Origin: a virus
Strand: one strand, 5' to 3'
IMG/VR virus record: IMGVR_UViG_3300042934_000426
Location: 1-64,000 of that record
Length of the DNA stretch: 64,000 bases
Part shown: positions 1 through 64,000 of the stretch, piece by piece
How positions within the stretch are numbered: position 1 is the stretch's first letter
Layout of the letters: every line of letters starts with the position of its first letter
Program-made: the position numbers and the translations under genes
The notes under the pieces: model-generated
What the model was told of the DNA's origin: nothing
The model's input: only the letters and a program-made list of their open reading frames with translations
Databases searched by the model: none

Positions 1-12
1 GATTTCGCTCAT
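1..12 (-). CDS. 5' end of a gene running off the left edge
   Basis: An ATG at 12-10 is preceded by AAAGGGG at a normal distance and starts just after the stop of the thioredoxin-like gene. Only the first four codons are inside the window, so the product cannot be named. The tight spacing says it is translated from the same message. Confidence 0.55.
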
Positions 13-16
13 GTTC

Positions 17-286
17 TCACCCCTTTATGAATGACATAATTTCACCGAAGCCTGTTAGCTTTGTAGCTTGCTTAATCGGTTGTAATTCTTCTGTGATTAC
101 AATAGTTGGCACGCTCATAACGTCGTATAGTTCGGTGTATTGCTTATGGATATTACTGTTGCTCTCGCTGTCTGCGTTGATTTCTAGCACTTCGAAGCCG
201 TTTGCTTCTGCATACTCATTTACTTGTGGTGAGGTAATTTTACAATACGTACAGGTTGGTGTGCTAAATTTTAATATTCGTTTCAT
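17..286 (-). CDS. thioredoxin/glutaredoxin-like protein
   Basis: An 89-residue protein with a thioredoxin fold signature: beta strand MKRILKFSTPTC, the redox pair C12-T-Y-C15, and the cis-proline motif SVPT near residue 60. It would reduce or exchange disulfides in the cytoplasm; a natural phage partner is ribonucleotide reductase, but the reductase here lies 34 kb away, so this is inference. An AAGGGAG site precedes the ATG. The gene lies downstream of a terminator and directly upstream of the gene at the left edge. Confidence 0.85.
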   Translation of the reverse strand: MKRILKFSTPTCTYCKITSPQVNEYAEANGFEVLEINADSESNSNIHKQYTELYDVMSVPTIVITEELQPIKQATKLTGFGEIMSFIKG

Positions 287-307
287 CGTCTTACTCCCTT
301 CGGAAAT

Positions 308-338
308 AAAAAAGCTTCAGGGCACTTAGCCCCGAAGC
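308..338 (-). terminator. rho-independent terminator
   Basis: Stem GCTTC(A)GGGC / GCCCCGAAGC with a short loop, followed on the minus strand by a run of T. It ends transcription of the zinc-ribbon gene at 358-546. Confidence 0.8.
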
Positions 339-357
339 CCCTTTTCGGTTTGTATGA

Positions 358-546
358 TTAATGATTGTCGCGTCCGTGGACGTGTCCACAGTTAGGACAA
401 TGTTTTTCACCTGTTGCGGATTCTCTAGTGGATGTAATCCCTCTAGGGACGGCTTTTACTTTGCATAATGGACACGTTTTAAGCTTTGGACTTGTTGCTT
501 CGTCTACGTGTGTGTACTCTCTCGTTGTACCGATTTGGCTCGCCAT
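358..546 (-). CDS. small zinc-ribbon protein
   Basis: A 62-residue protein with two cysteine pairs, CPLC near residue 25 and CPNC near residue 51, followed by His-rich residues. This is a classic zinc-ribbon layout; the partner or nucleic acid target is unknown. AAGGGGG ribosome site before the ATG. It has its own late-type promoter upstream (602-631) and terminator downstream, so it is a one-gene unit. Confidence 0.75.
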   Translation of the reverse strand: MASQIGTTREYTHVDEATSPKLKTCPLCKVKAVPRGITSTRESATGEKHCPNCGHVHGRDNH

Positions 547-601
547 AATCGAATACCCCCTTTTGTTTGAAGTTTAGTGAAACTGTCACACCGCTAGCTT
601 C

Positions 602-631
602 ATCATAGCATGACTTTGTTTCGGAAGGTAG
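602..631 (-). promoter_or_regulatory. candidate late promoter, copy 1
   Basis: Minus strand reads CTACCTTCCGAA-N7-CATGCTATGAT: an extended -10 (TGCTATGAT) with an upstream block. The same arrangement with identical spacing recurs at 5125-5154. It sits just upstream of 358-546. Confidence 0.55.
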
Positions 632-632
632 T

Positions 633-977
633 TTAAGTTTTACTTAAAATCGTCAAATAGCCTGTTGTGACTGTAGAAGGTTCTCCTTCGTTGTCGACTA
701 TTTGTAATTCGTGATAATAGCGCCCGTCCGTTAAGGTTTTCGTGTCTTGGCTTCGAAGGATGACCGTTACTTCCCCTGTGAGTGGGTCAGTGATTTTAAT
801 TTGGTTCGTGTCGGTGCTTGCCTTCGTGACAATCGGTGCGTACCCGTTTTCTCGGTACAGGTACCAATAAACGGTGAAGTTCCGAAGGTCGACTTCTGTT
901 CCGTCTAGCTTCTCAATCGGAATGGTGAATCGTTTCATATCTCCCTTTTTGAGGGTGGCGTTTTGGTTCGTTATCAT
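633..977 (-). CDS. phage structural protein, BppU-N-terminal-like
   Basis: A 114-residue, strand-rich protein resembling the immunoglobulin-like N-terminal domain of baseplate upper proteins (pattern KGDxxxFTIPI...LTGEVTVILRSQDTKTL...GRYYHELQI). The start was placed at ATG 977-975 because GGAAGGGGG lies 8 nt upstream; that site is inside the end of the preceding gene, whose stop overlaps the start (ATGA). Likely a tail or baseplate component; family assignment is by resemblance only. Confidence 0.65.
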   Translation of the reverse strand: MITNQNATLKKGDMKRFTIPIEKLDGTEVDLRNFTVYWYLYRENGYAPIVTKASTDTNQIKITDPLTGEVTVILRSQDTKTLTDGRYYHELQIVDNEGEPSTVTTGYLTILSKT

Positions 978-3013
978 AACAGTACCCCCTTCCACGTTGT
1001 ATTCGGGTTGTATACGCCACGGAAGCGTATTTCGATTTGATACAAGCCTTGTAGCTTAATCGAATCATAGCGGTCGACGACTTCGATGATTAATTGACCG
1101 ACAGCTACTAAACCAGCTTCCGAAGTTCCTTCCATTTGGAACGCCTTTCCGAATACGCTGGTGCCTTCGGATAGGGTAAGGTCTGTTCCTTCGAAGCCTA
1201 ATCGATTGCGTAAGGCTCCTGTTGCTTCGGTCGTTGAAGCGCTTTCTGCCTGTAACCCTTTACGATTGAATAAAGGAGCGGGAGGGACTACAGAAGACGT
1301 GATAGAGCTTCCATAGAGGGTGAAGCCTCTACCGATGTCCACCTTGGCTTCGAATAGTGTTTCGCTCTCTCCTTCGAAGGAGCGTAGGCGCTTTAATGTT
1401 ACTTGAGCTTCTGTGTACGTAGACGATTCCCCTTCGAAGCTTTCAAGCCTTCTCTTAAGGGCGCTAGTTGCTTCTGAATGAGTGGTCGATAGTCCTTCTA
1501 GGTCGACACGGTTTACGCCTTGTATACGTAGGTCAGCGGTCGCCTGGGACGTCGTTACATCATTGGCTAGTAACGATAGAGCGGTTCGAATGGTGCCCAG
1601 GACTTCACTTGCGGTTACGCTTTCCCCTTGGAATCCCGTGGTCTTACGAAGCGTTAAGCTGACTTCCGAAGTGGTTACGGAATTTCCGTCTAACGATTTC
1701 AGTCTTTGGAGCTGGGCTGTACTGGCTTCGGAAGCTGTGAGCGATTGCGCTTCGAACGGTACGCTTCGTCGTAGTTGGTCTGTGCTGGCTTCGGAAGCTG
1801 TGAGTGAAGAGCCTTCGAAGCTAACCGCTCCCCCTGTTGATGGAGCTTCTTCGACGAATGTCCCACCTGTTAAGGTCGCATGGTTGCCGTTTCCGCTTTG
1901 GTCTAGGGCGTTACCTTTCGACATATCGTAGTGAGCGACTAGTGACCCATTTAAAAGGAACTTTACATTGTAAATCTCACCCGCTACTCTGAATGAACCT
2001 CCGTTATGTGAAAAGATGGATACATCGTCTGTTGCGATTACCGTAGATTTTAAACGTAAAACGTATTTAGTATCGAAGGGAATGTTAACACTAGCGTTTG
2101 ATTGTAATACCTCATTCACATATATCCCAGTTGCAAATGTGCTACCACCCGACATAATATCTACGCCTGACGTATTCCTGAATAGATAACTACTCGCTGA
2201 ACCCGTTCGCATATCGATATAATAACTGTTATTTACTTGTCTTGTTTTAATAGCCATTATTACTTCGTCGAAGGTAAGGGAAGGTGTTTGTAAATTATCG
2301 TCCACACCATCCATTTGAAGGTAGTACTTCGGTAGTTCTACAAACGTCCCGCCTACTAATGTCGCATGGTTGCCGTTTCCGCTTACGTCCTGGACGGTTC
2401 CCGTAGACATATCATAGTGTGCGACTAAAACACCCGCATTATAGTACTTAATGCTATACAGTTTTCCTGACATTCTTCGACTGTTTGCGTTATCAGCTAG
2501 AATGTGCGTATTATCTGTAATAGCTCTATCAGCGACCAATTTTAAGGTATGACGTTTGTTTAGTGCCATATCCGTAACGTTTGTTTTCTTCACACCATCA
2601 ACGTAGATACCATTACTAAAAATAGAGCCTGTTACGTCGATACTACCGCTTGACCGTGTAAAGTAAGCTCCTGAATCAAAAGGTCTTGCGTCAAAATAGT
2701 ACATACCGTTTACAGGTGTAGGGTGCCAATCCATTACTACTTCGTTAAAAGAGAAGGTTGCACTTGTTAAATTATCGTCTACACCATCCAGTTGAAGGTA
2801 GTACTTCGGTGATTCCCTTACGATAGCTAGCTGGTTTGTGGTGGCTTCGGAAGCTGTCAATGAAGAGCCTTCGAAGCTCACTGCTCCCCCTGTAGGTGGT
2901 GGGCTACTTACACCGAAGACCGTTTGACCGCCTTCGGTTAGGTTACCCACTACGATTCTTCCTTTTTCGTCTATTGAGGTGGTTGCCCACCTACCACGTT
3001 CTGTAATGGGCAT
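974..3013 (-). CDS. tail-fibre-like protein with two LamG-type lectin modules
   Basis: About 679 residues. After a short N-terminus come two consecutive concanavalin/LamG-like modules, each opening KYYLQ(L/M)DGVDDNL and closing VAHYDMS...SGNGNHATL.GGTFVE. The C-terminal 280 residues are a degenerate repeat of about 24 residues built on F.G.S.T.SEA....L. One full repeat unit (GGAVSFEGSSLTASEA) stands before the lectin pair and again after it, as if the pair were inserted with duplication. Such proteins bind host surface glycans. Start ATG 3013 was preferred over GTG 3022 because AGGTG lies 6 nt upstream. Confidence 0.75.
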   Translation of the reverse strand: MPITERGRWATTSIDEKGRIVVGNLTEGGQTVFGVSSPPPTGGAVSFEGSSLTASEATTNQLAIVRESPKYYLQLDGVDDNLTSATFSFNEVVMDWHPTPVNGMYYFDARPFDSGAYFTRSSGSIDVTGSIFSNGIYVDGVKKTNVTDMALNKRHTLKLVADRAITDNTHILADNANSRRMSGKLYSIKYYNAGVLVAHYDMSTGTVQDVSGNGNHATLVGGTFVELPKYYLQMDGVDDNLQTPSLTFDEVIMAIKTRQVNNSYYIDMRTGSASSYLFRNTSGVDIMSGGSTFATGIYVNEVLQSNASVNIPFDTKYVLRLKSTVIATDDVSIFSHNGGSFRVAGEIYNVKFLLNGSLVAHYDMSKGNALDQSGNGNHATLTGGTFVEEAPSTGGAVSFEGSSLTASEASTDQLRRSVPFEAQSLTASEASTAQLQRLKSLDGNSVTTSEVSLTLRKTTGFQGESVTASEVLGTIRTALSLLANDVTTSQATADLRIQGVNRVDLEGLSTTHSEATSALKRRLESFEGESSTYTEAQVTLKRLRSFEGESETLFEAKVDIGRGFTLYGSSITSSVVPPAPLFNRKGLQAESASTTEATGALRNRLGFEGTDLTLSEGTSVFGKAFQMEGTSEAGLVAVGQLIIEVVDRYDSIKLQGLYQIEIRFRGVYNPNTTWKGVLL

Positions 3014-3022
3014 GGTGGTCAC

Positions 3023-3475
3023 CTACTCCATTGTAATAAAAATAGCGTTTAATTCCTCACTCGTCGTAGCGGTTTCAAGCTGTCGGTGAATCGCTATACG
3101 CTTCGTGTATAAATCCATTTCATGCTTTTCACAATCTCTACTAAACTGTAAAAATTGCGCTCTCGTTAGTTGAACAACCCCGTGAGAACTAGAGCCGATG
3201 GTTACAAACTCTTTATTCGGGTCTAGTGATAGAACATTTGCCCACTTCGTATAGTTAAGCTGGTCTTGTGGACTGTACCCAAAGGTTACTTCTTCCCCTG
3301 TAGACGTGGACACCATCCCTTTTGTGATGGCTTCCTTATACGCTTCCATTAGCTCTCGTTGTTTTCGTTCTTTTAGTTCTTCTATCGATAGACTGGCTTC
3401 GAACGGTTCTTCTTCTACTTCTTCGAAGTATTGCTTCCCTGTAGTAGCGTCCATTACTAATCGTTTACTACTCAT
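3023..3475 (-). CDS. tail protein with DUF4376-like domain
   Basis: 150 residues. The C-terminal half (GYSPQDQLNYTKWANVL..., HGVVQLTRAQFLQFSRDCEKH) matches the DUF4376 pattern seen at the ends of many phage tail-fibre proteins. It sits directly upstream of the lectin gene with a 1-nt gap and shares its message. A second DUF4376-like domain closes the gene at the right edge of the window. Confidence 0.7.
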   Translation of the reverse strand: MSSKRLVMDATTGKQYFEEVEEEPFEASLSIEELKERKQRELMEAYKEAITKGMVSTSTGEEVTFGYSPQDQLNYTKWANVLSLDPNKEFVTIGSSSHGVVQLTRAQFLQFSRDCEKHEMDLYTKRIAIHRQLETATTSEELNAIFITME

Positions 3476-3481
3476 TTTTTA

Positions 3482-4324
3482 TCACCTACCCGCGTCATAA
3501 AATTGAACGATTGTTCCATTTGTCCATGCAACATCAGCGCTACCACCTTGGTAGCCTGTTACAGCCTCAAAGCCTACAATATCATTAATCGAAGCATACA
3601 TGTTTGTTAATGGTTCTACACCTGAATCGGTTACTGTTATATTGTACCCCGCTCTTCGCCCCTCTGCTTTCGCTGATTTGACGACATAAACGAATTTCCC
3701 GTGTGATACATCAATAGTCGTATCGGTTAAAGCGAAGGTAACGGTTCTGTTTCCGTTGCCTGGTTGGGGAATTTCGAATATAGGTAAAAATGCTGACGAT
3801 AGAATAGGTAAACCGTTTAACCCTATGCCCCGTAATTTAGCATACCTGTATCGAAACATTTGGGCGTATCCAATCGTTCTCATTCGCATAATTTTCATAG
3901 GTGGTAAATTCGCCACGTCAAAGTTTATGCCAAACTCGAAATGAAACTTCGTAACGTCTAGATTATTATTATTTTCCAAAGAGGTAGGCGCTACCACTAA
4001 AGCGTTACTTGCTCCGTCGCTTTCTAATATTACTTTACATGAATAGTCGTCTACTCTTGCTAAAGCTAGCCTACCTGAAGCGTTATTCCATTCCTTCGGT
4101 ATGCTTCTAATATCCCGAAGTGGATTGCTAAAATCTTGATAATTAGGGACTACAGTGACGACCTTCTTTGTCGCTATTCCATGTGGTACGCCAAACGTAA
4201 CAATACCTGTTGCCCAATCTGCTGATATGGGTGTGTACACTTCATTGGCGTTATGAACAAACTCATATACCAACGTTCCATACGTGCTTTTGTATACGCC
4301 ACCTTCGAGCCATTCTACACTCAT
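3482..4324 (-). CDS. putative virion protein
   Basis: A 280-residue strand-rich protein without a recognised domain. It lies in a block of tail-like genes with spacings of 6 to 9 nt. Internal phrases such as VTFALTDTTIDVSHGKFVYVV suggest beta-sandwich structure. A role in the tail tip is inferred from position only. Confidence 0.6.
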   Translation of the reverse strand: MSVEWLEGGVYKSTYGTLVYEFVHNANEVYTPISADWATGIVTFGVPHGIATKKVVTVVPNYQDFSNPLRDIRSIPKEWNNASGRLALARVDDYSCKVILESDGASNALVVAPTSLENNNNLDVTKFHFEFGINFDVANLPPMKIMRMRTIGYAQMFRYRYAKLRGIGLNGLPILSSAFLPIFEIPQPGNGNRTVTFALTDTTIDVSHGKFVYVVKSAKAEGRRAGYNITVTDSGVEPLTNMYASINDIVGFEAVTGYQGGSADVAWTNGTIVQFYDAGR

Positions 4325-4332
4325 ACTCTCAC

Positions 4333-4626
4333 CTACTTCGTCTGAATTCCGTCATACCCAATAAGGGTAGCGGTACCCGATGTATTCTTCACTTGAATCC
4401 ATTGTGCGTTCGTTACATGAAAAACTGCTCCTAATCGTGCTCCTTGCGAGCTGTCACCATCAAATTTCAGAAGGTTAGTGCCGTCTGTTTTGTAGAATTC
4501 GACGCTTCCCTGGTTATAGTAGATGTTATGAATGACCCACTCTTCGGAAGCTGAACCTGGTTGAATATCTAGTACACCATTGGGTGCTACTGACGCTATA
4601 CCACTTTTTACGTCCCCTACTGCCAT
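4333..4626 (-). CDS. small putative virion protein
   Basis: 97 residues, beta-rich (GSVEFYKTDGTNLLKFDGD, QWIQVKNTSGTATLIGYDG), like small tail or decoration proteins. Its AAAGGAGCG ribosome site lies right after the terminator of the preceding gene, so expression needs read-through or an unrecognised promoter. Confidence 0.6.
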   Translation of the reverse strand: MAVGDVKSGIASVAPNGVLDIQPGSASEEWVIHNIYYNQGSVEFYKTDGTNLLKFDGDSSQGARLGAVFHVTNAQWIQVKNTSGTATLIGYDGIQTK

Positions 4627-4644
4627 GTGCCTTCGCTCCTTTCG

Positions 4645-4673
4645 AAAAAAGACGAAGAGGTTTCCCCTTCGCC
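4645..4673 (-). terminator. rho-independent terminator
   Basis: Minus strand stem GGCGAAGGGG-AAA-CCTCTTCGTC followed by six T. It separates 4682-5089 from the genes downstream. Confidence 0.75.
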
Positions 4674-4681
4674 TGTTTTGT

Positions 4682-5089
4682 TTACGCTAATTTCAAGCTT
4701 AATGTGTTCGCTCCGAAGGAAGGTGTATCACCTGATAAAACCGCCTTCGGTGTCGTAATCGTCCCCACGACAACCGCATTTCCGTTCGTTAGTGCGTCAT
4801 AGATAACGAAGTGTGTAACCGTTCCCCAATCAGCCGAAGCCTGTGGGAACGTAACGACCGCGCTATTCTTTACTTCGCCAGCCGTCGAAGCGGGGAAGTT
4901 GGTTGTATTACGAACAATCGTCGCCCGTGTGTAGCCCCCGCCTGTCGGCTCTACAATGCCTGTCCCATCATTGTTTGGTGCTGACCCGCCTACATGTAAC
5001 CCTACGTAGAGACTAGCGGGTATCGTCATAGCTGTCGCTCCGAAGAGATAATTTAACACTTCGTTCTCCCATTTACGTGTCATAGACAT
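4682..5089 (-). CDS. phage tail-fibre-like protein
   Basis: 135 residues of a widespread phage family recognisable by SLYVGLHVG near the N-terminus, GGGYTRA in the middle and ADWGTVTHFVIYDA...GDTPSFGANTL towards the end. These proteins are annotated as tail-fibre or putative structural proteins. AAGGGGG precedes the ATG and the late-type promoter at 5125-5154 lies directly upstream. Confidence 0.75.
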   Translation of the reverse strand: MSMTRKWENEVLNYLFGATAMTIPASLYVGLHVGGSAPNNDGTGIVEPTGGGYTRATIVRNTTNFPASTAGEVKNSAVVTFPQASADWGTVTHFVIYDALTNGNAVVVGTITTPKAVLSGDTPSFGANTLSLKLA

Positions 5090-5124
5090 ATGGTAAAAAC
5101 CCCCTTATCAGAATATTCACCATT

Positions 5125-5154
5125 ATCATAACATGTACGCACTTCGGAAGGTAG
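5125..5154 (-). promoter_or_regulatory. candidate late promoter, copy 2
   Basis: Minus strand CTACCTTCCGAA-N7-CATGTTATGAT, matching the copy at 602-631 outside the seven spacer bases. It drives 4682-5089. Confidence 0.55.
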
Positions 5155-5162
5155 TAGGTATT

Positions 5163-5504
5163 TTAGCCGTTGCGTCCGTGTCTTCCCCGCTTCTGACCCT
5201 TTCGAAGGTGCTGGACTTCGGGTTTCTCTTTTTGCTCTTTGCCACGCTTTCGACGCTCCCGCTTCAGCTCTTTACGAAGCTTGATGTTGTTACGCTTTAC
5301 CTTATAGAGCTCTTCTGCCTGGGCTTCTAGCTTCTCCCATAATTCCGTGTGAATGGGAAGCGGATTTTCGGGTGTGTATCGTCTTCCGAAGTATGTTTTA
5401 TCAATCAGGTATTGCTTCCCTGTTTCCAGGTCTTCGATTAAAAAGTCTGCTCCGTTCTCTTTGACGATTTTGACCTTCTCTACCATGACGTATACTTCGT
5501 GCAC
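5163..5504 (-). CDS. hypothetical basic protein
   Basis: 113 residues. The first half is a small strand-rich region (FLIEDLETGKQYLIDKTYFG); the second is a very basic helix (KLRKELKRERRKRGKEQK) that could bind nucleic acid or form a coiled coil. GTG start at 5504 with GGGGG 7 nt upstream. It follows the large terminase gene closely; function unknown. Confidence 0.6.
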   Translation of the reverse strand: MHEVYVMVEKVKIVKENGADFLIEDLETGKQYLIDKTYFGRRYTPENPLPIHTELWEKLEAQAEELYKVKRNNIKLRKELKRERRKRGKEQKEKPEVQHLRKGQKRGRHGRNG

Positions 5505-5543
5505 ACTATCGCCCCCAATAGCTTTTCCACAATTTTCTCACAA

Positions 5544-7376
5544 CTAGTAAAAGAAGTCACTACCTCCGCTGTTCTCCACCTTCCGAAGGGCAATCGTTAG
5601 GTAGTTCATGGCATGCCCAAAGTGGTCGCCACCTGGTAGCGTGCCTACACGTTCTTTGATTAGCTCTTTCTTCGTTTTTTCGTCGGTTTCAATATCTCGT
5701 ACTAGTACCAGGTTGGTCAGGTGCTTAATAAACGTTTCGAAAAGGGGGCTACTAGCGACCCAGGCTGGGATAACGATTTTCCCATCACGAAACATCTTCG
5801 CCATGATTTTGAGTGTAATCGTACGGTCGACGTTAACCTTGTGGTCGTCTTCGTTCCATTGGTCGTCCATGTTACGGTTAATGTCGGTGGATAAACTTGG
5901 ATAGAAGCAAGAGAACACCTTCGAAGGAAAGTCTTGCATAAGCTCCCAATTTCGGTCTTTCCCGTACCCAGCGTCGAATACCCCCCGCTTCGCTTGCCAT
6001 TGCACCAGCTTTTCGCCTGACTTACGGATATGTGGGTTGTCTTTTCTTCCGTCGCTATTCGTGTGGGCTTCGTCTTCTTTGATATCCCATATGTCCATGA
6101 TAATAACCTTTTCAGGGCTGTCAGGGTGACGCATGCCCGCAATCCCCCAGGATTGATTCCCCCAGTCCGTTCCAATGGCAAGGTTCTCCCTTCGAAGGTC
6201 ATACGGGCTCTTTAAGCTAGTGTCCACACAGCGCATAATGTCGCCCCGACTTATCATGACGTTATCCCCTAGGTACGGTCGTCCGATAACGTAGTTCTCA
6301 AAGAGCTGGTCAAGTTTATAGTCTTCTTTCTTTTTCATGAGTTGGGAAGCACTTATCCATGGACAAATAAGCTGACTGATTTGGTAACCTCTTACAGCCG
6401 TTTTGTAGGGGTATAAGGCTCTCCATATCCCTTTGATACGGGTTTCATCACTGATGTAGTTTTCGCACTTCGTACAGATATAGGCGTGGGTGTCGGTCTG
6501 TCTGATACCTGGAACCGATAGATGTAGATTATGGTTCGGAATCCCCCGACTATCGACACTAAGGGTGCGTACGCACTTCGGGAAGTCATGAATGAGCGTG
6601 AACCAATGCCCACAATGCGGGCACTTCATGAACCAATGCTGTTGGTCGCTCTTTTGGAAGCTTTCGTTTACCCCTACGCCAGGAAGTGAAGGCGTGGAGA
6701 TATCTCGTCGCCAGCCGTAAGCGGAAGAGGAAATCGTTTCATTGAAGGCTATCATGACCTTCGGGTGCATACGGTCGATTTCATCAAAGGTTACCTTATC
6801 CACGTCAATCCCTTCCCCCGCCTTCGGGGTGTGACCACTTCGGAAGAATATCCAGCTATCGCCTATCTTACGTAGTCGCACGTTGTCGACGACTTCTTCG
6901 CCTGGTTTCTTTTTGCCTGTCACAGGGTCTAGTCCCATTCGGTCACGCACATAAGGGCTTTCTTTCATAACCTCTTCGATACGGGTTTTACTGAAGTCTG
7001 CTACCTGGTCAAAGGTCGGGAAGACATACGCTTGCTTTGTATACGGGAAGACATCCCCGAACCATAAGGTCTCACGGACTTCGTTTTCCGAAGCCCCACA
7101 TTGTCGGCTCTTTTGGTTTGCCTTGTGTGGGTGCTGGTCGTCTAGTGGCTGTTGCAAGAACTGACGCTGACCACGTAGCCCAATGTTAATCTCCTGGGCG
7201 GTAATCTCATGAGGCTGACGAAGGTCTAATGACCCGTCGCTCATAAGCTGTTCGAAGCGGTAGGGCTTCCCACGAAGCTTCGTGTAATACTGTGCCCATA
7301 TACTCGGACGCTTTTTGATGGAATATTCTAATACCTCTTCGGGTGATAATTCGTGTGTTCGGTGGTGTGACGTCAT
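5544..7376 (-). CDS. terL: terminase large subunit
   Basis: 610 residues, packaging motor ATPase and nuclease of the lambda GpA-like family. Visible elements are a deviant Walker A-like KSRQCGASE near residue 90, Walker B VTFDEIDRM near 196, a zinc-binding insert with CPHC and CTKC, and the nuclease domain with IGTDWG, GVFDAGYG and GGDHFGHAMNYL. It overlaps the small gene upstream by 4 nt. Downstream genes are tail-fibre-like rather than portal and capsid, which is an unusual order. Confidence 0.9.
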   Translation of the reverse strand: MTSHHRTHELSPEEVLEYSIKKRPSIWAQYYTKLRGKPYRFEQLMSDGSLDLRQPHEITAQEINIGLRGQRQFLQQPLDDQHPHKANQKSRQCGASENEVRETLWFGDVFPYTKQAYVFPTFDQVADFSKTRIEEVMKESPYVRDRMGLDPVTGKKKPGEEVVDNVRLRKIGDSWIFFRSGHTPKAGEGIDVDKVTFDEIDRMHPKVMIAFNETISSSAYGWRRDISTPSLPGVGVNESFQKSDQQHWFMKCPHCGHWFTLIHDFPKCVRTLSVDSRGIPNHNLHLSVPGIRQTDTHAYICTKCENYISDETRIKGIWRALYPYKTAVRGYQISQLICPWISASQLMKKKEDYKLDQLFENYVIGRPYLGDNVMISRGDIMRCVDTSLKSPYDLRRENLAIGTDWGNQSWGIAGMRHPDSPEKVIIMDIWDIKEDEAHTNSDGRKDNPHIRKSGEKLVQWQAKRGVFDAGYGKDRNWELMQDFPSKVFSCFYPSLSTDINRNMDDQWNEDDHKVNVDRTITLKIMAKMFRDGKIVIPAWVASSPLFETFIKHLTNLVLVRDIETDEKTKKELIKERVGTLPGGDHFGHAMNYLTIALRKVENSGGSDFFY

Positions 7377-7678
7377 AGTCGCTCAATCCTTAGATTTGGT
7401 TTGATTTCCATTAGCGTTACGCCTTTGTATGCCTTATATCGTAGAGCTTCGGAAGCTTGCTGACAATACTTTTCTTTTTTGAATTCCTGTGCCTTTGTGC
7501 TGGCTAAGTCGAAGCCGTTGTTATATGTGTAACTGCATAGCTCTTCGAAGGATGTTTCGTCTAGTGGTGCAATAGGCATGCTGTCTGATACCCCGTCGAA
7601 GCATAGTCCTTTTTTAGCATATGGGTAGTTTCTCGTATTCTCCCATGGTTTAGGAATGTGATTGTGTGCTGTTGCCAT
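7373..7678 (-). CDS. hypothetical protein upstream of terL
   Basis: 101 residues, no recognised domain, moderately charged. Its stop overlaps the terL start by 4 nt (ATGA), implying coupled translation. Conservation next to terminase would suggest a packaging role; this is position-based only. Confidence 0.6.
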   Translation of the reverse strand: MATAHNHIPKPWENTRNYPYAKKGLCFDGVSDSMPIAPLDETSFEELCSYTYNNGFDLASTKAQEFKKEKYCQQASEALRYKAYKGVTLMEIKPNLRIERL

Positions 7679-7704
7679 ATTCTCCCGCTCCTTTTCTTAT
7701 AGTG

Positions 7705-7726
7705 AAAAACCCGCTACATTAGCGGG
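7705..7726 (-). terminator. rho-independent terminator
   Basis: Stem CCCGCTA-ATG-TAGCGGG followed by TTTTT on the minus strand. The stem overlaps the stop of the small membrane gene at 7719-7886. Confidence 0.75.
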
Positions 7727-7886
7727 CTTCGGTGACATACTCTAACACTAGGTAGCTAGCAAACTGTAGCGCAATCGCTCCTAGTAGTCCGATAGCTTCG
7801 GGTATGCTGGTTTCATATAGTGTATACGTATAGGCTAGGAGGAAAATAGCCGTCGCAATTAGTCCATTTAATAATCGTGTGTTCAT
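7719..7886 (-). CDS. small two-helix membrane protein
   Basis: 55 residues (begins MNTRLLNGLIATAIFLLAYT), two hydrophobic stretches around residues 7-22 and 30-48. A strong AAAGGAGCGGG site precedes the ATG. It lies between 7922-8155 and terL. Function unknown. Confidence 0.65.
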   Translation of the reverse strand: MNTRLLNGLIATAIFLLAYTYTLYETSIPEAIGLLGAIALQFASYLVLEYVTEAR

Positions 7887-7921
7887 TGTTCCCGCTCCTT
7901 TCCCTACTACTCTATGGCGCT

Positions 7922-8155
7922 CTAGGTCAAACTATGCACGCCCGCGCTTATCCCTGGTCGAAGGTGCTTCTTCCTTCGTTCCATTTCTTCAGTTGTTAAG
8001 ACTTCGATAACGTAGTCGATTTTATATCCTTGATGTACTTTCAGGCTGGCTTCGGTTTCGGTTTCTGCTTTAATGGGTAAGAATATTTCCGAATCATTTG
8101 GCATAGAACAATGGCAAAAAAACTTGGTCTTTCCAGTCTTATTAGCGGTTGCCAC
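7922..8155 (-). CDS. hypothetical protein
   Basis: 77 residues, GTG start at 8155 with AGGGGG upstream. Contains an early C-H-C cluster (FFCHCSMPND) and a central strand-helix region (EIFLPIKAETETEASLKVHQG). No family recognised. Lies between terS and terL. Confidence 0.55.
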   Translation of the reverse strand: MATANKTGKTKFFCHCSMPNDSEIFLPIKAETETEASLKVHQGYKIDYVIEVLTTEEMERRKKHLRPGISAGVHSLT

Positions 8156-8200
8156 CAGCGTACCCCCTACATATAAAGTGGTAGGTAGAGCGTCCCTTCT

Positions 8201-9061
8201 CTACCTCTCACCTGTTAGGCTTCGAATGATATCGTCTGCGATATTGTCGAAGTCTTGCTCTAGCTGTTTCTTCTCTTCTTCGGTCTTGCCCGCTATCATA
8301 TCGTCTACTTTTAACGATACGCTGGCGACTTTGGCGGTCAGGTTCGTTTCCTGGCTGACCTTCGTTTCTTCGACGAATTCGCCTTTATCCTGGGCAATTA
8401 GCTTCGCTCCCGCTTGTAGGGCGGATAGTACGGCTCCCAGGGACTTGTCCGTCAGTTTTACTCCGTCAATCTCTCGAACTAGCTTTTGTAGTAGCACTTC
8501 GTTGACCCTCTGAAGCTTCGCTAGTCGCTCCCTTCGGTTCGCCCATCCTGATTCTAGTACCAGCCCGTCGACGTGCTTTTTGAATTCAGGGTGCTCTAGC
8601 CATACATATATCATCATGCGACTTTTAATGTTTACACCTGGTTGGTCAGGTATTTGTGTGAATGGGATTCCCTGGGCTATGTACTCAGCTACGGCATAGC
8701 GTTCAGCGTTCCATTCCCATACCTTCGGGATATTCGGTGCATACGAAGCGGGTACAGCTACCTCATAGACTTCACCCTTCGAACCTGTCAGTTTTACGGT
8801 TGTGAAGTCCTGTGGCTTTTGGTGGTCGGCTAGATTCGCCTGAAGTGTTTCGTCTTTGTTCTGCTTGATTGGTTGCCTTCGAAGCTTCCCGCCCGCTGGC
8901 TTTGGCTCTTCGGGCTTTACACCCTTTGCCAGCTTGTTAATGCCACGTAGTACGCTCTTCTTCAATTCGTCACCCTCTTTCACTCTATATAGCGATTTTT
9001 GAGCTTTCTGTTTAGGTTTGTCTAATGGTAGTTTACCATTTTCATACAGCTTTGTGAACAC
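8201..9061 (-). CDS. terS: terminase small subunit
   Basis: Up to 286 residues. The centre (ERYAVAEYIAQGIPFTQI..., IYVWLEHPEFKKHVDGLVLES, RERLAKLQRVNEVLLQKL) is the helix-turn-helix and following coiled segment of phBC6A51-type small terminases, which recognise the packaging site. A GTG at 9061 opens the longest frame but has no ribosome site and overlaps TTGTTC operator-like boxes. TTG 8965 with AAAGAGG upstream is the better start. The C-terminus is a helical, acidic oligomerisation-type tail. Confidence 0.8.
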   Translation of the reverse strand: MFTKLYENGKLPLDKPKQKAQKSLYRVKEGDELKKSVLRGINKLAKGVKPEEPKPAGGKLRRQPIKQNKDETLQANLADHQKPQDFTTVKLTGSKGEVYEVAVPASYAPNIPKVWEWNAERYAVAEYIAQGIPFTQIPDQPGVNIKSRMMIYVWLEHPEFKKHVDGLVLESGWANRRERLAKLQRVNEVLLQKLVREIDGVKLTDKSLGAVLSALQAGAKLIAQDKGEFVEETKVSQETNLTAKVASVSLKVDDMIAGKTEEEKKQLEQDFDNIADDIIRSLTGER

Positions 9062-9095
9062 TTTTGAACAAAAAAGAACAAATAATTGTCATACG
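9040..9095 (-). promoter_or_regulatory. TTGTTC boxes upstream of terS
   Basis: Two direct TTGTTC boxes 11 bp apart plus GTGTTCA, matching the operator boxes found at early promoters. No clear -10 was identified here, so the promoter itself is uncertain. Confidence 0.4.
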
Positions 9096-9246
9096 TCCGA
9101 TTCCCTAGCATATAATAGTAGGTTTAACTCAAGCCTAGCATAGTCCGAAGGCTTCCGAAGCCTAAAAAAGTCACCTTTTTTATAATACCTATATAGGGTA
9201 TATAATTTTTTATTTTTCTTTAAGAAAAATGGGAAATCGCTTATTA

Positions 9247-9262
9247 CGTATCAACTCGTACT
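9247..9262. promoter_or_regulatory. 16-bp quasi-palindrome, site 1
   Basis: CGTAT-CAACTC-GTACT; five-base arms around a six-base centre. In the left arm of locus A. Confidence 0.6.
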
Positions 9263-9384
9263 GAATACTCGACGTCACAGCACTTTATTTTTTTGAAAAA
9301 TATTTTTTTTATTTTTTTATTTTTTGGAGAAGAAAAAAATAAATTTTTTTCTTAAAAAAATTTTCGTGTGTCACCCCACTATAC

Positions 9385-9400
9385 CGTACCAACTCGTACG
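9385..9400. promoter_or_regulatory. 16-bp quasi-palindrome, site 2
   Basis: CGTAC-CAACTC-GTACG, perfect five-base arms. In the right arm of locus A. Confidence 0.65.
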
Positions 9401-9602
9401 TAATAGGCGATTTCCCATTTTCGCTCTTTGCTTTAGTACACTAAAGTTACGAACATTTGTACGTATTTTAGAACATTCGTTTGGGGGGAGGGGTATACTG
9501 GTTGTTGTCTTTTTATAGAATGATACAATCGAAGGGGCTGTAAAAAGGAAAATAAAGGGGATTTTGGGGTATGACGCTCGGCTATACTTTAGTCATGGAC
9601 AT

Positions 9603-9787
9603 AAAAAGACCCCTATCTATTGGCGTCGATAAGGGTCAACCCGAAGTCTTTCGTTTCCATAAAAAGCCTTCGGACGACTGCGTGGATACTGCTATACCAC
9701 TATAGTCGTTAATTGGAGGAATGATAAATGGATGAATTCAGCACCTTTTGAAGTTATCCTTCTATTGGTTACTCACCCATAATATAC
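9603..9787 (-). ncRNA. candidate ~185-nt small RNA
   Basis: A sigma-A promoter (TTAACA at 9817-9822, 17-bp spacer, TATAAT at 9794-9799) is followed about 160 nt later by a strong terminator (10-bp stem 9608-9637, then TTTTT). No frame with a ribosome site lies between them on this strand. The unit stands alone between terminators, so a small RNA is the simplest reading. Confidence 0.45.
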
Positions 9788-9793
9788 CAATCC

Positions 9794-9822
9794 ATTATAG
9801 CCTTGTCTATATATTCTGTTAA
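9794..9822 (-). promoter_or_regulatory. sigma-A-type promoter of the small RNA
   Basis: TTAACA-N17-TATAAT on the minus strand; no TTGTTCA operator box nearby. Confidence 0.6.
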
Positions 9823-9830
9823 ATACAAAT

Positions 9831-9858
9831 AAAAAAGCCCAGGGCATATGCCCCAGGC
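9831..9858 (-). terminator. rho-independent terminator
   Basis: Perfect stem GCCTGGGGC-ATAT-GCCCTGGGC followed by six T on the minus strand; ends the operon 14042-9867. Confidence 0.85.
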
Positions 9859-9866
9859 TTCGGAAG

Positions 9867-10142
9867 TTAGTCTATTGTATATCTCAAGGAATATCTCTCC
9901 CGCTTCGTTCTGTCTCTTGCTTTATCTCCGAAGGCTACAAATACTTCATTTTCGTTGTTCGGAATCACGACGACTTCCATACCCATGTATTCATATAGGT
10001 CACCGACATTTCCACCTACTAGTAAGCGGACGCTTTGTACCAGTTCAATGTAGGCATATTCGCTTAGTACTAGCACCTTCGGCTCATGTGCTTTCTTTGC
10101 TCGGTATTCGTCTAGCTCCTGAGTAATGATACGCTCTAACAT
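9867..10142 (-). CDS. hypothetical protein
   Basis: 91 residues with alternating strands and helices (KVLVLSEYAYIELVQSVRLL, MEVVVIPNNENEVFVAFG). No family recognised. AGGAAAGGA precedes the ATG. Last gene of the early operon before the terminator. Confidence 0.6.
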   Translation of the reverse strand: MLERIITQELDEYRAKKAHEPKVLVLSEYAYIELVQSVRLLVGGNVGDLYEYMGMEVVVIPNNENEVFVAFGDKARDRTKRERYSLRYTID

Positions 10143-10159
10143 GGTAGCACTTTCCTTTC

Positions 10160-11263
10160 CTATTGATTCGTTCGTTTTCTTAATTTTGTGACAAGCTTAC
10201 CCGCTTTTTCTCTTACTGGGTTTGTAAATTGCTTACTGTGATTGGTTTCTAGAAGGGAAGTAATGATGATTTCAAACTCTTCGATGGTTAGTTCCCCTAC
10301 ATTGACCTTCGGTACTTTATCTACTAAGAGTATTTTTTCTACACTCTCAACTCTAAATAAAGCCGTGTCAACAATCTTCATTCCTTTACCCATTTCTGTG
10401 TTTGCGCTGATTTGTCCCCTATCCTTTGTATCAAAGGCTTGTAAGTACCCTGTTATTTTTAATTTGACCCATGGCTTACCCGCTTCGAAGCCTGTAATCG
10501 TAATAAGCCCTGGGTGGTGGACTTTGGCGTTAATAATACCGACACAAAATCCGTATAGCTGTAAGCCTTCAAGTGGTACGACTACATGGTCTTCGTTGGT
10601 CTTTAATTGTAGGATTCGTTCCGCGAAGGTCGGGATAGCTCTAGCGTCGTCTATCACTTCGAATGTTTCGTTCATGGTTAGTTGAACAATCGTTTCTTTC
10701 AGGTGTATGCTTCCGTTAATCGTGACGTCAATTAGTGTAATCGTTTGCTTCGATTTCATTGGAATTCCTCTCTCCTTCGGTTCAATGGTATAGGTGTTTG
10801 CGGTTGGTGATACAACGATGGGAATAAACCCGAATCGTCTTACATACTCACGTTGCATAGGGTATTTCATTCTCGTATCACCCAGGTACTTCGCCCAGGC
10901 TTCGGGTAATCGTAGTTGAAGGTTATTGAGCTCATTCGTCGTTTTTTGTTGTAGCTCTCCCATCAACGCCTGAGTACTACCTTCCCAGGTGTCTTCTTCC
11001 GCTTCCTTATATTCTACATGCCAGCCGTTAATATCCACGTCCATGAGTATCGGGATGTCGACCATACGCTCTTCACCTACGACGTCCGCACACCAAAATA
11101 GCGCGCTCTTCATGGCTGGGTATCCCTTGCTTCGGAAGTGCCCACACTTCACTTTTATCTCACTATGCAAACCAGGATTGACCCATATCGTTTTCGCCTT
11201 TCGTGGGTCTTCGATTGCCCACATATCCGCTTCGAATTCGCTTAATTGATTACTTTTACTCAC
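10160..11263 (-). CDS. hypothetical 367-residue protein
   Basis: No recognised domain. The sequence alternates strands and short helices and has a basic C-terminus (KLVTKLRKRTNQ). It overlaps the next upstream gene by 4 nt and belongs to an operon of early genes below the DnaQ exonuclease. It may be a nucleic-acid-linked protein, but nothing in it proves that. Confidence 0.6.
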   Translation of the reverse strand: MSKSNQLSEFEADMWAIEDPRKAKTIWVNPGLHSEIKVKCGHFRSKGYPAMKSALFWCADVVGEERMVDIPILMDVDINGWHVEYKEAEEDTWEGSTQALMGELQQKTTNELNNLQLRLPEAWAKYLGDTRMKYPMQREYVRRFGFIPIVVSPTANTYTIEPKERGIPMKSKQTITLIDVTINGSIHLKETIVQLTMNETFEVIDDARAIPTFAERILQLKTNEDHVVVPLEGLQLYGFCVGIINAKVHHPGLITITGFEAGKPWVKLKITGYLQAFDTKDRGQISANTEMGKGMKIVDTALFRVESVEKILLVDKVPKVNVGELTIEEFEIIITSLLETNHSKQFTNPVREKAGKLVTKLRKRTNQ

Positions 11264-11736
11264 CAGCTAATCACTCCTTCGTTTAATTGTACATGCTCTT
11301 GTTCAACTCCCGCTGGGATGTAGCCTACGTGTACCAGCTCCGCTTGTGTCCAGAATCCCTTTGCATAAGCTCCCGCTATTCGTGCCTTTCGCATTTCACT
11401 GGCATAGCCTTGTTGACCGAAGCGTTCCACCTTCGATTCTCGTACACTCTTAATCTTTCGTATCATGTGGTCAGTTTGGTGTTTACTCGCCTTATAGTAG
11501 TAACGGGTAAAGCCGTCACTCACCCGCTTCGGTTCTCCTTTATGACACGTTAACACGTTATACATATACTTCAGGTGCTTTTTCCCTGGATGGTCGCTGA
11601 TTCGAATACTATTGCACACCCCGAAGTCCAGCTTCAGGTAGACGCTGTTTGTGCTGTAGGCGTCATACCGCTGTATCGTAAAGCCTTCGGCTGATAAGTC
11701 ACTTACCAGCCTGTCAGCGATTTGCTCGATACTCAT
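11260..11736 (-). CDS. hypothetical protein
   Basis: 158 residues. The first 100 residues look like a compact alpha/beta fold (LVSDLSAEGFTIQRYDAYSTNSVYLKLDFG). Basic in the middle. Overlaps its neighbours by 4 nt on both sides, so translation is coupled. Function unknown. Confidence 0.6.
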   Translation of the reverse strand: MSIEQIADRLVSDLSAEGFTIQRYDAYSTNSVYLKLDFGVCNSIRISDHPGKKHLKYMYNVLTCHKGEPKRVSDGFTRYYYKASKHQTDHMIRKIKSVRESKVERFGQQGYASEMRKARIAGAYAKGFWTQAELVHVGYIPAGVEQEHVQLNEGVISW

Positions 11737-11948
11737 TTATAATCCACCCTTACCAGCTTAATAAGGTCTTCGATAAGCTCATTCAGCTCTTCCTCTCGCT
11801 GATTTAGTACGCCCCTGGCACTCTCCCTTACAAAAGGATTAGATAGTTGTGCCACGGTGTAGTCATAACCTTCCATTCGATTACCCAGCCAGCGAAGCTT
11901 TTCCATTAGTTTATGATTATTTGTATAAATTGGTTTGTCTATGTTCAT
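11733..11948 (-). CDS. small helical protein
   Basis: 71 residues starting at ATG 11948 (GGATGGGGA upstream); the frame is open further up, but that part overlaps the preceding gene and has no ribosome site. Helical, acidic C-terminus (QREEELNELIEDLIKLV). Overlaps both neighbours by 4 nt. Confidence 0.6.
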   Translation of the reverse strand: MNIDKPIYTNNHKLMEKLRWLGNRMEGYDYTVAQLSNPFVRESARGVLNQREEELNELIEDLIKLVRVDYK

Positions 11949-12163
11949 TCCCCATCCTCTTCCATTCCCTGAAGCTCCTGGCGAAGGCTCTTCACATATT
12001 CTTCTCGTACGCTCTTCGGTGCATAGTCTAGTTGAGTTTCCCCACAGCACGGGCATATATCAGGCTCACGATTCGCTTGGGATAGTAACGGAACAATAAA
12101 CCCACAATCCTTTACCTTGCATTGTAAAAAATACCGCATATAAATACTTTTCTCCCAACCCAT
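11945..12163 (-). CDS. zinc-ribbon protein
   Basis: 72 residues with C15-x4-C20 and CPCC near residue 37 followed by a helix, a compact zinc-binding fold. Part of a chain of overlapping genes. Target unknown. Confidence 0.65.
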   Translation of the reverse strand: MGWEKSIYMRYFLQCKVKDCGFIVPLLSQANREPDICPCCGETQLDYAPKSVREEYVKSLRQELQGMEEDGE

Positions 12164-12408
12164 TACCCTCTCGCCCCCTGTATATTATCAATTAACCAAT
12201 TCAGGTTTTCAGCTATGTTTCCCGCTGGGTTATTCAACATTTCTTCCAGCTCTTTCACAATCTTATCCAATAAAATGTCACGGTCTTTTATGTCCGATTC
12301 GAGCGACTGAATCTTACAATGAGAACACACGCGACTGTCCCACATGTGGGCACGGGTGCAACGCTTACCATTTCGTTGTTCTTCTAATATTTCGTCCCAT
12401 GTTTTCAT
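12163..12408 (-). CDS. small protein with Cys/His cluster
   Basis: 81 residues from ATG 12408, chosen because AAAAAGGAGCG lies just upstream. A C-x-H...C-x2-C cluster near residues 16-31 could bind a metal; the rest is an amphipathic helix. Its start overlaps the preceding stop by one base. Confidence 0.6.
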   Translation of the reverse strand: MKTWDEILEEQRNGKRCTRAHMWDSRVCSHCKIQSLESDIKDRDILLDKIVKELEEMLNNPAGNIAENLNWLIDNIQGARG

Positions 12409-12764
12409 CAGCTTCGCTCCTTTTTCATCATGAAGAATCCTAGCCACGTTTGACCTTCGGGTGTATTCAGCCAGTCGGTCACCGTCTTCGAACCGTTCGC
12501 TCGCTTAATGATTCCCATACGTTTCATAAGGCTAATCGGAATCATGACCGTCCTGGTTTCTTCCATGCCCAATTCCAGGGTTGTATCGCTTTCAGCCGTT
12601 ACCCTTAGGAAGCTCACTTTTGTTTCAAATAATCCCATGCCAACAAACATGACCTTCGCTTGTATGGTTATGATATCAGGCGTGATTCGATTGAATTCCT
12701 GACGTGCCTTCGCCACCTGTTCTTTTACGGTTGGTTGCCATATGAATGAATAATCTTTTATCAT
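12408..12764 (-). CDS. hypothetical protein
   Basis: 118 residues, beta-rich centre (FETKVSFLRVTAESDTTLELG) with a helical end. No family recognised. The C-terminal codons KKERS contain the ribosome site of the next gene. Confidence 0.6.
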   Translation of the reverse strand: MIKDYSFIWQPTVKEQVAKARQEFNRITPDIITIQAKVMFVGMGLFETKVSFLRVTAESDTTLELGMEETRTVMIPISLMKRMGIIKRANGSKTVTDWLNTPEGQTWLGFFMMKKERS

Positions 12765-12776
12765 TTTCCCCAGCTC

Positions 12777-12965
12777 CTATTCCATTGTTTTTAATCGAAT
12801 TCGTACCAGCACCCGAAGGAGCCTAGGCGGTTGTTCGTCAGGGTTCCATCCTTTGCGTACCTTGTACCGAATGACCGCCTTTTTTAGCATATCGTCATAT
12901 AATCCGTAACAAAATAACATGAACATCATTCCGACTATGAGTAGTGCTATCGCTAGTGCTCCCAT
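12777..12965 (-). CDS. small single-pass membrane protein
   Basis: 62 residues; residues 3-23 form one hydrophobic helix (ALAIALLIVGMMFMLFCYGL) followed by a basic cytoplasmic tail. One of many tiny membrane proteins in this phage. Confidence 0.65.
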   Translation of the reverse strand: MGALAIALLIVGMMFMLFCYGLYDDMLKKAVIRYKVRKGWNPDEQPPRLLRVLVRIRLKTME

Positions 12966-12977
12966 GCTGTCAGCTCC

Positions 12978-14042
12978 TTATTCTCCTAAGTATTCAATGA
13001 TAGCTTCTTCAGGATTGTCGAGATAGCTTCCGATATGCTCTTCAGGAATTCCCTTCGACTTTAAGTACTCCATGCAAGCGTCAAACTCGCTAACGTGTAC
13101 ACATATCGAAGGTAATTCGGAATTACCCACTTTTACCACTCCGTCTAGCATAGCGTCCAGGGCGTTTAGTGTGAGCTTGTGTAGGGTCATACTCTTCGGA
13201 AGTGTAGTTTCATCCACCAGAGGGTCAGGAATCTTCTTCTTCAGGGTCTTTGTGACCACCTTCGGAAGCATTTTGTTTAGGGTCTTCCGTTCTTCCTTCG
13301 CTTGCTGAGTGAATCCCCTGGATGTGGAATTATTCGCCTGTCGTGCCGTGGGTGCGTCGCTCTCTAGTTTAATATGAGCGGGACACCATTCAGGCTCTCC
13401 GTACTTCGCTTTATAACGTACGAAGTTAAAGTAGTCTTCGATAGGTTTTTCTTCGTGCATAGCGACCACCAGGTCTAGAAGCGCTAGCGTGTCGTAATAC
13501 GCGCTATGCGCGTTGTCTAGGGGTATACCCATCTTACGGCACATATCGCCTAATTTATGCGGGAATGGGCTTCTCTCACGGGCAATCGTGAGCGGGTCAA
13601 TCAGGTCGAAGCCTAATTCATCTAAATGATTGTATCGATGGTCATAGATGGTTCCAGGATAATGCTCTTCGTGCACGTCATTTCGACGATACATAGAATC
13701 CAAAAACGATAGGTCAAACAATCCATTATACGCAATCAGGGTGTCATTTCCGAAGAACGTATCTAAAATAGTCAAAACACACGATTCGGTCAAAGGTGCC
13801 CCATTGACATCCGCTGTGGTGTGACCCGTAATTTTGGTGGTAATGGCTGGTAGTTCGCCTTCGTAATACACTAGGCTATTGAACATGGCAACAGGCTGAG
13901 ACTTCCGAACCTTAATCGCGCACACTTCAATAATTCGGTCACTTCGGAAGTTTAATCCAGTTGTTTCGACATCGAAGAAGGTTGCGTTAATTCCTCCGTC
14001 GAAGGTGCGTTGTTTACGTGCTTCGAATAGTTCTGAGTTCAT
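12978..14042 (-). CDS. DnaQ-like 3'-5' exonuclease (DEDDh)
   Basis: 354 residues from ATG 14042 (AGGAGGACG upstream). The N-terminal ~200 residues carry the DEDDh exonuclease motifs: ExoI FFDVETTG, ExoII AYNGLFDLSFLD and ExoIII AHSAYYDTLALLD. Such enzymes proofread or trim DNA. PolA of this phage has its own exonuclease domain, so this is a second activity. The C-terminal 150 residues are not recognised; a basic linker precedes them. Confidence 0.85.
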   Translation of the reverse strand: MNSELFEARKQRTFDGGINATFFDVETTGLNFRSDRIIEVCAIKVRKSQPVAMFNSLVYYEGELPAITTKITGHTTADVNGAPLTESCVLTILDTFFGNDTLIAYNGLFDLSFLDSMYRRNDVHEEHYPGTIYDHRYNHLDELGFDLIDPLTIARERSPFPHKLGDMCRKMGIPLDNAHSAYYDTLALLDLVVAMHEEKPIEDYFNFVRYKAKYGEPEWCPAHIKLESDAPTARQANNSTSRGFTQQAKEERKTLNKMLPKVVTKTLKKKIPDPLVDETTLPKSMTLHKLTLNALDAMLDGVVKVGNSELPSICVHVSEFDACMEYLKSKGIPEEHIGSYLDNPEEAIIEYLGE

Positions 14043-14044
14043 GA

Positions 14045-14377
14045 TTATTCGTCCTCCTGTACTTCCATAATGTTTACATCTACGTATGCCCCGCACTCCA
14101 TACACTCAAATAATCCCATCGTACCTAAATCCATATCTGCTATGTTTTTACCACATCGGGGACAAAAATTGATATGACCCTCCTCCCATTGCTCTTCCGT
14201 ACATAAAGGCTCGACAAGAAAAGGCGCATAGTCTAGATTTGTACCGACTAACACACTAGTCTTGGCTATCTTAATGGCTTCCTCTTGTGTTACTTCTTTT
14301 GATGTTTCAGCCGTTATCGTAACGGTGTGCCCCTTCGATTGGGCTTTGATTCGATAAATCATTTTTTCTTCGCTCAT
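14045..14377 (-). CDS. zinc-ribbon protein
   Basis: 110 residues. The N-terminal half is beta-rich; the C-terminal half has CPRC and CMEC pairs (zinc ribbon). Start after AAAAGGAGCTGG. It is the first gene of the operon that continues to 9867 and is fed by the promoter near 14420-14455. Confidence 0.7.
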   Translation of the reverse strand: MSEEKMIYRIKAQSKGHTVTITAETSKEVTQEEAIKIAKTSVLVGTNLDYAPFLVEPLCTEEQWEEGHINFCPRCGKNIADMDLGTMGLFECMECGAYVDVNIMEVQEDE

Positions 14378-14404
14378 ACCATCCAGCTCCTTTTCTCTTT
14401 TTGA

Positions 14405-14455
14405 TATCGTTCATCATTGTTCATAGTATATCACACTTGTTCAATAACATGCAAA
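14405..14455 (-). promoter_or_regulatory. promoter with TTGTTCA-type operators
   Basis: Minus strand TTGCAT-N18-TATACT, with three TGAACAA/TGAACG boxes (the TTGTTCA box in opposite orientation) over and downstream of the -10. Upstream of 14045-14377. Confidence 0.55.
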
Positions 14456-14456
14456 T

Positions 14457-14480
14457 AAAAAAGCTGGGCTTTCGCCCAGC
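14457..14480 (-). terminator. rho-independent terminator
   Basis: Stem GCTGGGC-GAAA-GCCCAGC followed by TTTTTT on the minus strand; ends the unit 15208-14488. Confidence 0.85.
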
Positions 14481-14487
14481 CTTTACC

Positions 14488-14730
14488 TTACGGTTGAAAG
14501 ATGTAAGCTAACGTCGCATACCCATACATCAAAGCGAATAGCACGATAGGCGCAAGTATCATAAGCCCTACCATTTCCCACTGGCGAGACTTCGAAGCCT
14601 TTTGGTCTTGAAGCATAAGTGTGTGACGCTCTTCCCGCTCTCTTCGTAATCGGTCGTTCAAACTTTCGTGGTACGTGGCTTCCCTGGCTAATGGTTGTAT
14701 AGTGCGTTCTTTACGGATAATCGTTGGCAT
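14488..14730 (-). CDS. tail-anchored membrane protein
   Basis: 80 residues: a charged helical N-terminus (DRLRREREERHTLMLQDQ) and one C-terminal transmembrane helix (GLMILAPIVLFALMYGYATL). Immediately downstream of 14732-15208. Function unknown. Confidence 0.65.
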   Translation of the reverse strand: MPTIIRKERTIQPLAREATYHESLNDRLRREREERHTLMLQDQKASKSRQWEMVGLMILAPIVLFALMYGYATLAYIFQP

Positions 14731-14731
14731 G

Positions 14732-15208
14732 TTAGTTGTGCTCCTTTATCATTCGTATTTGAATGTGTAGTTTTCGTGCCCAATCAATATCGCTCGCTAG
14801 TAAGGCTACGTCTAATAGTTCCGATAAGAATCGAAGGTGTTCTTCGTTTGTATACCCACCGACGAATTCTCGGCTGGACGTAAATTCGAGCTCCTTGTAT
14901 TCCGCTTCGGTTAGTTTCTTCGGGTCAATGACAACAGGTTTACGTGGCTTGCGAACACGTTTGCCCGTGGTCTTGCTGACCATTACGTCTTCGATTTCAA
15001 TACCACTTAGATTACAAGCCCCAGCCAGCCACTCTTCAGTCATTCGTATAGCCGTGTGATAGTCGCCTTTGGCTTTAATCACTGTATTCATAGCCTTCAC
15101 TGTGTGTAATCCGAATTCGGTTTTTAACGCTATCAAAATAGCCCTACACTTACCACACATATTGTATAACTTCGTATCGTTCTTTCCATGACACGCTTCA
15201 CATTGCAT
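14732..15208 (-). CDS. zinc-finger protein
   Basis: 158 residues opening with CEACHGK...CGKC (four-Cys zinc site), then a helical region and a basic stretch (KTTGKRVRKPRKP). Likely nucleic-acid binding, but no family is recognised. AAAAGGAGCTGG start. Confidence 0.65.
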   Translation of the reverse strand: MQCEACHGKNDTKLYNMCGKCRAILIALKTEFGLHTVKAMNTVIKAKGDYHTAIRMTEEWLAGACNLSGIEIEDVMVSKTTGKRVRKPRKPVVIDPKKLTEAEYKELEFTSSREFVGGYTNEEHLRFLSELLDVALLASDIDWARKLHIQIRMIKEHN

Positions 15209-15233
15209 GCTTCCAGCTCCTTTTTATTTTATG

Positions 15234-15255
15234 ACCTGGGAGCATAGCCCCCAGG
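15234..15255 (-). terminator. weak hairpin after 15266-15955
   Basis: Stem CCTGGGGGC..GCTCCCAGG on the minus strand without a T run; may attenuate or protect rather than terminate. Confidence 0.4.
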
Positions 15256-15265
15256 CTTCGGAATG

Positions 15266-15955
15266 TTATAGATTACGGTTACGACGTTCACGCATTAATA
15301 AGGTTAGTTGAGCGTCCAGGTTCATAATTTCGGATTCAATTTCTTCGTCGCTCATAGTCGAATGGTTACGGTCTATTCTTTGGTTAGCCACCAGCCATTT
15401 GTTCACGCCTTGCTCGACCATTTCGTCTATATCACTTACCAGCATGAATTCTCTTGCATGATGAAGGTCAAGAAGGTCTTCGCCTTCTTTTTTCCATTCG
15501 AAGTCAATTTCCAGTTCCCCTTCTTGTGCGTCTTCGAAGTTAATGATGTTGGTCATCGTTTGGCGAATGTCAAAGTTGCTTACGTCTTCAGCCGTGTACT
15601 CACCGTCACGAATCAATTCAACCAGGTAATCTTTCAGGCTGTCAATATCTTCAAACGTACGTCCTGTGTCTTCGACTTTGTATTCGTATTCGTCCGTCGT
15701 GCCTTCGTAGGCGTCGCCAATGTACGGCTCATTTCGATTAAACGTAAAGCGGAAGTGGTCTTGAATGTTCGAGATAACCTCTCCTACCACATTGTATAAC
15801 GCGACGGACTTCTCTTCGAAATCTTTTGGACTGATTCCATTATCAGCCATGTAACCGTCTAGGATGGTCATAATCTCACCAATGTCAGTCCCTATGCCTT
15901 GCACCTTCCCGTCAATCGTCACCATCATTCTACCCCATACTGTTTTCTTTTCCAT
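15266..15955 (-). CDS. acidic hypothetical protein
   Basis: 229 residues, strongly acidic, no recognised domain. The N-terminus (TVWGRMMVTIDGKVQGIGTDIGEIMTIL) resembles small phage proteins of early regions. Start after TAGGAGCTGG. Acidic early proteins often bind host proteins; that is only a possibility here. Confidence 0.6.
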   Translation of the reverse strand: MEKKTVWGRMMVTIDGKVQGIGTDIGEIMTILDGYMADNGISPKDFEEKSVALYNVVGEVISNIQDHFRFTFNRNEPYIGDAYEGTTDEYEYKVEDTGRTFEDIDSLKDYLVELIRDGEYTAEDVSNFDIRQTMTNIINFEDAQEGELEIDFEWKKEGEDLLDLHHAREFMLVSDIDEMVEQGVNKWLVANQRIDRNHSTMSDEEIESEIMNLDAQLTLLMRERRNRNL

Positions 15956-16041
15956 GTTTACCAGCTCCTACTATTTTTCTAGCGGTTTAAGAATCCCGCT
16001 GAATCGGAAACCCTCTTCGAAGGTTCCCTGTTCAACCGTCC

Positions 16042-16410
16042 TTATGCCTGAAGCACGCGGATATGTGCCCCGTAACCTGGGTCTAACATGACTACGTGAA
16101 CGATAACGTATAACCACTTCAATTCGTTTAATCGGTCATAGTGGTATTGGTCAAAACCTGGAAGGTCTTTTAAGACGTTCACAGTGGTAATGAAGCACAA
16201 TCCCAGCTCTAGTCTTGACGCTTCCCGCTCCCCGAAGACCGCTTCGGCTAGGTTCCGCATACGCCAGCCGTTGAGCGGGTAAGTGGCTTCGTATCTTTGG
16301 TTATGACCATACACAACGCCTTTGCGCTTGCCTTCGGTGTCCCAGGCTTCCTGGAATCCTTCGTCTACTTTCATCATGTGGTACGGGCTCGGCTCAATTA
16401 TTTTAATCAT
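16042..16410 (-). CDS. hypothetical early protein
   Basis: 122 residues, no recognised family. It is the single gene behind the conserved early promoter at 16469-16497, whose transcript would begin with a GGGAAGG/CCTTCCC hairpin. Start after AAAGGAGCTG. Confidence 0.6.
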   Translation of the reverse strand: MIKIIEPSPYHMMKVDEGFQEAWDTEGKRKGVVYGHNQRYEATYPLNGWRMRNLAEAVFGEREASRLELGLCFITTVNVLKDLPGFDQYHYDRLNELKWLYVIVHVVMLDPGYGAHIRVLQA

Positions 16411-16468
16411 AGTTGTACAGCTCCTTTGAGTTTTGTTTTAGGGAAGGTAGCACCCTTCCCTCATACTT

Positions 16469-16497
16469 AACATACATACGCCAATTACTTTTCTCTA
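16469..16497 (-). promoter_or_regulatory. early promoter box 1
   Basis: -35 TAGAGA, 17-bp spacer ending CGTATG, -10 TATGTT, then AAGTATGAGG and a 5' hairpin. Drives 16042-16410. Confidence 0.7.
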
Positions 16498-16773
16498 CGC
16501 TTGCTTTTTGGCGTAGTATTCTTTCACTTGGTTCAAGTGCCAGCGAAGGTCACTTTCCAGGTTATACGATTGAAATACAATACCACCACCGAACCACTTC
16601 GCACGGTACTTTGTAAGCTTCGGAATTCTCCCATAATCAGCCAGCTTAATTCCCAATGATAGGAAATGCACCACATAGCGGGCGTTTCCGTTAACATCAT
16701 AATTAATTTTATGATAGCCGATTTCCTCACCATCTAAGGTAATGTACTTCTTTGGGTATTTTGCGTTTGACAT
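16495..16773 (-). CDS. hypothetical early protein
   Basis: 92 residues from ATG 16773, set by GTGGAGCTGG upstream. Beta-rich, basic C-terminus. Its stop overlaps the -35 of the next promoter box. Function unknown. Confidence 0.6.
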   Translation of the reverse strand: MSNAKYPKKYITLDGEEIGYHKINYDVNGNARYVVHFLSLGIKLADYGRIPKLTKYRAKWFGGGIVFQSYNLESDLRWHLNQVKEYYAKKQA

Positions 16774-16877
16774 ATTGACCAGCTCCACTTCTCTTTTTAT
16801 TTTTAGCGGGATTTAACCGCTGATTTCCGACGCCCTTCGGAACACGATAAGTTCCGAAGAGTGCCAGCCTATCAGGA

Positions 16878-17303
16878 TTAAATACTTGTGATTCCAGGTA
16901 CACCGTGTTTCTTGCAAAGGACTTCGAATTCCCGTGTGGTTAGGTAATAGTACAGGTCGGATTCTTTCGAGCCTGGTTCACCTTTGTACGTTTCACCACA
17001 ATTTTCGAACCAGCCTTTCATGGTTTGGTGAATCGGGTAGTATTCGTATTGTACGCTGAAGCAAGAAGGAAGCCCTAAAATCCAACTCTTAAAAGCTTCG
17101 TAGCGGTTAGGTGTTTGCTTCTGCTCGTATGGGCTATACCAATTTTTGAATTCGTCGATTACGATTTGTAATTGTGTAGTTACCAGGTTTTCTTCCGTTG
17201 TTTGAATATCATACCCGCTTTCGATTTCTGCTTCGTCTAACATGATGTTCATTACGTGCTCCTGTACGAATCCCTTGAATACCTTTTTTGTTGTGATTGC
17301 CAT
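16878..17303 (-). CDS. hypothetical early protein
   Basis: 141 residues from ATG 17303 (AAGGAGCTGG upstream). Helical first half, Tyr/Trp-rich second half. Behind promoter box 2 (17352-17380). Function unknown. Confidence 0.6.
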   Translation of the reverse strand: MAITTKKVFKGFVQEHVMNIMLDEAEIESGYDIQTTEENLVTTQLQIVIDEFKNWYSPYEQKQTPNRYEAFKSWILGLPSCFSVQYEYYPIHQTMKGWFENCGETYKGEPGSKESDLYYYLTTREFEVLCKKHGVPGITSI

Positions 17304-17351
17304 TTTCAACCAGCTCCTTAGTTTTTGTTTGGGGCTCTCACCCTCATTACT

Positions 17352-17380
17352 ACCATACATACGGCTTTTATTTTTCTCTA
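17352..17380 (-). promoter_or_regulatory. early promoter box 2
   Basis: TAGAGA-N17-TATGGT with CGTATG before the -10. Drives 16878-17303; the box overlaps the stop of 17378-17536. Confidence 0.7.
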
Positions 17381-17536
17381 CGCTTTGATTTCTTCGACGA
17401 TTTCTTCCGTTTCAGCATTGCGAATCATGATGGTTTTGTTTTCTTCTTCGTAAACCATTTTTGCAACCCGTCGAGCGGTTTCGATGTCCTCAAATGTTCC
17501 CCAGGTATAAACGTATGTGCAAACTCGATATTTCAT
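17378..17536 (-). CDS. small early protein
   Basis: 52 residues (begins MKYRVCTYVYTWGTF). One strand-helix-strand unit; sequence suggests a tiny alpha/beta protein. AAGGAGCTGG before the ATG. Its own promoter with TTGTTCA boxes lies just upstream. Confidence 0.65.
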   Translation of the reverse strand: MKYRVCTYVYTWGTFEDIETARRVAKMVYEEENKTIMIRNAETEEIVEEIKA

Positions 17537-17561
17537 TGTGACCAGCTCCTTCGTTACTTTT

Positions 17562-17592
17562 AGTATAACCGATATTGAACAACTTTGAACAA
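17562..17592 (-). promoter_or_regulatory. promoter with tandem TTGTTCA boxes
   Basis: -10 TATACT at 17562-17567; two TTGTTCA boxes spaced about 10 bp apart (TTGTTCAAAGTTGTTC) cover the spacer and -35. Confidence 0.6.
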
Positions 17593-17604
17593 CGTAAATC
17601 CTGG

Positions 17605-17629
17605 AAAAGCCAACGCATTACGCGTCGGC
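17605..17629 (-). terminator. rho-independent terminator
   Basis: Stem GCCGACGC / GCGTTGGC followed by TTTT on the minus strand; overlaps the end of 17618-18016. Confidence 0.75.
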
Positions 17630-18016
17630 TCTCTCACAGTACATAATACCTATGCTTCCATCCGCTTCGTGCTGACCAATGTAATACTGACCAGGTAAGG
17701 AAGTGTGTTTGTTCAGGTGAACAGCCAGCTCTTCACAAATGATGTCGTACTTCTCGATGACGCGTTCCAATCCGTTTTTAGTCGGTGCGGAAGAGCCTGT
17801 GATTTCTCGGTTAAAAAGTTCGGTCGCAAATTGCCCGTGTGCTCCGCTGACTATATCCATTGCCCATACCGTATACAACCCTTCTTCGTTTGGTTGTTCG
17901 TCTTCGTCACGCAACCAGTTAATAAATCCGCTTACTTGTAAGTCCATGTTCTTTTGTCCTTCTTTTCCAACGTTGACTAGGTACCACTCTTCGATTAATG
18001 TGTTTAATGATTTCAT
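17618..18016 (-). CDS. hypothetical early protein
   Basis: 132 residues from ATG 18016 (GGAGAGCTGG upstream). Helical, no recognised domain. Single gene behind promoter box 3. Confidence 0.6.
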   Translation of the reverse strand: MKSLNTLIEEWYLVNVGKEGQKNMDLQVSGFINWLRDEDEQPNEEGLYTVWAMDIVSGAHGQFATELFNREITGSSAPTKNGLERVIEKYDIICEELAVHLNKHTSLPGQYYIGQHEADGSIGIMYCERADA

Positions 18017-18083
18017 GTGTTCCAGCTCTCCTTTGATTTGTTTTAGGAGCGGGGGCTGATAGCCAGCACGCTCCCTCATACTT

Positions 18084-18112
18084 ACCATACATACGCCTTT
18101 CATTTTCCTCTA
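18084..18112 (-). promoter_or_regulatory. early promoter box 3
   Basis: TAGAGG-N17-TATGGT, CGTATG before -10, then a long GGAGCG..CGCTCC 5' hairpin. Drives 17618-18016. Confidence 0.7.
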
Positions 18113-18297
18113 CGCTTATTTATTTCCTCTTTACGCTCGGCTCTTGCTATTGCTATTTCTTGTTCTAATTGGAGCTTCACACTTCGAAGCTCCTTTATGT
18201 CAGCCATTCTAGTACGATTGTTGAGCCGATAAGCAATCGAATGGTTAATTGATTCGATTAATAGGTACTTTTGGCTGTTTGTCAATTCCATTACCAT
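18100..18297 (-). CDS. small helical protein
   Basis: 65 residues from ATG 18297, chosen because AAAGGACG lies upstream. Two helices, basic C-terminus (ARAERKEEINKRRGK). Co-transcribed with the YodL-like gene. The promoter box 3 overlaps its last codons. Confidence 0.6.
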   Translation of the reverse strand: MVMELTNSQKYLLIESINHSIAYRLNNRTRMADIKELRSVKLQLEQEIAIARAERKEEINKRRGK

Positions 18298-18310
18298 TAC
18301 GTCCTTTCGT

Positions 18311-18991
18311 TTAGAAATGCGGGTCATAGTAGCGTCTAGCACTTCCGAAGCTCACTTTTAAATTACAAGGCGTTTTCCACATCCCTAATTTGGTCTTCCG
18401 AACCGTGTGAGTATTACCATTCGGATTTGAAGTGTATTCATATTCAGCCGTTCCGTCGTGCTCTGTGCCTTTGGTGATTTTCCAATCCATAGATTGAATC
18501 GTAACCGTCTTCCCGCTTGGGCTTACTTTAATGACTTCGTACGGGGCACAATCCGAAAGGTAGTAGCCCGTGGCTTTCATACCCACGGTTACGTCATGTG
18601 GTACGCTTCCTTTCTTCGGTGTCATTTCAATCCAGCCTTCCGAAGAATCCCCGAAGTAGTAATATGTGCCATTGATTCGAATAATATCGCTGGTGCTGAT
18701 AGAACGTCCTTTGAATCCGAAGTGAGATTGCATGACTTCCCTGGACTGTCTTTCTGCTGGTGAATTCGTCAGCTCGTAGAATTTCCAAAGTAGGTTCTCA
18801 TTTGTTTCAGGCTTCGTATAGAATAACACCGCACCGTCAATATTGCTTTCACCGAATACCACTTCGTACGCTTTCATATCGTAGGCGTTGCGGTCTTGCC
18901 CAGCGTGCTCTTCCATAAATTCTAGGCTCATAAATCCGTGTTCTCTTGTCATGCCTTGCTTCACTTGGAATACCGTTACTAATGTTGTCAT
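18311..18991 (-). CDS. YodL-like domain protein
   Basis: 226 residues. The first half has the YodL-like pattern: a strand with Y/F-x-hydrophobic, a compact middle, then GRSISTSDIIRINGTYYYFGD. The second half is a separate beta-rich region (SH3-like appearance, MKATGYYLSDCAPYEVIKVSPSG). YodL-like domains are frequent in phage and conjugative-element early genes of Firmicutes; molecular role unknown. Confidence 0.6.
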   Translation of the reverse strand: MTTLVTVFQVKQGMTREHGFMSLEFMEEHAGQDRNAYDMKAYEVVFGESNIDGAVLFYTKPETNENLLWKFYELTNSPAERQSREVMQSHFGFKGRSISTSDIIRINGTYYYFGDSSEGWIEMTPKKGSVPHDVTVGMKATGYYLSDCAPYEVIKVSPSGKTVTIQSMDWKITKGTEHDGTAEYEYTSNPNGNTHTVRKTKLGMWKTPCNLKVSFGSARRYYDPHF

Positions 18992-19075
18992 GTTTACCAG
19001 CTCCTATTTATTTGTTCTAGCGGTTAGTCACCGCTGAATTCCCCGCCTTCCGAAGAAGGCGAAGTGTTCAACCTA

Positions 19076-19303
19076 CTAACCTAGAAATCTTACATCCTTC
19101 CATAGTCTTTCTAGTTGCTTAATTTCCTTTTCATCACTAATCCCTACCCAGCGAACTTGAAAGCCGTCTTCACCACCATATTTGAACCAGGTTTTTTCCG
19201 TGTTAATCATTAATGAGTACGTGCCGTCTACCGTTGTCACTTCGAAGCGAATTCCCTTCGGAAGTTTCGTAACCTCTTGAATCACCATTGTATTTTTCAT
19301 CAT
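19076..19303 (-). CDS. hypothetical early protein
   Basis: 75 residues, beta-strand rich with a C-terminal helix. Behind promoter box 4's neighbour region and preceded by TAGGAGCTGG. No family recognised. Confidence 0.55.
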   Translation of the reverse strand: MMKNTMVIQEVTKLPKGIRFEVTTVDGTYSLMINTEKTWFKYGGEDGFQVRWVGISDEKEIKQLERLWKDVRFLG

Positions 19304-19355
19304 TCTAACCAGCTCCTAGTTTTTTATTGGGGGAGCACCCGCTCCCCTCATTACT

Positions 19356-19384
19356 ACCATACATACGACTTTTGTTTTTCTCTA
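19356..19384 (-). promoter_or_regulatory. early promoter box 4
   Basis: TAGAGA-N17-TATGGT with CGTATG; transcript starts with GGGGAGC..GCTCCCC hairpin. Drives 19076-19303. Confidence 0.7.
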
Positions 19385-19651
19385 CGCTTCGATGTAGAAG
19401 TGAACCCGATTACCTAATTCGTTGTTACAGTTGTAGTAAGCGTAAGCGTCGATGTCTTCTTGAAACGTTCGGAAGCCTTCGTTGGTGTGTCGGAATCCTT
19501 CGCTAGTGTAGGCACCTCCAAAGCCATTCCCTAACCACATACCGCCAGGTCTTACGTTCGAAGGAAGCATACAGACGACTAAGGATTCCCCTGACTTCAA
19601 TCTCTTTAACTGGGCTCTTACTTGTGACTTCGTTACCTTTTTTAATTCCAT
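19382..19651 (-). CDS. hypothetical early protein
   Basis: 89 residues; a basic N-terminal helix (KKVTKSQVRAQLKRLKSGE) followed by a Gly/Tyr/Asn-rich strand region. Preceded by AAGGAGCTGG and promoter box 5. Function unknown. Confidence 0.6.
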   Translation of the reverse strand: MELKKVTKSQVRAQLKRLKSGESLVVCMLPSNVRPGGMWLGNGFGGAYTSEGFRHTNEGFRTFQEDIDAYAYYNCNNELGNRVHFYIEA

Positions 19652-19713
19652 GCTTATCCAGCTCCTTTAGTTGTTTTAGGGGAAGCGCTTCGGAAGCCCT
19701 TCCCCTCATACTT

Positions 19714-19742
19714 ACCATACATACGCCTTTTGTTTTTCTCTA
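19714..19742 (-). promoter_or_regulatory. early promoter box 5
   Basis: TAGAGA-N17-TATGGT with CGTATG; GGGGAAG..CTTCCCC 5' hairpin whose loop contains CTTCCGAAG. Drives 19382-19651. Confidence 0.7.
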
Positions 19743-20411
19743 CGCTTCCTTTTGAGCCTTTTGACGCTCTCGGTATAGTCTCGAAGCTTCTCGGCTGATA
19801 CGCTTACGCTCTTCGTCGGTTAATTTGGCTCGGTAGCGATTGGTGCGTTCACGGGCTAGCTTACGCTCATGCGCTACCTTCTCCCGCTTCGCTCGTTCTC
19901 GGTCTGCCTTCTGTTGGTTCGCCTTCTGTGGGTCTGCATAGTAGGCGTCTAGTCCTCGCTGACGTTTGGCTTCTCCGTTAACAACCTTCGTGCTCTGAAT
20001 CCGTACAATATCCGAAGTCATTAAGTCGTGCATTTTAATCGCTTGCACCGTCTTCCGAAGGGTGTAACATGGTAACCATCCGTCTTTAAAGTCAATAAAG
20101 CCCCGCTCTTCTTCCTCTTCGATTCCCGTACCATAGAAGTCATAGGTAATGACCACGCGCTCACGTAGGTTCTTCCAGGCTTCGAGCAATACGTCATAAG
20201 TCACTTCTTTCATGGTGTCTTCCAGCTCTTCACAATAAAGTTCCACTTCGATTCGGGTCACGTCTTCTAATGGCTTAATCATATGGTGAACTAATTGGTT
20301 CACACTTCCGAAGGATTCGATTGTGTCACGGGTGGCGATAACGTGAAGCTCCGTGCCTGTGTTCAGGTGTACTGTGATAGGGTATTCTCTTTCCATCGTT
20401 AATTCCGTCAT
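19740..20411 (-). CDS. hypothetical protein with basic coiled C-terminus
   Basis: 223 residues. An alpha/beta N-terminal part is followed from about residue 150 by a very basic, Arg/Lys/Glu-rich helix (RAKREKVAHERKLARERTNR) likely to bind nucleic acid. No family recognised. AAGGGAGCTGG start. Confidence 0.6.
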   Translation of the reverse strand: MTELTMEREYPITVHLNTGTELHVIATRDTIESFGSVNQLVHHMIKPLEDVTRIEVELYCEELEDTMKEVTYDVLLEAWKNLRERVVITYDFYGTGIEEEEERGFIDFKDGWLPCYTLRKTVQAIKMHDLMTSDIVRIQSTKVVNGEAKRQRGLDAYYADPQKANQQKADRERAKREKVAHERKLARERTNRYRAKLTDEERKRISREASRLYRERQKAQKEA

Positions 20412-20500
20412 GCTGACCAGCTCCCTTTGATTTGTTTGTATTGACGGGTGTACCGTTCACATGAGTAGTATATGGGGGCTTTCGCCCCCTGGTGCTTGTG

Positions 20501-20659
20501 CTACCCAAAAATTTTTGTTTTGCCAATGACATACACGTTTTTGATTTGGTCTTTATAGCGCTCATACCAGGCTTCGAAGTCGTTGTTATTCAGGAATACG
20601 TCGGTGCATTTCATATGTTGGTCGTCCATAAAATTGTAGTGGTATTTAACGGTAATCAT
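20501..20659 (-). CDS. small early protein
   Basis: 52 residues from ATG 20659, set by AGGGAGCTGG. Aromatic and charged, no family. Downstream of an operator-type promoter. Confidence 0.6.
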   Translation of the reverse strand: MITVKYHYNFMDDQHMKCTDVFLNNNDFEAWYERYKDQIKNVYVIGKTKIFG

Positions 20660-20689
20660 CTGACCAGCTCCCTTGTAGTTGATACCCTT

Positions 20690-20720
20690 ATTATACACAA
20701 CAATGAACAACTTTAAACAA
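20690..20720 (-). promoter_or_regulatory. promoter with tandem TTGTTCA boxes
   Basis: -10 TATAAT at 20690-20695, with TTGTTTAAAGTTGTTC over the -35 and spacer, the same geometry as at 17562-17592. Drives 20501-20659. Confidence 0.6.
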
Positions 20721-20732
20721 CGCAATAAATGG

Positions 20733-20763
20733 AAAAAGCCCGCAACCCCTGGGGGCTACGGGC
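20733..20763 (-). terminator. rho-independent terminator
   Basis: Long stem GCCCGTAGCCCC / GGGGTTGCGGGC followed by TTTTT; ends 20771-21331. Confidence 0.85.
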
Positions 20764-20770
20764 TTCGGTG

Positions 20771-21331
20771 TTATTCGGTAATGTAGGTAAATTTTGCTCT
20801 TGTGAATCCTTTGACACCTTTGAGGTTCTTTTCTGCTTGGTCACGTCCGATTCCACCTGTTACCATGCAATCTGTCTTACTCATGATAACACCCACCATT
20901 CCGAATTCTTTCAAGAAGGAAGTAGACTGAGATAAAGCTTTGTCTTTTTTGGCTTGCGGAAGGTCTTTCCAATTCTCGTTCTTTTCTAGTTGCTGTAGCA
21001 CCGTTAATTTTTTTCCCTTCATAACAGACTTTTCTACAAATTGCACCTTTATAGGGTCGTTGTAATTAGGTATACTTCCGAAGGCTGAATCTAATTCAAA
21101 GCTCCCTACCGCTTCAACGACTTGCTTCCATACGTTCATCGGGAAAGTGGCGTTCTTTACGGGCTTCCATTCGTCTTTGATTTTCTTCATCGTGATAACA
21201 TTAACAAATTGCTTACCGTTTAGCTCACATAGTTTTACGACGCGGTTTTCATACTCATTTACTGAAATCACTTTTACCAATGTTTCCATATCCCATGAGA
21301 ATTCTTTCTTTTCTGTTGTTTTCTTTGTCAT
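20771..21331 (-). CDS. hypothetical protein, possibly PC4-like DNA binding
   Basis: 186 residues from ATG 21331. The N-terminal 65 residues (VVKLCELNGKQFVNVITMKKI...VKNATFPMNVWKQVVEAV) recall the PC4/p15 single-strand binding fold, with strands followed by a closing helix; this is a tentative resemblance. The C-terminus is basic. Behind promoter box 6. Confidence 0.5.
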   Translation of the reverse strand: MTKKTTEKKEFSWDMETLVKVISVNEYENRVVKLCELNGKQFVNVITMKKIKDEWKPVKNATFPMNVWKQVVEAVGSFELDSAFGSIPNYNDPIKVQFVEKSVMKGKKLTVLQQLEKNENWKDLPQAKKDKALSQSTSFLKEFGMVGVIMSKTDCMVTGGIGRDQAEKNLKGVKGFTRAKFTYITE

Positions 21332-21397
21332 CCTAACCAGCTCCATTTCGTTTTTGTTTTAGAAGCGAAGTCTTATCGACCCCGCTCCTTCATTACT

Positions 21398-21426
21398 AGC
21401 ATACATACGCCTTTATTTTTTATCTA
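21398..21426 (-). promoter_or_regulatory. early promoter box 6
   Basis: TAGATA-N17-TATGCT with CGTATG; 5' hairpin rich in G. Drives 20771-21331. Confidence 0.65.
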
Positions 21427-21804
21427 CGCAAAAGATTGGAAACCGCGAACACCAATAATCTTATCATTCTCGTCACGAATAGCTGTTTCATTCGTTAGGG
21501 GGCTTATCACGTCGGGACGCTTCACATGCTTCGCTACAATATAGGACGCAATGTAAATTGTTCCTTCGACAGGTTCAGGAAGCCCATACACATCTTTGTC
21601 TGTTAGCTTCGCTACAGGAATCGCTAACTCTACGCCTGGAATCAATTCTACTGCTAGGGTTGTGCGCTCATGGTTTGATTCCATTCGAGCGATTTGCCCC
21701 GAAGTCTTGAACGTCAACTTCATTCCATTCGTGTCTATCAGTGTGACGTCGTGCGGGCATAGATTATGGAATTTTACACCTTTAAAATTTGTTGTTTCTG
21801 CCAA
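21424..21804 (-). CDS. conserved phage protein of the 'LxPHDVT' type
   Basis: 126 residues. FHNLCPHDVTLIDTNG near the N-terminus is a signature of small conserved phage proteins of unknown function. The start is TTG 21804, because the stereotyped GGAGCTGGTTAG places it there. Behind promoter box 7. Confidence 0.65.
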   Translation of the reverse strand: MAETTNFKGVKFHNLCPHDVTLIDTNGMKLTFKTSGQIARMESNHERTTLAVELIPGVELAIPVAKLTDKDVYGLPEPVEGTIYIASYIVAKHVKRPDVISPLTNETAIRDENDKIIGVRGFQSFA

Positions 21805-21860
21805 ACTAACCAGCTCCATTTCTCTTTTTATGTAAGAAAGCCATTGGCTTCCTCATTATT

Positions 21861-21889
21861 ATCATACATACGCTATTTATTTTTCTCTA
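21861..21889 (-). promoter_or_regulatory. early promoter box 7
   Basis: TAGAGA-N17-TATGAT with CGTATG; GAAGCC-AAT-GGCTTTC 5' hairpin. Drives 21424-21804. Confidence 0.7.
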
Positions 21890-22397
21890 CGGCTTCGAAA
21901 GAGTGGGTCATAAGCTCTCCACGGGCTTCTATAGCCTTTTGATTAGCTTCTTCAGCGGTTTCGTATGCTCCTAAGTAGACACGCTTTTTATTAATACTTA
22001 CGGAAGCCGTATATTTATCTAGTTTTTTGTTGTAGTAAACACCGCGATAACCTGTGCTATTGTTTGTTCGAAGCTTCGTAAGATTCTGATTGTTTTCTCC
22101 CTGGGTACATATACGAAGATTACTTCGCTTGTTGTTTAGTTTATTGCCGTCAATATGGTCAATTACTAGCTCGTCGGGACAACCCATGATTACTCGGTGT
22201 ACTCTGTACTTATTCCTATGAACGTAGTCTTTATCATGCCTACAATAGGTGTTCATAATGACATAGCCACGTTCATCTATTTGCCAGCTAAAGTCAGCTA
22301 TACCAATAATGCCCAGGTCTTGCGTATCAATAATAAATTCGCCCTTCGAAGTTATAATGTAAGTTATATCTCCTTCGATTCTGAATTGATTTCTCAT
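21873..22397 (-). CDS. HNH homing endonuclease with AP2-type DNA-binding domain
   Basis: 174 residues. The HNH core reads VHRVIMG...VIDHIDGNKLNNKRSNLRICTQGENNQN; an AP2-like domain follows (GYRGVYYNKKLDKYTASVSINKKRVYLGAY). These are selfish endonucleases that cut sites lacking them. ATG 22397 has GGGAGTG upstream. It sits at the border of the plus-strand block. A related gene lies next to polA (42997-43515). Confidence 0.85.
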   Translation of the reverse strand: MRNQFRIEGDITYIITSKGEFIIDTQDLGIIGIADFSWQIDERGYVIMNTYCRHDKDYVHRNKYRVHRVIMGCPDELVIDHIDGNKLNNKRSNLRICTQGENNQNLTKLRTNNSTGYRGVYYNKKLDKYTASVSINKKRVYLGAYETAEEANQKAIEARGELMTHSFEAVEKNK

Positions 22398-22527
22398 GTG
22401 TAACACTCCCTTCGGTATATATTGTAAATCTTAGCACCACGGTTTGTAAATACTTTTCTCTACGGTGTCACACACGGGCATACGCCCGCATAGAATGTAC
22501 GACAATGAAAGGAAAGGGTTGGTAACA

Positions 22528-22758
22528 GTGGAACAATTACCTAAAATGATTAATTGCCGTCTAAAAGCGGACGATAAAGACCTACAAGAAATGTTAGCGA
22601 AGGCTTCGGATAAAACCGCACGTATTAAGGAACTCATTCGAAAAGGATTAGAAGCCGAAGCCCAACCAAAGGTAAAGGAAATCAAAGCGCCTTCGAAGTC
22701 TTACACGTATTACCAGGGGGACATAAAAGTGGCAAAACCGCTTATACTCGTTCCATAA
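22528..22758 (+). CDS. small ribbon-helix-helix-like regulator
   Basis: 76 residues from GTG 22528 (AAAGGAAAGGG upstream); the frame is open to ATG 22498, which lacks a ribosome site. The core [16 protein letters not shown]...[14 protein letters not shown] fits ribbon-helix-helix proteins of plasmids and conjugative elements. First gene of the plus-strand block, so a regulator of that block is likely. Confidence 0.55.
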
Positions 22759-22824
22759 GTAGCTGTAGCCTTATTTTATCACGATTCGTCAAACTTGTCT
22801 TCCATTGTTGGAAGTTATTCACCT

Positions 22825-22853
22825 TTGATATCTTCTTCGAAGCGGGGTATACT
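22825..22853 (+). promoter_or_regulatory. sigma-A-type promoter of the SASP gene
   Basis: TTGATA-N17-TATACT on the plus strand, 60 bp before the SASP start. No sporulation-type (SigG) element was recognised. Confidence 0.6.
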
Positions 22854-22913
22854 AAGTTTAAGCAAGCGGGGAACAACACCCAGCTTGACTTACAACCCAA
22901 AGGAGAAGTGATA

Positions 22914-23105
22914 ATGATGGCACGTTCAAACCAATTAATCGTACCTGGTGTAGAAAACGCATTAAACAACATGAAAGCTGAAATTGCTTCCGAATTCGGG
23001 GTACAATTAGGCGCTGACGCTACAGCTCGTCAAAACGGCTCAGTCGGTGGCGAAATGACAAAGCGTTTAGTGGCATTGGCTCAATCTCAATTAGTAGGCA
23101 AATAA
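22914..23105 (+). CDS. alpha/beta-type small acid-soluble spore protein
   Basis: 63 residues with the full family signature: [21 protein letters not shown], then [25 protein letters not shown]. In spores these proteins coat DNA, shift it towards A-form and protect it from UV and heat. EIASEF is the cleavage site of the germination protease GPR, so the protein can be degraded on germination. Start ATG 22914 with AAAGGAG 8 nt upstream. B. subtilis sspC lies in prophage SPbeta, so phage-borne SASPs have precedent. Confidence 0.93.
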
Positions 23106-23106
23106 G

Positions 23107-23208
23107 GTGTGGCGACTACTGGTTATCTACGCGATACCACTAGTGGTTATAATAGTTGCTTTCTTATCTGATAAATTTTCGAAATGGGACGAATCAAATG
23201 GCTCTTAA
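23107..23208 (+). CDS. 33-residue single-helix membrane peptide
   Basis: GTG start right after the SASP stop; one hydrophobic helix (LLVIYAIPLVVIIVAFL) and a short polar tail. The ribosome site is poor (AAGGT close to the start), so it may depend on coupling to the SASP gene. Function unknown. Confidence 0.45.
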   Translation: MWRLLVIYAIPLVVIIVAFLSDKFSKWDESNGS

Positions 23209-23258
23209 CTGAATATACTATGGATACCAGCTCCCGAACATACATGAACGGGATTTTA

Positions 23259-23286
23259 GCCCCAGGGATTTCCTGGGGCATTTTTT
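23259..23286 (+). terminator. rho-independent terminator
   Basis: Stem GCCCCAGG-GATTT-CCTGGGGC followed by ATTTTTT; ends the SASP transcript. Confidence 0.85.
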
Positions 23287-23301
23287 ATAGGTGGTGATAG
23301 C

Positions 23302-23658
23302 ATGAACGCTAATGGGCACGCGATTGTTGGATTGGTCTTCGTCGTAAGTGCAAAAGTAATCGCGCCTGAAGTTGTAGGCGCACAGGAATTCGTCTTTACC
23401 CTATTCGGAAGTTTACTTCCTGATATTGACCATACACGAAGTACATTGGGTCGATTCAATCCCTTCGCCCGATGGATGAAGCATAGAGGAAAAACGCACA
23501 CCCTCATAGGCTCTATTTTACTTTGTATGCCGTTTTTGGTCTTCGGTGGACTTCTACCCTTCGGATTCGTTTTACTTGGCTGTGTCAGCCATTTAGTAGG
23601 TGATAAGCTGTATAGTTGGTTACCACGTAAAAAACCCTTCGCCATTCGTCTATGGTAA
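23302..23658 (+). CDS. YdjM-like metal-dependent membrane hydrolase
   Basis: 118 residues with the family's His/Asp motifs GHAIVG, GSLLPDIDH, HRGKTHTL and SHLVGDKL, and three hydrophobic segments. Related proteins (YdjM, LexA-regulated in E. coli) are membrane-bound with an unknown substrate. RBS GGTGGTG precedes the ATG. It has its own terminator. Confidence 0.8.
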   Translation: MNANGHAIVGLVFVVSAKVIAPEVVGAQEFVFTLFGSLLPDIDHTRSTLGRFNPFARWMKHRGKTHTLIGSILLCMPFLVFGGLLPFGFVLLGCVSHLVGDKLYSWLPRKKPFAIRLW

Positions 23659-23669
23659 AGGGTTTTTCT
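23630..23669 (+). terminator. rho-independent terminator overlapping gene end
   Basis: AAAAACCCTT..AAGGGTTTTT stem around the stop of the hydrolase gene. Confidence 0.65.
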
Positions 23670-23765
23670 TTTACGAAAAATAATTTTTATCGGACACGCA
23701 CACATGGGAAGTGTGCCCATAAAATACAGGGACGATACACCTAAGATACGAAGGAGCTGAGGAAC

Positions 23766-24224
23766 ATGAATCAAATAAAAACAGTAGGCACATTTCGGGA
23801 GATAGCGACACTAGAAAGAATGTGCCCTGAATTAAACTGGTTTGAGTACGAACAATTAATCGAAGGTCGAAGCTTTACCCGCTGGTATGTCAAAAATCGG
23901 AAAGTCATCAATAAGCTTGCTTTAGCCACTCCCGCTTTTGCTATGACGGTGTTCAAAGTATCTCCGATGTTTTTACTAGGAACGCTATTGCCACCGATTG
24001 CCATTCCTGTAGCGGGGTCGTTCTTCGCTGGGCACGGGGTCATTCTTCTTCATATGCTGATTATCGGTTTTTTAACGCTAGTGGTGACGACGTTCTTGAA
24101 GTTCACAGGTCGCGGGGACTTAGCGCCATTAGTTATGTTTGTGGGTGGGGGTGTCATACTCTATGAAACGTTGGGTCTCTTTAAAGCGATATATACGTCC
24201 GTCGCTACTTTTTTCAATATGTGA
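23766..24224 (+). CDS. membrane protein of the conjugation-like block
   Basis: 152 residues. A soluble N-terminal ~50 residues (LERMCPELNWFEYEQLIEGRSFTRWYV) is followed by three hydrophobic segments around residues 58-75, 80-115 and 122-135. AAGGAGCTGAGG precedes the ATG. Together with the two small membrane proteins downstream it could form the membrane part used by the coupling ATPase; inference from order. Confidence 0.65.
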   Translation: MNQIKTVGTFREIATLERMCPELNWFEYEQLIEGRSFTRWYVKNRKVINKLALATPAFAMTVFKVSPMFLLGTLLPPIAIPVAGSFFAGHGVILLHMLIIGFLTLVVTTFLKFTGRGDLAPLVMFVGGGVILYETLGLFKAIYTSVATFFNM

Positions 24225-24321
24225 AGACGGGGTACAAAACCGCTTCGTTATTGGCATGATTATCGGCTTTTCTGCTATTACTGCCTGGGTACTCTATTTG
24301 ATACGGGAAGGGGTCTTCTAA
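24163..24321 (+). CDS. small membrane protein overlapping its neighbour
   Basis: About 53 residues from ATG 24163, with GGTGGGGGTG upstream. It overlaps the end of the previous gene in another frame by 62 bp; most of the hydrophobic helix (FVIGMIIGFSAITAWVLYLI) lies after the overlap. A shorter start at ATG 24258 is possible. Confidence 0.5.
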   Translation: MKRWVSLKRYIRPSLLFSICEDGVQNRFVIGMIIGFSAITAWVLYLIREGVF

Positions 24322-24322
24322 C

Positions 24323-24526
24323 ATGCACTTAGAAGCATTAATCATTAAATATACGTTGGGCACGATGTTTCTTGTCGTTACCCTGGTCTTCGGGGTTAAA
24401 ATCATTCTCTTACTATCGACGGTGGCAAAGTTGAAGTTAACGAGCTTTATCGGAAGCCTGGCGGGTACGCCCTGGGACGTTATTGCCCGAACCTTCGAAA
24501 CGGTATTTAAAGGAGCGGTGAAGTAA
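24323..24526 (+). CDS. small membrane protein
   Basis: 67 residues, one long hydrophobic helix (TLGTMFLVVTLVFGVKIILLL) then an amphipathic tail. Its last base is the first base of the ATPase start codon (TAATG), so the two are coupled. Confidence 0.65.
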   Translation: MHLEALIIKYTLGTMFLVVTLVFGVKIILLLSTVAKLKLTSFIGSLAGTPWDVIARTFETVFKGAVK

Positions 24527-27051
24527 TGTTATTTAAGACCCTCTTTTATCCGTTGAATCGCAAAAAGCTAGATAGAGCTTCCGAAGAAGGGAAGCTCTAT
24601 CAAATTTTCATTGAAAAAGACGCGAAATTCAAGCCCAGCCAGTACAACAACTTTTTTGACAGTATTTACACCACGTATGACCCGAAAAACCCGCACCGCT
24701 GGCTTACCTTCGAATTCCACGGAACGACGAAGGGAATCGCCCTGTATAGCTGGTTATCGGGCGGAATTCCGCAAGGATTCCTTCAATCGAATATCAACAG
24801 CGTCCACCCGTCGGCTGAAACGATTGCCGTCGAAGACCTAGACAAAAAGGATTACGCCAGCTTCGGAAGGTTATATGGTATGGACGTGAGCTGTGCCACG
24901 CTAGAGCTGGACGGTCACTATCTCTTTAATACGTTACAATCGGACGGGGAACGAGTAGGAGCTGACTTAATGGCTTCGCTTTGTGCGTCGCTCGATAACC
25001 TGGACGATAACGAAGAAGTTGGCGTCCAATTTTTATTGCGTCCTGTCCACTTCCGAAGTCTAAACGTTGCCACCGCTCACTTTGAACTATACAAACGCTT
25101 CGGAAGACGACCAGGTAAGCTTCACTATCCATATGCGAAATATAACCCATACTTAGAAGTTCCGAAGGCAATTCTAGGCTCGCTCCAACATGCCATGGTA
25201 GGAAGTGCGGGTAGCCAGGACGTTCATACCACGATGACATCCATACAAAAGAAGCTCGAAGCGGGGGTGTACTTCGATTTGCTGATTCGGATTGTGAGCG
25301 CCCACCCAACACCAGGTCGTGCGAAGCTTCGGCTGGACACGGTGATAAGCTCATTCGCTCCCGCTACCGATAAAAATAGACTTCGACCGTACTCGAATTA
25401 CCAGGATAAGACGAAGAAGCTCGGCAAGTTCACCTACTATAAGGAAACAGGTCGAACGAAGTTTTTGAAGGACTTCGAAGCCCGTCGGATTCACACGTAC
25501 CCGATTGAGAACTACGTCACCCCTCCCGAACTCGCTACCATGCTCCATTTCCCTTCGGCTGACATTCCTGGGGTCATACGGCTTCGAGCGAAGAAAATGG
25601 CGGTGCCTGACGGAATCCATCAATATAACTCGATTGAAGAAGCCTGGAAAGATAAGGCGATTGTTTTCGGGGTCAGTAATTTCAGAGGAAGGCAAAAGTA
25701 CCTCGCGTTCAAGGACATCAAAATGCTTATGCAACATTTGTACTGCATTGGGGGAACAGGGAGCGGAAAAAGCTACTGGTTGAGTTTCATAGCGTTACAG
25801 GTAAGTAGGCACGCGGGGCTGACGTTCTTCGACGTCAAAGGCGACGTGGTGGACGATTTACTTCGCCACCTTCCGAAGAGCGAATGGGATAGGGTCTTCT
25901 ACATCGACTTAAAGAGCGAAGGCTGGTATCTCCCGTTCAATATCCTTCGTCAACCTGGTATGAGCGTCTATAACCTGGCAACGCTGATTGTGTCTACCTT
26001 CATTAAATGCTTCTCGGACGGCTCGATTAAAGAGCATAGTCAGAACGTCCTTCGTCAAGCGCTGATTGCGGTTATCTCAACTGACCCCGAAGGAAGCTTA
26101 CTAGAAGTCTATCGCATGTTCACAGACGAACACTACTTGGATTTGACGATTTCACGGCTCGAAGCACGGAACGAATACCCTGACGTCCTCAACTATTGGA
26201 AGAACATCTTTAAGAATATGAAGGCTTCGGGACGTAAAGGCGAAGCGGGAGCGATTACCAATAAGCTCGCTATGATTACCCAAAACGAGCGCCCCCGCTA
26301 CACCCTAAGTCAGCGAAAGAACGCACTCGACTTCCGTAAGCTCATGGATGAAAAGAAAATCATCCTGGTCAACTTCTCTATGGGTCAGAACGTAGACGAA
26401 ATTCTCATATTCTTCGGAACCCTGTTTACGAACTTTATCAGCCGTGCGACGTTCAGCCGTGACGATACGCACCGTGACAGCCGTGTTCCTCATTTCTTTA
26501 TCGTCGATGAATTCGAAATGTTTATTCACCAGGATTCGGATATGCGAAAATTTCTCGAAATGGCTCGAAGCTACGGGCTGGGGCTGGGGCTAGCCCATCA
26601 GAACATGGCACAAATAACGAATCCCGCTTTGCTCGGCACGATTAAGGATAACACCTTCAGCCAGGTCAGCTTGCTCGTCGGTGACCAATCCGCTCCATCC
26701 GTCGCCAAAATGTTTCCAGGCGTCGAAGCGGAAGACCTCACCAGCATGATAGAGTACACAGGCTTCGCACGATTCAAGAAGCTCTCCCCGAAGCCATTCA
26801 CCTTCGATAGCCTGGATATGACAGAATACTTCGGAAGTGTGAGCTGGGAAGAGGTCGAGAAGTGGAAAGATTCGTTCAAGCGTCAGCACTACAAGCATAT
26901 GCTAGAGATAAAAGAGGATATAGACGAACGCTACCGCACCGTCGAAGCGAATCAGGTTCAAGAAGGGGATTCCCCTTCGGTCAAGAAAGGGAACGCGACG
27001 GGTAAACTAAAAAGGGGGAAATCACATGGAACGATTCATTCACACACGTAA
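24526..27051 (+). CDS. VirD4/TraG-type conjugative coupling ATPase
   Basis: 841 residues. Walker A CIGGTGSGKS is near residue 408 and Walker B FFIVDEFEMF near 656, followed by a TraM-recognition-like segment (GLAHQNMAQI...LVGDQSAPSVAKMF). The N-terminal 400 residues lack membrane helices but follow three membrane proteins. This is the architecture of VirB4/VirD4-like DNA-translocation ATPases of Gram-positive conjugative plasmids and ICEs. No relaxase or secretion channel is visible, so transfer would need partners elsewhere. Confidence 0.85.
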   Translation: MLFKTLFYPLNRKKLDRASEEGKLYQIFIEKDAKFKPSQYNNFFDSIYTTYDPKNPHRWLTFEFHGTTKGIALYSWLSGGIPQGFLQSNINSVHPSAETIAVEDLDKKDYASFGRLYGMDVSCATLELDGHYLFNTLQSDGERVGADLMASLCASLDNLDDNEEVGVQFLLRPVHFRSLNVATAHFELYKRFGRRPGKLHYPYAKYNPYLEVPKAILGSLQHAMVGSAGSQDVHTTMTSIQKKLEAGVYFDLLIRIVSAHPTPGRAKLRLDTVISSFAPATDKNRLRPYSNYQDKTKKLGKFTYYKETGRTKFLKDFEARRIHTYPIENYVTPPELATMLHFPSADIPGVIRLRAKKMAVPDGIHQYNSIEEAWKDKAIVFGVSNFRGRQKYLAFKDIKMLMQHLYCIGGTGSGKSYWLSFIALQVSRHAGLTFFDVKGDVVDDLLRHLPKSEWDRVFYIDLKSEGWYLPFNILRQPGMSVYNLATLIVSTFIKCFSDGSIKEHSQNVLRQALIAVISTDPEGSLLEVYRMFTDEHYLDLTISRLEARNEYPDVLNYWKNIFKNMKASGRKGEAGAITNKLAMITQNERPRYTLSQRKNALDFRKLMDEKKIILVNFSMGQNVDEILIFFGTLFTNFISRATFSRDDTHRDSRVPHFFIVDEFEMFIHQDSDMRKFLEMARSYGLGLGLAHQNMAQITNPALLGTIKDNTFSQVSLLVGDQSAPSVAKMFPGVEAEDLTSMIEYTGFARFKKLSPKPFTFDSLDMTEYFGSVSWEEVEKWKDSFKRQHYKHMLEIKEDIDERYRTVEANQVQEGDSPSVKKGNATGKLKRGKSHGTIHSHT

Positions 27052-27931
27052 GATTTCGAAGTTTCGAAGGAAAGAGCTAGGCAACCCTGAAGAGCATTTG
27101 CACGACCTACTTCAGAAGCCGTTTTTGACAAAGCGAGACAAAGAGGTATTGCTGGCGGTTTATTACCATCGTTGCCTAACCACGGAACAAATAGCGGAAA
27201 TCTTTTTCAAGTACAATACGAAGGGAGAAAAGAATAATCAGTCGAATTTAATTGCCCGAAGACGACTTCGGAAGATGTTTGACGCATACCTTTTGGATAG
27301 GTTCTTCGTGGACGTGGGAGAAGGGAACGGTTCCTCTCCCGCTCATGTTATTTTAGATACGATAGGGGCGAAGGTCGTCGCGGGTCTGCTTAACTTGCCT
27401 ATGAGCGATATCAACTGGCGGTATGAAATGAACGAAGCCCGCCTTCCCTACCTAGAGCATATGGTGAAAATCAATCAGTTCTATGTATACCTACTTCGGA
27501 AGGCTCGAAATACGAAGGGCGAAGTCCTGGGCTTCCGAACCGAAAACCACGTCCGCTACGAATTTAAACATTGGAACGAACGAATTATTTTCAACCCTGA
27601 CGCCTACGGGCAATACTGGCAAGGGGACGAAGGCTTTCATTTCTTCCTAGAGCTGGATAATGGCACGATGTCCCCGAAGACCTTCGAAAAGAAGCACCAG
27701 CGCTATAGTGCTTTTTACGATTCAGGCGAATATCGGAAGCATTATGAGAACTTTCCAATTATCCTAACGGTGACGACGACCGAAGAGCGAGCGAAACAAT
27801 TACGGGATATTATTTACAAGCGGGATAATACGGATATGATATGGCTTTTTGCTTCGTGGGATAAAGTGAAGGTGAATCCGACTTCGACTATATGGCTCGG
27901 AAAAGAGAAAGACCCCGTTAGATTACTCTAA
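27026..27931 (+). CDS. replication-relaxation family protein
   Basis: 301 residues with the family layout: a winged-helix N-terminus (FLTKRDKEVLLAVYYHRCLTTEQIAEI), then a nuclease-like alpha/beta domain (NPDAYGQYW...FFLELDNGT, KTFEKKHQRYSAFY). The ...PDA...ELD...K arrangement resembles a PD-(D/E)XK core. Family members act in plasmid relaxation and mobilisation. It overlaps the coupling ATPase by 26 bp and has AAAAAGGGGG as ribosome site. Confidence 0.75.
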   Translation: MERFIHTRKISKFRRKELGNPEEHLHDLLQKPFLTKRDKEVLLAVYYHRCLTTEQIAEIFFKYNTKGEKNNQSNLIARRRLRKMFDAYLLDRFFVDVGEGNGSSPAHVILDTIGAKVVAGLLNLPMSDINWRYEMNEARLPYLEHMVKINQFYVYLLRKARNTKGEVLGFRTENHVRYEFKHWNERIIFNPDAYGQYWQGDEGFHFFLELDNGTMSPKTFEKKHQRYSAFYDSGEYRKHYENFPIILTVTTTEERAKQLRDIIYKRDNTDMIWLFASWDKVKVNPTSTIWLGKEKDPVRLL

Positions 27932-27940
27932 CGGGTTTTT
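27914..27940 (+). terminator. rho-independent terminator between convergent blocks
   Basis: Stem CCCGTTAGA-TTAC-TCTAACGGG followed by TTTTT; closes the plus-strand block and overlaps the last codons. Confidence 0.85.
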
Positions 27941-27953
27941 CTCGAATGACGCA

Positions 27954-28082
27954 CTACTCTTTTGCGTGAATTAGGTAATTGCCGTTTGGTCTTAAAGTTA
28001 TTTCCACCTTTGTCCGACCTTTATCCAACAACCTTTTTACTTCTAATAATGCTTCTTCTTGCTTTTTGTTTTGTTCTGACAT
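27954..28082 (-). CDS. small helical protein
   Basis: 42 residues (begins MSEQNKKQEEALLEVK), with AAGGAGGAAAAATTTA before the ATG, the best Shine-Dalgarno match in the area. One charged helix and a strand. Last gene of the minus operon, convergent with the plus block. Confidence 0.65.
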   Translation of the reverse strand: MSEQNKKQEEALLEVKRLLDKGRTKVEITLRPNGNYLIHAKE

Positions 28083-28122
28083 TAAATTTTTCCTCCTTCG
28101 CAATTTGATTCCATTATTCTTC

Positions 28123-28299
28123 TTAGTACTTGGGTCTGCTCTCCCGTTCTAGTAAAACGCTATGCTTTCGAACGAGTAATAACAAGTGCTTCAGCTCGGC
28201 TCCTTCGCTTGGGTTCTCCCAATTATACGAAAAGGGCTTTTCCGATTTCTCTAGCAATACAATGGCTCGCTTCATTTCTTCGATAAGTAGTTGTTTCAT
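28123..28299 (-). CDS. small helical protein
   Basis: 58 residues, two predicted helices, charged (LLIEEMKRAIVLLEKSEKP). GCGGGTGA precedes the ATG, which overlaps the stop of the membrane gene upstream by 4 nt. Function unknown. Confidence 0.6.
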   Translation of the reverse strand: MKQLLIEEMKRAIVLLEKSEKPFSYNWENPSEGAELKHLLLLVRKHSVLLERESRPKY

Positions 28300-28541
28300 T
28301 TGCGTTTCACCCGCTTCTCTTTACAGATTACGCTAATAGCGGTTACAACGAAGAAGATAGTGACAATGATAATAGCTAAGGCAAGACATCCCCATAAAGG
28401 AGCGGTTACCCACCACCATGACCAATTAATGAATCCCGTAAGTTTCAAGCCGATAAATAGAATGGCTAGTAGTCCTAGAAATCCGATACCTCCACCTGTG
28501 CTGTTATTGCTTTGTCTTTTGTTAGAATAGTAGTTTGTCAT
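28296..28541 (-). CDS. small membrane protein
   Basis: 81 residues, two hydrophobic segments around 19-36 and 45-72, basic tail. Start codon overlaps the stop upstream and its ribosome site lies in the codons for ERTGE of the preceding gene. Confidence 0.65.
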   Translation of the reverse strand: MTNYYSNKRQSNNSTGGGIGFLGLLAILFIGLKLTGFINWSWWWVTAPLWGCLALAIIIVTIFFVVTAISVICKEKRVKRK

Positions 28542-28720
28542 TATTCTCCCGTCCTTTCGATAACAGGTATGCCTACACCACTAAGATAAAGCTCTCTATC
28601 GCCCTTCCAATCGAAGCGGTGGATAGATTGTATTCTTAGTGTTCTGCCGTCTTCTAGTTGTATTTTGTGCCCTATTTCTACAGTAGACCATCTTATTTTC
28701 GCTTTGAATAGTTCTTCCAT
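28541..28720 (-). CDS. small beta-rich protein
   Basis: 59 residues (begins MEELFKAKIRWSTVEIG), possibly a small barrel. It begins on the stop of the sigma gene and ends IERTGE like that gene; the DNA around both junctions is the same for about 20 bp, supplying the ribosome site each time. Confidence 0.6.
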   Translation of the reverse strand: MEELFKAKIRWSTVEIGHKIQLEDGRTLRIQSIHRFDWKGDRELYLSGVGIPVIERTGE

Positions 28721-29319
28721 TATTCTCCCGTCCTTTCGATTTTGATAGCTAAACGATACAAGTCTTCTTCGGTCACATCATAGAGCAAAGCTTCAATTAA
28801 TTGCTTCACCGAAGCCCCTGTAGCGTCCATTAGGTTTAATTCGAGCTTCTTTGGTGTTATACGCTTCGGAGGAACGACCACTTCTGCATTAGGTACACAT
28901 TCGGTATCTGATACCCTTAGCCATGTTTTTCTAAAGGCTTTTGCGTCTTCTTCGTCTACGTTTATTTTTAAGGTTTTTATTAGGGGTGTAGTCGGTAACT
29001 TTTCATGAAGCTCTTCGACGCTTATTCCTTTATCATGGGCTTCGATAGTCGCTTCAATGACCTCTTTCGCTATATCTTTCGTGACAATCGGTGTACGGAC
29101 AATTTGGGCTACGTCCTTCGTTACGGCTTTGTCGACCATTTCCTGAAGGTCTATTTTCCCCTTTTTTAACCGCTTGATTTGGCTCGTATACGTACGTACG
29201 GTACCAATGCTTGTCTGCAAGTGGTCAGCCAGTTCTCTTGGTTCCATCGTAGGGTAATGTTCCAGGGCATATCGTACTTTGTCTAACATCGTTTTTCCTT
29301 CTAATTGGATGGGTTTCAT
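28720..29319 (-). other. possible internal translation product of the sigma gene
   Basis: GAAGGAGCTGG at 29327-29337 and ATG 29319 match the phage's standard ribosome site exactly and in frame. The product would be a 199-residue HTH protein without sigma regions 2 and 4. Confidence 0.45.
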
Positions 29320-30117
29320 AGGGCTACCAGCTCCTTCGTTTTTCTCTATTTCACTTATATGGTAAACGGTGACGGGTGCTTCGTCGATGGATTCTTCTGC
29401 CTGTTCTTCCTGTGGTTTCTTTACAGCCTTAGGAAGCTTAAATATTCCTTCTCCATCAAATTCATGGGCTTCGATTAAACCCTTGGAAAGAGCCAGCTTC
29501 CGAACCTTTTTTCCGACCCGCTTCTCTAAACGGCTTATGTAGCTTTGGCTCAACCCTAATTGGTTGGATAGCTCTAGCTGGGTCAGTTTTCCTTCGTCTT
29601 CGGCTAGCATAAAGTTTTCGAAGATTCGAAATTCTCTATCGGTAAACTTTTCGCGGACAATACCAATTAGCTGACGTATCGTATCTCGTTTCTCTTGTCG
29701 TTCGATATCGTAGCTTGACTTGTCTGTCACCACATCAAGTAAGGTGAGGTCGTTACCATCGAAGTCTACGCTAATCTTGTCCTCTAATAGTGTCACATTT
29801 CGGTGTTTATTCTCCTTCCGAAGTACCATGAGAATTTCGTTGTTCATACAAGTACTAGCGTAGGTAGCAAACTTCCATCCTTTTGTCGGGTCGAACGTAT
29901 TAAAACCTTTCAATAATCCTATACTAGCTATCGAAACTAAATCGTCTTCAGGTAAGCCCGTATTACTGTAGTTTTTCACGATATGACGGGCTAACCCTAA
30001 GTTTTTTCTGAAAATGTTATTCTTAATGTCTTCTTTTCGCTCTAGGTTGGTTTCACTGTAGTAGTCTGCGAATAAGTCTTCGTTCTTCGTCTTTTTCAAG
30101 GTCTGAATACTTATCAC
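28720..30117 (-). CDS. sporulation-type sigma factor with C-terminal HTH extension
   Basis: 465 residues. Region 2 (residues ~35-105: KNLGLARHIVKNY, GLPEDDLVSIASIGLLKGFNTF, FATYASTCMNNEILMVLRKE) closely recalls SigE/SigK. Region 4 HTH lies at about 178-210. From 220 onward is an extension with a second HTH (MEPRELADHLQTSIGTVRTYTSQI, ~291-314). It would redirect RNA polymerase to phage or sporulation promoters. GTG start with GGGGG upstream. A canonical ribosome site before Met267 (ATG 29319) could give a separate C-terminal protein. Confidence 0.85.
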   Translation of the reverse strand: MISIQTLKKTKNEDLFADYYSETNLERKEDIKNNIFRKNLGLARHIVKNYSNTGLPEDDLVSIASIGLLKGFNTFDPTKGWKFATYASTCMNNEILMVLRKENKHRNVTLLEDKISVDFDGNDLTLLDVVTDKSSYDIERQEKRDTIRQLIGIVREKFTDREFRIFENFMLAEDEGKLTQLELSNQLGLSQSYISRLEKRVGKKVRKLALSKGLIEAHEFDGEGIFKLPKAVKKPQEEQAEESIDEAPVTVYHISEIEKNEGAGSPMKPIQLEGKTMLDKVRYALEHYPTMEPRELADHLQTSIGTVRTYTSQIKRLKKGKIDLQEMVDKAVTKDVAQIVRTPIVTKDIAKEVIEATIEAHDKGISVEELHEKLPTTPLIKTLKINVDEEDAKAFRKTWLRVSDTECVPNAEVVVPPKRITPKKLELNLMDATGASVKQLIEALLYDVTEEDLYRLAIKIERTGE

Positions 30118-30154
30118 AGTGTTTCCCCCTGTATTCTGTTTTCTGTTCTCTGAT

Positions 30155-30529
30155 TTAATGTAAGTTCGTTGGCTGATTTTTAATAGGTCGTGTCATAAAC
30201 CATACATGACCGTTTTCGTCGATGTACACGTCTTCTAGGTCAGGATTGAAGTCTTCGCTTTGGATGTCCAGGTCTTCCTGAAGCATTTGATAGATTTCAT
30301 CAACGTGTAGGTTATAGTCTTCTTCCCATTGGCGTATGAGCTCGTCAATCTGCCTCATTCTGCCATTGAGAACGTTTAAGTGTGTTCGAAGGGCTCTTGC
30401 GTATTCTTTATCGATATTACCCGCATAGCGTCCTCCGTGCTCGGCTTGTTGGTCGTTTGCCTTCGTGTCCTGGGTTTCCGTGTCCAGTGGTTTTTTCGAA
30501 AACATATCGACGACTTTACCTTTTTTCAT
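30155..30529 (-). CDS. hypothetical acidic protein
   Basis: 124 residues; disordered basic N-terminus, then helices (LRTHLNVLNGRMRQIDELIRQW) and an acidic end. Overlaps the zinc-ribbon gene upstream by 14 nt and precedes the sigma gene. Could be a partner or anti-sigma protein; only position suggests it. Confidence 0.6.
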   Translation of the reverse strand: MKKGKVVDMFSKKPLDTETQDTKANDQQAEHGGRYAGNIDKEYARALRTHLNVLNGRMRQIDELIRQWEEDYNLHVDEIYQMLQEDLDIQSEDFNPDLEDVYIDENGHVWFMTRPIKNQPTNLH

Positions 30530-30701
30530 TTAAAACAACCCCCTCTTCGTCCGTTGTGACGCTGAATCCACATTTACACGTACGAGTGAATGTTTCATCT
30601 TCGATAACTAGTGACCCTTCACCCTTGCCTAACAAGTTATTCCCACAGTCAGGACAATTACTGTACTTCTTCATCAGTTTTAAGCTTTTAATCATATTCA
30701 C
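30516..30701 (-). CDS. zinc-ribbon protein
   Basis: 61 residues from GTG 30701 (AAAAGGAGCTGG upstream) with CPDC near residue 16 and CKC near 42, the two halves of a zinc ribbon. Target unknown. Confidence 0.65.
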   Translation of the reverse strand: MNMIKSLKLMKKYSNCPDCGNNLLGKGEGSLVIEDETFTRTCKCGFSVTTDEEGVVLNEKR

Positions 30702-30716
30702 GACTACCAGCTCCTT

Positions 30717-30800
30717 TTATTGATGACTTCCCATAATGACAAAAGCAAAAAGAATAATGATACCTAGAAACAGAATAGACAAGTCTTCTTTTTTCTTCAT
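30717..30800 (-). CDS. 27-residue membrane peptide
   Basis: MKKKEDLSILF.. then a hydrophobic helix, preceded by a perfect GAAGGAGCTGG. The strong ribosome site in an otherwise empty stretch is the main support. Confidence 0.6.
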   Translation of the reverse strand: MKKKEDLSILFLGIIILFAFVIMGSHQ

Positions 30801-30838
30801 ATTTACCAGCTCCTTCGGTTTCTTATCGGATTGCGATA

Positions 30839-30976
30839 TTATTTATTTTTATTTTCTTTAATGACTTTCTCAATAACTTCGATTAATTGTGTACTACCTC
30901 CATCACTCGTATAGTAGCCATCAAAAGCATAATGGAGTTCGTCATATATTTTTTCTGCAAGTTTTTTGTCATTCAT
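30839..30976 (-). CDS. small helical protein
   Basis: 45 residues (begins MNDKKLAEKIYDELHYAF), AAAAGGAGAGTGAGG before the ATG. Acidic-basic helix pair; unknown role. Confidence 0.6.
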   Translation of the reverse strand: MNDKKLAEKIYDELHYAFDGYYTSDGGSTQLIEVIEKVIKENKNK

Positions 30977-31009
30977 TTCCTCACTCTCCTTTTAGTGCGT
31001 AATATGATT

Positions 31010-31627
31010 CTATAGTCGCTTAATAATCGTGACCTTGACCCCATGCGTGCGTCCCCGTTGTAGTAGCGTACGGGTCGAAGCGTTGTCATAAATATCGATG
31101 ATATGTCCATTTACGGCTCCCCCTGTATCATCAGCCCTTCGAATCATTTCGGTTCCGTCAGGGAATTCAATTTTCACCCAGCTATCCAGTGGAATGACCC
31201 TTGGGTCGACCGCTATGGTCACATTGTCCTTTACGAAGCGCCCACTTTTGGTATGACCGTAGTCATTGTACCAGGTGGCTTCGAAGGCGTTACCGACGAC
31301 GGCTACCTCTCGGTAATTCCCGCCACGGCTGACTTGCTTCTTTCGTTGCTCTTCTTTTTCTTTTAATTCCTTGATTTCCGATAGAAGGTTTTCCCTTCGC
31401 TTTTGTAGCGTTTCCACCTGGACGGTAGCTTCTTGGACTTGCTTGGTTAGTTCCTGAATGACCTGGTACTGTGTTTCCATGGCTTCGTCTTTTGCTTCTA
31501 TCGTTGCGGTTAATTCGTCCACTCTGCTTTCGAGCTTCGGAATTTCGGCTAGCTGGAATGTGTTAATGAATATCACGGCTGATAGTGCCGTTATCACACC
31601 CATATAACCTAATTTTCCTGGCTTCAT
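31010..31627 (-). CDS. 3D-domain cell-wall protein with membrane anchor and coiled coil
   Basis: 205 residues: an N-terminal membrane helix (residues 9-26), a coiled coil to about 100, then a 3D domain (EATWYNDYGHT, AVDPRVIPLDSWV, RADDTGGAVNGHIIDIY). The three Asp-rich motifs are the catalytic signature shared with YocH and the lytic-transglycosylase MltA-type barrel. It would cut peptidoglycan outside the membrane, perhaps during entry or spore-related wall change rather than lysis, since it lies far from the lysis genes. Confidence 0.8.
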   Translation of the reverse strand: MKPGKLGYMGVITALSAVIFINTFQLAEIPKLESRVDELTATIEAKDEAMETQYQVIQELTKQVQEATVQVETLQKRRENLLSEIKELKEKEEQRKKQVSRGGNYREVAVVGNAFEATWYNDYGHTKSGRFVKDNVTIAVDPRVIPLDSWVKIEFPDGTEMIRRADDTGGAVNGHIIDIYDNASTRTLLQRGRTHGVKVTIIKRL

Positions 31628-31659
31628 TGGTACGTCCCCCTAGTGCGATTAGTGTTATG

Positions 31660-31690
31660 GTAAAGGGACTTCGGAAGTACGAAGTCCCTC
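31660..31690 (-). terminator. hairpin terminator
   Basis: Stem AGGGACTTCG..CGAAGTCCCT with a short weak T stretch; after 31699-31887. Confidence 0.55.
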
Positions 31691-31698
31691 TTTAGGTT

Positions 31699-31887
31699 TT
31701 AGTCTTCTAGCTTGTGTCGCTTCTCTACCCTGGCGTAGTCTACATCGGTAAAGCTGTTGTAATACTTTACTTCTTTTATAATTTCTTCGGACGAAGGGTA
31801 ATGGTTTAATGTTTCGGCTATGACCTCTTCATATTCGAATTGAGAATTTTGACGGCTAACAATAATGACGAAATATTCTTTTACCAT
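31699..31887 (-). CDS. small hypothetical protein
   Basis: 62 residues from ATG 31887, which overlaps the stop of the nuclease gene (TAATG). Strand-helix-strand. Function unknown. Confidence 0.55.
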   Translation of the reverse strand: MVKEYFVIIVSRQNSQFEYEEVIAETLNHYPSSEEIIKEVKYYNSFTDVDYARVEKRHKLED

Positions 31888-33383
31888 TACGCTCTCACCA
31901 CCCGATTCGTATGCTTGCAATGCGTACACTTCTTTGTATTTCCGTTGCCTAGCTTTTGGTACGTGTTTTGCTTCCCACAGTTCACACAGTCAATCGCCTT
32001 CTGATTGTCTTCGGTTAGGTATTCGGTCGCTTCCGTAGGCGCGTCGCCTTTGGCTAGAGCTAAGTCCATTCGAAGCTCCCCACCCGCTCCGAAAAGGTTA
32101 TCAGCGTTTAAAGAGGTGTCTTCGACTTCTTCGTCCGTTTCGATGGTGAAAGGGATGTCAGCTAGGAATTTCGTGTAGTCTAGCGCGCCCATTTCTACTA
32201 GGGTAATGAACCCGTTATAATCAATGCCCGCTGGTACTTTGCGGTTATCCACCACAACTTCCCCGTTATCGTCTTCGAAGACCCATTTGTTTTCTTCAGG
32301 TAGGGCTTCGACTGGCTTTACCGCTCTACCACCGTGTACTTTGCTCCAACAATGGTCGTAGAATTCACAGTAGGTTGGTTTGCTTGTCTTATGACCCCAG
32401 CTACACGGGAATCCGTCAGGCTTATCGGCACAGCGTTCAGGGAATAGTTGGGCGATAGTTGCCTGGTCGCCTTCGGCTTCCGCTTTTTCCAGCGCTTCTT
32501 TGATTGCCCATAGACGGCTGATTCGTGGTACAGCGCCTTCGATAGCTTCACCACCACCGAAGAATCGTTCGCTAGACACCATCACTCGAACGATATCACT
32601 CGCTGGCTTGCCGTGTAAGTCTTCTTCGAAGGTGTACTCTTCGCCTTCGTGCATATCCTTCCACACGATTTGAACTTCTACCGTGTCATTGTTGTCTTTG
32701 GATTCGATAAAGATAGAGCCATAAGGCGTATTGTGCATGTACATGTAGAACATGATTTGGTCGATATACCCGCCAATGTTGCTAACGTCACCTTTGTCCT
32801 TGATAGCCTTGAAGCCCCATGGGTTCATCGTCTTAATGTCTGCTACCATGGTAATCGGTACATAGTCTTCAGCGATATTTCCCTCTTCGTCGAAGATACC
32901 AATGCTATTTGCATAAGCTGGGTCTAGCTCTACGTCAATTTCCCATTGTTCGGTTTCTTCGTTGTACGTCGACCCTACCGTGACCATGTTTAACGCGTGA
33001 GCTCTAACGATATTCATATCAAGCAAGCCGTCATAATGACCCGCCCATTCCCACGGGAATTGAGCTAAGTATTCGTCATCCTTCGAAGACAGGCGTTCCT
33101 CCATGGAGATTAGGACACCCATTTGCTCCCAGGCTGTTTGGTATCGGTCATGAACAAAGTCCCCGTTTTCTAGCTGGCGAAGGTTCTGCGCTGACTTCGA
33201 TTGTTTCGGTAAGTTGTGAGCGAAAAATCCGTAAATGATTTTGCGGTCTTCCATTCCCATTTCCGAAGCTCGGAAGTAGTTCTTCGCTCCTGTGATTCCT
33301 TTCTTATCGGTGTATTGTGCTTTCACGTTTTCGTTGTGTTCCCGCTTTGCGACTTGGAAAACATCCATAGCTTTTGATAACAT
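31887..33383 (-). CDS. Cas4/RecB-like PD-(D/E)XK nuclease with zinc ribbon
   Basis: 498 residues. Catalytic pattern: GHYDGLLD near residue 115, VADIKTM near 180 and YIDQIMFYMY near 207 (the QxxxY motif). Cysteines in ERCADKPDGFPCSWG...YCEFYDHC could hold an Fe-S cluster as in Cas4/AddB. A C-terminal zinc ribbon (CVNCG, CTHC) follows. Likely DNA-end processing in phage recombination. It overlaps both neighbours. Confidence 0.8.
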   Translation of the reverse strand: MLSKAMDVFQVAKREHNENVKAQYTDKKGITGAKNYFRASEMGMEDRKIIYGFFAHNLPKQSKSAQNLRQLENGDFVHDRYQTAWEQMGVLISMEERLSSKDDEYLAQFPWEWAGHYDGLLDMNIVRAHALNMVTVGSTYNEETEQWEIDVELDPAYANSIGIFDEEGNIAEDYVPITMVADIKTMNPWGFKAIKDKGDVSNIGGYIDQIMFYMYMHNTPYGSIFIESKDNNDTVEVQIVWKDMHEGEEYTFEEDLHGKPASDIVRVMVSSERFFGGGEAIEGAVPRISRLWAIKEALEKAEAEGDQATIAQLFPERCADKPDGFPCSWGHKTSKPTYCEFYDHCWSKVHGGRAVKPVEALPEENKWVFEDDNGEVVVDNRKVPAGIDYNGFITLVEMGALDYTKFLADIPFTIETDEEVEDTSLNADNLFGAGGELRMDLALAKGDAPTEATEYLTEDNQKAIDCVNCGKQNTYQKLGNGNTKKCTHCKHTNRVVRA

Positions 33384-33610
33384 TATTCCCCAGCTCCTTC
33401 AGTATCTTCTTCTTTGGTTTCTTTTACGTCATATACGTCTACGTCGTCTAGTTGGTCTGTGCTATCTAACCAATTTCGCCAATCCATAGCGTTCTCAATG
33501 GCTTCATTTTGCTTACGCTCGGATAGAGCGTCGAATTTCTCTTCGGTCATATCTAGCTCCACTTCAAAGTTCCCACGAAGGGTTATGCTACCTGACACTT
33601 TAATACCCAT
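33383..33610 (-). CDS. small acidic protein
   Basis: 75 residues from ATG 33610 (GGGAGCTGG upstream). Beta N-terminus (KVSGSITLRGNFEVELDM), acidic C-terminus. Co-transcribed with and overlapping the nuclease; possibly its partner. Confidence 0.6.
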   Translation of the reverse strand: MGIKVSGSITLRGNFEVELDMTEEKFDALSERKQNEAIENAMDWRNWLDSTDQLDDVDVYDVKETKEEDTEGAGE

Positions 33611-33635
33611 GTTTACCAGCTCCCTCTCTTTATTC

Positions 33636-33651
33636 CGTACGACTTGGTACG
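33636..33651. promoter_or_regulatory. 16-bp quasi-palindrome, site 3
   Basis: CGTAC-GACTTG-GTACG, perfect five-base arms, placed at the expected start of the transcript for 33383-33610 where a repressor would block initiation. Confidence 0.6.
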
Positions 33652-33657
33652 TTTTTA

Positions 33658-33686
33658 ATGGTATCATTATGTTTTGCATTTGTCAA
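33658..33686 (-). promoter_or_regulatory. sigma-A-type promoter with TTGTTCA boxes upstream
   Basis: TTGACA-N17-TACCAT on the minus strand; TTGTTCACACTTG and AAAGTTG boxes lie immediately upstream. Confidence 0.6.
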
Positions 33687-33721
33687 CAACTTTATACAAG
33701 TGTGAACAAGTTAGTTTAAGG

Positions 33722-33745
33722 AAAAAGCGGGTGGTTAAACCCGCT
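33722..33745 (-). terminator. rho-independent terminator
   Basis: Stem GCGGGTTTAACCACCCGC followed by TTTTT; ends the dUTPase transcript. Confidence 0.8.
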
Positions 33746-33753
33746 TCGGAATA

Positions 33754-34341
33754 CTACTTGTTGGTAGAACCTGAAGCCCCACGCTCCATTCCAGCTCTTC
33801 CAGCGTTCTCGAATCGTAGGATAGGGAGTAGGACGATTTGACCTAAACGCTCGAATCGATTAATATAAACGTCCTCTTTTGTATAGTTATAGAACATAAA
33901 GCCAATGTCCCCGTCATTGTCTTCGTTTCCGTAGTAATCACTTTCCACGACCCCTACCCCATTAGCTAGAAATAATCCTTTTTTCTTCGGAATACTAGAA
34001 CGAATGAATGGGAATAAGCCTTCCTCTTCGCCATTGAATTTCGCCTTGATACCTGTCGGTACGCTTTTGATTTGCCCAGGTGCGATAACAACCTCTTCGG
34101 AAGCGAAGCAATCCGCTCCGACCGCCTTCGGTGTCATATAAGTTGGTACAATTACCACGTCAGCCCCGAATAACTCTTCAACTGTTCCCTGTGCTACGGC
34201 TTCTTCGTATGCCCAATAGTCGACCATAATTTTACCTTCGACGGCTTCTAAGTAGCGTGTCATATCGCTTGTGTGTCCGAATATTGCTTGTTCTAGTCTT
34301 TCTTTTTGCTCTTCGTTGTACTGATTCATTTCTTTAAACAT
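33754..34341 (-). CDS. dut: dUTPase-like dUTP pyrophosphatase
   Basis: 195 residues from ATG 34341 (AAGGAGCTGGG upstream). Trimeric dUTPase motifs are visible: AVGADCFASEE (motif 1), FIRSSIPKKKGL (2), LANGVGVVESDYYGNEDNDGDI (3), RFERLGQIVLL (4) and a C-terminal GASGSTN (5). An extra N-terminal helical region of ~60 residues is present. It converts dUTP to dUMP, feeding ThyA. Behind promoter box 8. Confidence 0.85.
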   Translation of the reverse strand: MFKEMNQYNEEQKERLEQAIFGHTSDMTRYLEAVEGKIMVDYWAYEEAVAQGTVEELFGADVVIVPTYMTPKAVGADCFASEEVVIAPGQIKSVPTGIKAKFNGEEEGLFPFIRSSIPKKKGLFLANGVGVVESDYYGNEDNDGDIGFMFYNYTKEDVYINRFERLGQIVLLPILRFENAGRAGMERGASGSTNK

Positions 34342-34389
34342 TTCTCCCAGCTCCTTCAATAGAATAGGGACGGTTTCCCGTCCCTTATT

Positions 34390-34418
34390 AGTATACATAC
34401 GTTGTTCATTATTGTCTA
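34390..34418 (-). promoter_or_regulatory. early promoter box 8
   Basis: TAGACA-N17-TATACT, CGTATG before -10; GGGACGG-GAAA-CCGTCCC 5' hairpin. Drives dut. Confidence 0.7.
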
Positions 34419-34425
34419 CGGTTGT

Positions 34426-37116
34426 CTAGCGTGTAGGGCAATGACCGCCCTGACATTCTACCATTTCAGCTAATGACATTTCATTATCTTCGAAGTCCCC
34501 TGAAGCCATTAATAGGTTGTAAAGGTCATGTGGCTTCATATGGATTTTCTTGTTCATAGCTTCCCATGTTTCCTTCGAAGTCGGTTCATACGGTGCTTGG
34601 ATATACCCATGACCACTATAAGGCAATAATGAAGTCGATTTGATTCTCATACGGTATTGCTCTAGTTGGTGCTTAATTTTCGGCTTTTCGTCTTCATGGA
34701 ACGTGATGGTGCATGAGACCATGTTGTCAGCCCAATACACGCACATTAAGCTCTGTAAGGCGAATTGCTCTTCGATGGTTACTTCATCCGCACTTCGGAA
34801 GTCTGCATAGTCAGCCGTCGGTGCTTTGAACGGAAATTCGATGACGTGACTTCCTGGATTTTGACTGGCTGGCTCTGTGTAGTACCCAGCTAATTCCACT
34901 AGCTTCAGAAGCGGGTCATTCGATTGTACACGAATTCGACGCTTTCCGTATCGGAAGTAGTGACTGTGAATCCCTGGTGAGATTCCTGATAGCAACGCTA
35001 CTGTCCCTGACGGTTTATTAGTCGTGTCACGTACCGAAGGATTGACCTGGTAGCCCAACGCCTGTGTAAGAAGGGCTGAATATTCAATATCGGACTGAAT
35101 CACTAGCTTATACATGTAGTCGATTTCTTGTAAGAGCTCCTGATTGTACATAGGCTCTAGGCGATATTTATCTTGGTAGCCTTCTTTTGCCAGCTTCCGA
35201 ACCAGGTACTTTCTGCGACGGTTCTCACGGTGACCCTTCTTAATGTGTAGGTCGTTCATAAATACGTAAAGGTCAGCCAGTTTCTCTTCCGAAGGTGGGG
35301 TATTTCCTCTCACAATGTCTACAGGTTTTACGTCTTGGTCTTTCCATAGCTGGTCATGCCATTCGTCTATATCGTAGACTTTCCAGCCTGTGATAGCTCC
35401 TTTACCGAATTTCAGTAACACCCAATCCATCACGCCTGATAAAGATACTCCGATACGACGGTTACGGTTGATGACTTGTGCTGATTGCTCCCAATCGTAC
35501 TTCGTGAACGTGACCCGCTTCGTTAAGTGAACCATGAACGGGATAACCTCTTCGTGCTTGATTCCTAGTCGGTGAGCGACAGGCAAGTGGTACTCGACCA
35601 GGTTACAAGGCTCGCCTGATTCTAGCGGGATTTCCATACAAGGATTACCGCCACGGGCTTTGTCGGTCTTCGCTTTGTAGCCGTCTATGATTCTTCCGAA
35701 GTTCTGCGCTAGGAATCGGTTAAAGATTCCAGGTTCTCCATTCGCTTCGATAGCGGGTGCAATGAACCCGAAGTCGTAGTTTCGTGGGTCGTCAATCACG
35801 ATACTGTTATTCGAAGCCCAACGGTGGTTATTTTGCGCCCATGCCGTTTCGTAGTCTTCGGAAGCTTGCTCGAATGAATACCCTTCAACCATGAGCTCTT
35901 CAACGGTCTTCAGCACAGGTTCGAATTTCTTCGTCTTTTCGTTCTCTACCCATTCCTTCACCACATGACCGACTAATAAGTAGTTTTTCATGTTGGTAAA
36001 CTTCTTGTCTTTATTGCTTCCTAGCGCAACTTCAGCCGTTCTTCTCACGTTACCCGCTACCGTACAACGTCCAGCGTGGTTGTGTAGGTCTGTCGCTAGC
36101 ACCGAATCAATATACCCACCGACACGTTCGTTTAGCTTCTTATTAGCATACCAAAGTAATTCTAATAGGGGAGCACTTCCTGAAGCCGTGCCACCGAAGC
36201 CTTTGATAGGTTTCCCACTTTCACGAATGTCGGATAGGTCAAATTCAATGTCCACCGTCTTTTCGTGTCTGAAGTGCTCGTCGATGGTAACTCCGTAAGA
36301 TTCAGCCCAGCCTTCTCGCTCGTCACCAATCATCATATAGTGACCCCTAGGCACAACAACGCCTGTATTGAAGCTAGCCCCTAATTCAATCGCTTTCGCC
36401 TTGACCTCTTCGAAGTCAGGATGGTCTTCCCGAAGTCGGAAGTAAAGATTCACCTTGTTCCGAACCATCGGAATTTCAGCCACGACGTCTTCTTCAGCGG
36501 AGAAGCCGACGCCCCCGCCCTTCATCGATTGGTCGAATAAGAACACGAACGGGTACGAAGGAAGCTTTTCATTCGGGTCAATTTCCCAATTCTTAAAGAT
36601 TTGGTTGCTTTCCCCGTAGTGCCACGGTCTTGTCTCGACGAACCAGCAATTATTGAAAGCGTCCCCTGTGCGCTCCGCAAACGGTGTACCTGAAATCCAT
36701 AGCCCACGTCCAGGTGGCGTAAAGACTAGATTCCATATGAGGCGGTAGAGCTTCTGTCCGTATTCCTGGGTAACCACAGGGTCGTCAGCTAAGATATTCA
36801 AGTTCCCTTCGACTACTCTTCGAACCACTTCTGTCCACTCTTCTGTACGAATCGAAGTACCATCGGCACGCTCTACCCGTCTAGCATAGGTACGCTTAAA
36901 GGTAAACCAGCCCAGCTCGCCCCAGCCTGGCTCTTTGCCGACGAATTCAGCGATAAAATCATCGTCCAGCTTGAACGGTGCTTTGACCAATACATTTCTG
37001 ACCTTCCGAAGGTCGATTGTTGCATACTCATTGTTGGCTACTTTTTGTGCTACTTGTGCTTCGAAGGGAAGGATATTCCCGATACCCATCGTATTAATGG
37101 TTTGCACGTTTGACAT
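34426..37116 (-). CDS. nrdJ: class II (adenosylcobalamin) ribonucleoside-triphosphate reductase
   Basis: 896 residues, no intein or intron seen. Markers are FNNCWFVETRPW, SMKGGGVGFSAEEDV, NPCMEIPLESGEPCNL (active-site Cys and Glu, near 490), KPSGTVALLSGISPGIHSHYFRYG and the C-terminal redox pair C888-QGGH-C893. It reduces NTPs to dNTPs without oxygen, using B12. AGGGGGT precedes the ATG. Confidence 0.92.
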   Translation of the reverse strand: MSNVQTINTMGIGNILPFEAQVAQKVANNEYATIDLRKVRNVLVKAPFKLDDDFIAEFVGKEPGWGELGWFTFKRTYARRVERADGTSIRTEEWTEVVRRVVEGNLNILADDPVVTQEYGQKLYRLIWNLVFTPPGRGLWISGTPFAERTGDAFNNCWFVETRPWHYGESNQIFKNWEIDPNEKLPSYPFVFLFDQSMKGGGVGFSAEEDVVAEIPMVRNKVNLYFRLREDHPDFEEVKAKAIELGASFNTGVVVPRGHYMMIGDEREGWAESYGVTIDEHFRHEKTVDIEFDLSDIRESGKPIKGFGGTASGSAPLLELLWYANKKLNERVGGYIDSVLATDLHNHAGRCTVAGNVRRTAEVALGSNKDKKFTNMKNYLLVGHVVKEWVENEKTKKFEPVLKTVEELMVEGYSFEQASEDYETAWAQNNHRWASNNSIVIDDPRNYDFGFIAPAIEANGEPGIFNRFLAQNFGRIIDGYKAKTDKARGGNPCMEIPLESGEPCNLVEYHLPVAHRLGIKHEEVIPFMVHLTKRVTFTKYDWEQSAQVINRNRRIGVSLSGVMDWVLLKFGKGAITGWKVYDIDEWHDQLWKDQDVKPVDIVRGNTPPSEEKLADLYVFMNDLHIKKGHRENRRRKYLVRKLAKEGYQDKYRLEPMYNQELLQEIDYMYKLVIQSDIEYSALLTQALGYQVNPSVRDTTNKPSGTVALLSGISPGIHSHYFRYGKRRIRVQSNDPLLKLVELAGYYTEPASQNPGSHVIEFPFKAPTADYADFRSADEVTIEEQFALQSLMCVYWADNMVSCTITFHEDEKPKIKHQLEQYRMRIKSTSLLPYSGHGYIQAPYEPTSKETWEAMNKKIHMKPHDLYNLLMASGDFEDNEMSLAEMVECQGGHCPTR

Positions 37117-37121
37117 GTTTA

Positions 37122-37634
37122 CTACCCCCTGATTAGTGTTTGATATTTAGCGAGCCCGATTCCCACGCTGTCCCATACGTGTGTAGGCTGTCGTTTAAGA
37201 AGCTCTTCAGCTTCGGGAAGTGTATGTTTCACATAATGCTTCACTTGCTCTTTATTCGCCCGCATAACCCCTAGCGCGAGTTTTTTCCATTCGCCATTCT
37301 CATAGACAGTGACTTCGTAGCCCATGCTACGCCCGACCATGCGAAGGTGCTCTGTCAACCATGCCATTTCTTTATAGGTCTTTCCGACGGCTTTTCCTTG
37401 TTCGGTAAAGTCCTCAATGACGACGTGTTCGGGCTTAATGACCGATATAAGCTGACGCATATTGCCTCCGATAATATCAATCCTCTGTCGAACATCCCCG
37501 TCTGCCTTCGAAGTTCGAATGACCCCGAAATGTCTTGTCATTCCTACGGTTTTCCCCTCATAAAGAATAGAGGCGTAGCCACAATTCTCGGTGCCTGGGT
37601 CGAAAGCTAGTATTCGATTCATTCGGTCTTTCAT
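37122..37634 (-). CDS. ruvC: RuvC-like Holliday-junction resolvase
   Basis: 170 residues with the RNase H-like acidic residues: D12 in LAFDPGT, E in HVVIEDF and D in THVWDSVGIGLAKY. Resolves branched DNA before packaging. GAGGGGCTGG before the ATG; 5 nt upstream of nrdJ. Confidence 0.85.
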   Translation of the reverse strand: MKDRMNRILAFDPGTENCGYASILYEGKTVGMTRHFGVIRTSKADGDVRQRIDIIGGNMRQLISVIKPEHVVIEDFTEQGKAVGKTYKEMAWLTEHLRMVGRSMGYEVTVYENGEWKKLALGVMRANKEQVKHYVKHTLPEAEELLKRQPTHVWDSVGIGLAKYQTLIRG

Positions 37635-37646
37635 GTAACCAGCCCC

Positions 37647-37740
37647 TCACTTGTCGAACCTTGTCGAATATGTTATGATAAAGTCACCAGCCTAGGCTGG
37701 GCTTTTGTCGAAAACTTCTTTGTTTAGTTTATAAATATTT
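37647..37740. promoter_or_regulatory. intergenic repeats between tmk and ruvC
   Basis: Three TTCGACAA boxes (two in direct tandem), a CCAGCCTAGGCTGG palindrome followed on the plus strand by GCTTTT, and a plus-strand extended -10 TGTTATGAT. Looks like an operator region; the promoter direction is unclear. Confidence 0.35.
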
Positions 37741-37790
37741 TGGTCATACTAGGGATAAGCTAGCATATCCTAGGTAGTGAAGCGAAGGCG

Positions 37791-38426
37791 TCAGGGTTTC
37801 GGAAGCTCCTGACAGGCTACCCCCAGCCGTTGTTTCACGATTTCGAATATCTCTTGTGCGATAGCTTCTTCGTCCCGATTGCCATTAAGAAGCACGTACC
37901 GCTCCGACTTCGAAGTCAAGTGAAGTAAAGCCTTTTTTGCTCGCTGGTAAAACTTATCGTTTTCTAGCTCTAATCGGTCGTTCTTATCGAGCGGACGATG
38001 GGCTGTACCGTCAATGACAAACGTTACATCAGGTAAGAGCGAACCCGTCGTCGCATGATGTAACCGCCATAAAAAAGCGGTTTTCCAACCACGACCCGCT
38101 CCCTGATAGGCTAATGTAGTGTCAAAGTATCGGTCACTAATCACGATTTTGCCTTCCTTTAGCGACGGCTTCAGTACTTCTTTGTAATGCTGGGCACGGT
38201 CGGCTAGGAATAAGAACAACTCAGTAGCCTTCGATAATCGATTGTTCGGATTTTTCAGAATTACTCTGATTTGCTGACCCAGCTTAGTACCCCCTGGCTC
38301 ACAGGTCAACACCACGTCTAAGCCTACGTCCCTAAGTTTAGACGATAATAGGGAAGCCTGTGTAGTCTTCCCTATTCCTTCCTTCGTACTTTCGAAAGTA
38401 ACAAAAAACCCTTTTTTCTTCGCCAT
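37791..38426 (-). CDS. tmk: thymidylate kinase
   Basis: 211 residues. P-loop TKEGIGKTT (residues 14-22), EPGGTKLGQQIR, the DRx motif SDRYFDTTLAYQG and a lid region. The residue after the conserved Glu of the P-loop is Ser instead of Gly, a departure from most family members. Makes dTDP from dTMP. Behind promoter box 9. Confidence 0.88.
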   Translation of the reverse strand: MAKKKGFFVTFESTKEGIGKTTQASLLSSKLRDVGLDVVLTCEPGGTKLGQQIRVILKNPNNRLSKATELFLFLADRAQHYKEVLKPSLKEGKIVISDRYFDTTLAYQGAGRGWKTAFLWRLHHATTGSLLPDVTFVIDGTAHRPLDKNDRLELENDKFYQRAKKALLHLTSKSERYVLLNGNRDEEAIAQEIFEIVKQRLGVACQELPKP

Positions 38427-38466
38427 TCCTCATGACCTCACTTTCGTTTTCTCATTTCCTGGATAC

Positions 38467-39066
38467 CTAATATACATACCCCGAAAAATATTCTCTACGG
38501 ACTTTCGTTAATTTCCGATAAATTAAGTCGTACTGCTTTGCTGTAGGCTTCGGTAGCTCTTCCACATAGTCCGTCATGTGCGCGATTCGCCAGTCAATCG
38601 GTGGCATATTGGCATATGCCACTCGCTCCATTCCCAGGTATTCGCTCTTCCAGTCATAGCTTCGATGAATGTCAGGGAAATACGTGTCGCCTTCGAAGGC
38701 TTCGCCTACGGTGGTGATATAGAACTCTTCAATATACGGAAGGAACGCTTTATAGACTTCGGAACCACCTATTACCCATACGTCTTTTTCAGGGTGTCTA
38801 TTCGCTATCGCTAACACAGGTTCTATACGGTCGAACGTAGGTTCATAGTAGCTTATAGGTAGTCGCTGACGAGATAGTACAACATTATGTCGATTCGGAA
38901 GTGGTTCACATCCCATGCTCTCGAAGGTTTTTCGTCCCATGACTACGGTATGCCCTTCGGTTAGACTTCGGAAGTGCTTACCATCCAGGGGCTTATCGCC
39001 CCATGGCATTTGTCCATTCTTTCCCATGACCCCGTTGGCTCCAATGCACACAATCGCTTTTATCAT
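38467..39066 (-). CDS. folA: dihydrofolate reductase
   Basis: 199 residues; DHFR core in the first 160: [19 protein letters not shown]28 as proton donor region, [35 protein letters not shown]. About 35 residues are added at the C-terminus. Regenerates tetrahydrofolate for ThyA, which overlaps it by 4 nt. The last eleven codons also form promoter box 9. Confidence 0.88.
38469..38497 (-). promoter_or_regulatory. early promoter box 9, inside the DHFR 3' end
   Basis: TAGAGA-N17-TATATT. The box is read as the final codons of DHFR. It drives tmk. Confidence 0.65.
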
Positions 39067-39974
39067 GAGCTTTGTTCCCCTTTAATCGCTGGGTATGGGT
39101 CATAGCCTTCTAACTCGAAGTCGCTTCGGGTGAAGCCGTTAATGTCCCGAACGGATGGGTTTAGGTGCATAGTCGGTAAAGGCTTCGGCTCACGGCTGAT
39201 TTGCTCCTTGATTTGGTCTAGGTGGTTGTTATAGATATGAGCGTCCCCGAAGGTGTGGATGAACTCACCAGGCTTCAGTCCGACTACCTGGGCAATCATC
39301 ATCGTAAGCAAGCTATACGAAGCGATATTGTACGGAACGCCTAGGAAAATGTCGGCACTTCGCTGGTAAAGCTGGCAATCAAGATATCCGTCACGTACGT
39401 AAAATTGGAAGAGTACGTGACACGGTGGTAACGCCATATCGTCCAGCTCGCCAGGATTCCAGGCACTTACAAGGTGTCTTCGTCCATCAGGGTCAGCTAC
39501 TAATAATACTATGACCCTAGCAATTTGGTCGATTGTACCCCTATAACCTAGTTTATCGGCAATCGCCCAGCTACGCCATTGGTGACCATAAATATTACCT
39601 AGATTAGCCATCCTAGGGAGGAATTTCGGGTCGAATTCTTTCACCTTCGCCACGAATTCCTTATACGTAAGCCCTTCGTATTCACCTTTGTAGGTTCGTT
39701 GGTAGTACTTGTAAGCGTCCCGATTCCATATATGAATCCCCTTGTCGACTAACGGCTTAATATTGGTTTCGCCACGTAAGAACCATAGAAGCTCTTCGAT
39801 AATGCCGTCTAAACGAACTCCGCTCATATCCTTCGTTGTCATGAGCGGGAAGCCTTCTTGAAGATTGAATCTCATTTGATAACCGAAGACGCTAATTGTC
39901 CCCGTTCCTGTACGGTCGCCCTTCGACAACCCGTTTGCTAGCACATGCTGGCATAATTCTAAGTATTGTTTCAT
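39063..39974 (-). CDS. thyA: thymidylate synthase ThyA
   Basis: 303 residues from ATG 39974 (AAAGGGTG upstream; a second ATG lies two codons earlier). Contains DRTGTGT, the catalytic LPPC185[25 protein letters not shown] and HIYNNH. Converts dUMP to dTMP. It is the folate-dependent classical type, consistent with the adjacent DHFR. Extended -10 TGGTACAAT upstream at about 40005. Confidence 0.9.
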
Positions 39975-40064
39975 ACTCATTTCACCCTTTCGGTCTTTTG
40001 ATTGTACCATGGTTTTTGTTCTTCTACATATGGTGTCTTCGGAAGTCAGACTTGTTAAAATTAC

Positions 40065-40862
40065 TCAAAATGTAGGAGCTAACAAATGGTCTTTGCCTAG
40101 TGCTTGAGCATGCCTTTTAATCCAATCTTTAGACTTATGGAAATACCCCTCTTCGGTGTCTTTTTCGAAACCGATAAAATTCCTATTCGTATTTAAACAG
40201 GCTATACCTATCGTCCCCGCACCACTTACATTATCTAAAATTAAAGACTTTCTACCTTCGGAAGAGTAGGTTTTGATAATTTTTTCATAGAGCTCAATCG
40301 GCTTTTGGGTAGGGTGAAATTTCCTAGCGTCATCATTATTCATAACAGGTATATCCCATACGCTTGTAGGGTAGCGGTCGGTTTGCCCACCACCACTAAC
40401 ACCTTGTTTTGTTTTTCCGTAGTTTGTGCCATCGCTTGTATTTTTTGTGTAACTATTAACAGGGCTATGCCCCGTTGTTTTTTGTGGATTATACACAGGT
40501 AGCTTTTTATAAAATACTAGAATAGCTTCATGGCTTCGAAGGGGCATTTTATTCGCATTTAAAAAGCCTGTGCTTTTATTTTTTTGCCATATAATATCGT
40601 AGCGAAATAATTTAGGATTACTCATAATGAGCATAGACGCAAATGGTTGAGTAGCTGTAAAAACAATTACTCCGTCGTCTTTTATAATCCTCTCGTACTG
40701 CTCCCAAAGTGGTTCAAAGGGGATAATAATATCCCATTTATTCTGCGAAGTCACTCCATAGGGTAAGTCTGCGATAACCAAATCAACAGTCTTATCATCA
40801 ATTAAGCACATACCTTTAGAACCGATACAGTCTTCATTATAAATATTATTTATCTCTAGCAT
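40065..40862 (-). CDS. DNA methyltransferase (beta-type amino-MTase)
   Basis: 265 residues. Motif IV reads ADLPYG (usually DPPY), a target-recognition region follows, then TQKPIELYEKII (motif X-like), ILDNVSGAGT (motif I, usually DPFxGxGT) and FIGFEKD. Order IV-TRD-I is that of beta-class N6-adenine/N4-cytosine enzymes. Both catalytic and cofactor motifs deviate, so activity is probable but not certain. Codons are more AT-rich than in neighbours, suggesting recent acquisition. No restriction partner is visible. Confidence 0.8.
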   Translation of the reverse strand: MLEINNIYNEDCIGSKGMCLIDDKTVDLVIADLPYGVTSQNKWDIIIPFEPLWEQYERIIKDDGVIVFTATQPFASMLIMSNPKLFRYDIIWQKNKSTGFLNANKMPLRSHEAILVFYKKLPVYNPQKTTGHSPVNSYTKNTSDGTNYGKTKQGVSGGGQTDRYPTSVWDIPVMNNDDARKFHPTQKPIELYEKIIKTYSSEGRKSLILDNVSGAGTIGIACLNTNRNFIGFEKDTEEGYFHKSKDWIKRHAQALGKDHLLAPTF

Positions 40863-40914
40863 TACTACCAGCTCCTTTTCTACCCAACTACTAAAATTGT
40901 AGGTTTTGATTCTA

Positions 40915-41619
40915 CTATACCTTTTCGAAGATGATTAAAGCGGAACCGATTGACCGTTCTCTGCCGTCGCTGACTTCGTTAACAATCGTCATGCCTTTAT
41001 CCGTGCGAACCATCATTTCACTAGAACCGCCACCGTCCGCATTAATCGCATTGACACAGCCTAACGCCTTCATAATTTCCGCTGATTCTTTCCCCGTCAC
41101 ACCTGTACTATCCCCGCTTCGACCCTCTACGACAACCAGGACGATATTGCTGTTTGCTTTCTGACCAATAAGCGTTCTCGGATTACGCGTCTTAAAGTGT
41201 GCATAGCGATTCGCCCCTAAAAAGACCGCTTCCCCGTCTACTAATACCGAATAGGACAATGACCCACCCCAAAGAACTTTCTCTTTTAATTCAGGAACCT
41301 GTTTAGCATTTAGCTGGGTAACGACGAAGCGCCCTTTCTTATCCAGGTAACATTCCGCGTTATCTCCGTTCGGATTCCCTTTGGCTTCCCCGTCGAACAT
41401 AACTAGCCCGTTATGCTCCGCGTTGCCTCCAAAATAGCCCAGGTTAATTTTTGCAACTTCTCTGAAGCCCTTTTTCTCCATAGCGGTATGACGAAGAACG
41501 GATAGGCGTTCCAGCTTTCCTGCCGTTCCGAAGCTTATAGCTGACGGATTTTTAATCGGGTTAAATTCATAGACATACACATCACTATTAAACAATCGTT
41601 TCTTATAAAATTTCGGCAT
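40915..41619 (-). CDS. phosphodiester glycosidase (NAGPA-like)
   Basis: 234 residues with the family marks NLGYFGGN, a central PRTLIGQK and INADGGGSSEMM near the C-terminus. Family members remove N-acetylglucosamine phosphodiesters or related wall-linked sugars. No signal peptide is visible, so it may act inside the cell or as a virion part. RBS AAAGGGGAG. Confidence 0.75.
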   Translation of the reverse strand: MPKFYKKRLFNSDVYVYEFNPIKNPSAISFGTAGKLERLSVLRHTAMEKKGFREVAKINLGYFGGNAEHNGLVMFDGEAKGNPNGDNAECYLDKKGRFVVTQLNAKQVPELKEKVLWGGSLSYSVLVDGEAVFLGANRYAHFKTRNPRTLIGQKANSNIVLVVVEGRSGDSTGVTGKESAEIMKALGCVNAINADGGGSSEMMVRTDKGMTIVNEVSDGRERSIGSALIIFEKV

Positions 41620-41659
41620 TTTTTACTCCCCTTTCGTTGTGCTAATAGCGGATTACGCA

Positions 41660-41749
41660 CTACTTCTTTTTTGAGTATCTTCCGATAGTGAACGCTACCA
41701 CTACAGAAACACCATAAAACCAACCTTCATAACTAATCCCTAAAAACAT
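41660..41749 (-). CDS. 29-residue membrane peptide
   Basis: Begins MFLGISYEGWFYGVSVVV; one short hydrophobic helix with Lys tail. AAAGGGTGAG before the ATG, located in the end of the gene upstream. Function unknown. Confidence 0.55.
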   Translation of the reverse strand: MFLGISYEGWFYGVSVVVAFTIGRYSKKK

Positions 41750-41750
41750 G

Positions 41751-41849
41751 TTACTCACCCTTTCTTACTATTTCTGTTTTACATGTTGGACACTTGTACT
41801 CATACTGATTATTAAACTCCTGTCCGCAAAAATCACATTTGTTATCCAA
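41751..41849 (-). CDS. 32-residue zinc-finger peptide
   Basis: TTG start with AGGTGAGGG upstream; CDFC and CPTC pairs only 13 residues apart form a minimal zinc finger. Stop precedes the next start by one base. Confidence 0.5.
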   Translation of the reverse strand: MDNKCDFCGQEFNNQYEYKCPTCKTEIVRKGE

Positions 41850-41883
41850 TTCCCTCACCTAACTGTTGCGTCATTTGGTTCCA

Positions 41884-42168
41884 TTATTCAAAATGTAAGA
41901 ACTTCTCTTCCCAATCTTCGACGATTAATACGATTCCGAAGTCCAGCTTAAAATAGCGGAAAATCGGTGAATGAGCGGACACTTCCGTCCCTAGTTCGGG
42001 TCGTTGATAGAAACCTTCAATTCGGCTCATATGGGCAATAATATCAGGGTTGATGTGAAGTTCTTTCGGGTAGTTAAGAACGTAATGGTCATACATACGA
42101 CCTAGCGTGTTTAGGTGCTGGAAAAATTCAGTTAACTGTTGTTTGTATTCAGCGTCTTTAATTGCCAT
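41884..42168 (-). CDS. hypothetical protein
   Basis: 94 residues, helical N-terminus, strand-rich C-terminus (FRYFKLDFGIVLIVEDWEEKF). Overlaps the small gene upstream by 11 nt. No family recognised. Confidence 0.55.
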   Translation of the reverse strand: MAIKDAEYKQQLTEFFQHLNTLGRMYDHYVLNYPKELHINPDIIAHMSRIEGFYQRPELGTEVSAHSPIFRYFKLDFGIVLIVEDWEEKFLHFE

Positions 42169-42319
42169 TTTTTATCACGTTCCCTCTTGCGTGTTCTTCG
42201 TTTAAGTAGTTTATTGCTTGCGAAGCGGTTAGTTCATGCTTTAACATAAATTCCTTACCTTCGACCCATGAATATCCCCATTGTCGAAACCATTGATTTA
42301 ATGTTTTCTTGTCTTCCAT
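42158..42319 (-). CDS. small helical protein
   Basis: 53 residues (begins MEDKKTLNQWFRQWGYSW) with GAGAGGGGG before the ATG. Possibly a small DNA-associated protein; nothing conclusive. Confidence 0.55.
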   Translation of the reverse strand: MEDKKTLNQWFRQWGYSWVEGKEFMLKHELTASQAINYLNEEHARGNVIKNGN

Positions 42320-42320
42320 A

Positions 42321-42527
42321 CTATTTTCCCCCTCTCCACTTATCTAATAGCATGTGGAAGGTAGCGTTAAACTTCCACATCATAACCCAATTTACTGCCG
42401 TCATAAAAACTAATTGGGGTGTTAGCTCTCCTATAAAAATACCTAATGGTATAACATAGAAGGTACATACTACCACACCGCATATAACGGCTAGCTCTAG
42501 GTATAGCTTCCATTTCGTTAGATTCAC
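42321..42527 (-). CDS. small membrane protein
   Basis: 68 residues, two hydrophobic helices around 9-31 and 38-52, Lys/Arg tail. GTG start after GGGGGATAG. One base separates it from the next gene. Confidence 0.6.
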   Translation of the reverse strand: MNLTKWKLYLELAVICGVVVCTFYVIPLGIFIGELTPQLVFMTAVNWVMMWKFNATFHMLLDKWRGGK

Positions 42528-42528
42528 A

Positions 42529-42810
42529 CTAGTCTATCCCCCTATATTTTGGGTCATGAACCCAGCCATTTGTACTTCTATATAATTCTACCCCATTCTT
42601 CGGGTCTACGAAAACGTCCTTTTCCGAAATGCCGTGTAATTCCGCTAGCTCGCGCTTTCGAAGCTGGTGGGGAAGTAAGTCGGTCTTCGGAAGTTGTTTA
42701 TCTAGCTCTTCGAACGTCCGCTTTTGGTATTCGTCGGATATATCCCGAACGTAGACGGGGAATCCCGCTACGCTCGGTACACGCTTCTTTCGTTGGTGTA
42801 TGGGTATCAT
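42529..42810 (-). CDS. hypothetical basic protein
   Basis: 93 residues with basic N-terminus and a helix-turn-like middle (LRKRELAELHGISEKDVFV). Start overlaps the previous stop. Function unknown. Confidence 0.55.
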   Translation of the reverse strand: MIPIHQRKKRVPSVAGFPVYVRDISDEYQKRTFEELDKQLPKTDLLPHQLRKRELAELHGISEKDVFVDPKNGVELYRSTNGWVHDPKYRGID

Positions 42811-42983
42811 TCAATACTCACCTTCACTTCCTCCTTCGGAAGGGCTCCGCGAACCTCTCGACTGTGCTTGAAACAGTGGATTCCCTGTACCCATTTTTTC
42901 GGGTCTTTCGGGTCAGGGTAACCTAGGTTCCATCCTGAATGGGTCAGCTCATTACAGATAATACAACGTGTTCGTCTAGCCAT
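42807..42983 (-). CDS. small Cys-containing protein
   Basis: 58 residues; RRTRCIICN at the start and IHCFKH later give C-C-C-H, a likely metal site. GGAGCTGG before the ATG. Lies between the HNH gene and 42529-42810. Confidence 0.6.
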   Translation of the reverse strand: MARRTRCIICNELTHSGWNLGYPDPKDPKKWVQGIHCFKHSREVRGALPKEEVKVSIE

Positions 42984-42996
42984 TTTTACCAGCTCC

Positions 42997-43515
42997 TTAA
43001 TTTTCTGTGTGGGTCATTAATTTCTTCCTAGTTTCCTTCGCTATTCTTCCAGCTTCTTCAGGGTCTTCGAAGTAACCTAGGTAGTGGCTAACGCCTTTAA
43101 CTGTTACATTTGCTTTCCACTTTCGAAGCCTTTCGTTCCAGCTAACCCCACGAATACCGCTCTTCGTACCTGTAACAGCACCTTTACGGTTCTGTGCATT
43201 TTGACCCCTAGTAACCACTCGAAGGTTGCTCCGTTCATTATTGAATGGATTATGGTCTACATGGTCAACTACTACGTCTTTCCTTCCGTAAGTACCCATT
43301 ATCCATTGGTGAAGACCGTAAACAACCCGTGATTTTCCTGAATAAATCGCACCCCGTATATAGGGCTTACCGTCCGAATACACTATACGCCAGCTATTAG
43401 GCAATTCTTGAACCTTTGGAAGGTCTTCGGTGCTAATGAAGACCTTCTCTTGTTTATCTTTGTACGTTACGTAAATTACTGTGGTATCGCCTAAGACTTC
43501 GAATTCGTTTTTCAT
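42997..43515 (-). CDS. HNH homing endonuclease with AP2-type domain
   Basis: 172 residues; HNH core LHQWIMG...VVDHVDHNPFNNERSNLRVVTRGQNAQN and AP2-like GIRGVSWNERLRKWKANVTVKGVSHYLGYF. Same family and length as 21873-22397. Its place directly after polA is typical for phage homing genes, which often invade beside or within polymerase genes. Confidence 0.85.
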   Translation of the reverse strand: MKNEFEVLGDTTVIYVTYKDKQEKVFISTEDLPKVQELPNSWRIVYSDGKPYIRGAIYSGKSRVVYGLHQWIMGTYGRKDVVVDHVDHNPFNNERSNLRVVTRGQNAQNRKGAVTGTKSGIRGVSWNERLRKWKANVTVKGVSHYLGYFEDPEEAGRIAKETRKKLMTHTEN

Positions 43516-43519
43516 AGGG

Positions 43520-46120
43520 CTACCTCACTTCTATATTGGCTTTCTTAAAGAGCGGAATCATATAAGCTATGTCGTCATATGTGACGTCGGTTGCTTCTTT
43601 CTTCTCTTTCTTCGGCTTCACCCATGCTGTACCGTCAGCGTCCCAGCTTACATCTAAGGCATGTTGCCATATCTTACCGACGGCTGGTTCGGCTATGATA
43701 GGTAGAATTTCCGTAAAGCCTTCGAGCGGTGCTTCCATAACCTCTTTTATCCAGCGTGCTCCTTCCGAAGCGTATTCGATTGGACATTCAGCCTGGATTT
43801 CATCGTGGATTTGCATAACCTGTTTGATATACGGTGCTTCCTTGATGGAACGCTTCTTAATCTCCACCATGGCTCTTCGGATGATATCACTTGCTGACCC
43901 CTGAATAGGTGTGTTCATGGCTTTGTTTTCTGCGGACTTCCGAATAAACTCTTTCGGGTGATTAATGTCAGGAATCGGTCTTCGGTTTCCGAAGAGGGTT
44001 TCCACATATCCGTATTCTCTAGCGAAGCTGATTTGACTGTCCGCATACCCTCTAATACCTGGGTAGGTCGCCATGTAGTTGTTGATGAATACTTTCGCTT
44101 CGTCTTTGGTCATACCCATTTGTCGGTCTTTGGATAAGCCGAATTCGGTCATCCCATAGACGATTCCGAAGTTAACTTTTTTGGCACGATATCGATACGG
44201 CTTAAACTTACTCTTTACTTCGTCGATGGTGCATTGTAGCTTGAATACTTCTCTTGCCACTAGGCTATGAAGGTCAATGTTATCGATAAAGGCTTGAATC
44301 ATGTTCTTTTCCTGGGCGAACCAGGCGAGAACCTTTAGCTCAATTTGAGAATAGTCACATCCGATAAAAATGGTTTCTCCGCTCAATTTATGCGTGATAA
44401 TCATAATGTTCGGACGGGTAAAAATGTTCTGCTGGGTATAGTCAGCGGTTAGGTCATAGCTTGGTGCTTCGAAGACCCCTCGAATTCCCATCGGGTCGTT
44501 ATCGGGTCGTGGGATATTCTGCAAATTCGGCTTCTTCGAAGATAGTCGCCACGTACTAACAAGATTGAGCTGGGTGTGCAATTTATTGGTGTCTTTTCGG
44601 CAAAACGGAAGCATACCATTCACATAGGTACTAAGAATTTTGGTGTACTTCGAACGCTCCTTCAGTACTTTCATAAAGGCGCTGTCGCCTTCGTAGCTGT
44701 CGATTATGAGCTCCATATTGTCTTTCCCTGTTCCAGGTATTCCTGTCGTCTTCGAGCGCTCTACGCCCCTTGTATCGACTTGTAGGACGTGGAAGAATAG
44801 CCATGACTTATGCTGAGGACTTCCCCAGGAAAACGGCTTCGGTGTCTTGATTTCTAAGGCTACAGGGTCACCACGCCATTGACCCATTCCGTAAACCCCA
44901 GCGGGTACAATGACGTTACCGTGGTCGTCGACGCCCGCATGGTCTTTCGTAACCTCTCGTAAGGCTTCGTAGAGTTTTTGTTCGATACAGTCGTCTTCCC
45001 AATCTCCCGCTTCGATTTGCTCTTCGGTCATGGTTTCTCTTCCGTATAGCGCACGAAACGCTACCCGCTCCATATCCCGAAGCTTATCGGGATTCACCCG
45101 CCAACCCGCTAACTCAATTTCTCCCAGGGTCATCATAAACGGGACATTCAGCTCGAAGTACACGTCGTCTAAGCCTTCAGCCACTAGAAGCGGGTAACAC
45201 TTTAGATACACACCCAGCCCCCAATCACTGTCGGAACAGGCATAGTCAACGCTATGCTTATCGACGGGCAATTCGTTAAACGTGCGGTAGCGGGATTGTT
45301 TCTTCGTCTTCGGAAGTCCCTTTTTTGCCCCCGACTTGTAGTATTCGCCAGGGATAGGTTCTTCCCATTCGTGCTTTCCAACCGTTTGCTTAAAGGTTTT
45401 AATATTATCTACATGAATCAATCCATGCACCCATCCATCTTTGTCTGCTAATAGAGCTTTTGTGGCGGGCTTTAATCCGACTTCGGTTTCTCCTTCTGCT
45501 CCGACGGTTTCGGGTAAGGCTAGTTGCTTCACCATCACCAACGTACAAATGATTTTTCGGGTCAACGTCTTCGGGAACATATCAATGCCGTGTAATAAGC
45601 TCCATTGGTGCTCGGCTTTGATGTTATGGGCAATGACTAGGATTTCAGGGTCTTCGAGAAGAGGTTTTAAGAACTCTTGCATGATGAAGTCTGTTTCCCA
45701 ATTCGCTCCGTAGCTAGTATGGTTCATAGGGAAGTAAAACGCCTGACCGATTTCCCAGGCTACCGATACCCCTACGATTTCGTGGTCTTGCGGGTCTTGG
45801 GTGTCGTCTTCAGGGTCACCGTTTGTTTCATAGTCGAAGCTAATGATTTTCTTCTTTCGAATTTCCTGAGCTATGGTTCGAAGCTTCGGAAGGTCATTTT
45901 TTCCGACCGCATGATAGCCTCTTCCTGGTAGCTCTACATTTAGTATTTGCTGGACTTCAGCGGTGCTTTCTGCCTGAGCGATTCGTGCCTTCGCTTGCGG
46001 ACTTAACTTCGTTGGGGTCGTGGTTCTACTTGGTGCGATTACTCGCTTCGGCTCTTCCCTCTTCGGAAGTGCCTTTTTCTTTTGGCTTGCTACCTTCTCT
46101 TTGAGCTTCGCTAGGCTCAT
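43520..46120 (-). CDS. polA: DNA polymerase I-type replicative polymerase
   Basis: 866 residues. A basic, disordered ~60-residue N-terminus precedes a 3'-5' exonuclease domain (SFDYETN at 95-100, AHNIKAEHQW, YACSDSDWG). The polymerase domain has TWRLSSKKPNLQNIP, motif A CDYSQIEL (~583), motif B RAKKVNFGIVYGM (~643) and motif C QIHDEIQ (~768). No 5'-nuclease domain. This is the main replication polymerase. No intron seen. Confidence 0.93.
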   Translation of the reverse strand: MSLAKLKEKVASQKKKALPKREEPKRVIAPSRTTTPTKLSPQAKARIAQAESTAEVQQILNVELPGRGYHAVGKNDLPKLRTIAQEIRKKKIISFDYETNGDPEDDTQDPQDHEIVGVSVAWEIGQAFYFPMNHTSYGANWETDFIMQEFLKPLLEDPEILVIAHNIKAEHQWSLLHGIDMFPKTLTRKIICTLVMVKQLALPETVGAEGETEVGLKPATKALLADKDGWVHGLIHVDNIKTFKQTVGKHEWEEPIPGEYYKSGAKKGLPKTKKQSRYRTFNELPVDKHSVDYACSDSDWGLGVYLKCYPLLVAEGLDDVYFELNVPFMMTLGEIELAGWRVNPDKLRDMERVAFRALYGRETMTEEQIEAGDWEDDCIEQKLYEALREVTKDHAGVDDHGNVIVPAGVYGMGQWRGDPVALEIKTPKPFSWGSPQHKSWLFFHVLQVDTRGVERSKTTGIPGTGKDNMELIIDSYEGDSAFMKVLKERSKYTKILSTYVNGMLPFCRKDTNKLHTQLNLVSTWRLSSKKPNLQNIPRPDNDPMGIRGVFEAPSYDLTADYTQQNIFTRPNIMIITHKLSGETIFIGCDYSQIELKVLAWFAQEKNMIQAFIDNIDLHSLVAREVFKLQCTIDEVKSKFKPYRYRAKKVNFGIVYGMTEFGLSKDRQMGMTKDEAKVFINNYMATYPGIRGYADSQISFAREYGYVETLFGNRRPIPDINHPKEFIRKSAENKAMNTPIQGSASDIIRRAMVEIKKRSIKEAPYIKQVMQIHDEIQAECPIEYASEGARWIKEVMEAPLEGFTEILPIIAEPAVGKIWQHALDVSWDADGTAWVKPKKEKKEATDVTYDDIAYMIPLFKKANIEVR

Positions 46121-46132
46121 AGTTACCAGCTC

Positions 46133-46309
46133 CTATCTAAAATACCGTGGGTGAATGTCCTTTGACTGAAGAGTGTGCAAATTGCCTTCGTCGTCTTCCC
46201 CTATGAATTCTTGCGGTTTATCAGGACTATACCCACTTGGATTTTGTTGCTTAACGGTTACCCATAGACCACTTGCTAATTCCAATCTTACACCGATTTT
46301 TGGTAGCAT
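46133..46309 (-). CDS. small beta-rich protein
   Basis: 58 residues (begins MLPKIGVRLELASGLWV), probably a small barrel. AGGAGCTGG before the ATG; between polA and a winged-helix gene. Function unknown. Confidence 0.6.
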   Translation of the reverse strand: MLPKIGVRLELASGLWVTVKQQNPSGYSPDKPQEFIGEDDEGNLHTLQSKDIHPRYFR

Positions 46310-46321
46310 ACTTACCAGCTC

Positions 46322-46699
46322 CTATTCACAAATTCTTTTTAGATACTTTTGGCGTATCTCTTGCATACGTGGCGTCGGAAGGTAGTATTTCTTGGATTCC
46401 CTTCGAATCAGTCCTAGTTGCTGAAATAACTTTAATCGCTTTAAGACGGGCTTATCACTGTAGCCTAGCTCGCCATAAACTTCCTGAGCGGTGACCACAC
46501 CCCTATCGACGATGAAGGTAATGAGCGCCTTCGTCAGGTCTTTGCTTCCCTGTTTATTCGTCGGGTGAAGCACGGTGCGAATGAATAACAGGTCTTGAAT
46601 GGAAAGGGGTTGAATGTCCTTATAGTGACCGCCCCGCTCTTTCCAGCGCTCGACGTCTTTTTGGTAATTCGATAGCACTTCTAACGCTTTTGCGTCCAA
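46322..46699 (-). CDS. winged-helix protein
   Basis: 125 residues from TTG 46699 (AAAGGAGCTGG upstream). The second half (ALITFIVDRGVVTAQEVYGELGYSDKPVLKRLKLFQQLGLIRRE) is a winged helix. Position just before polA suggests a replication or transcription factor. Behind an operator-type promoter. Confidence 0.65.
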   Translation of the reverse strand: MDAKALEVLSNYQKDVERWKERGGHYKDIQPLSIQDLLFIRTVLHPTNKQGSKDLTKALITFIVDRGVVTAQEVYGELGYSDKPVLKRLKLFQQLGLIRRESKKYYLPTPRMQEIRQKYLKRICE

Positions 46700-46726
46700 T
46701 GTTGACCAGCTCCTTTGTCAGAATTC

Positions 46727-46742
46727 AGTACGACTTCGTACG
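46727..46742. promoter_or_regulatory. 16-bp quasi-palindrome, site 4
   Basis: AGTAC-GACTTC-GTACG, placed just downstream of the -10 at 46754, as site 3 is at its promoter. Confidence 0.6.
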
Positions 46743-46753
46743 TTATATGATTA

Positions 46754-46781
46754 AGTATAACCAACTTTGAACAAATGTCAA
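46754..46781 (-). promoter_or_regulatory. sigma-A-type promoter with TTGTTCA box
   Basis: TTGACA-N16-TATACT; TTTGTTCAAAGTTG fills the spacer. Drives the winged-helix/polA operon. Confidence 0.65.
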
Positions 46782-46784
46782 CAA

Positions 46785-46810
46785 GAAAAGAAGCCCATTT
46801 TCAGGGCTTC
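46785..46810 (-). terminator. rho-independent terminator
   Basis: Stem GAAGCCC / GGGCTTC followed by TTTTC on the minus strand; ends the primase-helicase transcript. Confidence 0.75.
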
Positions 46811-46816
46811 CCTTGT

Positions 46817-47035
46817 CTAATTTTGACAGTCCTCACAATTTTCCCATATACCCACAATTTCTAAGGTTTCAGCGTCTACGTACAAGTAGACGTTGCTATC
46901 ACGCCAGCGCCATAGCCCTAAAACCTCATGGTCAGGATGACCTACTTCGTGCCCGCTCCAATCGCTTTCCCAAAAAAGGTCTTGGTGGTCGACCCACGTT
47001 TGACCGCACCCTGGGTGTATTTGTTTTTCTCCCAT
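46817..47035 (-). CDS. small aromatic, His/Cys-containing protein
   Basis: 72 residues rich in Trp, His and Asp (QTWVDHQDLFWESDWSGHEVGHPDH), ending ENCEDCQN. May bind metal. GGAGCTGG start directly after the primase-helicase gene. No family recognised. Confidence 0.55.
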   Translation of the reverse strand: MGEKQIHPGCGQTWVDHQDLFWESDWSGHEVGHPDHEVLGLWRWRDSNVYLYVDAETLEIVGIWENCEDCQN

Positions 47036-47048
47036 ACTTACCAGCTCC

Positions 47049-50000
47049 TTATGTGTTCAAGTATTCAATGAACTTCGGTAACTTCCGAAGCCCATCACGG
47101 GTACGTTTAATCATGCTATGCTTCGTGAGGATTGCCAGTCGGTCATTCACCTGTTTTCGCTCGAATCCTAACATATCGATAATCTCGGCTGGCTTCAGAA
47201 TATCGTTCTTTCGGAAGAGCTCTAGGATTTCTTCCGATACGGCTACGTTCTCCCCGAAGTCCATGTTTTCAAGGGTTTGGCGAATCTCTTCCGCTTCTTC
47301 TTCGGTCAGCTCGGATTCTTCTTTGCTCTTGGCACTATAAATGTCTAGGCGGGCGTTTTGGTTGTCGTAAATCACTTGGATAAAGTCAGCTACATACTCC
47401 ACATGGTCAGGATTCACAATCACCTTCTCATGCGCTTCGTCGGTTGAATGAAGCAAGCTTGCTAGACTAATAGCCATACGTGCAATCTTCTTCCGAAGGT
47501 CAGACGGCTCTAAAAGCGGAATGTCCTGAGCGTAGCCGTACTTCTCGCCTAACTCGTCAGCCTTCGCTAGAATCTTACGCATAGCGGGCTTCGTAATCTC
47601 AATGTGTTCAGGTTTGCGTGACCACGCCCATAGAATCGAATCCCGAAGAGCTTCGGAAGTGATTAGTTGAACTTCGGGCTTGTCGTATTCCTGATTGAGT
47701 ACCGCCTTCGTGACGTCACCTGACTGAAGGAATATCGCCATATCCAAACGTCTGATATCTGCTGGTGAAGCGAACAACGGTTTTAAGGCTTCTACCCCAT
47801 GCGTGAAGCTCGATAGCGTTCTTGCCTTCGCTGGGTTCGTTAAAAGGATTAATCGGACACGGGCGTTGGTTTCGGTGTTGACCGTACGGTCTACTCGAAG
47901 TACCCCTGTGGTTCTCGCTTCGGTAATCTTACCAAAGTCTTCAGGGTGTAATTCAGAAAATTCGTCGATTGCGATTAGCTTGCGGTCACTAAGCGGGTAT
48001 TTCCCCCAGGTGATGAACCATCGTTCACCCATTTGCTCTAGGCGGTAGACTAATCCTGTACGGGACGTTCCTTCCCCTGACGTCATATTTCCTAGCCCCG
48101 CGAATTCCATAATGTTGCTAACAAGCTGGGTCTTCGCTTGCCCTGAATCTCCGACGAATACCGTTTCCAGCCAGCCACGCTTTTCGAGCTGACCCTGGAA
48201 ATAATAGTTTAAAGCGGAATGGTAGGTTAATAGTACCGCCAGGTGTGGCTCGAAGCGTTCTCGTACCAGGGTCACGTTGTCTACCAGGTCGCCTACTAAC
48301 AGGCTCACTCTATCGTCAATCGTTTCCCCTTCTTGCACCTTGAATACATCTAATCGTTGTCTAGCCTCTTCGGTCATTTCAAACTTTGATATGCTATCCT
48401 CTAACGGCTCTTGCTTTTGGCTCAGAATGGTCGCCATAGCGTTTTTCGGGTGACTATAGACATAACCCTCTAGGTCATAGTGTGTATTCGCCTGTACGTC
48501 ATTTCCGACGGCATACACCTTACGGGTCACGTACTCATTTCCTTCTCCGTCTACTTCCTTCGAAGACCCGTCTTCCCCTTTGACCGTCTTTACACGGTCA
48601 GCCATGGGCACCACTAGGAGCTCGGTGATATTTTCGTGTTCCAGCACTTCGGATTTAACCTTCTTACAGGAAGCTCCTGAATGGTGGAAGAGTATTCCTT
48701 TTAGCTGGGTATCATTTTGGTTGGTGGCTTCGATTAGGAATCGTTCATTTTCATGGAATTCCCGCTCGTATAGCCCACCGAAGTCGTGCATAATACAATC
48801 TTTGTCACAGAACGGTTCATGGCTACATACATAGCGAACCTTCTTTGGCACAATGTAAGGCGTATCCATTTTCCCTGATACCAGGGCGCTAAACGCTACT
48901 TTCTTTCCTGTGAATTCGGCATTAGCTGTCTTCGCTAGGTGCATGTGCTCGGCTGGCTCTTGGTCAATGGCGAAGTCTTCGTGGGCTGGGCATGCACGCC
49001 CCGCACATGGAACGGTTTCATAGTCACGTCCCTTACGCTCTCCTGATAGGCTTCGAATGAAGGCACAACCGAAGTGGTACTTTTGGTCTTCGTACACCGT
49101 TTTAATACACCCAATCGTAGACGCTTGCACTTCCGAAGGAGAAGAGCTAGTGAACGACTTCGGAATCTTTTTGACCCAATCGCACAAAATCTTGACCGTT
49201 TCGCTCATAGGGTAACCAGCGTCTTTATAGTACGAAGCTAGCGCCATTGTCGCTTTGTTACGGTCGCCTGATTTGAGGATTCCACGCTCGATGATAAATT
49301 GAACACATACAGGTACACCTTCCATTTGCTTTAGTACGGTGTCCTTTAGGGTTACACGGTCTGTATAGAGCTTATCAACTTCTTCCCATGCTTCGACTTT
49401 ACTCGCATACCATTCGTGAATGTCTTCGTTCAAATTGTACTCACATTGGTCAGGCGGGTAGAGGTCAGGACGTGGTGACTTTGCCAATCCATTAATGATG
49501 TTCCGAAGGTCGCTTTTCACTTCGTCATGGGTCAGTTCTACTTTGAATAGCCCGCTCTTATAGTGGATGGAATTCACCAGGCGAAGCATGCGACGGGTTC
49601 CGTAAATGGAAGAGGAATCTAAGCTTTTTAGTCCTAGCTGGGTTTCTAAGGTAACCGCGATAAACTTGATAATTCGGTTTAGCTTTTTATGTGGCTGGAT
49701 TCCCATAATCGTCGGATTCGCAATCACATGGAAGCCCTTCGAACCGCTGAAGTACACCCTGATTTCGTCTTCAGTTACCTGAAATCGCTCCGTGAAGTAA
49801 TGAAGAATCTTTACGACGTCACTTCGGCTCATTTCCAGGTTTTTAATCCATACAAAATCAGTACACGCCTGGTCACTGTCCACATAGTCATTAATCGATT
49901 GATTCGTGTCTTTTGATAACGGAATACCCATTTCGTAATTGCGAAGGTGTAATAATAGGTTTTCAGGTAATAGTCCGATTAATTCGTCCGCCTTTACCGC

Positions 50001-50318
50001 TCCCATTTCGACCAGTCCTGGGGCTTCCTGAATAACACCTTCTTTTACTTCCGAAGTAAGACTTCGTGAGCTATCAATATCGAAGAATAACGGCATATAA
50101 AGGAGCTCGGCTTCCCCATCAGGTCTTACCTTGTTACGAAAAGTTTGAATGGTGGAAAATACGTTGTAATTGCCGTATTGTTGCCTGAAGTCTTCCAGCT
50201 TATCCGCTTCGGTGCGGTTCCATTTCGTGTTCACGCCCGTTTGCGGGTTCTTGTGGTAGACGTCCACATAGAGGAAGTCCTCTAGTTTGATTTCGCTTTT
50301 CTTTTTCCCTTTTGCCAT
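47049..50318 (-). CDS. AEP primase-MCM helicase fusion
   Basis: 1089 residues. The archaeo-eukaryotic primase signature FFDID (78-82) and YFSGSKGFHV (189-198) is followed by a cysteine region (C418, C438, C443) and a C-terminal AAA+ domain of MCM type: Walker A GDSGQAKTQ (723-731), Walker B LIAIDEFSEL (781-790) and ILLTNPAKARTL. A winged helix closes it. It would unwind DNA and prime replication. Related fusions are known from B. cereus element phBC6A51. GGGGGAAACGGAA before the ATG. Confidence 0.9.
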   Translation of the reverse strand: MAKGKKKSEIKLEDFLYVDVYHKNPQTGVNTKWNRTEADKLEDFRQQYGNYNVFSTIQTFRNKVRPDGEAELLYMPLFFDIDSSRSLTSEVKEGVIQEAPGLVEMGAVKADELIGLLPENLLLHLRNYEMGIPLSKDTNQSINDYVDSDQACTDFVWIKNLEMSRSDVVKILHYFTERFQVTEDEIRVYFSGSKGFHVIANPTIMGIQPHKKLNRIIKFIAVTLETQLGLKSLDSSSIYGTRRMLRLVNSIHYKSGLFKVELTHDEVKSDLRNIINGLAKSPRPDLYPPDQCEYNLNEDIHEWYASKVEAWEEVDKLYTDRVTLKDTVLKQMEGVPVCVQFIIERGILKSGDRNKATMALASYYKDAGYPMSETVKILCDWVKKIPKSFTSSSPSEVQASTIGCIKTVYEDQKYHFGCAFIRSLSGERKGRDYETVPCAGRACPAHEDFAIDQEPAEHMHLAKTANAEFTGKKVAFSALVSGKMDTPYIVPKKVRYVCSHEPFCDKDCIMHDFGGLYEREFHENERFLIEATNQNDTQLKGILFHHSGASCKKVKSEVLEHENITELLVVPMADRVKTVKGEDGSSKEVDGEGNEYVTRKVYAVGNDVQANTHYDLEGYVYSHPKNAMATILSQKQEPLEDSISKFEMTEEARQRLDVFKVQEGETIDDRVSLLVGDLVDNVTLVRERFEPHLAVLLTYHSALNYYFQGQLEKRGWLETVFVGDSGQAKTQLVSNIMEFAGLGNMTSGEGTSRTGLVYRLEQMGERWFITWGKYPLSDRKLIAIDEFSELHPEDFGKITEARTTGVLRVDRTVNTETNARVRLILLTNPAKARTLSSFTHGVEALKPLFASPADIRRLDMAIFLQSGDVTKAVLNQEYDKPEVQLITSEALRDSILWAWSRKPEHIEITKPAMRKILAKADELGEKYGYAQDIPLLEPSDLRKKIARMAISLASLLHSTDEAHEKVIVNPDHVEYVADFIQVIYDNQNARLDIYSAKSKEESELTEEEAEEIRQTLENMDFGENVAVSEEILELFRKNDILKPAEIIDMLGFERKQVNDRLAILTKHSMIKRTRDGLRKLPKFIEYLNT

Positions 50319-50425
50319 TTCCGTTTCCCCCTGTGAGCCTACTTCCGAAGTAAAGCCTGGGTCGGGTCGCTCCTTATGAGCTTACCTTGCCTTCTTTATC
50401 GCTTCGAAGGGCTCGATTAATAATG

Positions 50426-50464
50426 AAAAGAATAGACCCCTGAAGAGCGAATCATTCAGGGGTC
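50426..50464 (-). terminator. rho-independent terminator
   Basis: Stem GACCCCTGAA / TTCAGGGGTC then a T-rich tail, after 50485-51135. Confidence 0.75.
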
Positions 50465-50484
50465 TTCATTTTGGTTTCGAAGAA

Positions 50485-51135
50485 CTATTCAGCTTCTACT
50501 ACGCCTACGTTTTCAAATTCTACACGGCTATAACGAATTTTCTTGTCGTTACGGTTTTCCTGACGGCTGATTGTCATTTTCGTATAGATTTGGTTGATGG
50601 CGAAGCCCGCTTTGGCTTGTGCTTTTACGTAGTCGATAAAGTTCATAGCGGAAGCGGTCGGAAGCGTCATGATGTACTCAGTCGGCTCACCTTCTTCGCC
50701 TTCTTCGAACCAGCGAATTTCGAATTTCAATTTATATCGGTCGTCTAATTTCGTGTCGCTATTGTTGTACTTATTGTTGTCTTCGTCAAACCATTGATAG
50801 AAGCGTTTTCCGAAGCTTACAACCATTATAATCTCCGTAGCTGTTTCATTGCTTGCTTTGTAAAGGAAGTTTGTTCCGTCGATGGATACGTAATTACCGC
50901 CACCTGTGATATCGTCGATATTATCCAGGATTCCAGCGTTCATAACCGCCATTTGATTCGGGTTGTTGTTTACGGCTGGTGTTGCAGATTGGTTACGTGG
51001 TGCTGGTGTTTGGTTTGTCATGTGATTACCCCCGTTTTGAACTGTTTGCTGATTTGCATGTTGGTCTACGTTACCCGCTGGTACTGAGGTTGTTTGGGCT
51101 TTTGGTGCTCCCCCACGATTTGCTCTTAATGCCAT
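50485..51135 (-). CDS. putative single-strand DNA-binding protein
   Basis: 216 residues from ATG 51135 (AAAGGTGG upstream). An Asn/Gln/Pro-rich linker of ~70 residues is followed by a strand-rich domain (FLYKASNETATEIIMVVSFGKRFYQWF...RYKLKFEIRWFEEG). Position next to the primase-helicase and the strand pattern suggest an SSB-like role; the unusual N-terminal placement of the disordered part and lack of a clear OB signature keep this tentative. Confidence 0.5.
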   Translation of the reverse strand: MALRANRGGAPKAQTTSVPAGNVDQHANQQTVQNGGNHMTNQTPAPRNQSATPAVNNNPNQMAVMNAGILDNIDDITGGGNYVSIDGTNFLYKASNETATEIIMVVSFGKRFYQWFDEDNNKYNNSDTKLDDRYKLKFEIRWFEEGEEGEPTEYIMTLPTASAMNFIDYVKAQAKAGFAINQIYTKMTISRQENRNDKKIRYSRVEFENVGVVEAE

Positions 51136-51136
51136 A

Positions 51137-51617
51137 ATGTTTTCCACCTTTCTGTCAGCTATCGGCTGAACACTGTAATATGATTTGCGGTAGCCTTCGA
51201 TTTGGTCTACCAAAAGTGATTCGAAGACGCTCGGCACAGTTCCACGTTTAGCTCACTCATTTCGTCAATCCCGCTTAGTGTCTATGCAAGTATCTATTGC
51301 GGGAGAAAGTGAGCGTGTACTGTCTTGCCTTTACGAATTTCCTACCCCTAGGTCGTTCGTTTGCGTGGGGTACTTCGAATCAGCTTTTGCTAGACCGAAG
51401 GGAGCGTCGGTGTAAATCCACCGATACTTTGTTGGTTTGACCCCGCCTATTTCGGTCTACCGAAAAGGGTTCATTACCTGGACTGATTACCAGCTTTGGT
51501 GGGATTTACGGTGTTTACCGTTCAGCCGTACTTTCGCCCGCTTAAAAGGGGTACTATTCAGCCATACTAAGAATTGACCTAACCCGTTATGAACGCCTTT
51601 CGCTAGACCGAAGCGTG
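51137..51617 (-). ncRNA. structured untranslated region, ~480 nt
   Basis: A 480-nt stretch without a credible gene, GC-richer than other gaps. It holds four related elements: hairpins TTTCGG-TAGA-CCGAAA and TTTGG-TAGA-CCAAA, and two TTCGGTCTAGC segments. Other inverted repeats include ACGGT/ACCGT and CACCGA/TCGGTG. It lies between the HTH gene and the SSB-like gene, so it could be a regulatory leader or a processed RNA. No known RNA class was recognised. Confidence 0.45.
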
Positions 51618-51860
51618 TTAAGCTTCAAGTCCCTGGCTCTTTAAGAAGTTAGCCAGCCCGCTTTGCGGGAAACGACGTACTTTATGTTTTCCTTCAGGAT
51701 TAATCACCGTATAGGGAATGTTGAAGTCTTCTAGCACCCGATAAAAGGTGTTTCGGCTTTGGCAAGGGAAGCCCTTGCTACTAAGGTAATCCATGGCTTG
51801 TTGCATTGTCAACATTTTATCGTCTACTAGGATTGCTTTTGCTTGCTTTGCTTTCGCCAC
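51618..51860 (-). CDS. helix-turn-helix (excisionase-like) DNA-binding protein
   Basis: 80 residues from GTG 51860 (AAAGGAGCGG upstream). MLTMQQAMDYLSSKGFPCQSRNTFYRVLEDFNIPYT..GKHKVRRF reads as a MerR/excisionase-type winged helix with a strand hairpin. It sits right behind a consensus promoter loaded with TTGTTCA boxes, so it is a candidate for the protein that binds them. Confidence 0.65.
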   Translation of the reverse strand: MAKAKQAKAILVDDKMLTMQQAMDYLSSKGFPCQSRNTFYRVLEDFNIPYTVINPEGKHKVRRFPQSGLANFLKSQGLEA

Positions 51861-51879
51861 TTGCCTTCCGCTCCTTTCT

Positions 51880-51965
51880 TGTTTGAAGTTGTTCACCGTT
51901 GTTTAACTTTATATTTCTCATTATAGAGGTGTCCTATACGTTTGTCAACAACTTTGAACAAAATT
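51880..51965 (-). promoter_or_regulatory. consensus promoter with flanking TTGTTCA operators
   Basis: Perfect sigma-A promoter TTGACA-N17-TATAAT (-35 at 51943-51948, -10 at 51920-51925). TTTGTTCAAAGTTG overlaps the -35 upstream; GTTAAACAACGGTGAACAAC lies at the start of the transcript. Confidence 0.75.
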
Positions 51966-52101
51966 ATTTTATCGGTTTAGAGAATGTTTTATGACACGAA
52001 TAGCAAACGTAATCTATTTCTGTATCACCTGGAAAAATAACCAAAAAGTCTGTGTCTGTACTTCCACAGTTAGGGCAACCTACTTTATTAGCTGTCACCA
52101 T
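51964..52101 (-). CDS. small zinc-ribbon protein
   Basis: 45 residues with CPNC and CYSC pairs 25 residues apart (zinc ribbon). AAGGGGTC before the ATG, which overlaps the upstream stop by 7 nt. AT-rich. Confidence 0.65.
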   Translation of the reverse strand: MVTANKVGCPNCGSTDTDFLVIFPGDTEIDYVCYSCHKTFSKPIK

Positions 52102-52382
52102 TGACCCCTTCCTTCGACGTATGTTTTATGCTTCAGGTCTTCGACTTGTGTAGCTGTATGAATCGTCTTCGAGCGGGCGTAGAAGGGATAGAAGCCCTTC
52201 CCCTCTCGTATACGCTCATTTAACGAATCCTTCGCTTGCTCGGTCATATCGTTCCAATCGTCGGATTCCCACACTTCCACCATGACTTCGACTTGCATAA
52301 TCACCACAGCTTTTTTACCCGTACGGGCTGGGGCGACGACTTCCGAAGTGGGAAGGTCGCCCATATCCTTACGTTCGTTCAT
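52095..52382 (-). CDS. hypothetical protein
   Basis: 95 residues from ATG 52382 (AAGGGGTGGG upstream). Strand (KAVVIMQVEVMVEVWES) and helix (MTEQAKDSLNERIREG). No family recognised. Confidence 0.55.
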   Translation of the reverse strand: MNERKDMGDLPTSEVVAPARTGKKAVVIMQVEVMVEVWESDDWNDMTEQAKDSLNERIREGKGFYPFYARSKTIHTATQVEDLKHKTYVEGRGQW

Positions 52383-52419
52383 ACTACCCACCCCTTCAGG
52401 TTTTTCTCGATTGACGGCA

Positions 52420-52620
52420 CTAACTCAATGCTAAAATTACATCATCATATATCAGTTTTAATTCCTCAATTGTTATTCCATCTTTTTCATACTCCTTGAA
52501 TGATTGAACTAATTCAATAGCAATATCGTCTGTTATTTCTCCACTTTTAATTCTCATATCAAGAATTCCCACTTTTGTTTCAAGGTCGTTTTTTAATTGT
52601 TCAATTTCTATTTTGTTCAA
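52420..52620 (-). CDS. small helical protein
   Basis: 66 residues, three predicted helices, acidic. Much more AT-rich than its neighbours, suggesting separate origin. AAAGGAAG before the ATG. Confidence 0.6.
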   Translation of the reverse strand: MNKIEIEQLKNDLETKVGILDMRIKSGEITDDIAIELVQSFKEYEKDGITIEELKLIYDDVILALS

Positions 52621-52676
52621 ATTAATCTTCCTTTCTGTTTTTTAGTGCGTAATTTGGTTTCATTACCTACTAGACC

Positions 52677-54461
52677 CTATATCAGGTCTAGTAAGTCTTG
52701 TGGTGAGCTGAAGAGCTTCTTCATCACTACCTCGTCTTCGTCTACGATGGCTTTGAAGAGCTCCCGCTTGTTCTCTAGGATTTCGAGCTTCTTCTCTTCG
52801 TAGCTTCCTTCGGTAATCATGTTAATAGCGGTGACGGCTGACTTCACCCCGTTACGGTGGGCACGGGCATAAATTTGTTCCATCTTTTGCGGGTTGAATA
52901 GCTGGTCATAGCATATCACATATGACCCCATAGAAAGGTCTAGCCCGTAGTTACCAGCGGTGGTCATCAGCACACATTGAATGTCCCCGTTTTGGAATTC
53001 ATTCTGAATCCGTCCTGTTTCGGTCGCTTTCAGTCCACCTTTGATGTAGCCAATTTGCTCCTTCCGAAGTCCTAACTTTTCATTGCTGGTTAGCCATGTG
53101 TAAAGTATGTCTGTCATTTCCTTGTATTGGCTGAACAGGATAAACTTGTGGCGGTGTGGGTCAAGGTCAACAATAATATCGCCTAGGGCGTTCATTTTTC
53201 CGCTTTCTTCAGGTAAGTTCGAATTTTCCATCACCTTCCGAAGTAGGGCTGGTGAATCGCATACTTGCTGAAGGCGGGTAATTTGCGCTAGTGCTTCCAG
53301 GTAGGAAAACTCGCTTCCTTGCTCTTTCGCGATTTCTAGGATTCCGTCTTTTACTTGCTTATACAGTCGTTGTTGTTCCTTCGTCATTTTAACCGAATAG
53401 TTAACCACGGATAGTGGTGGTAGGTCAGGTAGTGCGTCCGCTTTCGACTTCCGAAGCATGATAGGTTCTAGGCGCTTCGTCAGCTCACTAATCATTTGGG
53501 GCTTTGGTGCAACAGGTTTTCCAAAGAAGTCCATTTCTACATAGCGGTCTAGGAACTTGTAGTAAGTACCTAAGATACCAGGTCGGCAAAAATCGGTTAG
53601 TGTCCATAGTTCTTGAATGTTATTTTCAAGCGGTGTTCCTGTTCCCAGGATTTTACGACCCGCTGGTTTCAGCTTCTTAATCAAGTTCTTCGTCGTTTGT
53701 GCCTTCGGGTTCTTAATACGATGGGCTTCGTCTAGGATAACCAACCAGCGTCCATCTACAGGTGGGATAATGTCCATATCCCGAAGGAAGAGCTCATAGT
53801 TCATAATCGTCACATCAGCCCCATATTCGTATTGCTGATATTGCACTTCACGAAGCTTTGCACCTGTCAGCTTCTCCTTCGTACCGTCTTCCCATTCGAC
53901 CGTTTCCCGCTTGTCACCGTCAATCACGACATATTCCAGCGACGTCCATTTTTTGACTTCCTTTTCCCAGGTGGAATACTTCAAAGGTGACGGGCATACC
54001 ACCAATAGATAATCGACTAATCCTTTGTTCTTCCAATCGACGAAGCTCGCTAGCCCCGTGAGTGATTTTCCTAATCCCATATCGAAGGCTAGGATAGCAC
54101 CCTCTCCGTCTTCGAGCGTATCCAGGAACGCCTTCCCTACCGCCTGGTACGGGTAAAGCTCTCCTTTTAATCCTTTGATTTTTCCGCTTACTTTCTTTTC
54201 GTCAATGCTTTTCACGGCTACCGCTTTTTGCTGACGGTCTTTTAAGTCCTTGAATACTTGCTTGACAGCTGGTGCAATTTCTAACGAAGGCATAATACGC
54301 AAAGCGTCTTCGGTTGATTCTAATGGGATTTCCCAGCGTTTCGCTGAACGCTCCCAGGCTGACCCAGGGATTGCACGAATCAAGTCTTTATAGCTGAATG
54401 TCTTTCCAGCGAAATAAAGTGTTTTGCTACTGCCTTCTGATAACTGTAAACTGATTGTCAT
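52677..54461 (-). CDS. SNF2-family helicase with HARP-like N-terminus
   Basis: 594 residues from ATG 54461. The N-terminal LYFAGKTFSYKDLIRAIPGSAWERSAKRWEIP recalls the HARP domain of SMARCAL1-type annealing helicases. Helicase motifs: DMGLGKSLT (I), ILDEAHRIKN (II), LGTGTPLENN (III), SQYKEMTDIL (IV), AGNYGLDLS (V), QIYARAHRNG (VI). Likely remodels forks during phage replication or recombination. Behind promoter box 10's neighbour. Confidence 0.88.
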   Translation of the reverse strand: MTISLQLSEGSSKTLYFAGKTFSYKDLIRAIPGSAWERSAKRWEIPLESTEDALRIMPSLEIAPAVKQVFKDLKDRQQKAVAVKSIDEKKVSGKIKGLKGELYPYQAVGKAFLDTLEDGEGAILAFDMGLGKSLTGLASFVDWKNKGLVDYLLVVCPSPLKYSTWEKEVKKWTSLEYVVIDGDKRETVEWEDGTKEKLTGAKLREVQYQQYEYGADVTIMNYELFLRDMDIIPPVDGRWLVILDEAHRIKNPKAQTTKNLIKKLKPAGRKILGTGTPLENNIQELWTLTDFCRPGILGTYYKFLDRYVEMDFFGKPVAPKPQMISELTKRLEPIMLRKSKADALPDLPPLSVVNYSVKMTKEQQRLYKQVKDGILEIAKEQGSEFSYLEALAQITRLQQVCDSPALLRKVMENSNLPEESGKMNALGDIIVDLDPHRHKFILFSQYKEMTDILYTWLTSNEKLGLRKEQIGYIKGGLKATETGRIQNEFQNGDIQCVLMTTAGNYGLDLSMGSYVICYDQLFNPQKMEQIYARAHRNGVKSAVTAINMITEGSYEEKKLEILENKRELFKAIVDEDEVVMKKLFSSPQDLLDLI

Positions 54462-54507
54462 ATGTGACACGCTCCTTTTGTTTTGGGGGTTCTATCCCCT
54501 CATGATT

Positions 54508-54536
54508 AACATACATACGCTTTTATTCTTTCTCTA
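54508..54536 (-). promoter_or_regulatory. early promoter box 10
   Basis: TAGAGA-N17-TATGTT with CGTATG; GGGG-ATAGAA-CCCC 5' hairpin. Drives the SNF2 helicase. Confidence 0.7.
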
Positions 54537-54759
54537 CGCTGGAATAATCCTTCTCTACGATACCCTTCAGGTATTGGTAATAGAAGTTTTTCCAGCCACC
54601 ACGCTTCGGATAAGTAAGCACCGTTATATTGCCCTTCCGAACCACGACTTCCTTTAGTACGGGTTCGGTTCGTATATCGAAGCCAGCGGTTATTAATACC
54701 CGAACACATTCCATTTTGTAGTCGTACCACGTCCAACTAGGCTTCGGCTCCTTAATCAT
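54523..54759 (-). CDS. hypothetical protein
   Basis: 78 residues, Trp/Tyr-rich, beta-hairpin-like middle (EPVLKEVVVRKGNITVLTYP). Start overlaps the end of the upstream gene by 8 nt; its end overlaps promoter box 10. Confidence 0.55.
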   Translation of the reverse strand: MIKEPKPSWTWYDYKMECVRVLITAGFDIRTEPVLKEVVVRKGNITVLTYPKRGGWKNFYYQYLKGIVEKDYSSVEKE

Positions 54760-55273
54760 ACTGATTCACCAGGCTTCGGAAGACTACTAGGTGCTTTTTA
54801 TACCGTTCTAATCGCTCTTCTAGGTCTACTTTCTTTTTATTCAATCGATTGTAATATCCTGGTGGTACAGGTGATGGTCTAAAGGTAGTCAAGTTACGTT
54901 CTGTATATTGAATGGATTCTTTACACGCTTCAATTTTGCTTTCTAGGTTACGAATTGCCCATTGTATTGCTTCCTTTTGTTCCCCGTCCAGTCCATAGTT
55001 TATCATGCTTCCCAGCTCCTTTTTGCCTTCTTCCGAAGGTTCTTCAATGGTAATGACTAAAGCATAATCGAAGTCAGGCTTCAATTCGATTTTCTTACCT
55101 GTGTCGATAACGTGTAAAAACTTCTTGCCGTCTTCTTTGACGATTTCACCGTCCCATACGCCATTATCCACACTAAACTTCGTTCCGACGGAAAGCATAT
55201 ACATATCAGTGGTTGTGCCAAAATAACGCCCGTTACTATCGGGTAATTTATATATAAATTTGCTTCTGTCCAT
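54752..55273 (-). CDS. hypothetical two-part protein with internal start
   Basis: 173 residues: a beta-rich first half and a helical second half. Between them, in frame, AAAAAGGAGCTGGG precedes ATG 55006 exactly as at real gene starts, so the 84-residue helical half may also be made alone, or two genes may have fused. AAAAGGAGCTGG before the main ATG. Confidence 0.6.
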   Translation of the reverse strand: MDRSKFIYKLPDSNGRYFGTTTDMYMLSVGTKFSVDNGVWDGEIVKEDGKKFLHVIDTGKKIELKPDFDYALVITIEEPSEEGKKELGSMINYGLDGEQKEAIQWAIRNLESKIEACKESIQYTERNLTTFRPSPVPPGYYNRLNKKKVDLEERLERYKKHLVVFRSLVNQYD

Positions 55274-55294
55274 TTCGCCAGCTCCTTTTCACTT

Positions 55295-55330
55295 AGTATA
55301 CCACAACTTTGACTAAATATGAACAACTTC
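55295..55330 (-). promoter_or_regulatory. promoter with TTGTTCA boxes
   Basis: -10 TATACT at 55295-55300, TTCATA 17 bp upstream, overlapped by TTGTTCATA and GTCAAAGTTG. Drives 54752-55273. Confidence 0.55.
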
Positions 55331-55338
55331 GTTCAAGT

Positions 55339-55361
55339 AAAAAGCTGGGTATTAACCCAGC
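55339..55361 (-). terminator. rho-independent terminator
   Basis: Stem GCTGGGT-TAAT-ACCCAGC followed by TTTTT; ends 55352-55624. Confidence 0.85.
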
Positions 55362-55624
55362 CCGCCTTCGCCATTATAAGGGTTTTCGTCTGTACTTAAT
55401 GGATTATAGGGCAAGACCTCACACCGCCATACATACGTACGGCTGATAAAGCTCATTCCTTGTGACGGTACGACTTCGAAGTCATCATTCTCTTCTAGTA
55501 CGTGGGTCAGTACAAAGCTCGTTGCCGTTTCCTGGGTCAATACCCCTACAATATGTGTCGGCATAAGCGACCCTTCGGTCTGTGGTACTAAGTGCAATCG
55601 CACCCATGTTTCAGGTTGGTTCAT
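55352..55624 (-). CDS. hypothetical protein
   Basis: 90 residues, strand-rich (TWVRLHLVPQ, HIVGVLTQETATSFVLTHVLEEN), perhaps a small barrel. Overlaps the upstream gene by 14 nt. Confidence 0.55.
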   Translation of the reverse strand: MNQPETWVRLHLVPQTEGSLMPTHIVGVLTQETATSFVLTHVLEENDDFEVVPSQGMSFISRTYVWRCEVLPYNPLSTDENPYNGEGGLG

Positions 55625-55865
55625 TATTTTCAGCTCCTTCGATTATTTTCGGTGACCGTCCTGTTAAGGTCAGCACCCATTCCAGGAAGTCAGGGTCACC
55701 AGGAACTAGGTCAAACCGTTCCTGTACCTTTTTCATTTCCTTTGTGTAGGTTTCACGGTCGATTTCACATAGCTCTAGTTGGCTCGGTATTTCTCCGAAT
55801 AACTCCATCATAAAGACTTCGAAGGCAACTGTCACTCTACTTTTTTCCTCTGTCATAGTCTTCAT
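55611..55865 (-). CDS. hypothetical helical protein
   Basis: 84 residues, acidic, helical. 4-nt overlap with the preceding gene. No family recognised. Confidence 0.55.
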   Translation of the reverse strand: MKTMTEEKSRVTVAFEVFMMELFGEIPSQLELCEIDRETYTKEMKKVQERFDLVPGDPDFLEWVLTLTGRSPKIIEGAENNEPT

Positions 55866-56578
55866 TCCTTCCCGAATATACCGTTATCAACGGCAATGTA
55901 AAAATCCTTCGTACTCATAGAACATCCACAGCATTTACGATAACCCGTCCAGGCATGGTAGTGAAAAGGTTGCCAGTCTACGCAATACCCACAATAAAGG
56001 GCTTCTTTATTGCTTGGTTTTGCTTCCACTAGGTTCCGAAGTTTAGCTTCGTCTAGGCGCATTTGAAGCTTCTTCGGTAGAACGCTAGGCTTTAGTAAGG
56101 TGATGAATCGGTCTTCGGAAGCCCCTTTATTCAGGCGCTTGAAAAGGTCTTGCTTCGCCTTGTATGACAGCTCCCTCATTTGGAATACGCTTACTTGCTC
56201 TTCATGCTTCACAGGTTCGTCGGGCGACGTCGTTCTTGTATGAGCTGGTCTAGGTTCGGCTGGTGGATTTGGGCGTTCGCTGGTAACAATAGGCTTCGAA
56301 GCTTCTGTGCTCTTTCTTGCTTCAGGCTTTTGCTTTGGTTCTTGTTTGATAGCTTGCTTGACTTCTTCCTTCTTGCCATTTGCTTTCTTCCCTTCAGTGG
56401 TCTTCGGAAGCTTAACTGGCGGTGCTGGGCGTGCTGGTGTCTTTTTAGTTGCCACGGTAGCGGGTGTTGCGGTCTTCTTTGATTGCACTTCGGAAGTCTT
56501 CGTAGTAGTCGGTTGAGCTGGTGTAGCCGTAGTCCCAGGTACTCTTTTCTTCTTTGCGTTTTTCGTTGCGATTGTCAT
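55862..56578 (-). CDS. protein with long disordered basic N-terminus and zinc site
   Basis: 238 residues from ATG 56578. About 130 residues of Lys/Pro/Thr/Ala-rich low complexity precede a folded C-terminus with CGYC...CCGC (zinc). Such composition suits nucleic-acid binding or a virion/DNA-associated role. GGGGGA lies upstream of two closely spaced ATGs. Confidence 0.55.
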   Translation of the reverse strand: MTIATKNAKKKRVPGTTATPAQPTTTKTSEVQSKKTATPATVATKKTPARPAPPVKLPKTTEGKKANGKKEEVKQAIKQEPKQKPEARKSTEASKPIVTSERPNPPAEPRPAHTRTTSPDEPVKHEEQVSVFQMRELSYKAKQDLFKRLNKGASEDRFITLLKPSVLPKKLQMRLDEAKLRNLVEAKPSNKEALYCGYCVDWQPFHYHAWTGYRKCCGCSMSTKDFYIAVDNGIFGKE

Positions 56579-56744
56579 TGTCATTTCCCCCATTACATGT
56601 AATCTGATAACTGTTATATGAATCTCGTATGTGTATAGCTGTGTGCTGGTTATGTGAAGGGCTTCGCTCGACAAAAGGAGCGAAGACCCATGACACACAT
56701 TTCAAAAATATCCATCCTACGACTATCCAGAATAGGACTATCAT
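56445..56744 (-). CDS. possible overlapping membrane-protein gene
   Basis: 99 codons opening on the stop of the upstream gene (ATGA) with a hydrophobic helix (MIVLFWIVVGWIFLKCVSWVF). Its last 134 nt overlap 55862-56578 in another frame. The membrane part lies in otherwise non-coding DNA, which argues that at least the N-terminus is real. Confidence 0.4.
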   Translation of the reverse strand: MIVLFWIVVGWIFLKCVSWVFAPFVERSPSHNQHTAIHIRDSYNSYQITCNGGNDNDNRNEKRKEEKSTWDYGYTSSTDYYEDFRSAIKEDRNTRYRGN

Positions 56745-57187
56745 AGTTTCAGCACGGCTTCCTTGAATTCCTTGATAGCCGTCTTAATTTCCCTTCGTTG
56801 GTTCTTCGTCGAAGCGGTATGGTCGTACTCGCTAACGATTTCTTGCTCTACGTCTTCGTACATTTGCCACAGGTAAATAGCGGTACCTCGATAAAGAAAG
56901 ACGAATACGTGGTCTTTGTAGACGATTCGGTGGTTACCTTTCGCATACTCTCCGTGTATCATAGCTTCGTGCATGTTTCTACTTTTCAGCTTCCGAAGAC
57001 CGTCAATATAGACGCTCTTCGGAAATTGGTGGATAAAGCTGACCGCAAGTTTTCGAGCGGTATCAGGTTCTAACAGCTTCAAGAGGTCTTCCCTTTTTGC
57101 TCCATATATTTGAGATAAGTAAACCTGGTAACCACCAGGTTTACTTCGATAACTATTCAACGGTAATAAGCTCCCCATCACGTACAT
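56741..57187 (-). CDS. hypothetical alpha/beta protein
   Basis: 148 residues; HRIVYKDHVFVFLYRGTAIYLWQMYEDVEQ resembles the strands of a small nuclease- or toxin-like fold, but no family is certain. The ATG at 57187 overlaps the SprT-like gene by 35 nt; ATG 57178 is an alternative. Confidence 0.5.
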   Translation of the reverse strand: MYVMGSLLPLNSYRSKPGGYQVYLSQIYGAKREDLLKLLEPDTARKLAVSFIHQFPKSVYIDGLRKLKSRNMHEAMIHGEYAKGNHRIVYKDHVFVFLYRGTAIYLWQMYEDVEQEIVSEYDHTASTKNQRREIKTAIKEFKEAVLKL

Positions 57188-58478
57188 ACACCCCTTTGTT
57201 AAAGTCGATTTGGTGACGCTTCGCCTGATAGGTAATCGTCGCTGGTGTCTTTCCGAAGTGCTCCGCTACCGCCTTCATGGAACCTAATTCCCGATAAAGC
57301 GTGATAATGTCTTCAGGGTTATCGTGGCTTCGAAGTCTTTGGTTCTTCACTTCTACCGCTACGATTTTTGCCTTCGGCTTCTTTGGTGTTTTTGGTTCTT
57401 CCGTTTTCACTTTTTTCGTCCCCTTCGGCTTCTTTGGTGCTTTAGGCTTTTCTTCCGAAGCTTGCTTTTCTTGCTCTTGTTCGATTTCCTTTACTTCTTC
57501 ATTGTTCACTTCGTCAGGCACGACTTCAGCGGTGTTATAGGCTATCCAATGAGTATACCCCTCTTTGTAAGCGTTATGACCTTTTTGGTACGTCCCTTCT
57601 TGTGCTTCGGTGATAGGCTCAGTCGATGTCCCTTTATGCTCTTCGATAAAGAATTCCTTTTCGTCCTTGGACTTGAATTTTTCGAAGTAGCGATAAGAGG
57701 CGCGCATATTCTTTTCAATCGCGTCTTCTCCTGGCTTCTCGACGTGTGACTGTGTTACCTGAATGACTTTCCCACCCTTCGGTACTTCAATATAAGGGGT
57801 ATCACAAACCATACACACCGCATGAATCTGACGTGTGCACCATACCGTAATACGGTGACCATTCGAAGCCACACAACGACAAATGAACTTACGGTTATAG
57901 CTTTGTGGTTCAGGCATTTTGGCTATATTCCCATAGCATTGAGCGCCTTTTGCGGGAATTCCTACAATTTGCGCGTAATCTTTGAAATCTTTGTTATGCC
58001 AATCTTTCGGGCGCTTCTTTTGGTTCTCTGTCGGTTCTTCACCAGGCTTCGCATATAACACTTCGTCTTGCCATTGGTGAATCATTTCGTGTCGAAGCGT
58101 TTCTAGGATTCGCTCTTCCGTATTTAATACGATGAAGTTTCGGTTAAAGCGAATATGACGCTCAATCCCCATATTATCGGTGCCTGGCGTGTAGTTGCCT
58201 AATGTCTTATTAGAAAGCTTATCAATGGTAATCAGAGGGTAAGATAATTGACCCTTGAAGTATTCTCTATTGTAGTCTTCCCACTTCTTATAAAGAAGCC
58301 CTAAGAATTCATTTTCCTTCGTTAGAAGCCCCATTAGCGCCTTCTTTAGCGTTTCTTGGTCTACTTCGATAATCTCCTGTTCGTCAGGCTTTTGTAGGAT
58401 GGTACCATCCCCTAAGTCCACTTCCACCATATCGACTACTTGTTCGACTTCTTTCTTTTTCCCTTTCGTTTTAGCCAT
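57153..58478 (-). CDS. SprT-like zinc metalloprotease with C-terminal HTH
   Basis: 441 residues. The zinc-protease motif RHEMIHQWQ (HExxH, near 129-133) with a distal NKDF segment is of SprT/Spartan type. A Cys-rich zinc ribbon follows (FICRCVAS...WCTRQIHAVCMVC). After a basic Pro/Lys linker, the end is an HTH (DIITLYRELGSMKAVAEHFGKTPATITY). SprT-like proteases act on DNA-bound or crosslinked proteins. AAGGAGCTGG before the ATG. Confidence 0.8.
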   Translation of the reverse strand: MAKTKGKKKEVEQVVDMVEVDLGDGTILQKPDEQEIIEVDQETLKKALMGLLTKENEFLGLLYKKWEDYNREYFKGQLSYPLITIDKLSNKTLGNYTPGTDNMGIERHIRFNRNFIVLNTEERILETLRHEMIHQWQDEVLYAKPGEEPTENQKKRPKDWHNKDFKDYAQIVGIPAKGAQCYGNIAKMPEPQSYNRKFICRCVASNGHRITVWCTRQIHAVCMVCDTPYIEVPKGGKVIQVTQSHVEKPGEDAIEKNMRASYRYFEKFKSKDEKEFFIEEHKGTSTEPITEAQEGTYQKGHNAYKEGYTHWIAYNTAEVVPDEVNNEEVKEIEQEQEKQASEEKPKAPKKPKGTKKVKTEEPKTPKKPKAKIVAVEVKNQRLRSHDNPEDIITLYRELGSMKAVAEHFGKTPATITYQAKRHQIDFNKGVYVRDGELITVE

Positions 58479-58555
58479 GTTCAGCCAGCTCCTTGTATTT
58501 TATTTTAGGGGGCTTTCGCCCCTTCTAAGTGTAGTATACGCTTCCGAAGTATTTT

Positions 58556-58705
58556 TTATTCCTTCGTTGCATTTGCTTTAATGAAAGACATAGAACCTTG
58601 TACAACCAATAACGTAGGTAAATGTGACGTGCTACCCTTCGGTTCACGAATAGCCGTTTCAAGTTCTTTTTCTAATTGTTTCCATGCCTTTTCGTAATCG
58701 ACCAT
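58556..58705 (-). CDS. small hypothetical protein
   Basis: 49 residues (begins MVDYEKAWKQLEKELETAI), helix then strands. GAGGGGGTGGGGG before the ATG. Behind an operator-type promoter; a -10-like TATACT for the next gene lies after its stop. Confidence 0.6.
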   Translation of the reverse strand: MVDYEKAWKQLEKELETAIREPKGSTSHLPTLLVVQGSMSFIKANATKE

Positions 58706-58745
58706 ATACCCCCACCCCCTCAACTCCGTTTTTGGTTCTAAAATT

Positions 58746-58774
58746 AGTATACAACAATGAACAACAATTTACAA
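58746..58774 (-). promoter_or_regulatory. promoter with TTGTTCA box
   Basis: TTGTAA-N17-TATACT; TTGTTGTTCATTGTTG fills the spacer. Drives 58556-58705. Confidence 0.6.
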
Positions 58775-58830
58775 GCGTAAACATTTACCACCTCCTTTTC
58801 AGGCAAAAAATTTTGGGAAATCGCCTATTA

Positions 58831-58846
58831 CGTATCAACTCGTACG
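58831..58846. promoter_or_regulatory. 16-bp quasi-palindrome, site 5
   Basis: CGTAT-CAACTC-GTACG in the left arm of locus B. Confidence 0.65.
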
Positions 58847-58964
58847 TAATACTCAATGACACACGCTATAGTGTCTATCTGAAAAATTTTTTATTTTTCT
58901 CTCCGCTGATAAAAAATAAAAAAATAAATTTTTGAAAATCAAAACCCTTGTGACACCACTACTA

Positions 58965-58980
58965 CGTACCAACTCGTACG
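58965..58980. promoter_or_regulatory. 16-bp quasi-palindrome, site 6
   Basis: CGTAC-CAACTC-GTACG, perfect arms, in the right arm of locus B. Confidence 0.65.
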
Positions 58981-59114
58981 TAATAGAAGGTTTCCCATTT
59001 CATTTTTGACTTATTAGGTGTTTTTTCTCTTATTTTGTGAATGTTTTCACTTAACAAATAAGGAAATTTTAGGCTATTATTTTCCTAAAATTCCCATCAT
59101 ATACCCCCTAGGGA

Positions 59115-59816
59115 TTACTGTTCGAATACTTCAGCTTGTGACTTCGGAATCCATCTTTCGAATTTTTGATTATTCAGTTTCTTTACAAACTGTTGGCGCA
59201 CCTTCTTTCGTTCTGCCTTCGACATACCTAAGACACCCGCTGGGTCATAGGGAATACCTAACCTATCCGCACACGTCGCACCGAAGCCTGTAACCATGCT
59301 AGCGGGCTCAGTGAGTTGCTTCGAACAACGAGCACAAAAGGTCATATCGGTTAGCATATCTGCATAGCCTTCGACTAACCAGGCTTTTGCGGATTCCGCT
59401 TTGACCTTCCCTGTAATGATACGGCTGTCAATTCCTAGGCTCTTCATAAGGAACGGCTTGATTTTAAGTGTGATGGTCGGGTAGTTACCAGCTTCGGAAG
59501 CCTTCTTCTTTTCTTCGTTTTGCTTCGTCCATTCTTTTTCACGTTCCATACACTTGCGAACCGCATTAGCCATGTTATCTGTGAATACAGCGCCTTCGTC
59601 ATGCTTTGCTTTCATATCCAATAGAAATTGAAACGGTTTTGTTTTCTTCGAAGCTTCTGTTAAGAATGTTCCGAATTCTTCGATTTGTTTTTGGTACGCT
59701 CCATTTAACTTCGCTTTTTCCATATCCTTCGTATAAGCGTCTGTAAGTGCCTTATCTGCCTTTGTAACCTTTTTCGCTACTTCTTCCTTATAAGTTCTTT
59801 TCGCCTTCAATACCAT
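59115..59816 (-). CDS. DUF6011-like zinc-binding protein
   Basis: 233 residues from ATG 59816 (AAGGAGCTGGG upstream). Charged helical first half; near the C-terminus CARCSKQLTEPASMVTGFGATCADRLG is the compact C-x2-C...G-x-C site of a small phage zinc-binding family. Behind promoter box 11. Confidence 0.65.
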   Translation of the reverse strand: MVLKAKRTYKEEVAKKVTKADKALTDAYTKDMEKAKLNGAYQKQIEEFGTFLTEASKKTKPFQFLLDMKAKHDEGAVFTDNMANAVRKCMEREKEWTKQNEEKKKASEAGNYPTITLKIKPFLMKSLGIDSRIITGKVKAESAKAWLVEGYADMLTDMTFCARCSKQLTEPASMVTGFGATCADRLGIPYDPAGVLGMSKAERKKVRQQFVKKLNNQKFERWIPKSQAEVFEQ

Positions 59817-59877
59817 GCTTCCCAGCTCCTTAAAATGGTTTTGTTTTAGGGGAGCTTTAAGGGCTCCCCTCATACTT

Positions 59878-59906
59878 AACATACATACGTCTTTTGTTTT
59901 GCTCTA
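59878..59906 (-). promoter_or_regulatory. early promoter box 11
   Basis: TAGAGC-N17-TATGTT with CGTATG; GGGGAGC..GCTCCCC 5' hairpin. Drives 59115-59816. Confidence 0.7.
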
Positions 59907-59910
59907 CAGC

Positions 59911-60459
59911 TTAGAAGAAGAAGATTCCCAGGTCTTCTCTCCAATACGTGTCGTCCTGGTATGGTGTGAACATTCCTACGGCACGCTCTTTCGCTTCGAT
60001 ACCGCCATTCCACCATAGAATCGTTTGGAAGCCTTTGTACGTTCCCGAAGCGTGTAACATATCCTCTGCCGTGCGACTTAGTGTGCGGACATTCGCTTCA
60101 GCGTCTTCAGTCTTCGTGATTCCGAAGAATGGTTTGTAGTCCATATTGACCAGGTATAAGAAGTAGTCCATAGCGATAGCGTTGTACTGTGCTTTGTGCA
60201 TAAGAGCGATTCGTTGAATATCCATAGTCTTATTCTTTTTACGCTTGTTGTGACCCAGCTCGCTCATTTCACTTCTGATTTCTTGATACAGGTTGTGATT
60301 CTCTTCGATTTGACGCTTGATACGTGTTTCGAATGTTACGACGTTTCCAAAAGCTTCGGTTGTTTCTTGGCGAATCATATCCAGCACTTCGAATGAATGA
60401 ATCCCGTGATTGTTGTTTTGTGTGTCCAGGTTTTTGTAACGTAATGATGTTCTTGTCAT
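59911..60459 (-). CDS. hypothetical early protein
   Basis: 182 residues, helical, ending in an aromatic run (TYWREDLGIFFF). No family recognised. TAGGAGCTGG before the ATG; behind promoter box 12. Confidence 0.6.
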   Translation of the reverse strand: MTRTSLRYKNLDTQNNNHGIHSFEVLDMIRQETTEAFGNVVTFETRIKRQIEENHNLYQEIRSEMSELGHNKRKKNKTMDIQRIALMHKAQYNAIAMDYFLYLVNMDYKPFFGITKTEDAEANVRTLSRTAEDMLHASGTYKGFQTILWWNGGIEAKERAVGMFTPYQDDTYWREDLGIFFF

Positions 60460-60513
60460 TTTATCCAGCTCCTAGTTTTTATTTTGGGGAGCTTCGGAAG
60501 CTCCCTCATACTT

Positions 60514-60542
60514 ACCATACATACGGCTTTTATTTTCCTCTA
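60514..60542 (-). promoter_or_regulatory. early promoter box 12
   Basis: TAGAGG-N17-TATGGT with CGTATG; GGGAGCTTCCGAAGCTCCC 5' hairpin, whose stem-loop is itself the CTTCCGAAG motif. Drives 59911-60459. Confidence 0.7.
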
Positions 60543-60557
60543 CGGTGCTTCGGAAGC

Positions 60558-60890
60558 CTATAAAGTCTTCACGTAGTCTAATCCATAATTGTATACAGTT
60601 ATAAGTCCATTTGTGCGTTTTTGTACCTTCACCATGATACGTTCATTGGTTACATGGATATTGAATAGGTAGCAATGGCTCTTTACGTAAGTTGTAGCAT
60701 AAGCAACGGAAATAATAAGCGTATCGTCTTTCTTTTCCTTTGTAGCCGTACCGTCAACTAAGAAATCGAGTACCGATTGAATCATTTGTTTTACTTCTTC
60801 CTTCGACTGAATCATTTTCCCTACAAATACCTTAATGAATAAGTCGTTTGCCATTTTCATAAAGTGTTTTTCTGTTATTGCTTTCATCAT
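60558..60890 (-). CDS. hypothetical early protein
   Basis: 110 residues from ATG 60890 (AAAGGAGCTGG upstream). Helical first half, strand-rich second half. Function unknown. Behind promoter box 13. Confidence 0.6.
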   Translation of the reverse strand: MMKAITEKHFMKMANDLFIKVFVGKMIQSKEEVKQMIQSVLDFLVDGTATKEKKDDTLIISVAYATTYVKSHCYLFNIHVTNERIMVKVQKRTNGLITVYNYGLDYVKTL

Positions 60891-60933
60891 AACCAGCTCC
60901 TTTTTTGTTTTAGGGGCTTTCCCCCTCATTATT

Positions 60934-60962
60934 ACCATACATACGTCTTTTATTTTATTCTA
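60934..60962 (-). promoter_or_regulatory. early promoter box 13
   Basis: TAGAAT-N17-TATGGT with CGTATG; GGGGAAAGCCCC 5' hairpin. Drives 60558-60890. Confidence 0.7.
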
Positions 60963-60999
60963 CGCCCTTCGGAAGTGTATTATCCACGTCAATAAATAG

Positions 61000-61035
61000 A
61001 AAAAGACCCATGCCTTCAGGGGTGGCATGGGTCTT
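61000..61035 (-). terminator. rho-independent terminator
   Basis: Stem AAGACCCATGCC / GGCATGGGTCTT followed by TTTC; ends the HU transcript. Confidence 0.85.
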
Positions 61036-61066
61036 ACAGGGGTATTCGGGTTAGGTTAAGTATAGC

Positions 61067-61420
61067 TTACTTTAACGCGTCTTTCAATGCCTTACCAGGT
61101 TTGAACGCTGGATATTTACCACCAGCAATTTCAAGTTCTTCGCCTGTTTGTGGATTGCGTCCCTTTCTTGCTTGACGCTCACGCACTTCGTACACGCCAT
61201 GACCTATGTAGCGTACTTTATCACCATTTTGAAGAGCACCTAAGATAAGGGACTTCTCAGCGTCTAAGATTTTACCGATAACGCCCTGAGATACTTCGAC
61301 AGGGTGGTCACCCGCTTTTAGTTCTTCCTGAATGGCTTTGACCATATCCTCTTTACCGAAAATCGTTCCTTTTGTTTCGACTACTTCTACAGGTGCTTCT
61401 ACAGCTTTTTTCTTTGCCAT
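61067..61420 (-). CDS. HU-family DNA-binding protein
   Basis: 117 residues. The last 90 are HU/IHF-like: a helical N-part ([13 protein letters not shown]), then [25 protein letters not shown] (the DNA-binding arms) and [15 protein letters not shown]. An additional ~20-residue N-terminus is unusual. It compacts or bends phage DNA. AAAGGAGAT before the ATG; sigma-A promoter 61487-61516. Confidence 0.9.
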
Positions 61421-61486
61421 GATTCTTTATCTCCTTTGGGTCTATGCCCATATTGAATTCGGTAGCTCACCAGCTCCGTTAAGGCG

Positions 61487-61516
61487 ACTATATCACTCTC
61501 GGATAAGCTTCGTCAA
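61487..61516 (-). promoter_or_regulatory. sigma-A-type promoter of the HU gene
   Basis: TTGACG-N18-TATAGT on the minus strand, directly after the bidirectional terminator. Confidence 0.65.
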
Positions 61517-61518
61517 TA

Positions 61519-61564
61519 GAAAAAGCTCCCGAAGCGTATTGGTGGGCTCTTCGGGAGCTTTTTC
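61519..61564. terminator. strong bidirectional terminator
   Basis: AAAAAGCTCCCGAAG..CTTCGGGAGCTTTTT with a 14-nt loop; separates the lysis genes from the early region. Confidence 0.9.
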
Positions 61565-61743
61565 TATTTCTTTTCCTTTTTCGGTTTCATGAAAATACCC
61601 GCAATCGCTATACCCGCTAATGTAAGGTCAGCTATAGCGTTGGTTAATTCCCCAGGTACTTCGTAGCCTGTAGCATGCTTTACTACGACGGCAAGTGCGG
61701 ATATCACAGGAATGAGTAACGCTTTATTGAATGTATGCTTCAT
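61564..61743 (-). CDS. small membrane protein of the lysis cassette
   Basis: 59 residues with two hydrophobic segments (residues 7-22 and 36-52) and a Lys-rich tail, a holin-like profile. It overlaps the amidase stop by 4 nt and uses AAAGGAGCG inside the amidase end. Confidence 0.65.
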   Translation of the reverse strand: MKHTFNKALLIPVISALAVVVKHATGYEVPGELTNAIADLTLAGIAIAGIFMKPKKEKK

Positions 61744-62498
61744 AGGTTTCGACGCTCCTTTATGACAATAGGTTTATAGCCTTTCGCCTTCAATTCGTCC
61801 TGAAGTCTTTTTGCGTTGTCTTCGTTTTCGTATGCCCCTACTTGAACAAGGAAAACGTACCCTTCCGAAGTGGGCTTTGTAGGTGAAGGTGTCGGCTTCG
61901 GAACGTAGGTCTTCCCAAAAATCTCACATATTGCCTTCGCCAGCTCCACCGCGCACTCACGACGGTACTCGTCCGATAGAAGCCTCTTCACGTCGTCTTG
62001 GTTGTCCATAAAGCCCAGCTCGACAAGAATCGAAACAGGCTTGACGTTCTTTATCATGTAAAGCCATGCCCCAGGTTTTAAACCTCTATCCTTCATTTTA
62101 GTTCCTTGCATAACGTGATGATGAACCACTTGCGCTACCTTTTTCGATAGAGCGGAAGTTTCATAGTAAAGCGTTTCGATACCGCCCGCCTTATCGTTTA
62201 AGATTCCGTCGAAGGCGTTGGCATGGATTTCTACGTGAAGGTGTGCCCCTGATTCATTCACACGCTTCGCACGGGTTTCTAGTGGTACATCTATCTTGTC
62301 GTGGTCAACATCTACATGCTTAATCCCACAACGCTTCAGTTCTTCAGCTAAGTAGTCTTGGACGGCTTCGTTGAACTCTTTTTCTTTCATACGCTGACCA
62401 TTTCGCTGTGGTAGTGGTGGCGTTTCTTTTCCGTTGGTATCGTATCCATGCCCCGCTGAAGACGATACGATTGGTTCAGACACCTGAATAAGTGCCAT
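61740..62498 (-). CDS. N-acetylmuramoyl-L-alanine amidase endolysin with SPOR domain
   Basis: 252 residues from ATG 62498 (AGGGGGA upstream). Amidase_3 zinc-site elements: SSSAGHGYDTNG, HLHVEIHANA, ILVELGFMDN. A Pro/Thr linker joins a C-terminal SPOR domain (FLVQVGAYENEDNAKRLQDELKAKGY) that binds denuded glycan strands. It cuts the peptide from muramic acid during lysis. Confidence 0.9.
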   Translation of the reverse strand: MALIQVSEPIVSSSAGHGYDTNGKETPPLPQRNGQRMKEKEFNEAVQDYLAEELKRCGIKHVDVDHDKIDVPLETRAKRVNESGAHLHVEIHANAFDGILNDKAGGIETLYYETSALSKKVAQVVHHHVMQGTKMKDRGLKPGAWLYMIKNVKPVSILVELGFMDNQDDVKRLLSDEYRRECAVELAKAICEIFGKTYVPKPTPSPTKPTSEGYVFLVQVGAYENEDNAKRLQDELKAKGYKPIVIKERRNL

Positions 62499-62511
62499 AT
62501 AGGTTGTCCCC

Positions 62512-62814
62512 CTATGCGATAATTTTCTTATGGATTTCACTTACTTTATCATTCGTATCTTTTGCCGTGTCGACACCCTTCCGAAGCGTTTCCATAATTT
62601 CCTTTTGGAATTCGATTTCCCGCTCGGCTTGCTTGGCAAAAACGTCTGACAAACTATTAAAAGCGTCCGTGTTCTTGTTCAGCGAATCGGTGCTGTTTGC
62701 CCATTGTGTCATCACTAGCCTAAAGGCTTGGTAGCCGAAGTAGATAACCGCAATCGCGATTCCTATGCCCCCCAGGTCTTTTGCTAGCTTGAACCACTCG
62801 AAATCAATCGTCAT
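62512..62814 (-). CDS. holin-like protein
   Basis: 100 residues: one N-terminal hydrophobic helix (GGIGIAIAVIYFGYQAFRLVM) followed by a coiled region (AEREIEFQKEIMETLRKG). XhlA-type proteins next to amidases have a comparable layout, in reversed order. Position before the amidase supports a lysis role. Confidence 0.65.
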   Translation of the reverse strand: MTIDFEWFKLAKDLGGIGIAIAVIYFGYQAFRLVMTQWANSTDSLNKNTDAFNSLSDVFAKQAEREIEFQKEIMETLRKGVDTAKDTNDKVSEIHKKIIA

Positions 62815-62860
62815 ACCCCCTGACCCCTTCCTTCCAAAATTCCAGCCCTGATTACTTATT

Positions 62861-63370
62861 CTATTTTACCACCTGGTAACCATTTGAAATAGAGCTAACC
62901 TTCCGAAGGTTATAAACTTGGATAAGTTCATGAGGGTACACGTCCCCTACACCTATTTGTAGCAACCGCTTCACGCCTACTACGTAAAAAATGTAGTCGA
63001 CCACTTCGGAACAATACAATTTGTTTTTCTCTTCGATAAGCGTACGATTGGACTTCCACCAGCTTCGAAGTATTAAACCGACCATTTCTAGGTAGTCGTA
63101 AGCCTTTCCTTCCTGTGTGTAGGCTAGAAGCTCGATATGAAACTGTTGCTTACGGGTTAGCTCGGTGCGGTAGACTTCGAACACTTCCGAAGGCTGTATA
63201 CGTCGTATCTTCGTTTTTGTAAACCGCTGGGCTTCGAGCACAAGCGGTGTTCCGTCAATGTCTTCCCCTATGACTAAGGCTACATGGGTGTAAGATGACT
63301 TCGTGATGTAAGCAATAACCTTAGAAATAAGGGAACGTCCCTTGAAAAAAAGTACGTCCCCTGTTTTCAT
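62861..63370 (-). CDS. YiiX/NlpC-P60-like cysteine hydrolase
   Basis: 169 residues from ATG 63370 (AAGGGAGCTAGG upstream). GDVLFFKGRSLISKVIAYITKSSYTHVALVIG gives the His of the permuted NlpC/P60 fold, and KLYCSEVVDYIF the catalytic Cys region. Family members are amidases or peptidases of uncertain substrate. Lies between the tail-fibre gene and the lysis genes. Confidence 0.7.
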   Translation of the reverse strand: MKTGDVLFFKGRSLISKVIAYITKSSYTHVALVIGEDIDGTPLVLEAQRFTKTKIRRIQPSEVFEVYRTELTRKQQFHIELLAYTQEGKAYDYLEMVGLILRSWWKSNRTLIEEKNKLYCSEVVDYIFYVVGVKRLLQIGVGDVYPHELIQVYNLRKVSSISNGYQVVK

Positions 63371-63383
63371 GCTCCTAGCTCCC

Positions 63384-64000
63384 TTACCAATTAATAGCGT
63401 CGACTTTGGCAAAACCGACTGAGGAAGTATCTGATATCAGTGTAACCGCCTGTTTAAGTTGGTCGTATTTGAATAGTTGAGCTTTCTTATGCGCTAATCC
63501 TTCGGAATGAATTTTTAGCCATTCTTCCCGTGTGTGCACGACATAACCAGCGTCTTCGGTTTTCCATGGAACATCGATAATCGAAGGGTCGCTAGTTAGC
63601 TCGTCTTTCTGACCAATAAAGTTAATTTGGTCATCCCGATTGGTTCGGTAGTGGTGACCATTTATCTTCGAAGTGAAGCCTTCTTCGATAGCCAGCTCAC
63701 ACAAGCGTTTTAAGCTGGCGATTTTGATAGCTTTTAAGTTCGCTAGACCTTCCGCTTGCACAATACCTTTATCATAGGTGAACTCAAGCACCCTTTTTTC
63801 AGCATTGATACGATACCCTGTGCATTTCGAGAACTCTTCGTCATAGGCTCCGTAGTCTAGCTCTAGCACGTCAAACGTTCCTTCTGGTTGTTTCGCTAGA
63901 ATCGAATAGGCTTCGATGTCTTGTTCAACGGTTGTTTCTATGACATCACCTTGCATTTTTCCTGTATCCAGGATGATACGCCCTGTGTCTTTCTCAAAAT
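63384..64000 (-). CDS. C-terminal part of a tail-fibre-like protein (DUF4376-like)
   Basis: The frame is open to the right edge (FEKDTGRIILDTGK precedes the first Met), so the 5' part is missing. The last ~110 residues (KAIKIASLKRLCELAIEEGFTSKINGHHYRT...NFIGQKDEL...HTREEWLKIHSEGLAHK) fit DUF4376. Same domain as 3023-3475. Confidence 0.7.
   Translation of the reverse strand, partial: FEKDTGRIILDTGKMQGDVIETTVEQDIEAYSILAKQPEGTFDVLELDYGAYDEEFSKCTGYRINAEKRVLEFTYDKGIVQAEGLANLKAIKIASLKRLCELAIEEGFTSKINGHHYRTNRDDQINFIGQKDELTSDPSIIDVPWKTEDAGYVVHTREEWLKIHSEGLAHKKAQLFKYDQLKQAVTLISDTSSVGFAKVDAINW

Follow-up and report, generated by a model that had tools for sequence, protein, structure and literature searches.

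The sigma factor gene and its surroundings

The window, i.e. the whole stretch of 64,000 nucleotides (64 kb) that was analysed, is part of a virus record of 104,950 bases and carries at 28720–30117 on the minus strand the gene of an extended sigma factor of 465 amino acids. The reading frame is open over all 465 codons from the GTG start at 30117, which is preceded by the ribosome-binding site AGGGGGA at a distance of a few bases, and the product is recognized by Pfam and NCBIfam profiles. The gene belongs to a compact leftward run. Its upstream neighbour (30155–30529, minus strand) encodes 124 residues with no assigned function and gives tblastn matches in the related phages L056, L057, L058 and L062; the orthologue of this gene is the syntenic anchor adjoining the sigma gene in relatives. 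Downstream, the ATG of a gene for 59 amino acids (28541–28720, minus strand; assigned from the sequence) overlaps the sigma stop codon (GAATAATG), which suggests translational coupling, and the last sigma codons form the ribosome-binding site of the downstream gene. Both successive genes, ending at 28541 and 28720, close with ERTGE-stop (CGAAAGGACGGGAGAATAATG), since these codons double as ribosome-binding site and overlapping start of the next gene.

Two rightward genes converge on the sigma gene. The first encodes a TraG/VirD4-like coupling protein (24526–27051, plus strand; PF02534, E = 3.8e-7) that is conserved in relatives, the second a protein of the replication-relaxation family (27026–27931, plus strand; PF13814, E = 2.2e-27). 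The pair (24526–27931) is conserved across the phage group, and a ParM-like gene is found in L058; TraG-like, relaxation and ParM-like genes make a phage-plasmid lifestyle possible. Further to the left, at 22914–23105 on the plus strand, lies a gene for an alpha/beta-type SASP (PF00269, E = 3e-21), which bears out the SASP mentioned in the initial annotation; no such gene was found in the relatives searched. The gene at 23766–24224 (plus strand), situated between the CATAAAAT site described below and the TraG-like gene, shows a sub-threshold match to SpoIIIAC/AD (22.3 bits at a cut-off of 24).

In the complete record, long tail genes accompany those for DNA polymerase I, helicases, a B12-type ribonucleotide reductase and an SPO1-like terminase (about 32% identity); comparison at the DNA level yielded no close relative among cultured phages. 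The host is probably a spore-forming bacterium. Syntenic relatives were found using the neighbouring genes as bait. At the same locus, after the orthologue of 30155–30529, the phage contigs L056 (99 kb) and L057 (107 kb) encode SigE/K-type sigma factors of 396 and 434 amino acids, respectively, each with an extension; L078 is a third phage with the identical layout of sigma and extension. In G006 (102 kb; terminase 73% identical) the flanking genes are kept, other small genes replace the sigma gene, and the region 2 profile PF04542 has no match across the whole record. The flanking sequence available for L058 and L060 likewise contains no sigma homologue. The records of the relatives are possibly incomplete, and those called linear may be fragments; the G006 locus is intact. 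Since syntenic relatives manage without it, the sigma gene is to be regarded as an accessory gene and not as the essential middle/late sigma of the phage.

Lineage of the sigma domain

Residues 1–207 constitute a sigma-70 factor composed of region 2 and region 4. Region 2 (residues 36–103; 29809–30012, minus strand), the part for core binding and −10 recognition, is delimited by Pfam Sigma70_r2 (PF04542; E = 1.1e-13, 51.1 bits at a gathering cut-off of 24) and by alignment with SigE and SigK. Region 4 (residues 160–207; 29497–29640, minus strand), the part for −35 recognition, is defined by alignment and by Sigma70_r4 (PF04545), which covers residues 175–207 with 27.3 bits, above its cut-off of 24.1. 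The aligned region 4.2 helix reads GLSQSYISRLEKR in the window protein, compared to GISQSYISRLEKR in SigE and GISQAQVSRLEKA in SigG.

The initial annotation had judged region 2 of the factor closer to SigE and SigK than to vegetative or phage middle sigmas, a judgement with which family scores, domain composition, the region 4.2 sequence and phylogeny agree. Among the NCBIfam models SigK and SigE score highest with about 145–152 bits, against 54–61 bits for SigF and SigG; SigK reaches 151.7 and SigE 149.2 bits, SigF 61 and SigG 59. However, all scores stay far below the equivalog cut-offs, with 145.3–149.2 against 348.6 bits for SigE (TIGR02835) and 150.9–151.7 against 298.65 bits for SigK (TIGR02846), so that the window sigma is kin of SigE/K and not SigE or SigK itself; the sigma part is 38–39% identical to SigE. 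Like Bacillus SigE and SigK, it shows the order of region 2 and region 4 with no sigma-3 domain in between, and shares residues in regions 2.3–2.4 and 4.2. In contrast, sigma-3 is present in the aligned SigF, SigG, SigB and SigF/G-like phage sigmas.

In the phylogenetic tree the window sigma falls within the SigE/K lineage (support 82/79). A placement with SigF, SigG or SigB was ruled out by the AU test (p-AU 0.0068), a placement also at odds with the missing sigma-3, and the p-AU of 0.02 also speaks against a position within SigE only. Once further phage rows are included, the window sigma clusters with the orthologues from the same locus (90/81), the deep order being undecided. Because branches are long and most supports lie between 80 and 90, the exact neighbours of the window sigma are uncertain. 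Assignment to the SigE/SigK lineage in the wider sense is supported by these alignments and trees.

The window sigma differs from Bacillus SigE and SigK in being phage-borne, in its 258-residue extension with a helix-turn-helix (HTH), in the lack of spoIIGA among the neighbours of its gene, and at its N-terminus, which aligns after the pro-sequence of both factors. Due to the missing pro-sequence the sigma, if made, should need no proteolytic activation.

Previous work has described phage sigmas of sporulation type that affect dormancy, mostly SigF/G-like, i.e. of forespore type (PMC9429907). The statement of such a bias in the initial annotation agrees with that report, but SigE/K-lineage sigmas are also known from deposited phage genomes, namely those of the SPO1 group and of Goe8 and f2b1. 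The gp2.21-type sigmas of the SPO1 group (SP8, Goe16) share the SigE/K lineage with the window sigma, and the SP8 protein is annotated as SigE; however, they comprise at most 234 residues and have no extension. Their grouping with the window sigma in one tree may reflect long-branch attraction. For SPO1 gp2.21, recognition of SigK-like phage promoters has been hypothesised (as cited in PMC9429907). In SP8 and Goe16 (L012, L050) the gene immediately downstream of the sigma gene encodes a nuclease, which is called sporulation-specific NucB in the annotation of Goe16 and competence-specific nuclease in that of SP8. Large plasmids from Paenibacillus, Aneurinibacillus and Geobacillus (L007, L008, L044, L046) also carry sigma genes of the SigE/K lineage; in three of these four plasmids ClpX follows the sigma gene, and L007, L008 and L046 have PrgI/T4SS-like or pilus genes nearby. 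Many human-gut matches named 'Bacteriophage sp.' were discarded as phage precedents: the two examined carry sigE, in one case beside a spoIIGA-like gene, and their sequence was taken to be bacterial.

The C-terminal extension

Region 4 is followed by an extension of 258 residues (208–465). It begins with a linker (residues 208–276; 29290–29496, minus strand), delimited by AlphaFold and alignment and mostly predicted with low confidence. The linker leads to a second HTH (residues 277–318; 29164–29289, minus strand), for which AlphaFold, run with a five-sequence alignment, predicts three helices with a pLDDT of 83–86, the rest being of low confidence; a full-length prediction without alignment (pLDDT 40) was of no use. 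The HTH is in register with those of L056, L057, L078 and Goe8, has no Pfam match, and gives only weak matches in Foldseek (best E 0.42), the best of which are HTH DNA-binding proteins including FapR and sigma factors. Thus the HTH which the initial annotation had attributed to the extension is recovered, at the same position as in the orthologous phage sigmas. The C-terminal module (residues 424–465; 28723–28848, minus strand) is defined by an alignment pattern resembling strand-helix-strand that is found in all extended relatives. One of its helices is predicted with moderate confidence, and profile tests of this module gave no significance.

Direct searches yielded no relatives of the extension in Pfam, phage records or viral contigs. 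Among the relatives the aligned extensions are 11–20% identical and thus diverge far faster than the sigma part. The HTH of the window protein shows a weak sequence link to its orthologues (5 of 1000 shuffles were equally good) and no detectable similarity to HTHs of the Herelleviridae (1703 of 2000 shuffles). In L078, however, the HTH is clearly related to the latter (21.2 bits, 0 of 2000 shuffles), and those of L056 and L057 show a weak relation.

Extended sigmas of Bacillus Herelleviridae, Goe8 (461 aa), f2b1 (546 aa), Eldridge_0172 (506 aa), Moonbeam (514 aa) and P59 (443 aa), display the same order as the window protein: a sigma domain, a distal HTH and a short C-terminal module. Their sigma domains belong to the SigE/K lineage in Goe8 and f2b1 and to the SigF/G lineage in Eldridge, Moonbeam and P59. 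Although the Herelleviridae are another phage lineage and the window extension has no significant similarity to theirs, L078 bridges the two by its HTH, and common descent of the extensions is plausible from the sequences compared. Comparative evidence from alignment and structure prediction shows the extension to be a real module. The length of 258 residues is near the 245 given in the initial annotation; the extension is less unusual than was stated there, since its layout recurs in related phages and in Bacillus Herelleviridae. That unrelated Bacillus phages share this layout hints at a recurrent class which has so far drawn little notice; distal HTHs are present in deposited phage sigmas, and literature searches found no description of them.

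Candidate target promoters and proposed role

A pattern search revealed two candidate promoters of the SigE/K type on the plus strand, CACACACGGGCATACGCCCG-CATAGAAT (22469–22496; weak statistics) before gene 22519 and CACACATGGGAAGTGTGCC-CATAAAAT (23699–23725) before gene 23766 and the TraG-like and relaxation genes. The CATAnAAT −10 box of each (CATAGAAT at 22469+, CATAAAAT at 23699+) adjoins a GGG..CCC palindrome, which might belong to another regulator as its operator. L064, a relative that bears the sigma, has GGGCACACGCCCATACAAT at 7209+ before the orthologue of gene 23766; before the orthologue in sigma-less G006, nothing resembling the CATAnAAT site is found. The excess in upstream regions, four sites where 0.64 are expected, came after eight patterns had been tried, and the strict count was reached by one of 30 Markov controls. 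A loose SigK pattern occurs genome-wide 30 times both in the window phage and in a sigma-less relative, i.e. shows no enrichment. With a handful of sites and several patterns tried, the two CATAnAAT boxes of the SASP/TraG-like cluster are suggestive candidates for sigma targets.

Taking the protein as a whole, we consider it somewhat probable that it acts as an accessory alternative sigma of the mother-cell (SigE/SigK) lineage, active as made without an inhibitory pro-sequence, and that its second HTH selects promoters, mainly of the phage. Region 2 would bind host core RNA polymerase, and the conserved residues of regions 2.4 and 4.2 would pick CATA-type −10 and SigE/K-type −35 elements. On its flexible linker, the second HTH may touch DNA near the core promoter and would probably direct the holoenzyme to certain promoters, namely those of the phage. 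Likely targets would be a small number of phage promoters between 22.4 and 27.9 kb, in the rightward accessory cluster that encodes SASP, TraG-like and relaxation-type proteins. Host SigE/SigK-type promoters may be a secondary target, and their mistimed use would disturb sporulation. An active form combined with a second DNA-binding module could redirect the host transcription machinery to virus or spore genes, and subversion of host sporulation by the phage sigma would be plausible. Interference with the mother-cell programme, or its use by the phage, as suggested in the initial annotation, has indirect support from the conserved recognition residues, the missing pro-sequence and a few SigE/K-type sites close to the SASP and TraG-like genes. 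A SigE/K-lineage sigma without pro-sequence and with a conserved extra HTH, together with a SASP, makes it possible to test in concrete terms whether the mother-cell programme is exploited by phages; the extended sigma likewise allows one to ask whether a promoter-selecting domain can be built into a sigma factor.

A more specific scheme, in which a self-activating mother-cell-type sigma reads by its HTH the GGG..CCC palindrome beside CATAnAAT, turns on, in sporulating cells, a cluster of accessory phage genes (partition-like gene, SASP, TraG-like and relaxation genes) and lets the phage genome ride into or out of the spore, appears very improbable. Rather unlikely, but to be reckoned with, is that the sigma serves mainly against dormancy, mistimed firing of the host SigE/SigK regulon or titration of core polymerase blocking the spore and keeping the host lysable. 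Phage SigF/G-like sigmas, which are phage-borne, of sporulation type and accessory to lysis as well, are dispensable for lysis and can lower the yield of spores by as much as 99% (PMC9429907). One of them, Eldridge ELDg169 with 45% identity to SigG, is a precedent for the preferred reading as well: it activated more than 400 sporulation genes in B. subtilis and reduced spore yield by 99% (PMC9429907). From the identity match alone (44% to SigG over the sigma part) ELDg169 appears to be the extended Eldridge_0172 (506 aa); the cloned construct may have been with or without extension. Furthermore, the DNA-recognition residues of the window sigma match those of SigE, and the missing pro-sequence means that it would escape SpoIIGA/SpoIVFB control. 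Unlike the window sigma, these dormancy sigmas belong to the SigF/G lineage and contain sigma-3. Against the anti-dormancy reading, sporulation genes responded little to those phage sigmas that were more divergent (PMC9429907), to be seen beside the low identity of the window sigma to SigE, and a SASP on the phage fits use of spores as well as blocking. Unlikely is also a regulatory or protein-binding extension (autoinhibition, anti-sigma docking or RNAP appropriation) whose HTH no longer binds DNA: its fast divergence, with the layout alone kept, would suit such a role, but the HTH core keeps its register across the phages compared, and its prediction in the window protein is a confident one.

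The preferred reading, an accessory sigma with few targets, would leave a larger promoter-like family to another factor. Thirteen near-identical copies of CGTAGAG-N17/18-TATGgT (CGTAGAG-aAAAAtaAAAGgCGTATG-TATGgTAAtaATGAGGG; CGTAGAG...CGTATGTATGgTAAtaATGAGGG) lie on the minus strand at 16480, 17363, 18095, 19367, 19725, 21409, 21872, 34401, 38480, 54519, 59889, 60525 and 60945, 54–79 nt before gene starts and far above shuffled controls. Their spacing suits −35/−10 boxes and their −35-like box varies between lineages, as might be expected if the window sigma were a regular middle/late sigma reading this family. Such a role is nevertheless highly doubtful: the TGTATnnTA −10-like core is common to relatives with the sigma and to G006 and L060, in which none was found and where it is combined with another −35-like box, so that the 13 promoters probably need no window sigma. 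Moreover, the core resembles the vegetative TATAAT class and not CATA. The SPO1 middle/late promoter motif is absent from the window phage. It seems likelier that the 13 copies would be read by the host vegetative polymerase together with another phage factor, and the element provides a good case of promoter turnover within a phage lineage.
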